Source: Phycisphaerales bacterium | GTDB lineage: Bacteria > Planctomycetota > Phycisphaerae > Tepidisphaerales > Tepidisphaeraceae | Assembly (NCBI GenBank): GCA_020847545.1 | Contig: JADLBV010000043.1 | Coordinates: 1 to 54,004 of the forward strand | Length of the DNA stretch: 54,004 bases | Direction: 5' to 3' | In this document: positions 1 to 54,004 of the stretch, in pieces | Position numbering within the stretch: position 1 is the first letter of the stretch | Layout of the letters: each line of letters begins with the position of its first letter | Made by a program: the position numbers and the translations under genes | The notes under the pieces: generated by a model | What the model was told of the DNA's origin: nothing | Databases searched by the model: none | The model's input: the letters and a program-made list of their open reading frames with translations, nothing else

Positions 1-3000
1 CACCAGCATCCGCAGCCGGTCCGGCGTCTGGTCAATGACCGCGGCCGCCGTTACCTTGGCTGTCGGAACCCATGCAAACGCCCACTTGTTTTCCACGCCA
101 TCATAGATTCCCACATAGTTCTCACGCGCGATGGCGATGTGACGTGGCCGCCGGGGTGCGTTCCGACCCGTCTCAATCGGCTCAAACATCAACACCTCCG
201 CGCCATCAATGCGTTCCTCCCATGCCGGCTCCTCCAGCCGCTTGAGGTGGTAGACCTGCGGGTAAAAATAAAACCCGTTCGGTTCGGTCACGCGCTGATC
301 CTTCGGTCCGTAGATCTGCATCACCACACCCCGTCCAATGCACACCTGCTCCTCATTGCCATCACCATCAAAATCAATCCCCTGACGTAAAATCGCCGGC
401 TGAACATATGCACCCTCCGACAGCAACCCCTCGAGCCTGCCAGATTGATCCAGAAAACTGTACGAGTGGTATCGTGCCACCACCATTCCTGGTCCTGATG
501 CACCCTTGTGCCCCCACATTCCAACCGCAAACGGCATCGCAAATCCGCCGGCCGGATGTCGTGTGTTGGGTCGGCCAAATGTGTGGTTGAACACCTGGTG
601 CATGGTGAGCAAATCATCATGACGCCGCACCTTGCCCTGTTCATCCAGAACATCGATCTGGGCATCGACCGTTGCCAGCACGACACTGGGTGTGCTGCCT
701 CCATCCACCGACAATAGCTGCGCATCCATTACCTTCATGGGCGAGGCGTATTGAAAAATCTCTTTGCCGTCAGGGTCCAGCATCGCCACCTTGTCCTGCC
801 AGTACGGCAGCCAACCGACGAACTTGGGCCAGATGTGCGGCGCAATAAATAAGCGCCGCTGGTTTTCACTGCCGGTCAATGTAATGCGCAACGGCTGATG
901 GGATCCCAGCTTGTCGCGGTCGAAGAAAACCAGTTTGCGAACATCTTTGGATCGAATGTAGCGGGCTTTGACTCCCTCAAGCGTCAGAATCTGCACATCC
1001 TTCTCAACCGGATCGGTCTGGCCGTAGTTGCCGGTGATAACGCCGGCGCGCCACCGCGGCTGTTCTTCGACTTTCTTCCAGTCCGAACTGTCGGGTGCGG
1101 GCGGATTCCCATTGGCATCTCCTGCCGACACCCAGATCTCATCGGGCAACACACGTGGATGCCATGCCCCTTGTGTGATCGCCATCGGCTGAATTTCCGC
1201 CAGATCAACCACCCGCCCCAAGTCCGCTACGCTGTTGTCAGGATAAGCTGTTGGATTGGTTGGCATGTATTGTCGAAGACCATCATACTTCCACACCTGT
1301 TTCCACTGGCCGGTCTGGTCTTCTATTGCAACTCCCCGCGACGGTTGACTGGTCGATTCACTTTGTTGCACCATCGCCGTCTGGGCCGGTGTGAGTGTGC
1401 TTTCCAACAACAACATCGCCCCTGCGGCCTTGGGGATTTCCAGCTCTTTGCACCCTACCTCAACCTCCAGTTTCACCATCACCCCTTCTCCCCCCAGGAC
1501 CTGGATCACCTGCCTGCCTGAGGCCGATGGGTTGTCCACCCAGATGCGACCATCCGCGTACTCCATCCGCACGCTGACCGGACGCTCGCTGATCAGCACC
1601 GGCTTGCCGCCGATCTCCAGATGTCTTCCTCCCATCATCTGCACCGCATCCGGCCGGATAATGACCACATGTGCATCGGAATTGATCCCTCTGACATTGT
1701 CCGGCCGCCAAGCCACCAGGGTGCGCTCATCCGATGAATTATCGGCCGACAAATAAACCGCATCTTTGCCGGTCAACACCGCATGGATTACCGGTTCACG
1801 GTCGGGTAAATATCCCTGCAATACCGCCAGTGCCGCCACAGAATCGCCCGTTTTCATGCTGGCTGATGCGCTTTGACGGAAATGGACCACCTGTTCTTCA
1901 CCGGACAGATACTCCGCCACATTCTGACTCACCTGAAAAACATCACTCAATGGCGTGATGCGTAACTTGGCAATATTGGTGGTGCTGGTCCATGTCTTGC
2001 CATCCCACGCCGGCCCGCCTTCCGGCCGCCAGTTGACCATCATCTGGAATTCGCCCGAATCTCTGGCCGTCAACTTGTCACGCACCAGGAACAGCCCCGG
2101 ACGCACCCACACCACAGCGCGCTGCCAGCGCATCCCCATGAAGGGATCAAGCGTGAACGCCACGCCGCCGCCGCGATGCAAATCCGCCGACCATTCCAGC
2201 ATCGACGCCGCCGCGTAGGGCTTTTCACCAGTGACAAATCGATCGGTGCGCAGCACATGCACGCCATTGTTGTCGAAATATCGATCCGACACCGCCGGAA
2301 ATGGCGACCCGGTGCTCCCCAGCCATTTCATGCCGCGCGACCAGAAGGCCAGCATTGTTCCCGGCAGCGCCCCCTGCTCCAACATGCCGTTGACGGCCAC
2401 ATAGTCATCCGTTCGCTCAAAACCGCTGCGAAACGATGCGAAATCAAACAACCGATTCGGTGAAAAGGTTACCGCCGCAAACTGTCCCGCGCTCAATCCA
2501 TGCAGTTGATTCAATCGCTGTGGCATGGTCGGCGGCAGGTTCAGACCCGTCAGATCATCCACACCCGTCGCCGCCAACTCCGGACCGGGCGAATACCGTC
2601 GCACACCCGCGATGTAACGGTTCATGAACGGTTTGGCACTGGGGAGATGCTTCAGGAGCGTCAGGTAACGCCCATCTTTGTAATAGCTGGCCAGCGTCGA
2701 AAACATCAGGGCATTGTCGAACGAGCCGCCCGGCCGCACCCATTGCCCGTTGAAATCGATCTTCGGGATTGCCGGCAGATGCCGCGCATGTCCACTTTCA
2801 AACAGCGCGTAATCATCCCGCTCCAGTGCGTAGCGCAACAACGTCAGCGCCAGTTCCTCCTCATGCTCGCAATCAGGCCCGCCCGGCAGGCTGGTGTCCC
2901 AGCGATTGGCGGCCATGTATTTCATGAACGCATCTTTTTCCGATCGACGAAACTCCACGATCCGCCCCAAATCCCCCATCTCCTTGAAATAATCGTGCAG

Positions 3001-4446
3001 AAAATCCGCCAGCGTCAGATCGCTCATCCACGGCGCGATCTGATGACGGTTGACCACCTGAATATTGTCATAAGGCGGCGAGAAAATCGTCATCCATGAA
3101 ATATCCCCCGCATCCGTACAAAAGTCACAAAAATTGGAAAGGATCAAGCTGTCCAGTTCATTGCGCTGTTCAAGCGTATACAACGGGCTGTCATCCAGCA
3201 TGTCGTATGTTCGCACCATGAACTCCGTCACGTAATGGTGCATGTACGCGCGATCTTTCAGTACCGGCTCCAACAACGCAACCGCCCGCTGTTTGTAACT
3301 ATCCCATCCCGTCCAGTAATACCCCATCGCATTCTCATACCATCTCCGAACCGTCCCATACCCCGGTTCGATCGGCGGTAAAGATGGGTCATTGGCCGCC
3401 CAGCGGGCATCGTGGGCCTTCATTTCCGACAGACATTCACCCCCCAGTTCAGTCTGCAGCAGCCATGGAACCGACAATGTACCGCTCTGGCCTGGTTGCT
3501 GGTTGAGAATCTCGATGAACTTCTCCACCGCCCGTCCTGCGCCGGCATCGCTGCTGCCCCCCAATATCAGGTGATTTTTGCCATTGCGGTATACATCCGC
3601 CGCCGTGCGCACGACATACCCATCACCACCGGGATAATACCCATCGGTGGCGTCCAGAAACCGGTTGTATGCCGGCCACATTGCACGGTTGATTCCCAGC
3701 CGCCCGATCAGAATCAGATTTTGTGCCTGTAGATTTGACTTCAAAACCGGCGCGTCGACCCTTGTCGCCTCAACATCGCTCAGGATGGGCACCTGCACGC
3801 CCACCTTGTCCGCAATCGCCGCCCGCAAACGCTCGGCCAACGCTTTGTACGATTTAACCTGTGAGGGATAAACAATCGTGATCGCCGGTTTTCCCTCCTC
3901 CACAAGATGTGTCTGCGATGCGTCGAACTTGCGTTGCAAATTCGCCGGCCGGTTGAGCTTGCGCAAAGTGATATCATCAAACTTCGCCGTAGGAGGCTTG
4001 TTCGATAGTCCCGCCAGATCAAAGCTGATCGTGATCTTGTTGTTTTCCCCGGTGCGAATCAGTCCGGCCAATGTCTGCCATTCCCCCTGACGATGATACG
4101 ACATCGTCAGATTTCCCACCGTCGCCACCACCCGATCCGGCGATTTGACCGAAGCGGTAAAGAGCAATTCCGTTCCCGGCTCAACTTCAACTTCCTGACT
4201 CAGCCGCAAACCCTGACCGGCCACTCCCTGCAACTTCAGCGAGATTGTCCCCTCCACCACATCCCGATTGTCGATCCCGATGCCGCGAGTGCTGCCCGAA
4301 AGGGTCCACGACGATGGGGGCTGGTTCGCCTTGGCCGCTTCAAATGACCCATCCCGCACCAGGTTGGCTTGTTGCGCCGACACCCCCTCCACTAGGAGTC
4401 CCACCACCAATAAGAGAAAAAATCCCCAACTCCATTGTCCTATCAT
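1..4446 (-). CDS. Large secreted carbohydrate-binding / lyase-like protein (3' end outside window)
   Basis: An open frame of 1482 codons runs from an ATG at 4446 to the left edge without a stop, so the C-terminus is missing. The N-terminus (MIGQWSWGFFLLLVVGLLVE..SAQQ) is a signal peptide. It is followed by NLVRDGSFE, the usual opening of a CBM4/9-type carbohydrate-binding domain (about residues 28-170). The middle (about 330-700) is rich in Trp, Tyr and helices and contains a second part with FRSGFERTDDYVAV, which resembles the alpha/alpha-toroid plus beta-sandwich layout of heparinase II/III-like polysaccharide lyases. That family assignment is inference. Near residue 1354 a DFDGDGNEE segment suggests FG-GAP-type calcium-binding repeats. 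A GAGGA sequence lies 8 nt before the start. The gene follows the PEP-CTERM gene on the same strand, with a terminator between them, so it may be expressed by read-through or from its own promoter. Confidence 0.85.
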   Translation of the reverse strand, partial: MIGQWSWGFFLLLVVGLLVEGVSAQQANLVRDGSFEAAKANQPPSSWTLSGSTRGIGIDNRDVVEGTISLKLQGVAGQGLRLSQEVEVEPGTELLFTASVKSPDRVVATVGNLTMSYHRQGEWQTLAGLIRTGENNKITISFDLAGLSNKPPTAKFDDITLRKLNRPANLQRKFDASQTHLVEEGKPAITIVYPSQVKSYKALAERLRAAIADKVGVQVPILSDVEATRVDAPVLKSNLQAQNLILIGRLGINRAMWPAYNRFLDATDGYYPGGDGYVVRTAADVYRNGKNHLILGGSSDAGAGRAVEKFIEILNQQPGQSGTLSVPWLLQTELGGECLSEMKAHDARWAANDPSLPPIEPGYGTVRRWYENAMGYYWTGWDSYKQRAVALLEPVLKDRAYMHHYVTEFMVRTYDMLDDSPLYTLEQRNELDSLILSNFCDFCTDAGDISWMTIFSPPYDNIQVVNRHQIAPWMSDLTLADFLHDYFKEMGDLGRIVEFRRSEKDAFMKYMAANRWDTSLPGGPDCEHEEELALTLLRYALERDDYALFESGHARHLPAIPKIDFNGQWVRPGGSFDNALMFSTLASYYKDGRYLTLLKHLPSAKPFMNRYIAGVRRYSPGPELAATGVDDLTGLNLPPTMPQRLNQLHGLSAGQFAAVTFSPNRLFDFASFRSGFERTDDYVAVNGMLEQGALPGTMLAFWSRGMKWLGSTGSPFPAVSDRYFDNNGVHVLRTDRFVTGEKPYAAASMLEWSADLHRGGGVAFTLDPFMGMRWQRAVVWVRPGLFLVRDKLTARDSGEFQMMVNWRPEGGPAWDGKTWTSTTNIAKLRITPLSDVFQVSQNVAEYLSGEEQVVHFRQSASASMKTGDSVAALAVLQGYLPDREPVIHAVLTGKDAVYLSADNSSDERTLVAWRPDNVRGINSDAHVVIIRPDAVQMMGGRHLEIGGKPVLISERPVSVRMEYADGRIWVDNPSASGRQVIQVLGGEGVMVKLEVEVGCKELEIPKAAGAMLLLESTLTPAQTAMVQQSESTSQPSRGVAIEDQTGQWKQVWKYDGLRQYMPTNPTAYPDNSVADLGRVVDLAEIQPMAITQGAWHPRVLPDEIWVSAGDANGNPPAPDSSDWKKVEEQPRWRAGVITGNYGQTDPVEKDVQILTLEGVKARYIRSKDVRKLVFFDRDKLGSHQPLRITLTGSENQRRLFIAPHIWPKFVGWLPYWQDKVAMLDPDGKEIFQYASPMKVMDAQLLSVDGGSTPSVVLATVDAQIDVLDEQGKVRRHDDLLTMHQVFNHTFGRPNTRHPAGGFAMPFAVGMWGHKGASGPGMVVARYHSYSFLDQSGRLEGLLSEGAYVQPAILRQGIDFDGDGNEEQVCIGRGVVMQIYGPKDQRVTEPNGFYFYPQVYHLKRLEEPAWEERIDGAEVLMFEPIETGRNAPRRPRHIAIARENYVGIYDGVENKWAFAWVPTAKVTAAAVIDQTPDRLRMLV

Positions 4447-4494
4447 TGAAACAGTCCTCAATGCATGAAGCGTTCTTCTCTCGGGTACTTTCAC

Positions 4495-4533
4495 AAATTC
4501 CCTCTCTCACCGCATGGGTGAGAGAGGGAATTT
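4495..4533 (-). terminator. Strong 17-bp hairpin terminator between PEP-CTERM gene and lyase-like gene
   Basis: A perfect 17-bp inverted repeat (4495-4511 pairs with 4517-4533) has a 5-nt loop. The arms begin and end in AAA/TTT, so it could act on either strand. It lies directly after the stop of the PEP-CTERM gene and about 50 nt before the start of the next gene on the same strand, which suits termination or attenuation between them. Confidence 0.8.
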
Positions 4534-4544
4534 TGGAGGATCAA

Positions 4545-5724
4545 TCAAGCCCGCCTTCGCCGCAGCAGCGCCAACCCGCCCAGTGTCAACAGCGACAAAC
4601 TCGCCGGCTCTGGTACAGCGACCGTATGCAGCGTGAAATACGCATCCTGGCGAACTCCGGCCGCATCGGTGTTGTAGAACACCGTCGGTGTTGCGTAAGA
4701 GTACGCAAAAACATAGTTCGACCCGTACGCCTCCTGGAAATTTGCTCCCAACATCAGAGGGGTGTCGAATGCGTAATTGACGTTTAATTGATAGGTTCCA
4801 TCCGCCGTGGTGCCGATCGATTCCACCGCCACGACATATTGATTCCCCGGCGTCAACGCCACCGGCGTGCCCAGCGACACCGACACCACATCGCCCGCTC
4901 CTCCGGTCACGGCGGCGTTTTTGTTCAGCAGCACGCCCGACCACAGGTCCGTTTGTGTACTGACATCATACAGATGCAGCCGCAGGTCATCCGCCACCGA
5001 CGCGGCGCCCTTGTACACCTTCATCGCAATCTGATCGACCCCGGTGTTGCTCCCCCATCCCGTGAACGTAAACGACTGCCCTTGCCACACATCCTGCCCA
5101 ATCGTCCGGAAATTTGTCTGCGTATACGGCTGTCCCACCGCCGCAGTGGAGTTGCTGTCGTAAAGGCCCCAGACTTCGGTGTCGGAGTTGTCGCCCCAAC
5201 TGGCGCCTCCGCTGCTGCTGTAACGCGCTGAATAACTGGTGTCCGGCGTCCCATCATGCACATGCGACTGCAACAGCGAAGGGGCGCGGTCCGGCTATAT
5301 AGACCACATTGCTTGGATCCCCATTGGGCACCCGATGAACAAAGTGATAGGTCGATCCGCTGTTCAAAGTAATTGAGGTATTCAACGGCGCGGTAATAAC
5401 CCCGGAGGCAGGTGACCACGAGGCAACCGCCAGATCAACCCCGCTGGCATTTCCAAATCCATCATCAGACTGAATCGCCACTTGCAATGTCGGGCTGCCC
5501 ACCACCGCATTCGTTTTGGTTAACACGCTGTTTACGGAAACAGTCTGGTTGGGCGTAAATCGATAATCCCACAGCCGCCCTGGATCATTTAAAGCAATGC
5601 TGCCGCCATTACCCAGGAATAGCTCCAATCCATACGTATCCACTGCCGCCGACACCTGCCGAGCCATCGACAACGACAATCCTGCGATCCCCGCCAACAA
5701 CAACGATCTGTGCAATGCGTTCAT
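4545..5724 (-). pseudogene. PEP-CTERM sorted surface protein, split by a one-base frameshift
   Basis: Two minus-strand frames form one protein of about 392 residues. The upstream part (from ATG 5724) has a signal peptide (MNALHRSLLLAGIAGLSLSM..VSAA) and a beta-rich domain. The downstream part (to 4545) continues the beta-sandwich and ends with VPEPASLSLLTLGGLALL plus RRRRA, a PEP-CTERM sorting signal recognised by exosortase. The frames join at the GGGG run at 5281-5284 (plus strand). Removing one base there reads YIAGPRPSLLQSHVHDG and restores the full protein; as given, translation stops shortly after the run. It may be a genuine pseudogene, phase variation, or a sequencing error. GGAGG stands 5 nt before the start. 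A TTGCAT/TATAAC promoter and a TTATAAC operator lie upstream, tying it to the GntR regulator at 6041-7162. The function of the ectodomain is not recognised. Confidence 0.85.
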
Positions 5725-5783
5725 ACCGACCTCCGAAAAGAAAATGAAGGGAAATCACCGAACAATTCAATGATTTAGTTATA

Positions 5784-5811
5784 GTTATAACTCTAGTTCA
5801 AGAGAATGCAA
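5784..5811 (-). promoter_or_regulatory. Promoter and operator A of the PEP-CTERM gene
   Basis: On the minus strand TTGCAT (5806-5811), a 16-bp spacer and TATAAC (5784-5789) form a sigma-70-type promoter. The -10 box lies inside the perfect palindrome AGTTATAACT (5783-5792). The plus-strand word TTATAACTCTA (5785-5795) matches 10 of 11 bases of operator B at 7270-7280. Repressor binding here would cover the -10 box. Confidence 0.6.
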
Positions 5812-6040
5812 GAAAAAATTTTTCTGGTACGCGACGCGTTATTTTCATGTATCATAAGCCTAGTATCCGCAATGGTTTGCGCGGACTTTCCTTGAATGAC
5901 AAGATCATCTGGTCTTCGTTGTCATTGCGGATAAGTATGTGTGTGGAGTGATCTTGGAACGCTAGCCAGTCCCAGCCTCTTGAAATACTGGACCAGCAAA
6001 TTGCATTCCTGGTGTTAGAAGTGGAGAGCGTCAATCATTC
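5812..6040. other. Intergenic remainder between PEP-CTERM gene and GntR regulator
   Basis: The whole gap (5725-6040) is 316 nt. Besides operator A, it holds a hairpin AATGACAA/TTGTCATT (5895-5902 with 5919-5926), which lies downstream of the GntR gene and could end its transcript, although it has no clear T-tract. GTCATTG (5921-5927) and CAATGAC (6044-6050) form the ends of a possible degenerate interspersed repeat. A 60-codon minus-strand frame (5852-6034) has no support as a gene. Confidence 0.4.
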
Positions 6041-7162
6041 TCACAATGACAGGGAAGATTTTGCCAGTGCGAGTGTCAAGCCGGGATTGCTTCGGTTGGG
6101 AAATTCTTTCGCCGCTGGCGGCCAAGTCTCGGCGTTTTTGGTGGAGTCCAGCCGCTTCATCAAGGCTTGAACCGCCCACTCGCTCATTTGCTCGACCGGA
6201 ATGATTTCCCCACTGATGTCCGTTCGCCCCGGTGGCACACCGGTGAACAATAAGGATACATCTTCAGGACATGATAATCCCATTGAACGAATGGCATCAC
6301 GTGTTTCCAGCGCCAATTCATAACCGTAGGCCACAAATGCTGTCGGACGCTGAGGTCCTTCCATCGATTGTCGAACGATGTCCTTCGTTTGGTCCTGCTG
6401 AAAATATGGGAATTCCCGGAGATTCCATTCGATTTGATCCAATTGGGACAGGGACATGACCGCCAGCCTCACACCCTGGGTCAAATCCTCAGGAAATGTT
6501 CGACGCAACAAGGTGACTTGGCGATGTCCGTGTTCCACCAGTCGGTCAGCCAGCCACCGCATCGCTCTCGATGTGTCACCAACCACCCGGCCAATGCGGG
6601 GATCATCATATCCAAAATTGATCGCCATCACCGCCATGCCTTCATCCAGCACCGGTTCCAGCCAGGATTGCGGCAAAGGACTCATGATGATAAGCCCCTC
6701 CACATCCTGGCGGCGGACCAATTCTCGCAGTGCGGCCGATGGATCGAGACTACGCTTCAGCATCCCCGATGCCATCAGTAACGGATGAAATTCACTCTGT
6801 TCCATCCCAAGGCCGATACCTTTGAGCAACTGTGAAGAAAAAATGTCCGTCAGGCTGATCAATTCGTTGTATAGCACTCCAATCTGTCGACAGGGGGTCA
6901 ATGGAGAGGGTGGGCGAACAAATGTTCCCCGGCCCTGCATCCGATCGACATACCCCGCCTGTTCAAGCTCGTTCAGGCAACGCCGTGCCGTCGTGCTCGA
7001 GACATGAAATTCCGCTATCAAATCCGATTCCGAAGGAGCCTTTGTCCCGGGCATCAAGTGTCCCTTTTCGATACGCTGCTTGACGGCCTCGAACAATTCC
7101 AGATAAAGCGGCTCCCGCTTCGATATTCGGGGTTTTTGTTTTGTATTGATTTCAATTGCCAT
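6041..7162 (-). CDS. GntR-family repressor with LacI-type sugar-sensing domain (regulator A)
   Basis: The 373-residue protein has a GntR winged helix (about residues 15-85: EPLYLELFEAVKQRIEKG, then PSESDLIAEFHVSSTTARRC and GYVDRMQGRGTFV). It is followed by a periplasmic-binding-protein-like sensor of the LacI/GalR kind (about 95-365, with VEGLIIMSPLP and TAFVAYG). This is the AraR-like architecture, known for repressors of sugar-catabolic genes that release DNA when a sugar binds. It is divergent from the TIM-barrel gene at 7315. Its own promoter is TTGTCA-16-TACAAT (7224-7229 and 7202-7207 read on the minus strand), and an operator-like word covers that -10 box, suggesting autoregulation. 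The last codons and stop fall in a CTGTCATTGTGA segment that resembles one end of a degenerate repeat, so the C-terminus may have been altered by an insertion. Confidence 0.9.
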   Translation of the reverse strand: MAIEINTKQKPRISKREPLYLELFEAVKQRIEKGHLMPGTKAPSESDLIAEFHVSSTTARRCLNELEQAGYVDRMQGRGTFVRPPSPLTPCRQIGVLYNELISLTDIFSSQLLKGIGLGMEQSEFHPLLMASGMLKRSLDPSAALRELVRRQDVEGLIIMSPLPQSWLEPVLDEGMAVMAINFGYDDPRIGRVVGDTSRAMRWLADRLVEHGHRQVTLLRRTFPEDLTQGVRLAVMSLSQLDQIEWNLREFPYFQQDQTKDIVRQSMEGPQRPTAFVAYGYELALETRDAIRSMGLSCPEDVSLLFTGVPPGRTDISGEIIPVEQMSEWAVQALMKRLDSTKNAETWPPAAKEFPNRSNPGLTLALAKSSLSL

Positions 7163-7201
7163 ATTTTATTCGGTCGTTCGCTTCGGCTATATCCGGTGTG
7201 T

Positions 7202-7229
7202 ATTGTAACACTAAGACTAAGCTTGACAA
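7202..7229 (-). promoter_or_regulatory. Promoter of regulator A with operator B2
   Basis: Read on the minus strand, TTGTCA (7224-7229), a 16-bp spacer and TACAAT (7202-7207) form a good promoter. The plus-strand word TTGTAACACTA (7203-7213) matches operator B (TTATAACACTA) at 10 of 11 positions and covers the -10 box. The -35 lies in the palindrome TTGACAAGTCAA (7223-7234), whose other strand offers TTGACA to a divergent promoter. Confidence 0.6.
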
Positions 7230-7254
7230 GTCAAAATCAGGAAATAACATGGGA

Positions 7255-7284
7255 TTGCCATAAATATAGTTATAACACTATATT
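7255..7284 (+). promoter_or_regulatory. Promoter and operator B of the TIM-barrel gene
   Basis: The segment 7264-7283 is a perfect inverted repeat: ATATAGT, 6 nt, ACTATAT. It overlaps a candidate promoter TTGCCA (7255-7260), 18 bp, TATATT (7279-7284), placing the operator between and over the core elements. A second candidate promoter, TTGACA (7223-7228)-16-TAACAT (7245-7250), would have the operator just downstream as a roadblock. Regulator A is transcribed divergently and is the likely ligand. Confidence 0.6.
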
Positions 7285-7314
7285 GGACTGGGTATTCAAT
7301 TATCAGGAGCTGTG

Positions 7315-9015
7315 ATGAAGTTTTATTCCATTGCGACATTGAGTGATTGGTATTTTTTCTTCGGAGCCAACGGCCCTGAAGGTGTAAAACGCATCTGCGA
7401 CAAGGCTGATGAAGCAGGTATTTCTCGATTGTATGTCCGAACTCATGATGGAGGATTGGCCAATTATCCGTCAGTAAATTGCCCTTCGATGCGAGGGCAA
7501 ACTATTCTCCAAAACTACGAGACCTATGGCTCCTATCCACGATCCTATTATCGCTATCTCGAATCGTTGGATTATTCACAGTGGGATCCCATCTCAAGTT
7601 TTCTGGATGCGGGCCGAGAGAAGGGATTGGAAGCGGGGCTGTGGTACACCATCATGGAGGATGACCACGGTGGACATGTCAAATCCGATTTTCTCAAGGC
7701 TCATCCCGAACTTCGATGTGTAAATCGCAAGGGGGAAGCCGTGGACGGCTGCCTGGAATTCTGGTTTGAGCCGGTTCGCGAATATAAGCTCGCCATTCTT
7801 GATGAACTGTTGAAAAAAGGGGCCAAACACATCCTGTTGGACCTGGTTCGGCGCAACGGCACACCCAGTTCCGATGTGGATGGGTTTTATCAATACGGTT
7901 TCAATCCCCAAATCGTGTCGGCTTTTCGGAAACAAACGGGACTGGATCCACGTCGACTATCGCCCGGCAGCGCGGAATGGCATCACTGGGTGGATTTTAT
8001 GAGCAGGCCATATACCGACTTCCTGATCGAGGCATGCAATCGCATCAATGCCCACAAAGCCAGCGCCGAACTGATGACCTGGCCGGTGCATTTGAAGACA
8101 TGGATGGCGATTGATCTGGAAAAAATTCTGGATGCGGGATCGATCGATGCGGTTCATGTTGCCAGCCATGCTTATTCTTATTCGCCGGCAGACCTGGATC
8201 GCCAGCTTTCATCGCTCCAACCGCAGGTTCGTTCGCGACCGGTGAAGATCGTCCCCTCAATTTGCGGTTATGAAGGACTGGTCGCATCCGGTCTGGATGA
8301 TTTCTTTGCCGCGGCTCAGGATCGGGATATCCATACGCTTGTCCTGCATGAATCCGAATCGCTTCTCCGCAATCGAATGAGCACGCGGTTTCGTGCCATG
8401 GCGTTTGGGGTTCCTCACTTCAAAAGAGCCTTGCACTCGCGTCAAGCATCATCGGTTGACTGGTCACTGGCGACGAAATGTTCTGGATTTTTGCGCGGAT
8501 ACAACGAGTCCACACTCGAAACAGACCAACTTACGGAAATCCAGGTTGCTCATACCACGGATGAGCTGTGTGTTCGATTTACATGCCACGAACGCAATGT
8601 GTCGGCCCTGTTGCCGGTGCCCAGTTGGCCGGCGGACAATTACAATGTGAAACAGCTTGAAGCGCGCCTCTGGTGGAACCCGAAAGAAAGTGTTCATCTG
8701 TTCCTTTCGGTGCCCGGACAATTCAACGATTACTTCCATTTCCTCCTGGATCCATCCAATGCCTCCGGCCAGGAACAGCGGCTAAGCGAGCGATGGCAGG
8801 GCATCTGGAAGCATGATGTGGAAATTAAACCCTCGGCCTGGTGTGCCAACTTCCGAATACCTTTCAAGACGCTGGGGATTCATCCCGAAAAGGGGATGAA
8901 AATCGCAATTCATGCGGTCCGCGCCCAGGCCAATCCGGTACAGATCACCATGTTGAACCTGGCCGATACCACGATTCTCAATCCGGATGAATTTGGTTTC
9001 CTTTTTTTGGATTGA
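7315..9015 (+). CDS. Cytoplasmic TIM-barrel glycoside-hydrolase-like protein with C-terminal CBM9-like domain
   Basis: ATG 7315 is chosen because AGGAG (7305-7309) stands 5 nt before it; an in-frame GTG at 7312 is an alternative. The protein has 566 residues and no signal peptide. The first two thirds look like a (beta/alpha)8 barrel of an uncharacterised glycosidase-like type: repeated beta-strand ends such as GISRLYVRTHD, GLEAGLWYTIMEDD, HILLDLVRRNG and IVPSICGYEG, with many acidic residues at strand ends. The last third (about 380-565, with LEARLWWNPKESVHLFLS and NFRIPFKTLGI) resembles the CBM9/DOMON-like sandwich often attached to planctomycete glycan enzymes. The exact family and substrate are not recognised. 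It is the first gene of the regulator A transcript, so it is probably induced by the sugar sensed by that repressor and acts on imported oligosaccharides. Confidence 0.8.
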   Translation: MKFYSIATLSDWYFFFGANGPEGVKRICDKADEAGISRLYVRTHDGGLANYPSVNCPSMRGQTILQNYETYGSYPRSYYRYLESLDYSQWDPISSFLDAGREKGLEAGLWYTIMEDDHGGHVKSDFLKAHPELRCVNRKGEAVDGCLEFWFEPVREYKLAILDELLKKGAKHILLDLVRRNGTPSSDVDGFYQYGFNPQIVSAFRKQTGLDPRRLSPGSAEWHHWVDFMSRPYTDFLIEACNRINAHKASAELMTWPVHLKTWMAIDLEKILDAGSIDAVHVASHAYSYSPADLDRQLSSLQPQVRSRPVKIVPSICGYEGLVASGLDDFFAAAQDRDIHTLVLHESESLLRNRMSTRFRAMAFGVPHFKRALHSRQASSVDWSLATKCSGFLRGYNESTLETDQLTEIQVAHTTDELCVRFTCHERNVSALLPVPSWPADNYNVKQLEARLWWNPKESVHLFLSVPGQFNDYFHFLLDPSNASGQEQRLSERWQGIWKHDVEIKPSAWCANFRIPFKTLGIHPEKGMKIAIHAVRAQANPVQITMLNLADTTILNPDEFGFLFLD

Positions 9016-9095
9016 ACGGATTCTATTTTGGGACAATTTGTTCCGCTGCCCAATGGCCTACGGCACAAATAAAGGTTGGATATCAAGTTGATTGT

Positions 9096-9113
9096 ATGTT
9101 ATGATTATAACAT
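9096..9113 (+). promoter_or_regulatory. Operator C overlapping the start of the dehydrogenase gene
   Basis: ATGTTAT and ATAACAT form a perfect 7-bp inverted repeat around 4 nt (9096-9102 and 9107-9113). It contains TTATAACA (9105-9112), the core shared with operators A and B. It ends on the preferred ATG (9112), so a bound repressor would sit on the start codon. Confidence 0.5.
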
Positions 9114-10125
9114 GGTGGTCAAGAAAATCAGCTTGTGGATTCCTCAGGAAATACAACACAAGGTCTTTTCTGAAAAAGACTTGATCACTTTAACATCCGC
9201 GCACAATGTACGACTTGCCTCAGGGTCTGAGGTTGAACTTCCAGGACAATGGCCAACATTGACATCACAGGCTGAGATCGTGGTGACAGGGTGGGATTCG
9301 CCGCCAATATCTGAGGCGATGCTGGATCAGGCAAAATCATTGCAATTGATTGTTCATGCGGCCGGATCGATCAAACATCTCCTGCCCGCCGGCGTATGGG
9401 AGCGGAATATTCGTGTTGCCACCAACAACTATGCGTTAGGTGTCGGGGTGGCGGAAACGACGCTGGGAATGATCATCGCGGGATTGAAGGGATTCATTCC
9501 GTGCAACGCCTTGACGCACGATGGAGGATGGAAAAGCAACGGAACCAGTCTGCCCGGATTCAGTGTGCGTGAAGTATTTGACGTCACGATAGGATTGGTG
9601 GGACTGGGTCAGGTTGCGCGACATCTTCTGGGGTTGCTCAAGGGGTTTGAAGTGGCGGTGGTGGCGTATGATCCCGTAATTGATCCGGCCGAGGCCGATG
9701 CGATGGGGGTGGAATTGGTGGAACTGAATGAATTGTTCGCACGAAGCGATGTCGTGAGCATTCACGCCCCCGCACTGCCGATGACACGCCACATGATCGG
9801 GAATTCACAACTTCGGCTGCTGAAAGACGATTCGATTCTCATCAACACCGCGCGTGGCAATGTCATCGACGACTCCGCCTTGATTGAGGAATTGAAAAGA
9901 CGACGCATTTGGACATTCCTGGATGTTACCGATCCGGAGCCACCGGCGGTGGATCATCCGTTCCGTTCGATGCCTCATGTCATTTTGACGCCGCATATCG
10001 CCGGCGCGATCTCCAACGGCATTCGGCGCATCGGACGAAATGTGGTGCGGCAGATTGGAGAATTCGTGGATGGTTCGGAAGTCAACGGTGAAGTTACGGC
10101 CGAACGCGCGATTCTGATGGCGTGA
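9112..10125 (+). CDS. D-isomer-specific 2-hydroxyacid dehydrogenase
   Basis: This NAD-dependent dehydrogenase of 337 residues belongs to the phosphoglycerate/lactate dehydrogenase family. The Rossmann motif GLVGLGQVA is at 161-169, with Ala in place of the third glycine. The catalytic residues are visible: Arg248 in NTARGNV, Glu in DVTDPEPP and His295 in TPHIAGA. The full frame opens at TTG 9076, but ATG 9112 (MVVKKISLWIP) fits the family start better. No good Shine-Dalgarno precedes it, and an operator palindrome overlaps it. It may oxidise or reduce a sugar-derived 2-hydroxy/2-keto acid in the pathway controlled by regulator A; that substrate is inference. Confidence 0.88.
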   Translation: MVVKKISLWIPQEIQHKVFSEKDLITLTSAHNVRLASGSEVELPGQWPTLTSQAEIVVTGWDSPPISEAMLDQAKSLQLIVHAAGSIKHLLPAGVWERNIRVATNNYALGVGVAETTLGMIIAGLKGFIPCNALTHDGGWKSNGTSLPGFSVREVFDVTIGLVGLGQVARHLLGLLKGFEVAVVAYDPVIDPAEADAMGVELVELNELFARSDVVSIHAPALPMTRHMIGNSQLRLLKDDSILINTARGNVIDDSALIEELKRRRIWTFLDVTDPEPPAVDHPFRSMPHVILTPHIAGAISNGIRRIGRNVVRQIGEFVDGSEVNGEVTAERAILMA

Positions 10126-10255
10126 ATATAACGAATAAGATAGATTCTAAGCCCTAATAACCAAGCAATTCGCTGTTTATGCATTTTTTGACATCTGCCC
10201 TCGGTCGCTCTTGGCCGGGCGGCTCGTGTCGTCCCATAAAAAAATTGGAATTCTC

Positions 10256-10291
10256 TTGCATTGATACGAAAGTCAGCGTATATTTATACGC
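10256..10291 (+). promoter_or_regulatory. Promoter with palindromic operator of regulator B
   Basis: TTGCAT (10256-10261), a 17-bp spacer and TATATT (10279-10284) form a promoter. The perfect inverted repeat GCGTATA-TT-TATACGC (10276-10291) covers the -10 box. A direct repeat GATACGAAAGT flanks it at 10263-10273 and 10296-10306. The layout is typical of a self-regulating GntR repressor, and the operator differs from those of regulator A. Confidence 0.7.
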
Positions 10292-10317
10292 GAAAGATAC
10301 GAAAGTTCTTGAATCAC

Positions 10318-11478
10318 ATGGCCGTTAAGATCAAAAAACAACGCATTTATGAGAGTTTGGTGGAGGATATTCGCCTCCAGATCAACACGGGGGTTTTGCG
10401 CGCGGACAACTATTTGTTGCCTGAATATGAGTTGGCGAAGAAATATCAGATGAGTTCCCATGCCGTCCGTCTGGGGTTGTCCCGGCTGGAGGATGAGGGG
10501 TTGATCCGGCGGTATCAGGGGCGCGGGACGGTTGTTTTGTCGCGACAGGATGAAGAGGAATCGACGCCGACCAATCAAAATATCGCGGTGATCTTTCAAG
10601 GAAGGGTGCGTGATCCTTCCACGGCCGAGGAATTGGACAATTTGCAACAGGCGTTTCAGAGCCAGGGGTATGGCACAACGCTTTATGTGGCCGACCGCGA
10701 CAAGCAGAAGGAGGCCAAAATTGTCCAGCGTTTGGCGGCCGAGGGGGTGCCGGGGCTGGTGTTGTATTCGGCTCATCCATCGAACAGTTATGCCCATCTT
10801 CAGGCCGCCATTGATTCGGGGATGAAGATCGTGGTCTTTGACCATGATTTCCCCGATCTGGCGTGCAATTTTGTCGGGATCGACGATCAACTGGCCTCCT
10901 ATGAGGCGACCGAACATCTGATTCGCCACGGTTGCCGGGAGATGATCCTGGTCAATTCCCAGCGCAACTGGACGACGCACGTTCTGCGTGAGCGTGGATT
11001 TGAACAGGCGATGGAGAAACTGGCGAGTGGGTTGGCACGACGCGTGATTCGTCTGCCCGATTGCCAGACCTTTGAAGAACTTGGCGAATGCCTGCGGCAG
11101 GAATTGACGCCGATGTTGGCTGAATTGCAAAAGCCGGTGGGGATCGTCGCCTGGTGGGATGAGGTGGCGTTGCATGCGATGAAGGTGATGGCCGATGCCG
11201 GCTGGTCGGTGCCGCGGGATGCGAAAGTGGTTGGTTTTTCCAATGATCTCAGCGGCGCGCTGGCGGATGTGCCTTTGACGACGATGGAAATCCCGCGCGA
11301 GCAAATCGCCCGGCTGGCGGCGGCGTCGTTGGTTCATCAGATGCGCGATCCAACGCTTCGGCCGCAACGTATCAGACTCAAGGCGCGGATGATCCTCCGC
11401 CAGTCTTGCGGAACCTATCGGCCGGCCGGTGTCGATGAAGCGGTCGAGGAATCAATTCTCAGTCCCGTATCCACGTAA
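10318..11478 (+). CDS. GntR-family repressor with LacI-type sensor (regulator B)
   Basis: ATG 10318 (MAVKIKKQRIYESLVEDIR) begins directly at the winged helix; the longer frame from 10261 would start inside the promoter. The protein has 386 residues: a GntR DNA-binding domain (about 8-75, with YLLPEYELAKKYQMSSHAVR and DEGLIRRYQGRGTVV) and a LacI/GalR-type ligand domain (about 85-365, with GVPGLVLYSAHPSN, GIVAWWDEVALHAMK and VVGFSNDLSG). It heads the second half of the glycan locus. The downstream gene starts 13 nt after its stop with its Shine-Dalgarno touching the stop, so regulator and surface proteins are co-transcribed. The effector is probably a mono- or oligosaccharide from the glycan attacked by the downstream enzymes. 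Confidence 0.9.
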   Translation: MAVKIKKQRIYESLVEDIRLQINTGVLRADNYLLPEYELAKKYQMSSHAVRLGLSRLEDEGLIRRYQGRGTVVLSRQDEEESTPTNQNIAVIFQGRVRDPSTAEELDNLQQAFQSQGYGTTLYVADRDKQKEAKIVQRLAAEGVPGLVLYSAHPSNSYAHLQAAIDSGMKIVVFDHDFPDLACNFVGIDDQLASYEATEHLIRHGCREMILVNSQRNWTTHVLRERGFEQAMEKLASGLARRVIRLPDCQTFEELGECLRQELTPMLAELQKPVGIVAWWDEVALHAMKVMADAGWSVPRDAKVVGFSNDLSGALADVPLTTMEIPREQIARLAAASLVHQMRDPTLRPQRIRLKARMILRQSCGTYRPAGVDEAVEESILSPVST

Positions 11479-11490
11479 AAGGAGAATGTG

Positions 11491-12294
11491 ATGTCAAATC
11501 ATCAATCAAAGTGCAGTGTTGGGGCCGAGAGGACGGTTCGCAAAGCCAAAACCGCGTTCACGTTGGTGGAACTCCTTGTGGTCATAGGCATTATCGCGCT
11601 TTTGATCTCGATCCTGCTGCCGTCCCTGAACAAGGCGCGTGAACAGGCCAAGATGGCGGCGTGTCTGAGCAATCAGCGTCAGATCGCGCTGGCGATGATC
11701 ATGTATGCCAATGAAAACAAGGGATCGCTGCCGCCGTATGGGCATTTTATCAATGCAGGTTACGCGGAAGATCCCAACAGCAACTGGTGGGTGTTGCTGG
11801 CCAAATATACCGGGGGAAAACCGGGGTCTTCATACCTTGGCATTGATGTTGGTCGCTGCCCGACCGAGCGCGAACCGTATGCTTTTTCAACCTATGGCGT
11901 CAACTATGGGAAAGTCACCGCGACACAGTCGTATGGAGTCATCACCTATACCTCGGTCGATGCCGTGACTGATGCGGGTTACAAGGGTTCGATGAAGATT
12001 TCTCGGGTTCATCCCGGAACATTTCTGACCGGGGACAAATGGCAATTTAATCCCGGCGGCGATCTGGCGATCTATAACCCCAACTATTGGCCCTTTGATA
12101 CTGACACTGATGGTGACGGGATAGATGACAGTAATGCTTATTTCTATAACACGCCTTGGGTGATGTCCCCATACAACGAATTTGACCCCCGTCATCCCGG
12201 CAAGACGGGTGTTTGCAGCTTTGTCGATGGATCAGCTCGCGCAGTCCCCATCATGGACTGGGTGAAGAACGTGGGCGGTATCTGGGGGCCATAG
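11491..12294 (+). CDS. Type II/IV pseudopilin-like protein
   Basis: AAAGGAG (11478-11484) stands 6 nt before ATG 11491. After a 22-residue basic leader, the prepilin motif [18 protein letters not shown] begins with Phe23 and Glu at +5. A hydrophobic helix and coiled start follow ([19 protein letters not shown]). The leader ends in Ala rather than the usual Gly, which is common in planctomycete members. The globular part ends with [15 protein letters not shown], the H-x9-DG type motif of this very expanded planctomycete family. Such proteins are processed by prepilin peptidase and sit in the membrane or periplasm. Their individual roles are unknown, though location in this operon suggests a part in displaying or moving the glycan machinery. 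Length is 267 residues. Confidence 0.9.
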
Positions 12295-12372
12295 TGGCCA
12301 CCAACGCCCCAGGAAGCAACGGGGGAGAAAACCACATATCGGGAATTCATTTCCCGGAAAGGATGGGATGTT

Positions 12373-13089
12373 ATGAAAGGTTTGTTGATCACATTGGGCG
12401 CCGCCGCGATTGCGATGAGCGCATCATTTGCGGTGTCGGCGCCGGCGCCGTTCTCGTATGGTTATGAGGCCGATGCGGTGCCGGAGAGTTCTTCGCCGTC
12501 ATGGGCGAGGTATTATGATGGCGATTATTCGGCATCAGGTGGAATTCTGACGGCGACCACTCCAGGCACACACGGTGGCTCTGATCCGGGTTATCTGGAA
12601 TTTCAGCAGACGGGTTCATGGGCACCGGTTGGCAGCGGTACCACTGTGGAGGTACGGCTTAAGACCATCTCAAGTAATGTCAATGGCTGGGCGGGCGGAA
12701 TGACGATTGGGATTGGTTCTCAATTCTGGCCTATCTACATTGGCTCAAGTTTCATCACTGTTGCCGGCGGGGGCACAGGTGATCTTGCCACCACCACCAG
12801 CGATGATTTCCATATTCTTCGGTTCACAACCGATGAATCCAGTGGAGATCTGAATTTATACCTGGACGGCAATACAACCGCGGCCAAAACTTGGAACAGT
12901 GCCGGATCTGGTTCCAATGTTTTGTCGTTCGGAGTCCAGAGCTCTTCTCAGGCAGGCGGGACGATCCAGTGGGATTATATCCGCTGGACCAATGATGGCG
13001 CATATGCTCCGGTGGCGGTGCCTGAACCCGCGGCATTGTCGCTGCTGGCACTGGGCGGATTGACGATGATTCGTCGTCGTCGCGCCTGA
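12373..13089 (+). CDS. PEP-CTERM sorted surface protein (lectin-like ectodomain)
   Basis: The 238-residue protein has a signal peptide (MKGLLITLGAAAIAMSASFAVSA), a beta-sandwich ectodomain and a C-terminal PEP-CTERM signal (VPEPAALSLLALGG..TMIRRRRA). The ectodomain features (YLEFQQTG, VEVRLKTIS, HILRFTTDESSGDLNLYLDG, IQWDYIRWTNDG) resemble concanavalin A/laminin-G-like folds that often bind sugars; this is inference. AAAGG about 11 nt upstream of the start is a moderate ribosome site. It lies between the pseudopilin and a terminator, so regulator B, pseudopilin and this protein form the best-expressed part of the operon. It is the second PEP-CTERM protein of the locus; the first is frameshifted. 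Confidence 0.88.
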   Translation: MKGLLITLGAAAIAMSASFAVSAPAPFSYGYEADAVPESSSPSWARYYDGDYSASGGILTATTPGTHGGSDPGYLEFQQTGSWAPVGSGTTVEVRLKTISSNVNGWAGGMTIGIGSQFWPIYIGSSFITVAGGGTGDLATTTSDDFHILRFTTDESSGDLNLYLDGNTTAAKTWNSAGSGSNVLSFGVQSSSQAGGTIQWDYIRWTNDGAYAPVAVPEPAALSLLALGGLTMIRRRRA

Positions 13090-13104
13090 GTCTTGCATTC
13101 GGAA

Positions 13105-13155
13105 GGCAACCGGACCGGAACATGGCGTTCCGGTCAGGTTGCCGGCCGGTTTTTT
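13105..13155 (+). terminator. Intrinsic terminator within the module B transcript
   Basis: A stem of 7 + 9 bp with one G/A mismatch (13105-13121 with 13127-13143) is followed by GGCCGG and six Ts (13150-13155). An alternative pairing of AACCGGACCGG with CCGGCCGGTT would place the T-run directly after the stem. It separates the PEP-CTERM gene from the large enzymes and probably lowers their expression. Confidence 0.75.
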
Positions 13156-13231
13156 GCCTCTCACACCTTGTGCCGACATGGAGGTGGCCATTTACCATTC
13201 GCGTGCGCGCAATCCTCATCCCCGCAATACC

Positions 13232-16200
13232 ATGAATTGGAAAAATCCTCTGATTACAATGGTGATGATGATCGGCCTGGCGAGGCCGATTCTGGCCGCC
13301 GATCAGCCGATTGTCATTCCGCAGCGGCCGGACCCGCCGATCACGGTGGATGGGCGGCTGGACGACTGGGCGTCGGTGCCTTCCAAGGTGGAGATGGATC
13401 GGCCGGATCAGGTGGTTTATCAGCCGGAGAACTGGAAGTCGGCCGATGATTTGAGCGCGGTGGTGCGATTTTGCTGGCGGTCGGCCGGGTTGTATGTCGC
13501 GGCCGAGGTGCGCGACGATGTTTTTTCCAACAGCGGTTCGGGGGAGAATTCGTTTCGGGGGGATATTCTGGAGCTTTATTTTGATGCCGCGCCGACACGC
13601 GATCCATCGCGTGATGAATTTGGAGGGGGGCAGACACATCTGCTGCTGAGTCCCGGAAATTTGATGGATGACCGCCCGCCGGGGGCGTTTGGGAGGGTGA
13701 ATGCGGAGGTGTATCGAATATATCCGGATCACAAAAGCATCTCGGATGCCTCCATCGCGTCGGTGAAGACACAAAAAGGGTGGACACTGGAATGCATTAT
13801 TCCGTGGGAGGATTTGGGCGTTACGGGGCAGGTTGGCAGGGGGAGGGTGTTTGGTCTGGAAGTCGCCCTGGATGATTGTGACTCTTCCGCCAGTCGACAG
13901 GAAAAGATGATGACGATTTCCACCCGTGCGTGGAAACATCACAGCCGCGGTCGGCTGATCGAAGCGGTGACGGCGGATGCGGGTGGGACCTATGTGTTGG
14001 CCGAGGCGCCAAAGCCGGTGGCGTTGCTGAACAATGCCGTGATTGCACCCAAAGGGGAGATCACAAGGACATTCGATTCTACGCCAAGGGATGATGGCCT
14101 TTCGCCGGCACTCTGGATTCGCGCCCGTCTGCAGGCGGACAAAAACGCCGGCGACACGTTCGCATTGAACGTCTATGTCAACGATCAGAAGATTGACGGG
14201 TCGCGGATATTGAACAAGCCGATCATGATGCGCACGCTGGATGGAGGGACGATCTCCATCTTCTCGGCCGGCAGTTTTGGATTTCGCATTCCCTACGCCT
14301 CCACTTATGACGAGGCGAATTTGTCGCAGGCGCAGGGCAATCCCTATGCGCGGTTTGATTCAACCGAACCACGAACCGATTTCCTGATCGATCTATCGGG
14401 AATGTTGAAAAACGGCAAAAACACGCTTCGGCTGGTCAGTGCCGATCCTTCGGTGGATCGGGCGATGCGCGTTGAGGCGGAGCTGAGACAAGTCGAACCG
14501 AAAAAGGAGGCCGTCAAACGGGAAATGATCCCAGCGAAGGATTATTTCACACCCGAACAGCCCAAGGTGGAGATTAAGTTTCAGGAGTCGGCCGATGCGC
14601 GGATCGCTGTGAACGTTGGCAAAACAACGTATCAGTGCCGCAGTTCGTTCTCGATTCCCGGCGGGCAATGGGTGCATGGCGGCAACAAGTATTTCACACA
14701 TTCGCGAAAGATTCACGAGGAAGACGGCATCCTCGTCGTCGAGGACTCCTTTACCAATCTCGGCGACCAGCCGCTGGGGATCATGCAGCGGCATGAAATC
14801 ACGGCGGGCCAAAAGCAGGCGAATTTTTATCTCAACGGCCTCAAACGCCCGCCGAACCTGCCGGGATATTTTCAATCCAACAACCCCACTTCCTTCATGG
14901 GGAGCGAGGGTGGCGGCATCGGGATGTTGCCGCTGGATGATGTCTTTTTGATTCATGGTGAAAACTATATCGGTGGTGATGACACGATCGGTCTGTGTGA
15001 TCGTGTTCTGGTGATCGGCCCCAAGGCATCCCACACGGTGAAATGGGCGCTGGCGGGGTCGGCCGATGGGGATTACTGGAATTTTCTGAACGCGGTTCGT
15101 CGATATCTGAAGGTCAACTTTACGCTGACCGGACCCGGCGCGTTCATGCGGATGTACCCACCCTACATCGATTGGCCGGTGGAAAGGATCCGCGAACAAT
15201 TTCTCAATCGCAGCGCGGTTTACGGGATGAACGCCCCATCGTTCAGATTGACCTACAAGGGAAAGACATTGCCTTATCTGATCAATCATGGTCAGGCGGC
15301 GATGGATGTCACCGAGGAGGCGGCCGGAGCGAAGAAATGGATAGAGGCACTGCCGGGGTTGAAAGTCATTCAATATTTCGCCTGTTTCATCGATTCCAGC
15401 GATGATGGGGACACGCGGTTCGCGGATGCGGCCATTCTGGACGCGGCCGGGAAACCAACCAATTATGGGAGTTATTATTATCCGCTGTTCATTCCGACAT
15501 TGAGCAACGACTATGGCAAATCACAGGAACAACTGCTCGATAAACTGCTGAGCAAGATCGATCTCGACGGCATTTTCTGGGATGAAATCTCCTACAGCAT
15601 GGTGCAATATCACTATGGCAAACCGTGGGATGGCGTCTCCGGCGACATCGACATGAAGACGTTCGAGGTCAAACAGCTCAAGTCATCCGTGTCGCTTGTT
15701 TCAAGGGATTGGCGGATCAAACAGGCGAGGAAAATCGTCGAACATGGCCGCACGCTGATCGCCAACGGGCCGATAGACGCACAGGAACTGCGTGACATGC
15801 ACCTGATGGCTTTCACCGAGACCGGCCAGGGGAGTTTTTGCGCCCGCACGCAGTTGTATACACCCATCGCGCTGGGTGATCATCTGTCCGAAGTGACCGA
15901 GGCCGATGCCTATCACGGGATGCTCAACGCATTGGATTACGGGTGTGTCTACTACTGGTACAGCGAGGATGTGAACACCACCCATAAAACCCTCACCGAG
16001 CATATGTTCCCGCTGACGCCCTTGCGGCTGGGGCCGGGTTTTCTGTTCGGCCAGGAGCGCATCCTGACCCGCATCAGCGGTTATTTCGGATGGAATGATT
16101 CATCCGACTTTGATGTCCACATCTACGATGAAAATGGTGTTCTGCGAACCGATCAGAAAACCGTGCGCGTGATTGTTGATGGAGACGCATACGCGGCCAT

Positions 16201-16252
16201 CAACCTCTGGCCCGACTGGTCTGCGGCCATCGTTCGGAAAAATGTGAAATAG
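13232..16252 (+). CDS. Secreted glycosidase-like protein with N-terminal CBM9-like domain
   Basis: The frame is open from 13139, which overlaps the terminator, but ATG 13232 gives a clean signal peptide (MNWKNPLITMVMMIGLARPILAA), so it is preferred. The 1006-residue protein carries a CBM9/DOMON-like domain at about 30-230 (PPITVDGRLDDWASVP, GLYVAAEVRDDVF, GDILELYFDA). A beta-rich middle follows, then a TIM-barrel-like C-terminal part with LDGIFWDEISYS near residue 778 and HLMAFTETGQ near 855, whose acidic residues are candidates for catalysis. No known glycoside hydrolase family is recognised with certainty. It starts 76 nt after the internal terminator and is followed 9 nt later by the GH39-like gene. 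No Shine-Dalgarno is visible. Confidence 0.82.
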   Translation: MNWKNPLITMVMMIGLARPILAADQPIVIPQRPDPPITVDGRLDDWASVPSKVEMDRPDQVVYQPENWKSADDLSAVVRFCWRSAGLYVAAEVRDDVFSNSGSGENSFRGDILELYFDAAPTRDPSRDEFGGGQTHLLLSPGNLMDDRPPGAFGRVNAEVYRIYPDHKSISDASIASVKTQKGWTLECIIPWEDLGVTGQVGRGRVFGLEVALDDCDSSASRQEKMMTISTRAWKHHSRGRLIEAVTADAGGTYVLAEAPKPVALLNNAVIAPKGEITRTFDSTPRDDGLSPALWIRARLQADKNAGDTFALNVYVNDQKIDGSRILNKPIMMRTLDGGTISIFSAGSFGFRIPYASTYDEANLSQAQGNPYARFDSTEPRTDFLIDLSGMLKNGKNTLRLVSADPSVDRAMRVEAELRQVEPKKEAVKREMIPAKDYFTPEQPKVEIKFQESADARIAVNVGKTTYQCRSSFSIPGGQWVHGGNKYFTHSRKIHEEDGILVVEDSFTNLGDQPLGIMQRHEITAGQKQANFYLNGLKRPPNLPGYFQSNNPTSFMGSEGGGIGMLPLDDVFLIHGENYIGGDDTIGLCDRVLVIGPKASHTVKWALAGSADGDYWNFLNAVRRYLKVNFTLTGPGAFMRMYPPYIDWPVERIREQFLNRSAVYGMNAPSFRLTYKGKTLPYLINHGQAAMDVTEEAAGAKKWIEALPGLKVIQYFACFIDSSDDGDTRFADAAILDAAGKPTNYGSYYYPLFIPTLSNDYGKSQEQLLDKLLSKIDLDGIFWDEISYSMVQYHYGKPWDGVSGDIDMKTFEVKQLKSSVSLVSRDWRIKQARKIVEHGRTLIANGPIDAQELRDMHLMAFTETGQGSFCARTQLYTPIALGDHLSEVTEADAYHGMLNALDYGCVYYWYSEDVNTTHKTLTEHMFPLTPLRLGPGFLFGQERILTRISGYFGWNDSSDFDVHIYDENGVLRTDQKTVRVIVDGDAYAAINLWPDWSAAIVRKNVK

Positions 16253-16261
16253 GGGTTTGAG

Positions 16262-17560
16262 ATGATACAGGTTTCATTACAGGTCGATAAAGCGCCAAAA
16301 ATTCGCCCGCTGCATGGGGTTAATCTGGCCGCGCCGATTGTCAACGCCAAGATATCCAAGCAAATTTCCGATGATTTGCGGCCGCTGTGCATCCCATTGA
16401 CCCGCCTGCACGATGCGCCGTTGGACAATCCCGGCATGCGTCTGGTGGACATTCCGTGCATCTTCCCCAATCCCAATGCCGACCCGGACGATCCGGATTC
16501 ATATTATTTTGAACAGACGGATGACTACATCCAGAACGCGCATGATTATGGAACCCGCATCATGTATCGCCTGGGTTTTTCGATTGAACACAGCAAAAAA
16601 AACTACTGGACCAAGCCGCCGGCCGACCTGGATCGCTGGTGCAGAATCTGTCAACGAATCGTCGAGCATTATCCGCAGATCGATTATTGGGAGATCGGCA
16701 ACGAGTGTGATGAGGAGATTCAACAGTTGTGGGAGGGGACCTGGCGGCAGTTCATCGATCTGTATGTCAAAACCGCAAGGCACATCAAATCGCTACGGCC
16801 AAACCTGAAAGTCGGCGGGCCGTCGATGGCGCGGCTGAACAACCATGAAGGGCGATATGTGCGCGAATTTCTGGCCGCCTGCCGCGATGAAAAGGCGCCG
16901 CTCGATTTTTTCTCCTGGCATCAATACAGCGATAAACCGCAGAAAATCATCGCCGCGCCGTTTGAAGTTAAAAAGCTGCTCGATGAATACGGATTTTCAA
17001 AGACTGAGCTTCACCTGTCCGAATGGCATTATCATCCCGGATGGGGAAGCGCCTGTACGCTGGAGCGGGCGAAAAAAGTCTACGAACAGATGCTCGGCAT
17101 CGACGCGGCGGCCTATCTTGGGGCCGTCCTGTGCGGCTGGCAGGATACACCCATCACCATGGGGGAGTATTACACCGGCTCGAACATGCTCGGGTATGCC
17201 CTCTTCGAGTCGACCGGCCTGCGGACGCCCGGATATTACGCCATGGAACTGTTTTGTCGTATGACCCGCCATGAACATCGGATCAAACTGACCTGTTCGG
17301 ATGAATCCACGTTTGCGCTGGCCTGCGAAACCGGCAAAAGGTTGTCGGTCCTGCTTTGCTCATTCAAAACGCCGCAAAATGAGTTGATGCTCGATGTGGG
17401 CCAGCGCACCATCGATCCGGCTACCAGCCGAATCACCATTCTGGATGCTCTGGGCGGCCCCCATGTGATTGATCAGGATGTCAACTGGGAGCCGCATCGT
17501 GTGACATTTGAAAAATCCACCGGATCGGCCGTCATTTTGTATGAATTGGAGACAGCATGA
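16262..17560 (+). CDS. GH39-like glycoside hydrolase (clan GH-A)
   Basis: The 432-residue protein is a retaining beta-glycosidase of the GH-A barrel. The acid/base is in WEIGNECDEE (Asn147-Glu148) and the likely nucleophile in LSEWHYHPG (Glu254), with FFSWHQYSD before it. Family GH39 (xylosidase/iduronidase-like) fits the spacing, but GH51/GH30 relatives cannot be excluded without a search. No signal peptide is present, so it should act in the cytoplasm or periplasm-independent compartment on imported fragments. Its last codon overlaps the start of the next gene (ATGA at 17557-17560), showing translational coupling. Confidence 0.82.
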   Translation: MIQVSLQVDKAPKIRPLHGVNLAAPIVNAKISKQISDDLRPLCIPLTRLHDAPLDNPGMRLVDIPCIFPNPNADPDDPDSYYFEQTDDYIQNAHDYGTRIMYRLGFSIEHSKKNYWTKPPADLDRWCRICQRIVEHYPQIDYWEIGNECDEEIQQLWEGTWRQFIDLYVKTARHIKSLRPNLKVGGPSMARLNNHEGRYVREFLAACRDEKAPLDFFSWHQYSDKPQKIIAAPFEVKKLLDEYGFSKTELHLSEWHYHPGWGSACTLERAKKVYEQMLGIDAAAYLGAVLCGWQDTPITMGEYYTGSNMLGYALFESTGLRTPGYYAMELFCRMTRHEHRIKLTCSDESTFALACETGKRLSVLLCSFKTPQNELMLDVGQRTIDPATSRITILDALGGPHVIDQDVNWEPHRVTFEKSTGSAVILYELETA

Positions 17561-20500
17561 ATAAATTGATCCATCGATATCTGCTTGTTGCGTTGGTTGT
17601 CCTGTTGATGCGTACTCTGTCCGCGCAGGCCGCCAACGCGAAATCTCCCCATGCGGATTGGAACAATCTCGCGGCATCCAAGAGCGTCAAATTCGCACCG
17701 GCGCCCAATTATCCCGATGTCACCGATGCACAGGATGCCGCCCAGTTGACCGATGGCCATTTGGCCGAAAAAACGCCCATGTGGTACGACAAGGCCGCCG
17801 TTGGGTGGGTTGGTGTTCAGCAAGCCCAAGTCACCATCGACCTGACCAAAGACCAGCCGATCAAGGGTGTGGCCTTGCATACGGCGGCGGGGCAGGCGGG
17901 TGTCGAATGGCCGGCCGCCATTCAGATGCTTGTCAGTCTTGATGGGCAACAATACAGTCCTGTCGGCGACCTGATGGAGATGCTCTCCATCAAGCCGCCC
18001 CAAAAGGGATATGCCGACCTCTGGCTCTCCACCGATCAGATTCAAACCCACGGCCGATACATCAAATTCGTCTGCACACCCGCCAACCTGGGGAATGGAG
18101 CCTATCTCTTTATGGATGAGATTGAAATTTATCGTGGCGATGATGCGTTGCTCAATCAACCGTTGATCCAGAACGTTTCCCTGCGCCAGTGGCGTGCCCA
18201 ATGGGACCGGATCAACTGGCGCGACAACACCGATACCATCCCACAAGTCGAACGGCCCACCCGATTGATTCTGATCGACGGCAAAACCGAAACCGGCGCC
18301 GACCAGCCGTTGCAACAGATTTCGTTGCAGCAGGATTCAATCACCTTCACGCTCAATGGCGAAGCGAGCCGACCACGTTCCATGACATGGACCGGAACGC
18401 TTCCCAAGCCGATCTCGGTCGAGAATTGCAGATTTGCGGTGCTGACCTTCCGCGCCCAGGGGATCCGCCGGACATATGAAGTTAAACAGTTGGTGGAGCT
18501 TGTAGGCACCAGTGCGGCCTCAGATGGCAAACCGGTGATATTGATGGATGCCGATCTGCCGCCAAATGATAACCAGTACCATACGATGATCACCCAGCTT
18601 CCACAGGGTTTCACACTACATCAGATCAAAGTCTCATTGGTAACAGAGGATGATGCCCCCACGCTGACGTTGCAACGGCTGGAATTTCTCGACGAAGCGC
18701 CGCGCCTTTTCTCGGCCGAGATTTCCGAGCCCGCGCCGGCCAAATCTGGTTTCATCTCGGCCGATCTTGGCAAATGGCTCAACGGATCCTTGTCCGATTG
18801 GCATCAGCGGACGCTGGAGGAGTACAAAATTGTGATGGATGGGGCGCGGACCCTGACCGCCGGGACCGTTTCGGTTTCGGGCGTGCCGTTTGTCATTCCT
18901 CAGGGCGATAAGAACCTCGCTCTCATGCCCCAGTCATCAGAACCCACCGATCAGGTTGAATTTCTGGGACATAAGGTGGATCGGCAGTTCCTCGAACCCG
19001 AATCACGCAATGATGCGCTGGGCATCGACGTTGATACGCAGGCCCGCGAAGCCTTTCTTCTTCTGGCGCTTTCCGCCCGTCCCATTCAGGTTCTCGGCGG
19101 CCAGCCGCACACCGCGCTTCATCTTGATGACATCGAGAGTTTCTCGGTCGAGTTGACTTATGATCGCGGCGAACGCGAAATCGCCTTCCCCTATTCGTTG
19201 GCCGACAAGGGGAGTTTTATTCCCGCGCGGGAATTGGGGGCGTATGTGGTCGCGGTCGATCCGGGCCGGCGGCTTAAGAAGATCACGCTGCACAACCATC
19301 ACTTCGGGCCGAATTTCGCACTGGCCGGTTTGACGTTTAATACAACCAGCGAAGCGGTCGTCCCGGAACTGGCGGCGGTTCAAGCGCCCCAATTAACCCA
19401 TTCCAACCCCGAGCCTGCCGACAAGTCGTTGTCGGTCAATGCCCAGGGCAATCGTATTTCAATCTCCAATCGCTGGTACGAATGCGGCATCGATCTGTCC
19501 GATGGATTCGTCATTGACCGCTTTATCAACCGTTGGAATCCATCGGCCGGCATTACGCTGGGTCCATCCAGCGGCCTTCGCGTGCGTGTCGGCGATACCG
19601 TCTACACTGGCCGGTGTTTCAAGGCGCAGTTGCTGCGAACGACCTCAACCGAAGCGCAGATCAAACTGACCAGCAATCGGCCGGAATTGCCGCTGGAAAT
19701 CATGGTCACGATCACCGCGGATGTATCGCCCGGCTTGTCATTCGTCGCCCAATTCACCAATCGTGGCGACAAGCCCCTGTCGGCCGAGTTGTGCCTGCCG
19801 GCGCTGGCCGATCTGTCAATCGGAAACATCGCACAAACACGCCTCTTCTTCCCCCAATATCGCAACGTTGACACGGCCGAACACATCGCCCTGCGCGCCC
19901 CCTATGGTCCGGAATTCACCCAGCAATTCATGGACCTCTATAGCCGGCCAGCCGGTGTCGGCGTGATGATCCGCACCGACAACAAGGAACAGCAGATGGC
20001 CCACTTCACCCTCCGCAAGGATGCCGATGGCATCAGCGGAGGTGTCTGTTTTCCGGCCGATTACAACACACTTAATCCCGGCCAATCCCGCACCCTCATC
20101 CCCGTCTCCCTGATCGCCCACAATGGCGACTGGCGCACCGCATTCGCCCTGCATCGCGACTGGGTGCGAAGCTGGTACAAACCGTATAAATCGCAGGACA
20201 AGGATTATCTTCTCAAAGCATGGGAAATCGCCTGTTACCGCACCAGCGATGTTCTCAGTTGGCTCGAAACCAAAACCCCTCCCTTCATCAACGCCGACCG
20301 CACCCGCTGGATGACCGATGAGGTATTCGCATTTGACAAGGCACACCACGGCCATGTACCGGAACTGGTTCACTTTTACAACTGGACTTACAACGACAAG
20401 AAAAAGCAAAACGAATACGGCGTCCACGCCACCGACCTCGCCTATGCGCAGGTCGGCGGGTTGGACTTTTTCCGCAAAGGGATCGATGACATCCAAAACA

Positions 20501-21498
20501 AATGGGGTGTCCCCGTCTCGCTGTACACCCTGGTCGACCGTTTCCGATTCTCCGCACTGCCCGATCAGAATCTGGCCAAGGAACTGCAAGCCCAGGCGTG
20601 GGCCAGCGCGCCCGACACGGATGCCAGCTCCGCATTGCGCGCCTCCGGCCAGCCGGATGGCATCTACTTCATTCCCTTCGGCAACACAGACTGGTACGCC
20701 TTTGTCCTCAACGACATCGTGAAGATGCAGCACGACACCGGCTGCAAGATGGTCTATATTGACGTCTTCTCCTACTGGTCGCATCTCAAGGGGTACAACA
20801 ACATCAGCCCCCGTCAGGCCGATCTGATGGTTCTCAAGGAATTGAAGGACAAATTGCCGGCGGATGTGGCGCTCTGGTCGGAATATCCGCCCACGGATTA
20901 TGCCTCGCAGTGGGAGGATGGGGCGCTGCAATACTATTTCCTGCACCTCAATGAAGTTTTCGCCCGTCGATACAATTACGCCGACCGTTCGCACGACCTG
21001 TATCGTGAAATGCCCATCAATATCGGCCGATACATCCTGACGAAATACAAAAGCATCGGTCTGCCCGGCTACATCGAAGCCAGCAACAGCCCCAGCCAGG
21101 TCGACGCCCTGTTTATCAACGGCGAGGCGATCCAGGAGGACACCTGGCGGCTGCACCACTCGCGCATCCGCGAAAAACTCAATCACGCCTACGATCTCAA
21201 ACACGCCTACGCCGACTGTTTCAACGGCGATTACCCCCTCCCCCATGTTGATACCGCCGCCCTGGGCATTGTGGCCAATGCATTTGCGGGGAATAATCGA
21301 ATCCTGTGGACGGTCTACAACGGCCGGCCAAAAACCTACAATGGCATCGTGATTGAAGTGCCGCACAAATCCGGCGCAACCTATCGCGATGTGTGGAACA
21401 ACAAGGAGCTTTCGCCGACCATCGAAAACGGCATCGCCAAAATATCCCTCTCCATCGACCCCCAGCAGCCCGGTTGCATCGTGCAGGAATGGAAGTAA
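17557..21498 (+). CDS. Very large secreted multidomain glycosidase-like protein with discoidin-like N-terminus
   Basis: The 1313-residue protein has a signal peptide (MNKLIHRYLLVALVVLLMRTLSAQAA). A discoidin/F5-8-type C-like domain follows at about 40-200 (KDQPIKGVALHTAAGQ, IQMLVSLDGQQYSPVGD, GRYIKFVCT, DEIEIY). A second beta-sandwich region covers about 220-620, then a galactose-mutarotase-like super-sandwich (about 630-870). The C-terminal barrel (about 880-1230) carries ELVHFYNWTYND, VYIDVFSYWSH near 1066 and LWSEYPP near 1107; the Asp and Glu are catalytic candidates. The arrangement resembles the DUF6259 type of putative glycosidases, which is inference. The gene is coupled to the GH39-like gene upstream and abuts the GH78 gene downstream (TAA then ATG with no gap). 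Confidence 0.85.
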   Translation: MNKLIHRYLLVALVVLLMRTLSAQAANAKSPHADWNNLAASKSVKFAPAPNYPDVTDAQDAAQLTDGHLAEKTPMWYDKAAVGWVGVQQAQVTIDLTKDQPIKGVALHTAAGQAGVEWPAAIQMLVSLDGQQYSPVGDLMEMLSIKPPQKGYADLWLSTDQIQTHGRYIKFVCTPANLGNGAYLFMDEIEIYRGDDALLNQPLIQNVSLRQWRAQWDRINWRDNTDTIPQVERPTRLILIDGKTETGADQPLQQISLQQDSITFTLNGEASRPRSMTWTGTLPKPISVENCRFAVLTFRAQGIRRTYEVKQLVELVGTSAASDGKPVILMDADLPPNDNQYHTMITQLPQGFTLHQIKVSLVTEDDAPTLTLQRLEFLDEAPRLFSAEISEPAPAKSGFISADLGKWLNGSLSDWHQRTLEEYKIVMDGARTLTAGTVSVSGVPFVIPQGDKNLALMPQSSEPTDQVEFLGHKVDRQFLEPESRNDALGIDVDTQAREAFLLLALSARPIQVLGGQPHTALHLDDIESFSVELTYDRGEREIAFPYSLADKGSFIPARELGAYVVAVDPGRRLKKITLHNHHFGPNFALAGLTFNTTSEAVVPELAAVQAPQLTHSNPEPADKSLSVNAQGNRISISNRWYECGIDLSDGFVIDRFINRWNPSAGITLGPSSGLRVRVGDTVYTGRCFKAQLLRTTSTEAQIKLTSNRPELPLEIMVTITADVSPGLSFVAQFTNRGDKPLSAELCLPALADLSIGNIAQTRLFFPQYRNVDTAEHIALRAPYGPEFTQQFMDLYSRPAGVGVMIRTDNKEQQMAHFTLRKDADGISGGVCFPADYNTLNPGQSRTLIPVSLIAHNGDWRTAFALHRDWVRSWYKPYKSQDKDYLLKAWEIACYRTSDVLSWLETKTPPFINADRTRWMTDEVFAFDKAHHGHVPELVHFYNWTYNDKKKQNEYGVHATDLAYAQVGGLDFFRKGIDDIQNKWGVPVSLYTLVDRFRFSALPDQNLAKELQAQAWASAPDTDASSALRASGQPDGIYFIPFGNTDWYAFVLNDIVKMQHDTGCKMVYIDVFSYWSHLKGYNNISPRQADLMVLKELKDKLPADVALWSEYPPTDYASQWEDGALQYYFLHLNEVFARRYNYADRSHDLYREMPINIGRYILTKYKSIGLPGYIEASNSPSQVDALFINGEAIQEDTWRLHHSRIREKLNHAYDLKHAYADCFNGDYPLPHVDTAALGIVANAFAGNNRILWTVYNGRPKTYNGIVIEVPHKSGATYRDVWNNKELSPTIENGIAKISLSIDPQQPGCIVQEWK

Positions 21499-23712
21499 AT
21501 GTCAGCGTATCCCAAACATCAGGTCCCTGAATTTGCCTCCTCCCACTGGATCGGCGGGCCGGGGCAGGCGTTTTGCCGCCATGAATTTGATCTCCCCGCG
21601 CATCCCACCCGCGCCACGTTGAAAATCATCGCCGACCCGCACACTTACGCCATTCACCACTGGCAAATCCTCCCCTCCAAATACAAATACGAACAATGGC
21701 TCGTCGGCGGCAGTTTCATCAAATACCGCCTCTACGCCAATGGCCAACTGGCGGCACTCGGCCCGTTTCGACCCATCGAAGATGGTGTGCCGGTGTTGCA
21801 TCAATACGACCTGACGACATTACTTAATGAAGGACCAAACGCCCTGGCGGTCCTCTCCCGCGGCGAACAAAAAGGATTCGCCCTGGTGCTGGAAGTTTCC
21901 TGTGCGGATGGCTCGCATCACCAAATCCGCACCGGCCGCCATTGGAAACAACTCGATGCCAACGCCGTCTATCGCCCAGTCTGCTGGGAACAGCAATCCA
22001 TCGACCAGTTTTTCAAGGGAGACCCCGGCCCGGGCGAATACCGCGAACACCTCGATGGCCGGGCCTATCCCCAAGGGTGGCGACGGTCCGGATTTGATGA
22101 TTCGGCTTGGAAACCCGCCATCTGTTATGGCGTGGCGGACCATACCTGTGAAACCTGCTCCACGCCACCCTATGAGTTGACCCGCTTAAGCCCTCAGCGC
22201 ATCCAAAAGCTCGATGAGGGCAATTTCCTCATCGATTTTGGCCGTGCCCTCTTCGGCGGCATCGAACTGGCCTGCCCAACCGGAGAGGGGAGTGGGGGGG
22301 TGGTCGAACTGCGTCTGGCCGAAGAGCTTCAACCCAACGGCCACGCCCGCTTCCAACTGCGCACCGGAAATTGTTATCAGGAACTCTGGACCTTCACCTC
22401 AGGCTCCGAACCCCTCTCCCATATGGGTCTGCGCATGTTCCGCTACGCCGAGATTCTCGGCTGGAAGGGTGAACTCACACAAGAGAACATCACCGCCATC
22501 GTCGCCGCCGCGCCGTTTGATCCGACCCGCTCATCCTTTTCCTGCGACGATCCCCGCCTCGAGCAGGTCTGGCAACTGTGCAAAAACTCGGTCGCTTACA
22601 CCACCGCCGATGTCTACACCGACTGCCTCACCCGCGAACGTCTGGCCTACGAGGCGGATGCCTTCGTCACCATGCTCACGCAGTTCAACACCGAAGGCTC
22701 CCACGAAACCGCCCGCCGAACGCTCGCCTATCTCATCGGCCATCCCACCTTCCCCTGTGAATGGTGGCAGACCTACATCCCGCTTTTTTATGAATATCTG
22801 CTCCACACCGGCGACATGGATTTTGTCCGCGCCCACTACACTTATCTGCGCGACCGCACCTCGTTTCATTCACTGATCAAAAACGGCCTGATCCAAGAAT
22901 TTCCCCACGAACCCATCATCGACTGGCCCCCCTCCTGCCGTGATGAATACGAATTTGGCCCCGCCAACGCCGTCCCCAACGCCTACGCCCATTGGGATTT
23001 GCAACTATTGGAACAAATCGCCCGCTGGCTGGGCCATGATTCGGACGCCGACCGGTTCGCTGCCATCGCCTCCGAGCTTCATGCCGGCTTCAATCGCGAA
23101 TTATTCGACCCATCCACCGGCCTCTATGTCGATTCGCTGGAAAGCCGACACAGTTCATTGCACGCCAACCTCTTTGCCCTGCGCTTTGGTCTGGTTCCAC
23201 CTGATCGCGTCGAAAATTGTCTTCAGTTCATCGTCAACAAAGGGATGTCATGCAGCATCTTCACCGCCCAATATCTGCTTGAAACCCTGTTCCAAAATGG
23301 CCAGGACCGCCACGCCGTCGATTTGATGACCCGCGATGATGGCCGCTCCTGGCTGCACATGATCCACCAAGGCGCCACCGTGACCTGCGAATCCTGGCTG
23401 GCCGATGACAAACCCAACATGAGCCGGGCGCACCCCTGGGGTTCATCTCCCGCCCATGTGATCGTCCGTCACCTCTTTGGACTTCGTCCCACCGCCCCCG
23501 GCTGGTCCCAATACACCTTCAACCCCCGTCCCGGTGGCCTGAATCAGGGTAAATTGTCACTATTGACCCCGCGCGGCTGGATGCACGCCCAATTCAAGCG
23601 ACGGGGCGACCAATATGATGTCGATCTCCAGCAATCGGATGAGAAACGAACCCACCCTCCACGCTCATCCGCCCATGTGATCATCTCTGAATCGCTCTCG
23701 ACAAGCCGATGA
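21499..23712 (+). CDS. GH78-type alpha-L-rhamnosidase
   Basis: The 737-residue protein has an N-terminal jelly-roll region (about 1-330, with YRLYANGQLAALGPFRP and LIDFGRALFGGIELA) and an alpha/alpha6 barrel (about 350-660). The barrel holds the family-type motif TDCLTRERLAYEADAF (Asp375, Glu380) and CEWWQTYIPLFYEYLLHTGD, and the C-terminal sandwich follows (about 670-737). Family members release terminal L-rhamnose from glycans. The DC-x-x-RER motif differs slightly from the common DCP-REER form, so specificity may differ. No signal peptide is present, in contrast to the preceding secreted protein. A short hairpin (23709-23715 with 23724-23730) overlaps the stop but lacks a T-tract. It is the last gene of module B. 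Confidence 0.87.
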   Translation: MSAYPKHQVPEFASSHWIGGPGQAFCRHEFDLPAHPTRATLKIIADPHTYAIHHWQILPSKYKYEQWLVGGSFIKYRLYANGQLAALGPFRPIEDGVPVLHQYDLTTLLNEGPNALAVLSRGEQKGFALVLEVSCADGSHHQIRTGRHWKQLDANAVYRPVCWEQQSIDQFFKGDPGPGEYREHLDGRAYPQGWRRSGFDDSAWKPAICYGVADHTCETCSTPPYELTRLSPQRIQKLDEGNFLIDFGRALFGGIELACPTGEGSGGVVELRLAEELQPNGHARFQLRTGNCYQELWTFTSGSEPLSHMGLRMFRYAEILGWKGELTQENITAIVAAAPFDPTRSSFSCDDPRLEQVWQLCKNSVAYTTADVYTDCLTRERLAYEADAFVTMLTQFNTEGSHETARRTLAYLIGHPTFPCEWWQTYIPLFYEYLLHTGDMDFVRAHYTYLRDRTSFHSLIKNGLIQEFPHEPIIDWPPSCRDEYEFGPANAVPNAYAHWDLQLLEQIARWLGHDSDADRFAAIASELHAGFNRELFDPSTGLYVDSLESRHSSLHANLFALRFGLVPPDRVENCLQFIVNKGMSCSIFTAQYLLETLFQNGQDRHAVDLMTRDDGRSWLHMIHQGATVTCESWLADDKPNMSRAHPWGSSPAHVIVRHLFGLRPTAPGWSQYTFNPRPGGLNQGKLSLLTPRGWMHAQFKRRGDQYDVDLQQSDEKRTHPPRSSAHVIISESLSTSR

Positions 23713-23750
23713 TCCTGATTGCGGGATCATCACGCGCCATCGGGCGATTG

Positions 23751-24305
23751 TTATCCAACAAACCGCTTCACCCACTGGACGTACCGATCCACGAACCCCT
23801 GAATATATTTTCGCGTGCGGTCCGTGCCGATCGTCCCATCCGGTTCGATCAACCCATCGGTGAATTGAAGATACACTTCCGGCTGTCCCATCGTCGGGAC
23901 ATCCAGGAATGCCAATGAGCCGCGCAGATGCTGTTGCGAAATGGCCGTCCCGACCGCCCCGATGGAAGCGCCGCATATCGCCGCCGGTTTGCCGGCGAAT
24001 GAATTTGTCCCCCACGGCCGCGATGCGATGTCGATGGCGTTTTTCAACCCACCCGGCAATGCCCGGTTGTATTCAGGCGTCACAAAGAGCAGCGCATCCG
24101 ATGATTCAATCTCCTGTTTCAGTCTTTGGCATACCGGCGGATAGGCGGTGTCAAAATCCTGGGTGTACAAGGGGAGATCGTCGATGCGAATGTGTTTGAA
24201 CTTCATATCCTCCGGGGCCAGCTTCTCAATCGCCCTGGCCAGCCGACGATTGTACGAATCCTGACGCAAGCTCCCGACGAATACCGCCACATTGATATCC
24301 TTCAT
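23751..24305 (-). CDS. NADPH-dependent FMN reductase (ChrR/ArsH-like)
   Basis: The 184-residue flavodoxin-fold protein carries the FMN phosphate loop GSLRQDSYNRRLARA near the N-terminus and the family signature PEYNRALPGGLKNAID in the middle. Family members reduce free FMN, quinones or metal oxyanions with NAD(P)H in the cytoplasm. Its ATG (24303-24305) directly abuts the TGA of the thiamin gene upstream (24306-24308), so the two are co-transcribed and translationally coupled. The physiological substrate cannot be read from sequence. Confidence 0.9.
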   Translation of the reverse strand: MKDINVAVFVGSLRQDSYNRRLARAIEKLAPEDMKFKHIRIDDLPLYTQDFDTAYPPVCQRLKQEIESSDALLFVTPEYNRALPGGLKNAIDIASRPWGTNSFAGKPAAICGASIGAVGTAISQQHLRGSLAFLDVPTMGQPEVYLQFTDGLIEPDGTIGTDRTRKYIQGFVDRYVQWVKRFVG

Positions 24306-25370
24306 TCAAGTCTCCTTCGCCGGATTGTAGGCCCGTGCCAGTTTGGATTTCAATTCAAAAGCAGCTTTGCGTACATCATCGCACCCCGTCACGGCCGATG
24401 TCACCGCCACGGCCTTCAAGCCGCATTCCAGAACCTGATCGACATTCGCCGGTGTGATCCCCGCGATCGCCAGTGCGGGAATGCGAATCTCCGCCGCCAC
24501 TTGCCGGGCATATTCCGGCCCCGCGACAAAATCCCGCGGTTTGGTTGTACTCTTGAAAAATGGCCCCACACCGATGTAATCGGCCCCATCCCGCACCGCC
24601 TGCCGGGCCTGTTCGATGTTGTGCGTGCTGATACCGATGATCTTGTCATTTCCCAGTAATTTCCGCACCTCGGCCGCCGGCAAATCCTCCTGACCCAGAT
24701 GCACCCCATCCGCCCCGGCCAGCGCCGCCACATCCGGCCGGTCATTGATGATGCTCACCACCCCGTGCCTACGACACACCTTCACAAATTCAATCGCCCG
24801 CCTGAGCAAGGTTTTGCCATCCAGCTCCTTTTCCCGCAGTTGCAGACAATCCGCCCCGCCCCCAATCGCATCCTGCGCCACCTCCAACCAGGGCCGCCGA
24901 CATGCCGACTCGGTAATCAACACGCACAATCGAACCCCATCCATCCGATTTTGCGGGTGAAGTGTTCGCGCCAGAACTTGTTCGATGTCATAACACCGAT
25001 AACGAATCCCCTCGATTCGCCCGGCCGCCGCCGGGTGGTCGATCTTGGCGAATTCCTCCAGACATCGCAGCGCTTCACCCAGCCGTTTTCCCGCCGCCGT
25101 GACCACATGGCCAATGTCCTCGCGCGACAATTCGCTAGCGGTTTTATTGTCCGTCCCCACGTCACCTGGCGTATCGCGACACATAATGGATTGTTGGATA
25201 AAGACTTGTGTCGATTCAATCAATTCGTGCCGAATTTCCTTCAGTCTTCCGCACAATAAGTCGTCATCCAGCACAAACCGCGCATAATCTTCCATCACCC
25301 GCAGCGCCTCGCGGGCGCGGTTGGCATTGGCATCCAACAGCCGTAGGACCGAACTGTTCGAGAATTGCAT
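24306..25370 (-). CDS. thiE: ThiD2-ThiE fusion (thiamin phosphate synthase)
   Basis: The 354-residue protein has two domains. The N-terminal part (about 5-135: RLLDANANRAREALRVMEDYARF, EALRCLEEFAKI, IRYRCYDIEQ) is the ThiD2-type domain. The C-terminal part (about 150-345) is the TIM-barrel thiamin-phosphate synthase, with GADCLQLREKEL, INDRPDVAALAGADGVHLGQ, GISTHN and GVGPFFKSTTKPR. ThiE joins hydroxymethylpyrimidine pyrophosphate to thiazole phosphate. ATG 25370 is chosen; an in-frame GTG precedes it at 25373. A TATAAT box lies 12 nt upstream, so the mRNA has almost no leader and there is no room for a TPP riboswitch. The methyltransferase gene is divergent. Confidence 0.93.
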   Translation of the reverse strand: MQFSNSSVLRLLDANANRAREALRVMEDYARFVLDDDLLCGRLKEIRHELIESTQVFIQQSIMCRDTPGDVGTDNKTASELSREDIGHVVTAAGKRLGEALRCLEEFAKIDHPAAAGRIEGIRYRCYDIEQVLARTLHPQNRMDGVRLCVLITESACRRPWLEVAQDAIGGGADCLQLREKELDGKTLLRRAIEFVKVCRRHGVVSIINDRPDVAALAGADGVHLGQEDLPAAEVRKLLGNDKIIGISTHNIEQARQAVRDGADYIGVGPFFKSTTKPRDFVAGPEYARQVAAEIRIPALAIAGITPANVDQVLECGLKAVAVTSAVTGCDDVRKAAFELKSKLARAYNPAKET

Positions 25371-25382
25371 CACAGTGCGAAG

Positions 25383-25388
25383 ATTATA
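25383..25388 (-). promoter_or_regulatory. -10 box of thiE, leaderless type
   Basis: Read on the minus strand, a perfect TATAAT ends 12 nt before ATG 25370 and 9 nt before GTG 25373. Transcription would start 3-6 nt before the ATG, and no Shine-Dalgarno fits. Confidence 0.6.
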
Positions 25389-25443
25389 GAGCCATTTGGC
25401 CTATCGGACAGAGGAAAGGCGTGATGCCATGGCCCGGCAAAAT

Positions 25444-25471
25444 TTGCGCCGTCCACTTTGGGCTGTACAAT
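25444..25471 (+). promoter_or_regulatory. Promoter of the DNA methyltransferase, leaderless type
   Basis: TTGCGC (25444-25449), 16 bp and TACAAT (25466-25471) are followed after 9 nt by ATG 25481. This decides the start in favour of 25481 over ATG 25424, which has a GAGGAAAGG stretch ahead of it. Confidence 0.55.
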
Positions 25472-25480
25472 GAAAACGAT

Positions 25481-26443
25481 ATGCCCGACATCAACCAGAT
25501 TATTCAAGGCGATTCGATCCAGATCCTCAACGACGGCCCGGAAGGGTGGGTGGACCTGGTTTTTGCCGATCCACCCTTCAACATCGGATATCTCTATGAC
25601 GGCTACGACGACCGGCGCAAGCACGAGGATTATCTCAAGTTCAGCAAGGACTGGATGGCCGCGGTCCAGCGGGCATTAAAGCCCACCGGCTCGTTCTATC
25701 TGGCGATCGGGGATGATTATGCCGCCGATCTGTGCGTCATTGCCCGCCGGGAATTGGGGCTGGTGATGCGCAACTGGATCATCTGGCATTACACCTTCGG
25801 CCAGCAGACCAAGCAGAAATTTGCCCGCCGCCATACGCATATCCTCTATTTCACTAAGGACCAGAAGGAATTCACCTTCAATCCGGATGCGGTCCGCGTC
25901 GCCAGCGCCCGCCAGACCACCTATGCCGACAACCGCGCCAACCCCAAGGGAAAATTGCCGGATGATGTCTGGTATCTGCGTCCCCAGGAGACGCCACAAG
26001 GATGGTTTGAACCCGATTCGGACACATGGAACGTCAGCCGGGTGTGCGGCACGTTCAAGGAGCGTGAAGGGTGGCACGGCTGCCAAATGCCCATTCAGGT
26101 GCTCGACCGGATCATCCGCGCCTCATCCAACCCCGGCGACATCGTCCTCGACCCTTTCAACGGCAGCGGAACCACCATCATCTCGGCCGCCTTGCTTGGC
26201 CGCAAATATGTCGGCATCGACCAATCCGGCGAATATGTCGCCTACGCCCAAAAGCGCCTCGAACACGCGCTGCAACAACAACCAATCCGGTCCAATGGCG
26301 ATTCACCCAAATTAATCGCCCAACCGATCGAGGATGTCCCCACCCTTTTTGATTCCGGCCGCGACAGCCGAGTCAAAACCGAAACCGATGCATTCGGCCG
26401 ACCAAGAGTCCAGCGCCGCCGAAAAACCGTTAAAATCGGGTGA
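25481..26443 (+). CDS. Site-specific DNA methyltransferase, beta-type (N4/N6)
   Basis: The 320-residue protein has the catalytic motif DPPF (30-33) near the N-terminus and the AdoMet-binding DPFNGSGTT (224-232) near the C-terminus, with the target-recognition region between them. This is the beta-class order. DPPF with Asn following is a DPPY variant, so both N6-adenine and N4-cytosine methylation are possible. No restriction endonuclease gene is adjacent, so it appears to be an orphan methyltransferase, perhaps regulatory. The frame is open from 25208, but the promoter at 25444-25471 and the family-like beginning MPDINQIIQGDSIQIL favour this start. It is divergent from thiE. Confidence 0.88.
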   Translation: MPDINQIIQGDSIQILNDGPEGWVDLVFADPPFNIGYLYDGYDDRRKHEDYLKFSKDWMAAVQRALKPTGSFYLAIGDDYAADLCVIARRELGLVMRNWIIWHYTFGQQTKQKFARRHTHILYFTKDQKEFTFNPDAVRVASARQTTYADNRANPKGKLPDDVWYLRPQETPQGWFEPDSDTWNVSRVCGTFKEREGWHGCQMPIQVLDRIIRASSNPGDIVLDPFNGSGTTIISAALLGRKYVGIDQSGEYVAYAQKRLEHALQQQPIRSNGDSPKLIAQPIEDVPTLFDSGRDSRVKTETDAFGRPRVQRRRKTVKIG

Positions 26444-26471
26444 GGTGCCTAGCATCCGCTGAAGGGGTCGG

Positions 26472-26477
26472 TACAAT
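26472..26477 (+). promoter_or_regulatory. -10 box of the BamD-like gene, leaderless type
   Basis: TACAAT ends 7 nt before ATG 26485. No clear -35 box and no Shine-Dalgarno are seen. Confidence 0.4.
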
Positions 26478-26484
26478 TCGCGCC

Positions 26485-27498
26485 ATGGTGCCGGGTCGAT
26501 GGGTTTGCATATTCGCAATGTCGCTGGTGATGGCGGGGGTAGCCTTGGCCGAGCCGCGCGTCAGTGAATTGACAGGACAGGGGTGGCAGGATGTGGCCAA
26601 ACCGACCAGCCGGCCGACCTCAGATCCGGCGCTGGATCGGGCCGAGGAGCTTCTTAGTCATCATCAGTACAATGCCGCCAAAAAAATCGCCCTGAACTGG
26701 GTTCTGGATCACAAGGATTCACCCCTGCGTGATCGGGGATTGTTCCTGGTGGCTGAGGCCTTCTATCAATACGGCGACCGCATCAAGAGCTTTTATTACT
26801 GTGATGAATTGATGGATGAATATCCCGAAAGTCCACTCTTTTACCGTGCTCTGGAAAAACAGTACCAAATCGCCGATGACTATCTGAACGGCTACAAACG
26901 TCGATTTTTGCTGATCCCGCTCTTTTCGGCCGAGGATGAGGCGATTGAGATGCTCTACCGCATCCAGCAGCGTTCTCCCGGTTCGCCATTGGCTGAAAAG
27001 GCGCTGTTGAGGACGGCCGACTATTATTATTCCGTCGGCGATTACGAACTGGCGGCCGACGCCTACGCCGCCTATGGTCGCAACTACCCGCGCAGCCCCG
27101 CTTTACCGCAAACCAAACTCCGTCAGGCCTTCTCCGCCTATGCCCAGTTTCGCGGCCTGCGGTTTGACCCCACCGAACTGGTCAATGCCCGTGCCCAGCT
27201 TGTGGACATGATCCAGGCCTACCCCGATCTGGCGGCAAAAGACAATTTGCCCACCATCATCACCCGCATCGATCAGACCTTGGCGGATAAAATTTACGTC
27301 ACGGCCGAATATTATCGTCGAACCGATCAACTCAAAGGTGCGGTCTGGAATTACCGTTATCTGATCGGAACCTACCCCAGCGAACCGGCCGCCGATCGTG
27401 CCCGCCAACGACTGGCGAAAATGCCCGCCTGGGCCTTGGCGGGGCTTCAACCCCAGATCGGCGAAGGATATCTCCCCTCCACGCAGCCAAGTCATTGA
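26485..27498 (+). CDS. BamD-like TPR outer-membrane assembly protein
   Basis: The 337-residue protein has a signal peptide (MVPGRWVCIFAMSLVMAGVALA) and a series of TPR-like helices (ALDRAEELLSHHQYNAAKK, FYQYGDRIKSFYYCDELMDEYPES, ADYYYSVGDYELAADAYAAYGRNYPRSP, EYYRRTDQLKGAVWNYRYLIGTYPSE). These tyrosine-rich repeats are typical of BamD/YfiO, which helps insert beta-barrel proteins into the outer membrane. It lacks the lipobox Cys of classical BamD, so it would be periplasmic rather than lipid-anchored. The stop overlaps the start of the LptE-like gene (TGATG at 27496-27500), suggesting an outer-membrane biogenesis operon. The start follows from the -10 box 7 nt upstream. Confidence 0.78.
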   Translation: MVPGRWVCIFAMSLVMAGVALAEPRVSELTGQGWQDVAKPTSRPTSDPALDRAEELLSHHQYNAAKKIALNWVLDHKDSPLRDRGLFLVAEAFYQYGDRIKSFYYCDELMDEYPESPLFYRALEKQYQIADDYLNGYKRRFLLIPLFSAEDEAIEMLYRIQQRSPGSPLAEKALLRTADYYYSVGDYELAADAYAAYGRNYPRSPALPQTKLRQAFSAYAQFRGLRFDPTELVNARAQLVDMIQAYPDLAAKDNLPTIITRIDQTLADKIYVTAEYYRRTDQLKGAVWNYRYLIGTYPSEPAADRARQRLAKMPAWALAGLQPQIGEGYLPSTQPSH

Positions 27499-28055
27499 TG
27501 TTACAGCACATGCGCAATCCAACGACACAATTTATCACCCTGCTTGTCGGGGCACTGTCGAGCGTGATGGTGGGGGGGTGTTCGTATCATTCGGCCGGCC
27601 AAGGGGATGCGCCCGGCGGTTATCGATGGCAATCGCTATACAGACAGGATGTACAATCGGTCGCGGTTGAGATTTTTACCAGCAAGGATTTTCACCAAGG
27701 CGTCGAATTCAAACTGACACGCGCAATCGCCCAGCAAATCGAGGCCAGCACCCCCTACAAAGTCGTCTCCCGTGACCGTGCCGACACGATACTTGAAGGC
27801 CAGTTGACCTCGGTTCATATTGACCCGATCAGCTCCGACCGCCATACCTCCATCCCACAGGAACAATTGGTTACGCTCCGCGTCAATTTCATCTGGAAAG
27901 ACCTGCGAACCGGCAAAATACTGGCCCAACGCAAGGGTTATGAGCAGGCGACAACCTATTATCCCACCCTGGGCGAAGGCGAATTTGTGGGCGAACAACA
28001 GGCCGTGGAACGTTTGGCTCTGGGAATCGTACAGGAATTGCAGGCCGACTGGTGA
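27498..28055 (+). CDS. LptE-like LPS-assembly lipoprotein
   Basis: The 185-residue protein has a hydrophobic leader and lipobox VGGC (Cys28), followed by YHSAG and a small alpha/beta domain (VAVEIFTSKDFHQGVEFKLTRAIAQQIE, ADTILEGQLTSVH, VTLRVNFIWKDLRTGKIL). This matches the LptE pattern. LptE sits inside the LptD barrel in the outer membrane and helps deliver lipopolysaccharide. Its presence implies a Gram-negative-type envelope. Translation is coupled to the upstream BamD-like gene; an internal ATG at 27510 is possible. Confidence 0.83.
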   Translation: MLQHMRNPTTQFITLLVGALSSVMVGGCSYHSAGQGDAPGGYRWQSLYRQDVQSVAVEIFTSKDFHQGVEFKLTRAIAQQIEASTPYKVVSRDRADTILEGQLTSVHIDPISSDRHTSIPQEQLVTLRVNFIWKDLRTGKILAQRKGYEQATTYYPTLGEGEFVGEQQAVERLALGIVQELQADW

Positions 28056-28085
28056 TGACCCGCCAAGCCGTCGGTAAATGCCGCT

Positions 28086-28114
28086 GGCGCGGGCGGTAAC
28101 GATTTTTCCGCGCC
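28086..28114. other. Stem-loop between lptE-like gene and ftsH
   Basis: GGCGCGG (28086-28092) pairs with CCGCGCC (28108-28114) across a 15-nt loop that contains TTTTT. The T-run lies inside the loop, so it is not a standard terminator. It may be an mRNA structure ahead of ftsH. Confidence 0.3.
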
Positions 28115-28233
28115 AAAATCGGCGAATCGAGTGGAAAAGTACCGATTATCCACCGTATCATTAGGCGTTTGAGCCGTATATTCGATGGGGCCGATCCACA
28201 ATCCCCCTCGGATTCACAACCAAGGAACCGTTT

Positions 28234-30273
28234 ATGGCAGAACAACGACCCGATCGGCCCACCCGCAAGGGGCCAAATTCACGCACCCCCAACGGGGGGA
28301 TGCGCATGGGCCGCGGCCTGTTTGGATGGATTTTATTCGTCGGCCTGGCGATCATGCTCTTCGTCCTGCTGAACTCCAAAAACCGACAGGTGACGGAGAT
28401 CCCCTTCAGCGACTTCATGACCCGCCTTGAGGCCGATCAGGTCAAATCATTCACCATCTCCGGCAGCGAAGCCAATGGCGAATTTCGCACCGAAATGCCC
28501 ATCGAAGGGCAAAGCCAGAAGGTCAAGGCCTTCCGCGTCAAATTGTCCACCGATGGTCCGGTCAGCGAGCAGATGGTGCTGCAGCTCAACACCAAGCGCC
28601 ACAATGCCGTGCTGACCATGGAAGACAGCCAGAACCTGCTGATCAACCTGCTGGTGCCGCTGGTTCCGTGGCTGCTGATTTTCGGCTTCATCTGGTTCTT
28701 CGTCTTCCGCCAGTTGCGCAACAGCGCCGGGGCCGGCGGGATGCTTGGCAATTTTGGGCGATCACGCCACAAGATCACCTCCAAGGAACACACCAACGTC
28801 ACCTTTGACGATGTGGCCGGCGTGGAAGAGGCCAAAGACGAGGTGATGGAGATCGTCGAGTTCTTGAAAAATCCCAAAAAGTTCCAACGACTCGGCGGGC
28901 GCATCCCGCGCGGTGTGCTGCTGGTCGGCGAGCCGGGAACCGGCAAAACCCTGCTGGCCAAGGCCATTGCAGGTGAGGCCGAAGTCCCGTTCTTTTCCAT
29001 CAGCGGCTCCGATTTCGTCGAGATGTTCGTCGGCGTGGGGGCCAGCCGTGTGCGTGATTTGTTCAAGCAGGCCAAGGACAACTCCCCCTGCATCATCTTC
29101 CTGGACGAAATCGATGCCGTGGGTCGCCGCCGCGGGTCGGGGTTCAGTTCGGGCGGACATGATGAACGCGAGCAGACCTTAAATGCCATTCTCGTGGAGA
29201 TGGACGGCTTTGAAACCAACGATCAGGTGATCGTCTGTGCCGCCACCAACCGGGTGGATGTGCTGGACCCGGCGTTGACCCGTCCGGGGCGGTTTGATCG
29301 ACAGGTGTATGTCCCGCTGCCCGATGTCAAAGGTCGGCTGGAGATTCTCAAGGTTCACTCACGCAAGGTGAAACTGGGGCCCAATGTGGACCTGATGCGT
29401 CTGGCCCGCGCCACGCCCGGTTTCAGTGGCGCCGACTTGGCCGCGATTATCAACGAATCGGCCTTGGGCGCTACGTTGGCGGGCAAGGAATTTATCGAAC
29501 AGGATGACCTGGAAGAGGCGCGCGACAAGGTCCGCTGGGGCCGGGCGCGAAAAAGCCGCGTGATCGATGAAAAGGAAAAAATCGCCACCGCCTACCATGA
29601 GGCCGGCCATGCCGTGGTGCAGCATCTGACCAAGGATGCCGATCCGATCCACAAGGTGACGATCATCCCCCGCGGCAACTTTGGCGGTGCGACGATGGCA
29701 TTGCCGGAAAAAGACCGCAACAATCTGTCGCGCAAATGGTGCATCGCCACGATGAAGACCGCGTTTGGCGGGCGCATCGCCGAGGAGATGTTCTGCGGCG
29801 ATGTCAACACCGGCGCCATGGGGGACATCCGACAAGCCTCCGGCCTGGCCCGCAAGATGGTGCGCGACTGGGGCATGAACGAACGGCTCGGATTCGTCTA
29901 TTACGGCGAGGATGATTCCAAGCCGGGCATGTTTGGCGAATTTGGCGGCGGGCGCGAATATTCCGAGGAAACCGCCAAGGCGATCGATGAGGAAGTCAAA
30001 AAACTGATCGACCGCCTCTACGAAGAAACCCGCCAACTGCTGGAGGCCAACCGCGACCGCGTCGAGGCGCTGGCCAAGGCGCTGGTGCGATATGAGACGT
30101 TGGATGCCTCCGACATCGACCGCCTGATGCGGGGTGAAACCCTCACCAAGCCGACGGTGGGCGAACTGCTTGAAAAGGAACAAAACCGCCGTGGATCGGT
30201 CATTCAGCCCAACGCCAACGATGCCCGTCCGGATGTGGATATCGGCGGCAACGCGCTGCCGGCGCCGGGTTGA
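28234..30273 (+). CDS. ftsH: ATP-dependent zinc metalloprotease FtsH
   Basis: The 679-residue membrane protease has two transmembrane segments (about 22-45 and 140-160), a periplasmic domain between them and an AAA+ module. Visible motifs are Walker A GEPGTGKT (232-239), Walker B FLDEID (Asp291, Glu292), the pore FVEMFVG and an Arg-finger region RPGRFDR. The zinc protease motif is HEAGH (455-459). FtsH degrades misfolded membrane proteins and unstable regulators such as LpxC. AAGGA stands 7 nt before the ATG. The C-terminus is short and acidic/polar without special features. A terminator follows. Confidence 0.98.
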
Positions 30274-30307
30274 ACGTGATGGGGCGGTTGTATTTTCGAT
30301 AACAAAC

Positions 30308-30338
30308 CACCCCGCGATGGCTGTCGCGGGGTGTTTTT
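30308..30338 (+). terminator. Intrinsic terminator after ftsH
   Basis: CACCCCGCGA (30308-30317) pairs with TCGCGGGGTG (30324-30333) around a 6-nt loop and is followed by TTTTT (30334-30338). Confidence 0.9.
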
Positions 30339-30418
30339 GTGGGGTTTTTTACTGGTCCATGAAATTATCGGGCAATTGGGTTACAATTCATCCCACTATT
30401 CGGAGGTTCTAAACACCC

Positions 30419-30868
30419 GTGGCGCAGGCGGACATCATTATCGCGGACGAGGGGATGCTGGCTCAGGCGGTGGAGTTGCACAACACCATTTTCCGTCCCA
30501 AACGTGAGGCGGAATTTTTCAAACGTCGATTCACGGGTCGATGCAACCCCCTGACGCTGCTGGCGCGGATGGGAGATCGGCCGGTGGGGTTCTGGATTGG
30601 CTTTGAACTCAAGCCCGGCATGTTTTATCACTGGCTGGGGGGCGTGGCCGCCGATGTTCGCCGCAACGGCGTCGGCCGACAGCTACAGGAAGCGCAGCAG
30701 GCCTGGGCCAAGGATCACGGGTATGAATTCATCCGCTGCGAGTGCATGAACCATCAGCGGGAATTCATCCATTTCGCCATCACCATGGGGTATGACATTG
30801 TTGGTATCCGCTGGGATTCCACCCACGCGGACAACCTGATCGTGTTTGAAAAAAACCTGATCGAATAA
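30419..30868 (+). CDS. GNAT-family N-acetyltransferase
   Basis: The 149-residue protein shows the GNAT acetyl-CoA-binding pattern VAADVRRNGVGRQLQEAQQ, preceded by the beta4 strand MFYHWLGG. A C-terminal HFAITMGYDIVGIRWDS strand pair follows. The start is GTG, with GGAGG 12 nt upstream (a long spacing) and a TACAAT box at 30382-30387. It is 3 nt from folP and so probably co-transcribed with it. The acceptor substrate is unknown; it may modify a small molecule or a protein N-terminus. Confidence 0.82.
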   Translation: MAQADIIIADEGMLAQAVELHNTIFRPKREAEFFKRRFTGRCNPLTLLARMGDRPVGFWIGFELKPGMFYHWLGGVAADVRRNGVGRQLQEAQQAWAKDHGYEFIRCECMNHQREFIHFAITMGYDIVGIRWDSTHADNLIVFEKNLIE

Positions 30869-30871
30869 CCG

Positions 30872-31708
30872 ATGCGACCGGATGATTTTCGACACTGGCT
30901 GCGACAGCCAAAGCGCCAAGCGCTGGTGATGGGTGTGTTGAATGTCACACCCGACAGTTTCAGCGATGGGGGGAAATATGCGCTGGTGGATGCCGCCGTG
31001 GCGCATGGCCGGCGGATGGTCGATGCCGGGGCGGGGGTGCTGGACATCGGTGGTGAATCCACAAGGCCAGGGTCGATGTCGGTCCCGCCCGATGAACAGA
31101 TTCGCCGTATCCGCCCTGTGATCGAACAATTGCGTGATGTGGCGACCCTGTCAGTTGATACGCGCGATGCTGCGGTGGCCCGTGCGGCGCTCGACGCGGG
31201 GGCGCGTCTGATCAATGACATTTCCGCCGGCACGGCCGATGCGAACATGCTGCCGCTGGCCATAAAGAGCTACGTCCCCTTTATTCTGATGCACATGCGG
31301 GGGGAGCCGGCGACGATGCAGGTCAATCCGCAATATGGCGATGTGATGCGCGAGGTGATGGAGTATCTGGCCGGCCGTGCCCAGGTGGCGATGGACATGG
31401 GGATGGACCGGTCAAACATTCTGATCGATCCCGGCATCGGATTTGGCAAAACCGATGCGCACAATCTCGAATTGCTTCGGCGGTTGAACGAACTGGAACA
31501 ACTGGGTTATCCGATTGTGGTGGGAACATCACGCAAAGCGTTCATTGGCCGGATCACCGGGGAAGGGCCGGCTGCTGAAAACCGTCTTTTCGGCACCGCC
31601 GCCACGGTTGCCTGGTCGATGGCCCATGGCGCATCGCTGCTGCGCGTTCATGATGTCGAGCAGATGGTGTATGTGGTGCGGATGGCGCGGGCAATTGTTG
31701 GCGACTAA
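30872..31708 (+). CDS. folP: Dihydropteroate synthase
   Basis: The 278-residue TIM-barrel enzyme condenses hydroxymethyl-dihydropterin pyrophosphate with p-aminobenzoate in folate synthesis. Its signatures are MGVLNVTPDSFSDGG near residue 20, DIGGESTRPGS, LINDISAG, ILMHMRGEPATMQ, ILIDPGIGFGKT and VGTSRKAFIG. The length is normal for the family. It follows the acetyltransferase after 3 nt and converges on aroB, with only 8 nt between the two stops. The proximity of ftsH, folP and aroB is a housekeeping arrangement. Confidence 0.97.
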   Translation: MRPDDFRHWLRQPKRQALVMGVLNVTPDSFSDGGKYALVDAAVAHGRRMVDAGAGVLDIGGESTRPGSMSVPPDEQIRRIRPVIEQLRDVATLSVDTRDAAVARAALDAGARLINDISAGTADANMLPLAIKSYVPFILMHMRGEPATMQVNPQYGDVMREVMEYLAGRAQVAMDMGMDRSNILIDPGIGFGKTDAHNLELLRRLNELEQLGYPIVVGTSRKAFIGRITGEGPAAENRLFGTAATVAWSMAHGASLLRVHDVEQMVYVVRMARAIVGD

Positions 31709-31716
31709 CGGCGACA

Positions 31717-32808
31717 TCACACCAGACTTTGCACCGCCTGACGCACCAGTTCCACGGGGACATCATCGCGGATGATCGCCCGGCCAATCGGCGCCGGCAG
31801 CACAAACCGCAGCCGCCCCGATTTGACCTTTTTATCGAACGCCATCGCCTCCACCACCTGATCGATGTCCAGTTTCAGTCCCGCCACGGGCAATCTCGCC
31901 TGCGCGATCACCGCCGCGATGCGCCGACGCGATTCTTCATCAATCAGCCCCAATGATTTGGCCAGATTTGCCGCCGCCGCCATCCCCAGTGCCACCCCCT
32001 CACCATGTGAATAGGCATACCCCGACACCGTTTCAATGGCGTGCCCAAATGTATGCCCCAGATTCAGATGCGCCCGCACACCCCGTTCAAACGGATCCTC
32101 GGCCACCACCGATGCCTTGATCGCCACGTTGTGGGCGATGAGTTGTTGCAGGTAATCCAAATCCAGCGACAAGGCGCGGTGAATGTTCTGTTCCAGTTGC
32201 TCAAAACCGCCCGCATCGCGAATGATGTCATGCTTGATGCACTCGGCCAACCCGCCGCGAAGTTCCCTGGGGGGCAGCGTGGTCAGCACGGCCGGATCAA
32301 TCCAAACCGCCGCCGGTTGATGAAACGCCCCGATCAGATTCTTCCCCACCGCATGATTCACCCCCGTCTTTCCCCCCACGCTGGCATCCACCATCGCCAG
32401 CAATGTGGTCGGAATCTGAATCAACGGAACCCCCCGCAAAATCGTCGCCGCGACAAACCCGCCCATGTCCCCAACCACGCCCCCGCCCAAGGCCAGCAGC
32501 GGCGTCTGACGGTCGATATGGCTGGCCAGAAACTGGTCATACACCGGCAGCAGGGTGTTCAGCCCCTTGTGTTCCTCGCCGGCCGGGATTGTCGCCTCAA
32601 TTACCCGTGCCCCGGCCGATTTCAATGCCTGTTTGAGCGCCGACAGATGCAGCGGCCCAACCTGCGAGTCGCTCAACACCATCACCCTGTCGCTGGACGA
32701 AACCGCCCGCAACATCTCCCCCGCCGACTGGATCAACCCGCGCCCAACCGAAATGTCATACTCCGACCCCGGAATCCGTACCCCGACAACCGTTTTTGGC
32801 AACGACAT
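31717..32808 (-). CDS. aroB: 3-dehydroquinate synthase
   Basis: The 363-residue enzyme converts DAHP to 3-dehydroquinate in the shikimate pathway, using NAD and a divalent metal. Motifs present are GGGVVGDMGGF, PTTLLAMVDASVGGKTGVN, LRGGLAECIKH (metal-ligand Glu) and NLGHTFGHAIE with HGEGVALGM (metal-ligand His). ATG 32808 is chosen over the longer frame from 32967 because homologues begin near the beta-strand before YDISVGRG. A TACAAT box also lies just 7 nt upstream. Confidence 0.97.
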   Translation of the reverse strand: MSLPKTVVGVRIPGSEYDISVGRGLIQSAGEMLRAVSSSDRVMVLSDSQVGPLHLSALKQALKSAGARVIEATIPAGEEHKGLNTLLPVYDQFLASHIDRQTPLLALGGGVVGDMGGFVAATILRGVPLIQIPTTLLAMVDASVGGKTGVNHAVGKNLIGAFHQPAAVWIDPAVLTTLPPRELRGGLAECIKHDIIRDAGGFEQLEQNIHRALSLDLDYLQQLIAHNVAIKASVVAEDPFERGVRAHLNLGHTFGHAIETVSGYAYSHGEGVALGMAAAANLAKSLGLIDEESRRRIAAVIAQARLPVAGLKLDIDQVVEAMAFDKKVKSGRLRFVLPAPIGRAIIRDDVPVELVRQAVQSLV

Positions 32809-32815
32809 ACGGCCA

Positions 32816-32821
32816 ATTGTA
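32816..32821 (-). promoter_or_regulatory. -10 box of aroB, leaderless type
   Basis: Read on the minus strand, TACAAT ends 7 nt before the ATG of aroB. There is no Shine-Dalgarno in the short interval. Confidence 0.5.
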
Positions 32822-32884
32822 GTCGCTGATTCAACCCTGTGCGACTGTGCAAACAGCAGGAAATCATCGTGTCGGGATTCCCAT

Positions 32885-33739
32885 TCAATGCTGACCTGCG
32901 ACTGCCTGTAAATTGCCGCATGGGCCGCCCCCTTCGGCGTGGGCGATATCGACGTTTGTCCCGTCAAAACGCAGCCGCGTGGTGTACCACTGCGACAATT
33001 CCGTTGAATTTTGCGGGACGTAATGACAGATCAATGAACGCCGAAAGCGTGTTTTGCTGGCGTTGGGGTATGATCCGTGAATCAGGCTGCCGTTGAAAAA
33101 CAGCACATCCCCCGCCTTGAGCTTCACCGCGACTGGTTTCATTCCCGCCGGCGGCTCGACATGATGATCGGTGAAATACAAGCTCCGATCAGCGGCTTGC
33201 GGACAGACGATCTCCATGTTTTGCGTCCCCGGAACGACGAGCATTCCGCCATTGTCCTCATCCGCATCATCAATCGCGATCCATGCCGCCGTGCAGGTGT
33301 CCGGTTTCACGCGGAGATAAAAATTGTCCTGATGCAAATCTTGTCCGCGCGCCCCCGGTGGCTTGAAATAAAACATGCTCTGCACCGCGACCGGCTCCTG
33401 CCCAATCATCGCCTTGAGCAATGGATGCAATGATGGATGAAGCATGTACTTCATCGCAACCGGCCCAACCGGCAGTTCCGGATGTGTGTGCGGTTGCAAC
33501 ATGCGCGGATAAAATGACAGCGGATCACTCGCATCATATCCGTGTGAAACATTGCCGATCGGCCGATGCGTTTCCGACAACCCCTCTACCGGTCCATTGG
33601 CGGCCAGTTTCATAAACGTCTCGCGAATCGTCTCGACATCCTTCCGCGAAAACAGTCCACGGGCGACGGCGAACCCATCGGTTTCAAATTGCTCGGCACA
33701 CGCGGCCGTCGAATTCGTCTCTTGTTTCATACTCAACAT
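32885..33739 (-). CDS. Phytanoyl-CoA dioxygenase (PhyH) family oxygenase
   Basis: The 284-residue protein is an Fe(II)/2-oxoglutarate-dependent oxygenase. The metal triad is visible: His136 and Asp138 in LHQDNFYL, and His221 in HGSYPN, with the 2-oxoglutarate-binding Arg shortly after (TRFRRSL). AAGGAG 5 nt before ATG 33739 fixes the start; the longer frame from 33841 would begin inside the regulator's promoter. Planctomycetes and related phyla contain many PhyH proteins paired with AraC regulators, usually of unknown substrate. The divergent AraC gene at 33841 is the likely regulator. Confidence 0.9.
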   Translation of the reverse strand: MLSMKQETNSTAACAEQFETDGFAVARGLFSRKDVETIRETFMKLAANGPVEGLSETHRPIGNVSHGYDASDPLSFYPRMLQPHTHPELPVGPVAMKYMLHPSLHPLLKAMIGQEPVAVQSMFYFKPPGARGQDLHQDNFYLRVKPDTCTAAWIAIDDADEDNGGMLVVPGTQNMEIVCPQAADRSLYFTDHHVEPPAGMKPVAVKLKAGDVLFFNGSLIHGSYPNASKTRFRRSLICHYVPQNSTELSQWYTTRLRFDGTNVDIAHAEGGGPCGNLQAVAGQH

Positions 33740-33826
33740 GGCGACTCCTTGTGATCCAACCCGGATCATCCTTTTTAATATGATCCGAAAATCGAATTTT
33801 GGCCATGAAATCGGTTGCGAAATATA

Positions 33827-33832
33827 TATAAT
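33827..33832 (+). promoter_or_regulatory. -10 box of the AraC-type gene, leaderless type
   Basis: A perfect TATAAT lies 8 nt before ATG 33841 in an AT-rich stretch. No ribosome-binding sequence is present between them. Confidence 0.6.
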
Positions 33833-33840
33833 ATCCTGCA

Positions 33841-34683
33841 ATGGAACGACGAAGAATCACCCCTCATTACACCATCAATCAGATCATCACCGGCCATTTT
33901 CACCGAGGAAAAGGTTATTATGCCTGGCGACCAACCGGCACGGAAGACTGGTTGCTGATCTATACGATCTCAGGAAAGGGGAGATTTGGATATTCATATC
34001 CAGATAGCGGCAAAGAAGGGGAATTAATCGCCGAACCGGGCGATATTGTCTTGTTGAAACCGTCAACGCCGCACGACTACAGCGTCGAGCCGACCCGCCA
34101 GCGCTGGGAGCCGCTATGGGCGCATTTTCATCCCCGGCCGACATGGCTTTCATGGCTGAATTGGCCGCAGGTTGCTCCGGGGTTGATGCGGCTGCGGCTT
34201 GGTGGAGAGTCCAATGATGTTCGTAGTCGTGTGGTGGCCCATCTGAAAGAGGCGAACAATGCGGCATTGGTCGCACAGCGACACGCCAAAGAGATGGCGA
34301 TGAACGCGCTGGAGGCGGCGTTGCTCTGGTGTGATGTGCAAAATCCGCAATCAAAAAATCCGCCGATGGATGACCGCATTCGAGCCGCCACGGAATATAT
34401 TTGCCATCATTACAAGCAAAAAATCACGCTGGAGTCGTTGTCGGAACATTGCTTCCTGTCCCAATCGCACCTGTCGCATCTGTTTCGCGCCCAGGTCGGC
34501 CACACCCCACAGCAATTTCTTGAAATGCAGCGCCTCAACCAGGCCGCCCGCTTGTTGGATATGACCACACAATCCATCAAGGAGATCGCCACCGAAGTGG
34601 GTTTCGACAACCCCTTTTATTTCTCATTACGTTTCAAACGAAAAACCGGCATGAACCCGCAATCGTATCGTCGCAGGGCATGA
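33841..34683 (+). CDS. AraC-family transcriptional regulator
   Basis: The 280-residue protein has an N-terminal cupin sensor (about 10-110: LLIYTISGKGRFGYSYP, GDIVLLKPSTPHDYSVEP) and a C-terminal double helix-turn-helix (about 180-278: ITLESLSEHCFLSQSHLSHLFR and SIKEIATEVGFDNPFYFSLRFKRKTG). AraC-type proteins with a cupin usually activate a nearby gene when a small molecule binds. The divergent PhyH oxygenase is the evident target. The TATAAT box directly before the start indicates a leaderless transcript. The gene converges on the aminotransferase gene, with 12 nt between the stops. Confidence 0.93.
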   Translation: MERRRITPHYTINQIITGHFHRGKGYYAWRPTGTEDWLLIYTISGKGRFGYSYPDSGKEGELIAEPGDIVLLKPSTPHDYSVEPTRQRWEPLWAHFHPRPTWLSWLNWPQVAPGLMRLRLGGESNDVRSRVVAHLKEANNAALVAQRHAKEMAMNALEAALLWCDVQNPQSKNPPMDDRIRAATEYICHHYKQKITLESLSEHCFLSQSHLSHLFRAQVGHTPQQFLEMQRLNQAARLLDMTTQSIKEIATEVGFDNPFYFSLRFKRKTGMNPQSYRRRA

Positions 34684-34695
34684 GAGATGGGCAAA

Positions 34696-35595
34696 TCATG
34701 GCTTGAGCAGAAGCTCGACTTCTTGTCGATACACCTCGGCCAATTTCCGCGTCACCGGCCCCGGGCGGTCATCTGCGATCACGCTGCGTTCGATTCGGCA
34801 GACCGGCAGAACCTGCATGATGCTGTTGGTTAAAAAGACCTCATCCGCATCGAGCAACTGATTCACGCTGATCGCCGACAGCTCGACCTCGATCCCGATA
34901 TTTTTAGCCAATTCCAGGACGACCGCGCGGGTGATCCCAGGGAGAACCGCGCTGCGCGGATAGGGCATCCGCTCCTGAATGGCCGGATCGGCGATCTCCC
35001 GTGGCGTGGGTGGTGTCAGAATCTTGCCAGCCTTCACGATCAGGACGTTGCTGATGCTTCCGCTTTGCAAATAGTTGTGGACGTTGAACCAGAGGGCCTC
35101 CCCCGCACTGCGGGTGGCTGCACTGCGCAGGCTGGCCAGTCGGGAGAGGTAATTCAGCGTTTTATGCCCCGCCTGAAAATCGAAAGGGTTCAACTTTTGT
35201 TCATCCATCAGCAGAACCGTGATGCCGCGTTCATATGATTCCTGTGGATGGGTCGTTAATTCGGCCGCGGTGATCAATGCGGTTGGCGTAAATGAATCAT
35301 CCGCCGGCACACCCCGCGTGATGGTGATCCTTAAACGTGCATCGGATAAGGAGTTGCGCTCCAACAACTCCCGCGTCGCCTTGGTCAGTTGCTCATCATC
35401 ATGCACCAACGGGATCGACAGGCTATGGCATGATTCGCGCAGCCGGCTTAAATGTCGATCCAGAAACAACGGCACACCGCGCACAGATCGCAACGTGGTG
35501 AAGACACCGGCCGCATGCAAAAATCCGCTGTCGCGGACCGAAATCGCACCGGCCGACTCTTCCACAAAATTTCCGTTGAGCCAGACATAAGACAT
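34696..35595 (-). CDS. Class IV PLP-dependent aminotransferase
   Basis: The 299-residue protein belongs to the family of branched-chain aminotransferase, D-amino-acid transaminase and aminodeoxychorismate lyase. The PLP lysine is Lys145 in GHKTLNYL, and the C-terminal cofactor loop VFLTNSIMQVLPV is present, as is VRDSGFLHAAGVFTTLR at the start. With folP nearby, a role as aminodeoxychorismate lyase (PabC, p-aminobenzoate synthesis) is attractive, but the sequence does not separate the three activities. It lies 14 nt downstream of the DHH phosphoesterase gene. A TGTTAT word 6 nt upstream of the start could also give an own leaderless transcript. Confidence 0.88.
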   Translation of the reverse strand: MSYVWLNGNFVEESAGAISVRDSGFLHAAGVFTTLRSVRGVPLFLDRHLSRLRESCHSLSIPLVHDDEQLTKATRELLERNSLSDARLRITITRGVPADDSFTPTALITAAELTTHPQESYERGITVLLMDEQKLNPFDFQAGHKTLNYLSRLASLRSAATRSAGEALWFNVHNYLQSGSISNVLIVKAGKILTPPTPREIADPAIQERMPYPRSAVLPGITRAVVLELAKNIGIEVELSAISVNQLLDADEVFLTNSIMQVLPVCRIERSVIADDRPGPVTRKLAEVYRQEVELLLKP

Positions 35596-35609
35596 GGCAA
35601 AATAACAGG

Positions 35610-36713
35610 TTAAGTGACGTTCAATTTGGGGACCAGCCGCTGGCCACGCGCGGCCTTGATGCCAAGGGCGCGCAAATAGCGTCGGCGCAACAATTCACGA
35701 ACGCGCTCGATTTCGGTTGGCGTGCCGCTTTCAAGCGGAATCCATCCCCCGGCCTTGGTGCGATGGCCACCCCCTTCGCCAAGGTTTCGCACCAGGCGTT
35801 TCATAATGTCGGCCGCCGACAGCTTGGTGGTATTGGTCCGCAACGACAGGACCATGGATCGCCCATTGATGGCCGTCACCAAGGCCCATTGCGCTTTGTC
35901 GAACCGGAGCAAAAAATCCGCGATGATGGCGGGTTTTTCGGGGGTGTCGATTTCGTCGATATGCGACATTAAGGCAAAATCGTAATAGAGCGCATTGTTC
36001 AGCCCGTTGGCATAGGCGATGTAATACGACTGCGGCAAATCGACGTAGCGCATCTTGTACAACTTGCGCGTGTCGGCCTGTAGCGTCAGACTGGAGAGGG
36101 CGACGTTATCCAGCTCTCCCGGTTGCCCGGCGGCGCCGGCCAGGTCCGATTCGATGGCAAACAGCAGCGTCGCCGCCATTTCGCGGGAGATGGGGACTTC
36201 CAGCTCCATGTAATAGGAGAAGATGATCGAGCTGGTGGCGCCGACATCCGAGCGTGTGTCGCAAAAAGCACATTTGGGCGGCCGGCCGCGGCTGCGGTGG
36301 TGGTCGATGACGGCCAATGGCTGCACTTCCGTCGGCAGGGGGTTGTTGGCGAAGGGGGGTTGGGTGTCGAGCAGCAACACCGCGTCAAATTGACTGAAAT
36401 CCAGCGTGTCCCAGGGGACAAATCGTGGGTCGGCCTGTTGGAGAAAGATGGCGTTAAGTCCGCCGCCGATCTTGCCCGTGACTGAAACGCTGAACTTGGC
36501 GTTGGGCAGTTTGAGTGAGAGGAGCGTACACAACGCCAGACACGACGCGATGGCATCCGGATCGGGATGCAGGTGGGTGGCGATCAGGACATTTTTCTTG
36601 CCGGCCAGCGCCTTGAGCAATTGGCGCGCGCGCGGACGATGGCGCGATCGTCGTTCAGCGGCGACGGCCGAGCCTGCTGCGGCGTTGACGCAAGATTCCA
36701 CAAAAGCGGTCAT
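35610..36713 (-). CDS. DHH/DHHA1 phosphoesterase, NrnA-like
   Basis: The 367-residue protein has the DHH metal-binding motifs in order: THLHPDPDAIAS near residue 45, LLDTQPPF and VIDHHRSRG, followed by the DHHA1 substrate motif GEGGGHRTKAGG near 325. NrnA-type enzymes remove 5' nucleotides from very short oligonucleotides and also act on 3'-phosphoadenosine phosphate; this protein probably degrades nanoRNA. The first 30 residues are an Arg-rich extension (RRSRHRPRARQLLK), longer than usual. A TATAAT box lies 9 nt upstream of the ATG. Confidence 0.9.
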   Translation of the reverse strand: MTAFVESCVNAAAGSAVAAERRSRHRPRARQLLKALAGKKNVLIATHLHPDPDAIASCLALCTLLSLKLPNAKFSVSVTGKIGGGLNAIFLQQADPRFVPWDTLDFSQFDAVLLLDTQPPFANNPLPTEVQPLAVIDHHRSRGRPPKCAFCDTRSDVGATSSIIFSYYMELEVPISREMAATLLFAIESDLAGAAGQPGELDNVALSSLTLQADTRKLYKMRYVDLPQSYYIAYANGLNNALYYDFALMSHIDEIDTPEKPAIIADFLLRFDKAQWALVTAINGRSMVLSLRTNTTKLSAADIMKRLVRNLGEGGGHRTKAGGWIPLESGTPTEIERVRELLRRRYLRALGIKAARGQRLVPKLNVT

Positions 36714-36722
36714 GCCGATGGG

Positions 36723-36728
36723 ATTATA
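36723..36728 (-). promoter_or_regulatory. -10 box of the NrnA-like gene, leaderless type
   Basis: Read on the minus strand, a perfect TATAAT ends 9 nt before the ATG at 36713. No Shine-Dalgarno fits in between. Confidence 0.55.
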
Positions 36729-36982
36729 GGGCGCAACGGGGAGAATCGGAATTTCTCATCGAATTCTTGTCGCTTTCATTGGACCAACGCCCAAATTGCG
36801 GCTATGATGGCTCCAGCAACTGTTTGCGTGGATTCATCACGAACTTCCCTCCTTTGGATGCCTTCCTGATCGTTTCTCAAACCCAGTTGTAGCGCACAGA
36901 CCGGCATTGATCGGCAATTCGCCGTGGCCCTTTGGTTTTGGTGCGCACTGTCCACATGGTGGACCACCGAAAGGGTATTATC

Positions 36983-38341
<1,359 letters not shown>

Positions 38342-38428
38342 ACCGATCTCATGCCTGGATCACGACCAAGAGATAATCAGATGCGATAATCGCAGTATTT
38401 CAAGTGAAAAAATTATTTTTGAATTACT

Positions 38429-38442
38429 GGACGGGCGCGTCC
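38429..38442. promoter_or_regulatory. Candidate TetR operator
   Basis: GGACG (38429-38433) and CGTCC (38438-38442) form a perfect 5-bp inverted repeat around GGCG, about 32 nt before the regulator. The arms are short, so this is a weak call. Confidence 0.3.
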
Positions 38443-38474
38443 GTCATGTATATGATTGCCCGTTCATCGCAATG

Positions 38475-39182
38475 ATGCCGCCGCGTAACATGGTGAAAAC
38501 TTCGGTGAAAACCTCGCAGTCGAAAAGCAAGGAGAGATGCCGTCGAGGCCGTCCATGCGACCAGGAACGGCGCGACATGCGCTGTGAGGAAATCCTCGAT
38601 AAGGCGACCGAGGTTTTCGCCGAGCATGGGTATCGCAACACGGATGTGCAATACATCGCAGACCCGCTGGTGATCGGCAAGGCGACCATTTACCGGTATT
38701 TCCCGACCAAGGAACAGCTTTTTCTGGCGGCGGTGGAACGGGGTGTGAGTCTGTTGAATGAGACGATTGGGCGCGCGGTGGACCGCGTGAACGATCCGAT
38801 CGCCAAGATGACCGCGGCAATAAGGGCGTATCTGGAATTTTTTGAAAACCATCCCGACCTGGTGGAGTTGTTCATCCAGGAACGGGCGGAATTCCGTGAC
38901 CGCCCCAAGGCGATTTATTTTGAGCACGGTTGTGACAGCAAGGAAGACTGCAAGAATGAGTGGCGCAGCTCGCTGGTTGGGGCGATTTCCAAAGGGCGGC
39001 TGCGCAAAATTCCACCCGAACGCATCATGGCGGTGACATCGGACCTTCTTTACGGAACGATGTTTACAAACCATTTTGCCGGGCGCGACAAGCCGTTTGA
39101 GGAGCAGGCCAGGGACATTCAGGACATTCTATTTCGGGGAATCTTCAGCGATTCGGAACGACGCAAGGCGAAAAATTCCTAA
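38475..39182 (+). CDS. TetR-family regulator of the RND efflux operon
   Basis: The protein (about 235 residues, with starts possible at 38472, 38475 or 38490) has a TetR DNA-binding region: RCEEILDKATEVFAEHGYRNTDVQYIADPLVIGKATIYRYFPTKEQL, about residues 35-85. The usual AxxAGVSKGTxYxHF turn reads ADPLVIGKATIYRYF, a small departure. The rest is an all-helical ligand and dimer domain. The C-terminal half contains HGCDSKEDCKNEW, a cysteine-bearing loop. It lies 21 nt before the efflux adaptor gene in the same direction, so it is probably the co-transcribed local repressor. A GGACG-GGCG-CGTCC inverted repeat upstream (38429-38442) is a candidate operator. Confidence 0.87.
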   Translation: MPPRNMVKTSVKTSQSKSKERCRRGRPCDQERRDMRCEEILDKATEVFAEHGYRNTDVQYIADPLVIGKATIYRYFPTKEQLFLAAVERGVSLLNETIGRAVDRVNDPIAKMTAAIRAYLEFFENHPDLVELFIQERAEFRDRPKAIYFEHGCDSKEDCKNEWRSSLVGAISKGRLRKIPPERIMAVTSDLLYGTMFTNHFAGRDKPFEEQARDIQDILFRGIFSDSERRKAKNS

Positions 39183-39203
39183 GTACAGCAGCGAGAATAC
39201 CTT

Positions 39204-40325
39204 ATGAACATGGGCAGATGGACAACGATGCCGGCCGCGGCGCTGGCAATGGGTTTGATGGTACTTGGTGGATGCAAGCGTGGCCAGCAGGCGGGGGGCG
39301 CTCCGCCGCAACATCCGCCGGCGATGGTGACGGTGGCCGAAGCGGCGCTGTCGAAAGTCCCCAGCTACATCGATGAGATCGGCAAGACCGCCGCGGTGGA
39401 GTATGTCACCATTCAGCCGCAGGTGACAGGGCAGATACAGAAGATTCATTTTCAGGATGGAGCGGACCTGAAAAAGGGTGATGTGCTGTTCACCATCGAC
39501 CCTCGAACCTATGAGGCGGCATTGGCCGAGGCCAAGGCGAACGTGGCGCAGCAGGAGGCGTCGCAACTGCTGGCCAAGCAGGAGTTTGAGCGGACCAAGA
39601 AACTGATTGAGACCAAGGCGGTGTCGCAGCAGGAATTTGATCAAAAGCAGAGCGCGCTGGCGGTGGCCGATGCGCAGGTCAAGGCGGCCGAGGCGGCCGT
39701 TCGGACGGCCGAGCTGAACCTTGGTTATTGCACGATCACCTCCCCGATTGATGGCCGGGCCGGCCAGCGGATGGTGGATGTGGGGAACATCGTCAACGCG
39801 AACAACGCGGCGTTGCTGGTGGTGCAGCGGCTGGACCCGATCTATGCCGAGTTCACGATCACCGAATCGGACCTGCCGCGCGTGCGGGAATACATGGCAA
39901 AACAGAAACTGGTCGTGCAGGTGTCGGTGCCGGGACAGCCGGGAGATCCGCACACGGGCGAACTGACGTTTTTGGACTCGGCGGTGCAACCGGGGGCGGG
40001 GACGGTGCGTCTGCGGGCGACATTGACCAATACGGACCGATATTTCTGGGCGGGTCAGTTTGTGAATGTCCGGCTGGTGCTGGAGATGAAGGATGCGGTG
40101 CTGGTGCCGATGGAAGCGATCCAGATCGGGCAAAAAGGGCCGTTCGTTTATGTGGTGAAGGATTCCACGGCCGAGATGCGTCTGGTGACCGAAGGACAGC
40201 GGCAGGGGTCATCGATGGAGATCATCAAGGGTGTGGACAAGGGTGATCAGGTGATCACCAGCGGCCAGATGATGGTGGCGCCGGGGGCCAAGGTGCAGGT
40301 TGCACAGGGAGCGGCCCGGTCATGA
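39204..40325 (+). CDS. RND efflux periplasmic adaptor lipoprotein
   Basis: The 373-residue membrane-fusion protein begins with a signal peptide and lipobox LGGC (Cys24). It then has a lipoyl half (YVTIQPQVTGQIQKIHFQDGADLKKGDVLFTID), an alpha-hairpin rich in Ala, Glu and Lys (about 110-165), the second lipoyl half (LGYCTITSPIDGRAGQRMVDVGNIV), a beta-barrel and a membrane-proximal domain. It links the pump in the inner membrane to the outer-membrane channel, like AcrA/MexA. The stop overlaps the pump start (ATGA at 40322-40325), indicating coupled translation. Confidence 0.95.
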   Translation: MNMGRWTTMPAAALAMGLMVLGGCKRGQQAGGAPPQHPPAMVTVAEAALSKVPSYIDEIGKTAAVEYVTIQPQVTGQIQKIHFQDGADLKKGDVLFTIDPRTYEAALAEAKANVAQQEASQLLAKQEFERTKKLIETKAVSQQEFDQKQSALAVADAQVKAAEAAVRTAELNLGYCTITSPIDGRAGQRMVDVGNIVNANNAALLVVQRLDPIYAEFTITESDLPRVREYMAKQKLVVQVSVPGQPGDPHTGELTFLDSAVQPGAGTVRLRATLTNTDRYFWAGQFVNVRLVLEMKDAVLVPMEAIQIGQKGPFVYVVKDSTAEMRLVTEGQRQGSSMEIIKGVDKGDQVITSGQMMVAPGAKVQVAQGAARS

Positions 40326-43300
40326 TCAGCTTATCAGAACCATTCATTCGTCGGCCGGTGATGACCATCATGCTGACGGTTTCGGTGATCCTGTTTGGCG
40401 TGTTGTCCTATTTCGCGCTGCCGGTGAACGATTTGCCGGCGGTGGATTACCCGGTGATTCAGGTCAACGCGGGTTATCCGGGGGCAAGCCCGGAGACCGT
40501 TGCCAGCACGATCGCCACGCCGCTGGAACGGCAGTTCATGCAGATTCCGGGGCTGGAATTGATCACCAGCAAAAGCTCGCAGGGATATTGCAGCCTGACA
40601 TTGCAGTTTGACCTCAACAAGAGCGTGGACGCCGCGGCGACCGATGTGCAGGCGGCGATCAGCCGGGCGACGGGAAACCTGCCGCAGGATCTGCCCAGCC
40701 CACCGACGTTCACCAAGACCAACCCCAACGATCAGCCGATCATGTACATCGCGCTGGTCAGCGACAGCATGACCAAGGGTCAGTTGTACGACCTGGCCTA
40801 TACGCAGGTGGCGCAGCGGATAAGCATCCTCAATGGCGTATCGCGCGTGGATGTGTATGGCAGCAAGAGCGCCATCCGCATTCAGGCCAATCCCTCGGCG
40901 TTGGCGACGCGCGGGTTGACGATGAACGACCTGAGCGCGGCCATTCAGCGCGGCACCAGTTTTCAGGGGGCCGGTCAGTTTGACGGGCCCAACCGCACCT
41001 TTTTGCTGCAACCACAGGGACAGTTGTCCAACGCACAGGCGTACAGCCAGTTGATCATCGCCACGCAGAACGGCTCACCCGTCTATCTCAAGGATGTGGC
41101 GACGGTGGTTGATACTGTTGAAGATGACCGCGTGGACATGCGGTTCTGGGTGCGCGACCGACAGGTTCCCAAGGCCACCGTGGTGCTGGCGGTCTTCCGT
41201 CAGGCGGGTGCCAACGCGGTGGATGTGGCGCAGAGCATCTGGAACATCCGCGAGGAGGTGCAAAGTCAGTTGCCGGCCTCGGTGACGATCATCCCGGTGC
41301 ATGACCGGTCCAAGACCATCGTGAACAGCGTCAATGATGTCCGCGAGACATTGTTGATCGCGTTCATCCTGGTCGTGTTCGTGATTTTCATCTTCCTTGG
41401 GCGGGCAACCGACACGCTGATCCCGACGGTGGCGCTGCCGATGTCGCTGCTGTTGACGTTCGTGGTGATGAATATCCTGGGTTACAGCCTGGACAACCTG
41501 TCGTTGATGGCGTTGACGCTGGCGATCGGGTTCCTGGTGGACGATGCGATCGTCTTTTTGGAAAACGCGGTTCGGCGCATGGAGAAGTTCCATGAAAAGC
41601 CGATTCAGGCCGCCATCAACGGGGCCAAGGAGATCAGTTTCACGATTTTGTCGATGACCTTGTCTCTGGCGGCGGTCTTTTTGCCGCTGGTGTTCATGAG
41701 CGGGATCATCGGGCGAATTTTCCGTGAATTCGCGGTGACAATCATCATCTCGATTCTGGCCAGCGGCATTGTGTCGTTGACGCTGACGCCTTTGATGTGC
41801 GCCCGTCTGCTGGGCCAGCGTGGGGCGGGAACGAAAAAGTCGTTCATCGAGCGGTTCGCCAATGCGATCGAACACAGCGTGCTGAGCATGTACGGGACGA
41901 GCCTGTGGTTTTTCCTCAAGCACCGTTGGATATCGGCGATGATCTGGGTGATCTGCATGTTCGGGACTGTTTACCTGTTCATGAAGGTCCCCAAGGCGTT
42001 TTTGCCGGCCGGCGACTCCTCGTTTGCGATGGGTGTTTTGATCGGACAGGAAGGGTCCAGCCCCGAGGCGATGCGGGATTATCAAACCCGCGCCGAGGCG
42101 GTGTTGCAATCCAACCCATCGGTGGACATGACCTTTACACTGACGGGGATGGGACGGTTTTTGGGGTCCAACCAGGGATTTTTGATCACGTTTTTCAAGG
42201 ATCCATCCAAACGACCTCCTTTGAAGACCATTGATGGCCGGGTGATCGAACATCCCAGCATCGCGGACCTGACCAGCGAACTGGGGACGGAATTGATGAT
42301 CCGTCTACAGGGAGCCATCGGTGTCCTGACGCCGCAACCGGTGCTGGAAATCTCCACCGGAGCTTCCAGCCGAACGGGCGGCAACTTTTCCTATTCCATC
42401 AGCGGCATCGACCCCAACGAGGTTTATGGGGCCGCGGCCAAGTTGCAGGGGATGTTGATGTCGAAGGTGGGGACGATGTTTGCCGGCCCGCCGATCTCGG
42501 ATTTGTATCTGCACACGCCGAATCTGAAGATCAACATTCTGCGGGATCGGGCGCACATGTACGGTGTGTCGGCCAGCGCCATCGAGACGCTGTTGCGCAA
42601 CGCCTACAGCCAGAATTACGTTTATCTGATCAAGAAGACGGATGACCAGTATCAGGTGATTCTGGAGACGCGCCCGGAAGATCGCGGCCAGCCGGCGGAT
42701 CTGTCCAAGTTGTATCTGCGCAGCGACGACGGCCAGCGGTTGGTTCCGTTGACGGCCGTGGCGACCTGGGAACAGACGGTCGGCCCACAGGCGGTCAACC
42801 ACATCAACCAGTTCCCCTCGGTGACGTTCAACTTCAACCTGATGCCCAACATGACCATCGGCGAGGCGACCGATTTTGTGGAACACGCCGCCAAACAGGT
42901 GCTGCCGGTGGGGTTGCGAGGTCAATTTCAGGGCCAGGCGATGACGTTCCGCGAAACGATGTCGTCGTTGACGATCCTGATGATCCTGGCGGTCTTCGTG
43001 ATGTACGTCATCCTGGCGATTTTGTACGAAAGCTATCTGCATCCGCTCACGGTGCTCTCCACGCTGCCCACCGCGATGGTGGGGGGGTTGGCGACGCTGT
43101 TTGTCTATGGTTTCATCACGCAGGGCCATCCGCTGGAGGCGTCTTTGTACGCATTCATCGGGTTGTTCATGCTGATGGGGATCGTGAAGAAAAACGGGAT
43201 CATGATCGTGGACTTCGCGGTGCATCGCGTGGCGCAGGGAGAGACGGCCGAGCGCGCGATTCACGATGCGAGCATGGACCGGTTCCGTCCGATTCTGATG

Positions 43301-43585
43301 ACGACTCTGGCGGCCATCATGGGCGCGGTGCCGATCGCGCTGGGTTGGGGCGCCGATGGTGAAAGCCGCCGGCCCTTGGGATTGGTCATTGTCGGCGGCT
43401 TGATCGTCAGCCAGTTGATCACGCTGTATGTGACGCCGGTGATCTATCTCTATTCGGAATTGTTCCAGGAATGGGTGCTTGAGAAGTTCCGGTTCCTGCG
43501 CAATCCCGAAGAGGAGATTCTGGCGGCCGAAGGCCGGATGACACAGGCATTGGCTGCGGATTCAAACGGCAACGGCGATCATTAA
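40322..43585 (+). CDS. RND multidrug efflux pump (HAE1 family, AcrB-like)
   Basis: The 1087-residue inner-membrane transporter has the two-fold RND layout: 12 transmembrane helices and two large periplasmic loops. The proton-relay pair Asp407-Asp408 (GFLVDDAIVFLENAVRRME) sits at the AcrB numbering, and the partner Lys is in MGIVKKNGIMIVD (956-957). The N-terminus FIRRPVMTIMLTVSVILFG is typical of the family. HAE1 pumps expel hydrophobic compounds and antibiotics using the proton gradient. It forms a complete tripartite system with the flanking adaptor and channel under the TetR regulator. The last 30 residues are acidic and polar (NPEEEILAAEGRMTQ). Confidence 0.97.
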   Translation: MISLSEPFIRRPVMTIMLTVSVILFGVLSYFALPVNDLPAVDYPVIQVNAGYPGASPETVASTIATPLERQFMQIPGLELITSKSSQGYCSLTLQFDLNKSVDAAATDVQAAISRATGNLPQDLPSPPTFTKTNPNDQPIMYIALVSDSMTKGQLYDLAYTQVAQRISILNGVSRVDVYGSKSAIRIQANPSALATRGLTMNDLSAAIQRGTSFQGAGQFDGPNRTFLLQPQGQLSNAQAYSQLIIATQNGSPVYLKDVATVVDTVEDDRVDMRFWVRDRQVPKATVVLAVFRQAGANAVDVAQSIWNIREEVQSQLPASVTIIPVHDRSKTIVNSVNDVRETLLIAFILVVFVIFIFLGRATDTLIPTVALPMSLLLTFVVMNILGYSLDNLSLMALTLAIGFLVDDAIVFLENAVRRMEKFHEKPIQAAINGAKEISFTILSMTLSLAAVFLPLVFMSGIIGRIFREFAVTIIISILASGIVSLTLTPLMCARLLGQRGAGTKKSFIERFANAIEHSVLSMYGTSLWFFLKHRWISAMIWVICMFGTVYLFMKVPKAFLPAGDSSFAMGVLIGQEGSSPEAMRDYQTRAEAVLQSNPSVDMTFTLTGMGRFLGSNQGFLITFFKDPSKRPPLKTIDGRVIEHPSIADLTSELGTELMIRLQGAIGVLTPQPVLEISTGASSRTGGNFSYSISGIDPNEVYGAAAKLQGMLMSKVGTMFAGPPISDLYLHTPNLKINILRDRAHMYGVSASAIETLLRNAYSQNYVYLIKKTDDQYQVILETRPEDRGQPADLSKLYLRSDDGQRLVPLTAVATWEQTVGPQAVNHINQFPSVTFNFNLMPNMTIGEATDFVEHAAKQVLPVGLRGQFQGQAMTFRETMSSLTILMILAVFVMYVILAILYESYLHPLTVLSTLPTAMVGGLATLFVYGFITQGHPLEASLYAFIGLFMLMGIVKKNGIMIVDFAVHRVAQGETAERAIHDASMDRFRPILMTTLAAIMGAVPIALGWGADGESRRPLGLVIVGGLIVSQLITLYVTPVIYLYSELFQEWVLEKFRFLRNPEEEILAAEGRMTQALAADSNGNGDH

Positions 43586-43606
43586 ATTATTTTTGTGTGA
43601 AAAAAT

Positions 43607-45070
43607 ATGAGTGACGTGGGAAGGAAGACATCGCGTGGCAGCCGTTGGATGACGGCATTGCTGGGTGTTGGATTGCTGGCGGGCGGATGCGCCGTTGGGC
43701 CGGATTATCAGGCCCCCAAGTCCACCGTGGGTGAAGGATGGGGTGAATTGGGGCCAAGCGGCACGGCCGATGGGCCGGCAACCCGTCCCAGCGCCCAGCC
43801 GTTGCCGGTGCGATGGTGGAGGATGTTTAACGATCCGACGTTGAATGATCTGATCGAGCGGTCGGCGCGGTCGAATCTGGATTTGCAACGGGCGACGGCG
43901 CGGATTCGCGAGGCGCGGGCGGCGCACGATGTCGCCGAAGCGGACATTTTCCCCAATGTTGATGTCAACGGATCGTACAACCGATCGAGGAATCGCTTCG
44001 CCCCCGGCGGCGGCAATGATGCGCATGATCAATACAAGGCGGGGTTTGACGCCTCGTGGGAGATCGATGTCTTTGGCGGTGTGCGTCGTGGTGTGGAGGC
44101 GGCCAACGCCGACATCGCCGCCGCGGTGGAGGACCGGCGGGATGTGCTGGTGAGCCTGATGGCCGAGGTGGCGCGCAACTACATCGAACTGCGAAGTTAT
44201 CAACGCCGGATCGACATCGCGCGCGAAAACCTCTCCGCCCAGCAGAAGACGCTGGATTTGACAAAAAACATGCTGGCCGCCGGCGTGGTGACCGATCTGG
44301 ATGTGGCGCGGGCCGAGGCGCAGGTCGCGACCACGGCATCGCAGATTCCGCTGCTGCAATCCGCCGCTCGGCAATCGATCCACACGCTGGGTGTGCTGCT
44401 GGGGGCCGATCCGATGGCGTTGGTGCCGGAGTTGTCGCAGTCGTTGCCGATTCCGAAGACTCCGCCGGAGGTTCCGGTGGGGATTCCATCACAAATTCTG
44501 TTGCGCCGGCCGGATCTGCGCCGGGCCGAGGCACAACTGCACGCGGCCACCGCGCGCATCGGCGTGGCGACGGCCGACCTGTTTCCCCGTTTTTCGCTGA
44601 CCGGCTCATTGGGCCTGCAAAGCAGCAAATTCAGCTCGTTGGGGGATTGGGACAGCCGATATTGGTCGATCGGACCGAGCGTTGCCTGGCCCATTTTTGA
44701 CGCAGGTCGGATCGCCGCCAACATCAACGTTCAAAACGCCAAGCAGGAGCAGGCGCTGTTGCTCTATCAACAGACCGTGTTGGATGCATTGCGGGATGTG
44801 GAGGATGCCTTGGTGGCGTATGCCAAGGAGGAAACCCGTCGTCGCATCTTGGCCAAGGCGGCCGATGCCAATCGTCGTGCCGTCGATCTGGCCAATCAGC
44901 TTTACGAGGCGGGCCGGACGGATTTCCTCAGCGTCCTGCAGGCGCAGCGGGATCTATTTGCCTCGCAGGATGCCCTGGTGCAAAGCGACAGCGCGGTGGC
45001 GACCAATCTGGTGGCGTTGTACAAGTCGCTGGGGGGCGGCTGGGAAGCACCGGTGGAAGAAACACACTGA
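43607..45070 (+). CDS. NodT-family outer-membrane efflux lipoprotein
   Basis: The 487-residue protein has a signal peptide with lipobox AGGC (Cys28), followed by AVGPDYQAP, the usual start of NodT/OprM channels. Two TolC-type repeats follow (about 80-270 and 290-480), with LIERSARSNLDLQRATARIREARA, RRPDLRRAEAQLHAATARIGVATADLFPRFSLTGSLGL and FLSVLQAQRDLFASQDALVQS. Three copies would form the outer-membrane tunnel for the RND pump. It is the last gene of the operon, 21 nt after the pump, and its stop converges on the SDR gene 22 nt away. No ribosome site is evident. Confidence 0.95.
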   Translation: MSDVGRKTSRGSRWMTALLGVGLLAGGCAVGPDYQAPKSTVGEGWGELGPSGTADGPATRPSAQPLPVRWWRMFNDPTLNDLIERSARSNLDLQRATARIREARAAHDVAEADIFPNVDVNGSYNRSRNRFAPGGGNDAHDQYKAGFDASWEIDVFGGVRRGVEAANADIAAAVEDRRDVLVSLMAEVARNYIELRSYQRRIDIARENLSAQQKTLDLTKNMLAAGVVTDLDVARAEAQVATTASQIPLLQSAARQSIHTLGVLLGADPMALVPELSQSLPIPKTPPEVPVGIPSQILLRRPDLRRAEAQLHAATARIGVATADLFPRFSLTGSLGLQSSKFSSLGDWDSRYWSIGPSVAWPIFDAGRIAANINVQNAKQEQALLLYQQTVLDALRDVEDALVAYAKEETRRRILAKAADANRRAVDLANQLYEAGRTDFLSVLQAQRDLFASQDALVQSDSAVATNLVALYKSLGGGWEAPVEETH

Positions 45071-45091
45071 TTCCTACCGAATTTGGTCCAA

Positions 45092-45844
45092 TCAAAACGT
45101 GATCGTCAATCCACCATCCACCACCAGTGTGTGGCCGGTGATGTAGGTGCATTGATCGCCACAGAGGAAATAAATGGCGTTGGCGATTTCGGCCGGGTCG
45201 GCCGCGCGGGCGAGGGGAATCTTGCGCCGGCGAACATACCATTCCTGAAAATCGGGCGTGGTCGTCTCATCGACGCCGTTGACGTTGCTCATGGCGGTGT
45301 GGGTGCAGCCGGGGGCGATGCAATTGACCAGAATCCCATATTCGGCCAAATCCACGGCCAATGACCGCGTCCAGGCGGCGATGGCCCCCTTGCTGGCGGC
45401 GTAGGCGCCCGTCACGGCCTCGGCGGCGAGCGCCTGCGTCGAGGCGACATTGACGATTCGGCCGTAGCGTCGGTCAACCATGGCCGGAACAACCAGCTTG
45501 GCGAGCAAATACATCGCCTCAACATTGATCGCCTGTGTCTTTCGCCAATGGTCAAGTGTGCTGTCGAGATGTCTTTCGTAATAGCTCATGCCGGCGTTGT
45601 TGACCAATATGTCGATGCGGCTGTGGCTTTGCAGGGTCTGGGCGATGATCCGTTCCAAATTTGCGTGATCGGTGACATCGCACGGCGCGGATTGGATTTG
45701 TTTGTTTTCACCCGCCAGTCTCCGCAACGCGGCCTCATCGCGGTCAATCGCCACGACGATTGCACCCTCATTGGCCAATCGCAGCGCGGTGGCTCGTCCG
45801 ATTCCCGACGCCGAACCGGTCACGATGGCAATTTGTCCGTTCAT
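45092..45844 (-). CDS. Short-chain dehydrogenase/reductase (SDR)
   Basis: The 250-residue classical SDR carries the cofactor motif TGSASGIG (9-16), NNAG, the active-site YAASK and the C-terminal YITGHTLVVDGG. Asp in VVAIDRDEA at the end of beta2 predicts NAD(H) preference. GGGAG 5 nt before ATG 45844 decides the start; the longer frame from 45964 overlaps the divergent gene. It is paired head-to-head with an SMP-30-type lactonase, which suggests oxidation of a sugar to its lactone followed by ring opening. The specific sugar is not known. Confidence 0.92.
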   Translation of the reverse strand: MNGQIAIVTGSASGIGRATALRLANEGAIVVAIDRDEAALRRLAGENKQIQSAPCDVTDHANLERIIAQTLQSHSRIDILVNNAGMSYYERHLDSTLDHWRKTQAINVEAMYLLAKLVVPAMVDRRYGRIVNVASTQALAAEAVTGAYAASKGAIAAWTRSLAVDLAEYGILVNCIAPGCTHTAMSNVNGVDETTTPDFQEWYVRRRKIPLARAADPAEIANAIYFLCGDQCTYITGHTLVVDGGLTITF

Positions 45845-45896
45845 GGTTACTCCCGCGAGCGATGACTGTAAGATATCCCAATTCACAGGAGATGCC

Positions 45897-46745
45897 ATGC
45901 GAGCGACACCCGACATCGTCACCCTGATCGGCGATCGACTGGACCACCCCGAATGTCTCTGCATCGGTCCCGATGGGACGATCTACGCCGGCGGCGAAGC
46001 CGGTCAGATTTATCGCATCGACGCCAAGGGGCAGCGCCAAATCGCCAGCACGGATGGCTTTGTGCTGGGCATCGCCCTCGACGGCCACGGCCGGATTCAT
46101 GCCTGCGACATGATCCACCGTGCCATCTTTGTCATCGACCCAGATGGAGGTGTGCATCAACGATCCACCGGCACGCCTGAACATCCCTTTATGGTCCCCA
46201 ATTACGCCGTTTTTGACCGGGCCGGCCGGTTGTTTGTCTCCGATTCAGGCGACTACTGGACCAAACCGGGCACAGGACGGATTTTTGTCATCGAGCCGGA
46301 TGGGCGCACGAGACTTTTCCATCGCGGCCCGTTTGATTTCGCCAATGGCCTGGCGATTGATCCCACCGGCCAATGGCTTTATGTCGTCCAATCCACCACG
46401 CCCAACATCTGCCGGATACCACTTGCCCGCCCGGATGGTCCCATCGAAATTACCCATCGACTGCAAGTTGGAGTTGTCCCCGACGGTCTGGCCTTCAGTG
46501 AAGATGGTTTGCTGCTCATCAGTTGTTACAAGCCCGATGCGGTGTTGCTCGCCGGCATGGATGGAAAGATCGAGCCGTATCTCGAAGACCCCACCGGTGA
46601 ACTGCTCAGTCGTCCCACCAACGTGGCGCTCTTTGACGGACATTTGTACATCGCCAACCTCGGCGGATGGCAGATCGCCCGTGCGGCTACTCAACTGCGG
46701 CCCAAACCCCTGTATTTTCCGGATAATCTGACTTTACAGCTCTGA
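45897..46745 (+). CDS. SMP-30/gluconolactonase-family protein
   Basis: The 282-residue six-bladed beta-propeller shows the SMP-30 pattern: HPECLCIGPDGTIYAGGEAGQIYRI (with the metal-ligand Glu), NYAVFDRAGRLFVSDSGDY, DFANGLAIDPTGQWLYVVQS (metal-ligand Asn) and VPDGLAFSEDG (metal-ligand Asp). Such enzymes hydrolyse sugar lactones. AGGAG lies 5 nt before ATG 45897, so the longer frame from 45672 is not used. The gene is divergent from the SDR, with 52 nt between starts; a shared control region there is likely. Its 3' end overlaps the enolase-superfamily gene by 12 nt in convergent orientation. Confidence 0.9.
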   Translation: MRATPDIVTLIGDRLDHPECLCIGPDGTIYAGGEAGQIYRIDAKGQRQIASTDGFVLGIALDGHGRIHACDMIHRAIFVIDPDGGVHQRSTGTPEHPFMVPNYAVFDRAGRLFVSDSGDYWTKPGTGRIFVIEPDGRTRLFHRGPFDFANGLAIDPTGQWLYVVQSTTPNICRIPLARPDGPIEITHRLQVGVVPDGLAFSEDGLLLISCYKPDAVLLAGMDGKIEPYLEDPTGELLSRPTNVALFDGHLYIANLGGWQIARAATQLRPKPLYFPDNLTLQL

Positions 46746-48023
46746 TCCCAACCCGATGATCGGCCCATCGCCCAATCGGTGCATCCCATCGTGCGGGTCC
46801 AGCAGCCCCGCCAGTCTTGGCAGCCAAGGCGCATTGGCTGCCGGGGTGAATTGCGGCGAGTTCAACTCCACACCATTGATCGTCGGCACATGGGCGGCAA
46901 ACAGGGCCGCATGAATGGCCGACAACCCCGGATTGGTCAAATCCTGCAATGACAGGATCAACCCTCGCTCCTTTGCCCACGCCGAGGCGACGAGAATAAA
47001 ACTCTGTCCTTTGCAGGTTTTGAGCGCCAACCCACTCCAACCCTGATTCACCGCCTCATCCAGCAAATCGAGGCTGGTCAATCCCTCATCCAGCAGCACG
47101 GGTTTGAGTTTTGTCACCTCGCGCCAGTCGTTGCGATACCGCGTGATATCCCGGCCGGTCGGCTGTTCCAGATATTCCAACGCCGAGAACGCCCCCGCAT
47201 CGGCCTCTTTCAGTCGATGCAGATACTCCAGCACCGACTCGGCATCCGGATTGGCTTCATTGCTGTCCACCGACAATCTTGGCTTGACCACCCCCAGCCC
47301 CACCAACCCTCGATAGACCTCCACCGTCCGCGTCACATCGGCTAAATTGTCCTTGCCGAGGATTTTCAGCTTGAAGCAGCGATAGCCGCGCTGTTTCACC
47401 CAAGGCCCGACATCCTTTTCAATCGAATCATCCTTCCCCACGATCAGCCACGCCGGAAATTCCCGCACCGGCGGCCGCAGCGTGCGCTGGATCATCTCCC
47501 CCGCCCGCCCGTTCAATATCGCATCCGCCAGCGGCAATCGCTGTCCGGCCCCGTACAAATCAAACGCCGAACGCCCCAGCGCCCGCCCCGTGGCATCGTG
47601 AATGGCCGCATCAAACGGGCTGGCGCACATCGCCCGCGCCAACACTGGTGGATGGGTGCAATCCCCGTGGTGGCACAGGTTGTCGTGCAGCCGCAACCCC
47701 AATTCCAGTGGATGATCGGCCCGGTTGCCGCACAGCTCATTCAGATCGGCCGCGATCTGTCGGCACAAATTCCGCAACTCGGCATCGCGCTGGTCATGGT
47801 TCAGTTTCGGATCGGGCCACGCCCACAAGTCACTCAGATAGATCGAGCCGTGCCCAACCGCCTCATTCGCCCCCACGCGCACTTTCACACTCACCCGCGC
47901 CTCGGTGATCCGGTCGATCAGGCCGGTACTCAGCCGCAGCGGTTTGAGAAACGGCTGCTCCTCAAAATTCACCTCAATCGATTCGATTTTCGCGCCAATG
48001 ATTTCGCCAGTTGCCATGGGCAT
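46734..48023 (-). CDS. Enolase-superfamily enzyme, muconate-lactonizing-like subgroup
   Basis: The 429-residue protein is longer than the usual 350-380. The first catalytic pair is the KxK motif in FKLKILG (Lys218, Lys220), followed by metal ligands in LSVDSNEA, LEYLEQP and LLDEG. The opposite base is a lysine in LALKTCKGQ. A lysine in this place marks the MLE subgroup (cycloisomerases, dipeptide epimerases, N-acylamino-acid racemases, OSBS) rather than the His-Asp mandelate racemase/sugar-acid dehydratase subgroup. It is 18 nt downstream of an N-acetyltransferase gene and in the same operon as a RidA gene, so an N-acyl amino acid substrate is worth considering. ATG 48017 is an alternative start. 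Confidence 0.85.
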   Translation of the reverse strand: MPMATGEIIGAKIESIEVNFEEQPFLKPLRLSTGLIDRITEARVSVKVRVGANEAVGHGSIYLSDLWAWPDPKLNHDQRDAELRNLCRQIAADLNELCGNRADHPLELGLRLHDNLCHHGDCTHPPVLARAMCASPFDAAIHDATGRALGRSAFDLYGAGQRLPLADAILNGRAGEMIQRTLRPPVREFPAWLIVGKDDSIEKDVGPWVKQRGYRCFKLKILGKDNLADVTRTVEVYRGLVGLGVVKPRLSVDSNEANPDAESVLEYLHRLKEADAGAFSALEYLEQPTGRDITRYRNDWREVTKLKPVLLDEGLTSLDLLDEAVNQGWSGLALKTCKGQSFILVASAWAKERGLILSLQDLTNPGLSAIHAALFAAHVPTINGVELNSPQFTPAANAPWLPRLAGLLDPHDGMHRLGDGPIIGLGSEL

Positions 48024-48041
48024 ACGGTAGGGTGGGCCGGT

Positions 48042-48605
48042 TCAATCTTCAATCTCTTCCAGCACCGGGATCGACACCCCGCGCGGCGTCGGGGTCGCGT
48101 TGGGGGCCTCGATGATCGGCAGATCGTGCAGCGTCAGCACCATCGCAATCTCATCGCACTTGTCCTGCTTGGGACAGCGCACACAGTCCGACCAGACTTT
48201 CAGCGGCAACGACTCCTTGGGGACGACGACAAAGCCGCACTTTTCAAAAAAAGCCTGTTCATACGTCAGGCTCATCAGCCGGCGAATCTGCAATCGCCGC
48301 GCCTCATCAATCGCCCATCGGACGAGCATCTTGCCGATCCCCCGCCCATGAAACGCCTTCTCCACCGCCAGTGAGCGCACCTCGGCCAAATCCGCCCAGA
48401 TCACCGACAGCGCCGTGCATCCCACCACCTGCTGATCCACCTCGCACACCGCGAAGTCGCGCAGATCCTCATAAAGCTGGGCGTAGCTTTTGAACAGCAT
48501 CCGCCCCAGTTCCGCATGGCTGTTGATGATCAATGCGATGCTCGGAACATCGTGAACGGTGGCGGGGCGAATCATCGGCGCTGCGGTTGCGGTCATGGGA
48601 AACAT
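48042..48605 (-). CDS. GNAT N-acetyltransferase, ArgA-type
   Basis: The 187-residue protein has the GNAT acetyl-CoA motif VRSLAVEKAFHGRGIGKMLV followed by FFEKCGFVVVPKESLPLKVWSDC. A Cys cluster (CVRCPKQDKC) in the C-terminal third is typical of stand-alone N-acetylglutamate-synthase-type proteins. It probably acetylates glutamate at the start of arginine synthesis. The C-terminal extension (about 25 residues, PTPRGVSIPVLEEIED) is not conserved as far as can be judged. Several in-frame ATGs (48605, 48596) make the exact start uncertain. The operon order is RidA, this gene, enolase-superfamily gene. Confidence 0.83.
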   Translation of the reverse strand: MFPMTATAAPMIRPATVHDVPSIALIINSHAELGRMLFKSYAQLYEDLRDFAVCEVDQQVVGCTALSVIWADLAEVRSLAVEKAFHGRGIGKMLVRWAIDEARRLQIRRLMSLTYEQAFFEKCGFVVVPKESLPLKVWSDCVRCPKQDKCDEIAMVLTLHDLPIIEAPNATPTPRGVSIPVLEEIED

Positions 48606-48633
48606 CTCGAATCAATTGATCGATGGACGATCA

Positions 48634-49101
48634 TCAACCCTCGGACAATTCCAAAAGCAACTCGATCTCCACCGACACCTCCAGCGGCAGCGCGTTGACG
48701 CCGACGGACACGCGCGCGTGCCTCCCGGCATCACCGAAAATCTCGATCAACAATTCGCTGGCGGCATTGATCACCTGCGGCTGCTGGGTGAAACCGACAT
48801 CGCTCAACACGAACCCCCCGATCCGCGCCACGCCGCTGATTTTTTCCAGCATCCCCGGCCCCATCGCCTGCACGGCCGCCAGGCCATTGATGATGCACTG
48901 CCGGGCGGCCACCCTTGCCTGCTCAACCGAACAACGCGAGGGGATTGGCCCGCTCGCCAGCGATTTCCCATCCTTCATCGGAATCTGACCGGCGACATAA
49001 ATCAGTGATCCCACCCGTTTGGCCGGCACATAGGCCCCAAACGGCCCTGACAAGGCGGGAAGCGCAATACCAAGCGATTCAAGACGTTGACGAATATCCA
49101 T
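48634..49101 (-). CDS. RidA/YjgF-family imine deaminase
   Basis: The 155-residue protein belongs to the RidA family of imine/enamine deaminases. It matches the longer variant (about 150 residues) with GPFGAYVPAKRVGSLIYVAGQIP, ARQCIINGLAAVQ and RHARVSVGVNALPLEVSVEIELL; the Arg that binds carboxylates is the one in ARVSVGVNALP. RidA proteins remove reactive 2-aminoacrylate made by PLP enzymes. The frame is open from 49185, but a TATTAT box 6 nt before ATG 49101 points to this start. It begins the operon with the acetyltransferase and the enolase-superfamily enzyme, and is divergent from panB. Confidence 0.9.
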   Translation of the reverse strand: MDIRQRLESLGIALPALSGPFGAYVPAKRVGSLIYVAGQIPMKDGKSLASGPIPSRCSVEQARVAARQCIINGLAAVQAMGPGMLEKISGVARIGGFVLSDVGFTQQPQVINAASELLIEIFGDAGRHARVSVGVNALPLEVSVEIELLLELSEG

Positions 49102-49107
49102 GTGGAA

Positions 49108-49113
49108 ATAATA
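49108..49113 (-). promoter_or_regulatory. -10 box of the RidA operon, leaderless type
   Basis: Read on the minus strand, TATTAT ends 6 nt before ATG 49101, so transcription would begin at or next to the start codon. Confidence 0.5.
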
Positions 49114-49201
49114 GAACACCACCACGAAGGTTGCCAGTGTCCTTTTGCATTCAAGATGTATTCGCGAAATCCTGTTTTCTTCCAATTGGCCCTACCGGCG
49201 C

Positions 49202-49207
49202 TATAAT
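49202..49207 (+). promoter_or_regulatory. -10 box of panB, leaderless type
   Basis: A perfect TATAAT is followed by six bases (CTTTTC) and ATG 49214. This spacing places the transcription start on or beside the A of the start codon. Confidence 0.6.
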
Positions 49208-49213
49208 CTTTTC

Positions 49214-50071
49214 ATGCCCGCACCGTTGACTCGACGAATGACCCTCAATGACCTTCGTGCCGCCCGCCAGTCCGGCGAACGGGTGGCGATGTTGACCTGT
49301 TACGACTTCACCACCGCTCAACTGATGCAAAAGGCGGGCGTTCCCACGTTGCTGGTGGGGGATTCGGCCTCCAGCGTCATTTTGGGGCACGAATCGACCT
49401 TGTCGGTGGGTCTGGACTTCATGATCGAACTGACGGCCGCCGTGCGACGGGGCGCCCCCCTCGCGTGGATGGTTGGGGATATGCCGTTCGGGTCTTATCA
49501 GGGTTCAATCGGCCAGGGGGTGAACAATGTCTGCCGAATGGTGAAACTTTCCGGCTGCGACGGGGTGAAATTAGAGGTGGCCGAAGGGCATCTGAAGCTG
49601 GTTCGCCGGCTGACTGATGCCGGAGTGGCCATTGTGGCCCATTTGGGGCTGCGTCCGCAGGCCGTGGGTCTGCTGGGTGGATACCGTTTTCAGGGGCGTA
49701 CCGCCGATGAGGCGATGCGCATCGTGACGCTGGCACAGCGGATGGAAAAAGCGGGCGCGGCCGCCCTGTTATTGGAGGCCGTGCCGGCCGTGGTGGCCAA
49801 GGCGGTGGTTGAACGGACCACCCTGCCGGTCATTGGTTGCGGCGCGGGCCGATATTGTCACGGCCATGTGGTCGTGACGCCCGACTTATTGGGCTGGACC
49901 GAACGTAAACCAAGGTTCGTCCCGGATTTGGGCAACCCCAACCGTCCGGTGGACGAAATGTATGGTGAATATGTCCGGCGGGTCAGCGAACGGCAATACC
50001 CCGCCGACGAACACGATTATGAGATGCCGCCCGCCGAGCAGGCGGATTTTGCCGCTCGCCTGAAGGGGTGA
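49214..50071 (+). CDS. panB: 3-methyl-2-oxobutanoate hydroxymethyltransferase
   Basis: The 285-residue TIM-barrel enzyme adds a hydroxymethyl group from methylene-tetrahydrofolate to 2-oxoisovalerate, the first step of pantothenate synthesis. Motifs visible are MLTCYDFTTAQLMQKAG, LLVGDSASSVILGHESTL (Mg ligand), VGDMPFGSYQ, CDGVKLEV, HLGLRPQ, VIGCGAGRYCHGHVVVTPDLLGW. The usual GIGAG loop reads GCGAG here. ATG 49214 is the only start compatible with the TATAAT box before it; the longer frame from 49145 is rejected. A terminator follows. Confidence 0.96.
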   Translation: MPAPLTRRMTLNDLRAARQSGERVAMLTCYDFTTAQLMQKAGVPTLLVGDSASSVILGHESTLSVGLDFMIELTAAVRRGAPLAWMVGDMPFGSYQGSIGQGVNNVCRMVKLSGCDGVKLEVAEGHLKLVRRLTDAGVAIVAHLGLRPQAVGLLGGYRFQGRTADEAMRIVTLAQRMEKAGAAALLLEAVPAVVAKAVVERTTLPVIGCGAGRYCHGHVVVTPDLLGWTERKPRFVPDLGNPNRPVDEMYGEYVRRVSERQYPADEHDYEMPPAEQADFAARLKG

Positions 50072-50096
50072 AACCGGCATATAACAATCAAATGGC

Positions 50097-50126
50097 CCGC
50101 GATGCGCATCGCGGCGGGTTATTTTG
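50097..50126 (+). terminator. Probable terminator after panB
   Basis: An 18-nt perfect palindrome CCGCGAT-GCGC-ATCGCGG (50097-50114) is followed by CGGGTTATTTTG. The T-tract is interrupted, so efficiency is uncertain. Confidence 0.6.
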
Positions 50127-50169
50127 TGTCCTTATGAAATCATGATTTTTTTTAATCAGGAGATTTAAT

Positions 50170-51729
50170 ATGAAACCGTGGCGTAAATCCTTGACGACGT
50201 TGGCTCTGTCGGCCGCCATTGCCGGCGGTGGGTATCTGGGCGTGGAGATGTTCCGCGATGTGCAATTCGCCCACGCGGAACAAAAAGTGGAGGCCACCCG
50301 CGAACAGCTTTCCAAGATCGAAGACCTCGCCACCGTCTTCAAAATGGTCGGCAAGGCGGTTGAACCATCCGTGGTCAACATCGACGTGAAAAAGACCGTC
50401 CACGGCAACCGTCCGCGATTGCCGTTCAATGACGACCAATTGCGGCGATGGTTCCCCGACCGCGATGGAGATGGCCAGCCCGACCTGCCACCCGGATTTG
50501 GCGATGAGGATGACAACGCCCTGGTCCTTGGGACCGGCAGCGGCGTCATCATGGAAGCCTCTGACGGCACGGGTTACATCCTGACCAACAACCACGTCGC
50601 CGGTGGCGCAGAGGACTTGACGATCACACTCTCCGATGGCCGACAGATCACCAACGCCAAGGTGTTGGGCGCCGATCCCAAGTCCGACCTGGCCGTGGTG
50701 AAGATCGAAGCCGATCACCTGATCGCCGCCAAATGGGGCGACAGCGGCACGCTGCAGCAGGGGGATTGGGTTTTGGCCTTCGGCAGCCCCTTCCGCTACA
50801 TCGGCTCGATGACCCACGGGATCATCTCCGCGCTCAATCGAACCAATGTCGGCATTTTGGGCGCGGGTGGATATGAGGATTTCATCCAGACCGACGCCCC
50901 GATCAATCCCGGAAACAGCGGCGGGCCGCTGGTGAACGTCCATGCCGAGGTGATCGGCATCAACACCGCCATCGCCTCCCGTTCGGGCGGGTTTCAGGGG
51001 ATCGGCTTTGCGATTCCTTCCAACCAGGCCAAGGTTGTCTATGAGCAACTCAAGACCAAGGGAAAGATGGAACGCGGCTGGCTGGGGATCAGCATCGCCG
51101 ATGTCGCCAACCCGCGCGTGGAGCCGGTGGCGCGCAACACCTTCGGATATGAAGGGAAGACCGGCGTGCTGGTGCAGGACACCTTCAATGGCACACCCGC
51201 CTATGGCAAACTCCAGGCGGGAGACATCATCACCGCACTCAATGGCAAGGCGGTTGAGAACGTCAACGAACTTCGCAACGCGATTGCCGCCACGCCGGCC
51301 GGCACCGAAATCTCGTTGGAGGTCTTCCGTGACAAAAAGACCCAAGAGGTCAAACTCACGGTCGGCGCTCAGCCCGAAGATGTCATGGCCGCCGCCACCG
51401 GCCAGGGTGGTTCGCAGGGACAGGCCAATAATCCGGGCAACGCCCTTGGGTTGGAACTCAACACGATCACGCCCGAACTCGCCCAGCGGCTGGGCATGAC
51501 CAACCCGCCCGAGAGCGGCGCGGTGGTCTTGTCGGTTGATCCCAAATCCCCGGCCGCCGCCGAGGGGGTTCGCCCCGGCGATGTCATCACCAAGGTGGAC
51601 AACCAGCCGGTCAAGACGGCCGACGAAGCGGTCGCCATCTTGAACAAGGCGGATCTGAAAGCCGGCGTGACACTTTACATCACCAGCCGCGAAGGTTCGC
51701 GGTTTGTGTTCGTCAAAAGCGAAAAATAA
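50170..51729 (+). CDS. Do-type periplasmic serine protease (DegP/HtrA)
   Basis: The 519-residue protein has a signal peptide/anchor (about 5-25), a trypsin-like domain with the triad His142 (NNHVAGG), Asp173 (KSDLAVV) and Ser250 (NPGNSGGP), and two PDZ domains (about 300-400 and 420-519). It degrades or refolds damaged envelope proteins. Unusually, a DRDGDGQPD sequence (97-105) sits in the loop before the first catalytic strands; it matches an EF-hand/thrombospondin-3-type calcium-binding loop. AGGAG lies 7 nt before the ATG, and a terminator follows. Confidence 0.95.
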   Translation: MKPWRKSLTTLALSAAIAGGGYLGVEMFRDVQFAHAEQKVEATREQLSKIEDLATVFKMVGKAVEPSVVNIDVKKTVHGNRPRLPFNDDQLRRWFPDRDGDGQPDLPPGFGDEDDNALVLGTGSGVIMEASDGTGYILTNNHVAGGAEDLTITLSDGRQITNAKVLGADPKSDLAVVKIEADHLIAAKWGDSGTLQQGDWVLAFGSPFRYIGSMTHGIISALNRTNVGILGAGGYEDFIQTDAPINPGNSGGPLVNVHAEVIGINTAIASRSGGFQGIGFAIPSNQAKVVYEQLKTKGKMERGWLGISIADVANPRVEPVARNTFGYEGKTGVLVQDTFNGTPAYGKLQAGDIITALNGKAVENVNELRNAIAATPAGTEISLEVFRDKKTQEVKLTVGAQPEDVMAAATGQGGSQGQANNPGNALGLELNTITPELAQRLGMTNPPESGAVVLSVDPKSPAAAEGVRPGDVITKVDNQPVKTADEAVAILNKADLKAGVTLYITSREGSRFVFVKSEK

Positions 51730-51760
51730 TGGGATAGGCTCTTACATCCGATCCGCGTCC

Positions 51761-51792
51761 GAACCCCGGTCATCTGGCCGGGGTTCTTGTTT
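51761..51792 (+). terminator. Intrinsic terminator after the HtrA gene
   Basis: GAACCCCGG (51761-51769) pairs with CCGGGGTTC (51778-51786) around an 8-nt loop and is followed by TTGTTT. Confidence 0.8.
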
Positions 51793-51809
51793 ACATCCAT
51801 CCATCATAG

Positions 51810-51839
51810 TTGCCAGAGCCACCGCCAAACGGCGATAAT
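51810..51839 (+). promoter_or_regulatory. Promoter of the glycogen synthase gene, leaderless type
   Basis: TTGCCA (51810-51815), 18 bp and GATAAT (51834-51839) are followed after 9 nt by ATG 51849. It lies directly after the HtrA terminator, so the two genes are independent. Confidence 0.5.
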
Positions 51840-51848
51840 CCGGCCCAC

Positions 51849-53900
51849 ATGGGTAATCACATCAGTTCCAAGGCGACCAAGCGAAAAGGATCGAAACGGG
51901 GACCATTCGTGCCCACCACGGCCGTGGTTCGATCCATCCCCAACATTCCACCCGTTCAACCCGTCGTCTCTCCGCCGCCGATCCCGCCGGGAACGACGCC
52001 GACGGCCGATCCCGTGGTCGAACAGCAGCCGGCGCAATCCCAGCAGCCGCAACCCCGTCGCGATCAGCCGTCGTTGCTCTTTGAAATCGCGTGGGAAGTC
52101 TGCTGGCAGCTTGGTGGCATCTACACCGTCCTGCGCACCAAGGCCAAGGCGATGCTCGACCGTTGGGGCGACCGCTATTGCCTGATCGGCCCCTACAACC
52201 CCGCCACGGCCGCGCTGGAATTTGAGGAACAACCCACGGAAGGGTTCATCCGCCAAACTCTCGACCGCCTGCGCGAACAGGGAATCACCTGTCATTATGG
52301 GCGGTGGCTTGTGCAAGGCCGGCCGCGCGTGATTCTTCTGGATTATCGCGCCCGATACGCCTCGCTGGACTCCGACAAATACCTCCTTTGGAAGGACCAC
52401 GGCATCCCGACGGTCGCCTCCGATGGTGAAGTCAACGACGTGGTGGCTTTTGGATTTACGGTGGCGGAATTTTTTCGCGAATTGTCAAATGTCGTCACCG
52501 ACCGCCCGATCCTGGCCCATTTCCATGAATGGATGGGAGGGGTCGCCGTGCCGCGCATCGCGCATCTGAAGATGCCCATCAGCACCGTCTTCACCACCCA
52601 CGCCACGCTGCTGGGGCGCTATCTGGCCTCTGACAACCCCTGTTTTTATGAACATCTTCCCTTTTTGAACCCCGACGCCGAGGCGGCCAAATACAACATC
52701 TATCCCCGTCACGCCATCGAAAAAGCGGCCGCCCACGCCAGTACGGTCTTCACCACCGTTTCCGAAGTCACATCGGTTGAGGCGCAAAAACTGCTTGGCC
52801 GAATACCCGATGCCATTTTGCCCAATGGATTGAACATCCAGCGTTTTCAGGCGTTGCACGAATTTCAAAACCTGCACCGCGAATACAAGGAACGCATCCA
52901 CGAATTTGTCATGGGGCATTTTTTCCCCAGCTATACGTTTGATCTGGACAACACGCTCTATGTCTTTACCTCCGGCCGATACGAATACCGCAACAAGGGG
53001 ATGGACCTGTTCATCGAGTCGATGTGGCGGCTGAATCAACGGCTCAAAACCCTTGCCGATCGTCCCACCGTGATCGCGTTCATCATCACCCGCGCGGCCA
53101 CGCGCCATATCAATGTGGATGTGCTGCAAAATCAGATGATGTTCGAGGATCTCAAAGCCACCTGCCGCGATGTGGAATCGGACATGGGCCGGCGGCTGTT
53201 CATGGCGGCCGCCACCGGCAGAATTCCCACGCATCAGGAACTGATACCGGACGATGCCCAGGTTCGTCTGCGACGGGCGATTCATGTCTGGCGCGGCCGA
53301 CGACAGCCGTTGGTCGTCACCCACGATCTGGCGGACGATGCCAACGATCCGGTCCTCAAACACATCCGGCATCGCGGCCTGTTCAACTGCGCCGACGACC
53401 CGGTCAAGATGGTGTTTCATCCCGAATTTGTCACCGCCACCAGCCCGCTGTTTAATCTGGATTACGATCATTTTGTGCGTGGCTGCCACATGGGGATTTT
53501 CCCAAGTTATTATGAACCATGGGGTTATACACCGATGGAATGCGTCGCGCTGGGACTGCCGGCCGTCACCACCGACCTGTCGGGCTTTGGGGCGTATGTC
53601 AATCGGCACATCCCCGACGCCTCCGAGCAGGGTGTGCTGGTGCTCAATCGCCGCCAGCGCACCTTCGACCAAACCGCCGACGACATGGCCGAACACCTCT
53701 TCAGATTCGCCCAACTCAACCGCCGATCCCGCGTGGAGCTGCGCAACAAGGTGGAACGCCTTGGACAACAATTCGACTGGTCCGAACTGATCAAATACTA
53801 CGACGCCGCCCACACCATGGCATTGCAACGCAACGGCGCCACAATGCCCATCCCCGGCAAACTGGACGTGCGAATGGGTAACTGTTTACCGTCACAATAA
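51849..53900 (+). CDS. Glycogen synthase of the GT3 (animal/fungal) type
   Basis: The 683-residue protein begins with a Pro/Gln-rich, probably disordered tail of about 75 residues (PNIPPVQPVVSPPPIPPGTTP). It then matches GT3 glycogen synthases along its length: EVCWQLGGIYTVLRTKA, HFHEWMGG, STVFTTHATLLGRYLAS, TTVSEVTSVEAQKLL, LPNGLNI, SGRYEYRNKGMDLFIESMWRLN and YYEPWGYTPMECVALGLPAVTTDLSGFG, where the Glu of the donor site lies. GT3 enzymes add glucose from UDP-glucose to glycogen and differ from the ADP-glucose GT5 enzymes of most bacteria. ATG 51849 is chosen because the frame from TTG 51810 starts in the -35 box. The animal enzyme's regulatory Arg cluster cannot be confirmed here. Confidence 0.93.
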   Translation: MGNHISSKATKRKGSKRGPFVPTTAVVRSIPNIPPVQPVVSPPPIPPGTTPTADPVVEQQPAQSQQPQPRRDQPSLLFEIAWEVCWQLGGIYTVLRTKAKAMLDRWGDRYCLIGPYNPATAALEFEEQPTEGFIRQTLDRLREQGITCHYGRWLVQGRPRVILLDYRARYASLDSDKYLLWKDHGIPTVASDGEVNDVVAFGFTVAEFFRELSNVVTDRPILAHFHEWMGGVAVPRIAHLKMPISTVFTTHATLLGRYLASDNPCFYEHLPFLNPDAEAAKYNIYPRHAIEKAAAHASTVFTTVSEVTSVEAQKLLGRIPDAILPNGLNIQRFQALHEFQNLHREYKERIHEFVMGHFFPSYTFDLDNTLYVFTSGRYEYRNKGMDLFIESMWRLNQRLKTLADRPTVIAFIITRAATRHINVDVLQNQMMFEDLKATCRDVESDMGRRLFMAAATGRIPTHQELIPDDAQVRLRRAIHVWRGRRQPLVVTHDLADDANDPVLKHIRHRGLFNCADDPVKMVFHPEFVTATSPLFNLDYDHFVRGCHMGIFPSYYEPWGYTPMECVALGLPAVTTDLSGFGAYVNRHIPDASEQGVLVLNRRQRTFDQTADDMAEHLFRFAQLNRRSRVELRNKVERLGQQFDWSELIKYYDAAHTMALQRNGATMPIPGKLDVRMGNCLPSQ

Positions 53901-53950
53901 TTTTCAGGGGCGCGCGATTGAGGGGAATCGGTTAATCTTGTCACGTAGCG

Positions 53951-54004
53951 ATGGAGCGCGACGAGGTTTATTGGTTGAAGGGAACGATTACGCTGCTGGA
54001 GGCG
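53951..54004 (+). CDS. Start of an unidentified reading frame, cut by the window edge
   Basis: An ATG at 53951 opens a frame (MERDEVYWLKGTITLLEA) that continues past the edge. Only 18 codons are visible, so no product can be named. It lies 50 nt after the glycogen synthase in the same direction. Confidence 0.35.
   Translation, partial: MERDEVYWLKGTITLLEA

Follow-up and report, generated by a model that had tools for sequence, protein, structure and literature searches.

A conserved 16-bp palindrome as the putative operator of a small GntR/LacI-type regulon in a Phycisphaerales bacterium

A shared operator appears to define a small regulon of regulator A (RegA) in the window analysed here, a 54,004-nucleotide stretch of DNA from a Phycisphaerales bacterium, and this reading is well supported by sequence comparison. 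The operator is the 16-bp palindrome TAKWGTTATAACWMTA, with the core GTTA|TAAC, and is longer than the TTATAAC element that a preliminary description of this DNA had placed at four sites. As an operator the palindrome is real at two of these sites, doubtful at the third and wrong at the fourth. We infer that RegA is the protein that binds it, and it is likely that RegA is an AraR-like GntR/LacI repressor that would occlude its target promoters and be released by a sugar-like effector. As a local regulon of the sugar type the system is ordinary; its operator sequence is new.

Genes, promoters and the shared palindrome

The genes, their promoters and the two strong operators (O1 and O2) are as follows.

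4545-5724, minus strand: gene for a PEP-CTERM exported protein, in two frames (5254-5724 and 4545-5273)
5780-5795, no strand assigned: operator O1, TATAGTTATAACTCTA (TAGAGTTATAACTATA on the minus strand)
5811-5784, minus strand: PEP-CTERM promoter, TTGCAT (5811-5806), 16 bp, TATAAC (5789-5784); O1 covers the -10
6041-7162, minus strand: RegA, a GntR winged helix (residues 19-82) with a LacI-type sugar-binding domain (Peripla_BP_3, 205-344)
7255-7284, plus strand: TIM-barrel promoter, TTGCCA (7255-7260), 18 bp, TATATT (7279-7284); O2 occupies the spacer and the start of the -10
7265-7280, no strand assigned: operator O2, TATAGTTATAACACTA
7315-9015, plus strand: TIM-barrel gene, encoding a cytoplasmic glycoside-hydrolase-like barrel with a CBM9-like C-terminal domain
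9112-10125, plus strand: D-isomer-specific 2-hydroxyacid dehydrogenase (Pfam PF02826; PDB matches to glyoxylate reductase and phosphoglycerate dehydrogenase)

Both RegA domains are recognized by Pfam, the N-terminal winged helix as PF00392 (E 1.1e-17) and the C-terminal LacI/periplasmic-binding-type effector domain as PF13377 (E 3.4e-11), and its sequence matches in the PDB are NagR/YvoA, AraR and PurR. For the TIM-barrel protein itself Pfam gives no match, while a genomic paralog of it matches GHL10. A Foldseek search with its AlphaFold model found resemblance to the GH156, GH191 and PelA barrels and a CBM9 domain at the C-terminus; as the model was built from a two-sequence alignment and has a pLDDT of 54.6, these fold matches are a hint. 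The dehydrogenase gene follows after a 96-bp gap in which no terminator-like site was found, and thus could be read from the TIM-barrel promoter, with which it is possibly cotranscribed. The PEP-CTERM gene is split in two frames here and forms a single intact frame in a relative (see below). The likeliest role is in the handling of one particular carbohydrate.

The sites at 5785 and 7270 in the preliminary description proved to be pieces of one 16-bp palindrome, TATAGTTA|TAAC[T/A]CTA, of which that description had seen half. Its two copies in the window, O1 and O2, have 0 mismatches to the degenerate 16-mer and share 15 of 16 bases; none of 2000 dinucleotide shuffles of both intergenic regions reached 15 matches (maximum, 14). 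Whole-genome pattern searches allowing mismatches found no other zero-mismatch site in the 3.75-Mb genome, and no one-mismatch copy. As a control we used 253 upstream regions, most of them from loci in both genomes that were picked by regulator homology rather than by the motif and the remainder from the window outside 4-10.2 kb. None of these matched the 16-mer within 2 mismatches and one matched within 3, compared with 17 (6.7%) within 4 and 78 (31%) within 5; these rates may be somewhat low because the control set has a mean G+C of 51%, versus 37-39% in the intergenic regions of the window.

The shorter pattern TTRTAACWCTA has exactly four matches in the genome, three of them within 1.5 kb in the window, and the reversed control pattern occurs three times, so it is the clustering that is unusual and not the count. 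The exact match at C154:27051 adjoins no regulon gene and was taken as chance. Two occurrences of WGTTATAACW, on contig C69 before modA and on contig C106 before a nagR-like GntR gene, were rejected as extra targets because their flanks differ; the latter keeps its own form in the relative.

The proposal that the sites overlap core promoter elements holds for O1 and O2. A perfect 7+6+7 inverted repeat reported over the TIM-barrel promoter does exist (7264-7283), but it is centred 1 bp away from the GTTA|TAAC centre of the other strong sites, and it is therefore probably incidental. A promoter scan found 5 promoter-like sites overall versus 4.8 in shuffled sequence, so the promoter hexamers are assignments by position and conservation rather than proof.

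Conservation in a same-genus relative

Comparison was made with one same-genus genome, that of Phycisphaerales bacterium SJ572 (assembly of contig JADYZN010000067.1), in which contig C44 carries the regulator and C24 the PEP-CTERM ortholog, and C67 has the TIM-barrel and dehydrogenase genes in divergent orientation. Since only the window was used to derive the consensus, the search of the relative is an independent test. Its best match, with 0 mismatches, lies upstream of the PEP-CTERM ortholog (C24:2539), and the second, with 1 mismatch, lies 50 bp downstream of the regulator gene (C44:14892). Four matches have 2 mismatches: C67:50267, the only site in the region from which the TIM-barrel and dehydrogenase genes diverge; C39:117270, in the promoter of another GntR/LacI paralog; and two, on C59 and C34, that were set aside since they lie inside coding sequence. 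Thus, the palindrome goes with the same genes in three separate places, and the proposed RegA regulon is well supported by the comparison of orthologous regions, as three unlinked units each carry the motif. With one site shared between these two divergent genes, the relative's dehydrogenase does have an operator, and the ortholog of the TIM-barrel promoter carries TATAGTTATAACGTTA. No target gene lies downstream of the site at C44:14892, which, 50 bp past the regulator gene, looks like a relic or an orphan.

At the PEP-CTERM promoter, the two species share TAGAGTTATAACTATAAC and the TTGCATT -35 without any change, and the operator lies over the -10 in the same way. What stands out there is an 18-base operator block, together with the ribosome-binding site and the -35 and its A/T tract; much else has diverged. 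Such conservation is not a simple lack of divergence, since protein identity is 55% for the TIM-barrel protein, 54% for the dehydrogenase and 45% for the regulator (PEP-CTERM, 76-79%), and beyond the site the promoters of the TIM-barrel and regulator genes do not align clearly. The system was not found in a third species among 397 genomes of the class searched with the TIM-barrel protein or 392 genomes of the phylum searched with a two-sequence profile, and a search for regulator A in 60 relatives found it only in the one congener; conservation here accordingly means a two-genome comparison.

The putative binding protein and the weaker sites

What points to RegA as the binding protein? The two RegA orthologs are 45% identical overall and 23 of 25 residues are identical in the helix-turn-helix, with the recognition helix SSTTARRCL the same in both. 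Moreover, O1, O2 and three of the relative's sites are palindromic GT-N4-AC sequences at the promoters or loci of several units. Operators of GntR regulators have the form GT-Nx-AC, where x is 4 for most sites of the HutC type (PMC4494728), and the AraR box, GTaCGTAc, has the same spacing (PMC4218819).

AraR of Bacillus subtilis, a member of the minor AraR subfamily of GntR, likewise combines a GntR winged helix with a LacI-type effector domain, and like the proposed RegA it uses a palindromic 16-bp GT-N4-AC operator in the promoter regions of several units, where its repression is relieved by a sugar (PMC4218819). The half-sites differ, however (TAKWGTTA for RegA and ATWTGTAC for AraR), and RegA has a Ser in SSTTARR at the position of the base-contacting Arg41 of AraR while the equivalent of Arg45 is kept. 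RegA contacts must therefore differ in detail from those of AraR, and, as the Arg41 equivalent is absent, we claim a shared domain layout and mode of action and not orthology. The targets differ as well, being a PEP-CTERM protein, a GHL10-like barrel and a 2-hydroxyacid dehydrogenase. Regulators of the HutC subfamily (NagR/YvoA, DasR) are the best PDB matches of the DNA-binding domain and share the GT-N4-AC spacing (PMC4494728), but RegA has Peripla_BP_3 in place of their UTRA effector domain, and the central dinucleotide of its operator is AT rather than TA. PurR and RbsR of the LacI family resemble RegA in the C-terminal ligand-binding domain and in their small local regulons, whereas their DNA-binding domain is a LacI headpiece and not a GntR winged helix.

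An alternative is that the sites are bound, alone or additionally, by a GntR/LacI paralog encoded on contig C18 of the window's genome, with a relative on contig C39 of the sister genome (90% identity). Among 55 regulators from both genomes, the TTARR helix occurs only in RegA and the C18/C39 paralog, and these are also the only ones with a site within 2 mismatches at the locus; about 30 more distant regulator relatives with other helices have no site. Because of the shared helix, and of a conserved promoter block within 2 mismatches of the consensus at its own locus, the C18/C39 protein may compete with RegA for the sites or bind them as well. We consider this unlikely: in the window the gene for RegA sits between the two target units, and the relative has a site at its regulator locus, whereas the C18 gene is the first of a PEP-CTERM/pseudopilin cassette of its own and its site in the window's genome, GCTATAAT, is without the GTTATAAC core.

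Two further sites bear on the extent of the regulon proposed for RegA.

7198-7213, no strand assigned: candidate weak operator O3, TAGTGTTACAATACAC on the minus strand
7229-7202, minus strand: regulator promoter, TTGTCA (7229-7224), 16 bp, TACAAT (7207-7202); O3 lies over the extended -10
9096-9113, no strand assigned: fourth site of the preliminary description, ATGTTAT GATT ATAACAT; rejected as an operator

The site at 7203 has 4 mismatches, a score that 6.7% of the control promoters equal and for which composition-keeping shuffles gave a concordant 0.066. Its right half, TAACACTA, is a perfect half-site (about 0.01 in shuffles), but this half-site is not conserved in the relative's regulator promoter, where the best match has 6 mismatches. 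An operator at the regulator's own promoter is thus possible but marginal. The site at 9105, with 5 mismatches, is at chance level (equalled by 31% of the control promoters; 0.30 in shuffles), and its spacing is GT-N10-AC versus GT-N4-AC in the strong sites; for these two reasons the 7+4+7 repeat at the dehydrogenase start was rejected as an operator. The stretch 9096-9113 is better read as the -10 region of the dehydrogenase, since it contains the TATGAT (9100-9105) of a TGGATA-17-TATGAT arrangement. TATGAT ends 6 bases before the dehydrogenase ATG (9112), and a transcript starting from it would perhaps be leaderless. The statement that every expected target carries a site therefore fails for the window: the dehydrogenase site is mis-spaced and at chance level, and autoregulation comes down to one unconserved half-site.

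A reading with no specific regulator would take the shared core to be mostly a sigma-70 -10 element (TATAAC/TACAAT/TATGAT) in AT-rich DNA. The core does overlap or adjoin a plausible -10 at all four places, and the similarity at 7203 and 9105 is no greater than promoters often show. We nevertheless regard this reading as very improbable, as it leaves the absence of any 2-mismatch copy from the control promoters, the palindromic flanks kept beyond the -10 across species at the PEP-CTERM promoter, and the recurrence of the motif at unlinked orthologs to be accounted for. Also very improbable is the full model of four equivalent operators, including autoregulation and a separate dehydrogenase site: its strings are all present at their coordinates, the 7203 half-site is perfect and some GntR regulators are known to have a pair of sites in a divergon, one near each operon (PMC4494728), but the 9105 site has a 10-bp rather than a 4-bp GT/AC spacing and the 7203 site is marginal.

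Proposed mechanism and the wider paralog family

Operators over the -10 or the spacer are typical for repressors that exclude RNA polymerase. In the mechanism that we propose, a RegA dimer would bind the palindrome TAKWGTTA|TAACWMTA over the -10 of the PEP-CTERM gene or over the -35/-10 spacer of the TIM-barrel(-dehydrogenase) unit and, since the operator covers the core promoter, the bound protein would block RNA polymerase. The ligand domain of RegA suggests induction by a sugar or a similar small molecule, so that a sugar-like inducer would release RegA from the DNA. Weak autoregulation may operate through the half-site at 7198-7213. Repression rather than activation, induction and weak autoregulation are presumed here.

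The window's genome and its sister contain several dozen GntR/LacI-type paralogs, some of which are located beside PEP-CTERM, pseudopilin or carbohydrate-active genes. One tentative view is that these paralogs are parallel switches that share a promoter plan, often with a TTGCAT- or TTGACA-like -35, and that each has a private operator on or near the -10 that tracks its recognition helix. The operator-like palindromes of the other paralogs are too non-uniform for a general rule. If the view is correct, RegA and the C18 protein, the sole carriers of TTARR, would provide the first readable entry of a helix-operator code.

The regulons of uncultured Phycisphaerae are almost undescribed, and we found no work on GntR regulons for them in the literature. 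The operator described here can be assigned with some confidence because the target genes lie apart in the sister species and the operator has been kept. It joins an uncharacterised glycosidase-like enzyme, a dehydrogenase and an exported PEP-CTERM protein into a single functional unit, and from it one could begin to match recognition helices with operators across a large paralog family.

Operator-like sites in the two genomes

In the same-genus relative, Phycisphaerales bacterium SJ572 (G001), a perfect AGTGTTATAACACT palindrome preceded by TTGACA...CAATAC lies 50 bp downstream of the regulator A gene (contig C44:14892-14907; fetched stretch L086 14892-14907), and no gene follows until a convergent methylase-like gene. 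The site appears to be an orphan operator-promoter, and it is perhaps the remnant of a lost target.

Elsewhere in the genome containing the window (G000), TGTTATAACA stands immediately 5' of a GntR gene (C106:1138-1147; L112 1138-1147) that is followed by nagA- and nagB-like genes. This block is kept in the relative as TTGTCATAACAA and is likely a NagR-type operator. TGTTATAACA also occurs shortly upstream of a modA-like gene (C69:37193-37202; L111 7194-7203), where it is possibly a molybdate-regulator site.

An overlapping operator-like block, conserved between the two genomes, precedes a GntR/LacI paralog:

G000 C18:50276-50297 (L088 4277-4298), upstream of the paralog
G001 C39:117270-117291 (L109 5271-5292), upstream of the paralog

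The paralog has the TTARR recognition-helix residues in common with regulator A and is the first gene of a PEP-CTERM/pseudopilin cassette.

Promoter layouts and a split reading frame

Another GntR/LacI protein is encoded in the window:

10318-11478, regulator B

Its promoter region (10243-10330) follows its own plan: TTGCAT is followed by GCGTATATTTATACGC, a palindrome that covers the -10 and has GATACGAAAG repeats flanking it; compared with the relative, the -35 and the repeats are conserved and the palindrome less so. At the relative's regulator promoter (C44, around 13736-13755 in L086), TATAAT lies about 7 bases 5' of a likely ATG, a layout similar to that of the window's dehydrogenase, and leaderless transcripts are possible for both.

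A change of reading frame near 5254-5273 divides the PEP-CTERM gene (window 4545-5724, - strand); this change may be an assembly sequencing error or a true frameshift. The gene's ortholog in the relative is a single open frame of about 395 aa.

Divergence of the regulator A set

Identity between the two species is only 45-55% for regulator A, the TIM-barrel protein and the dehydrogenase, against 76-90% for most of the other GntR/LacI orthologs, which suggests separate acquisition or fast evolution of the regulator A set.
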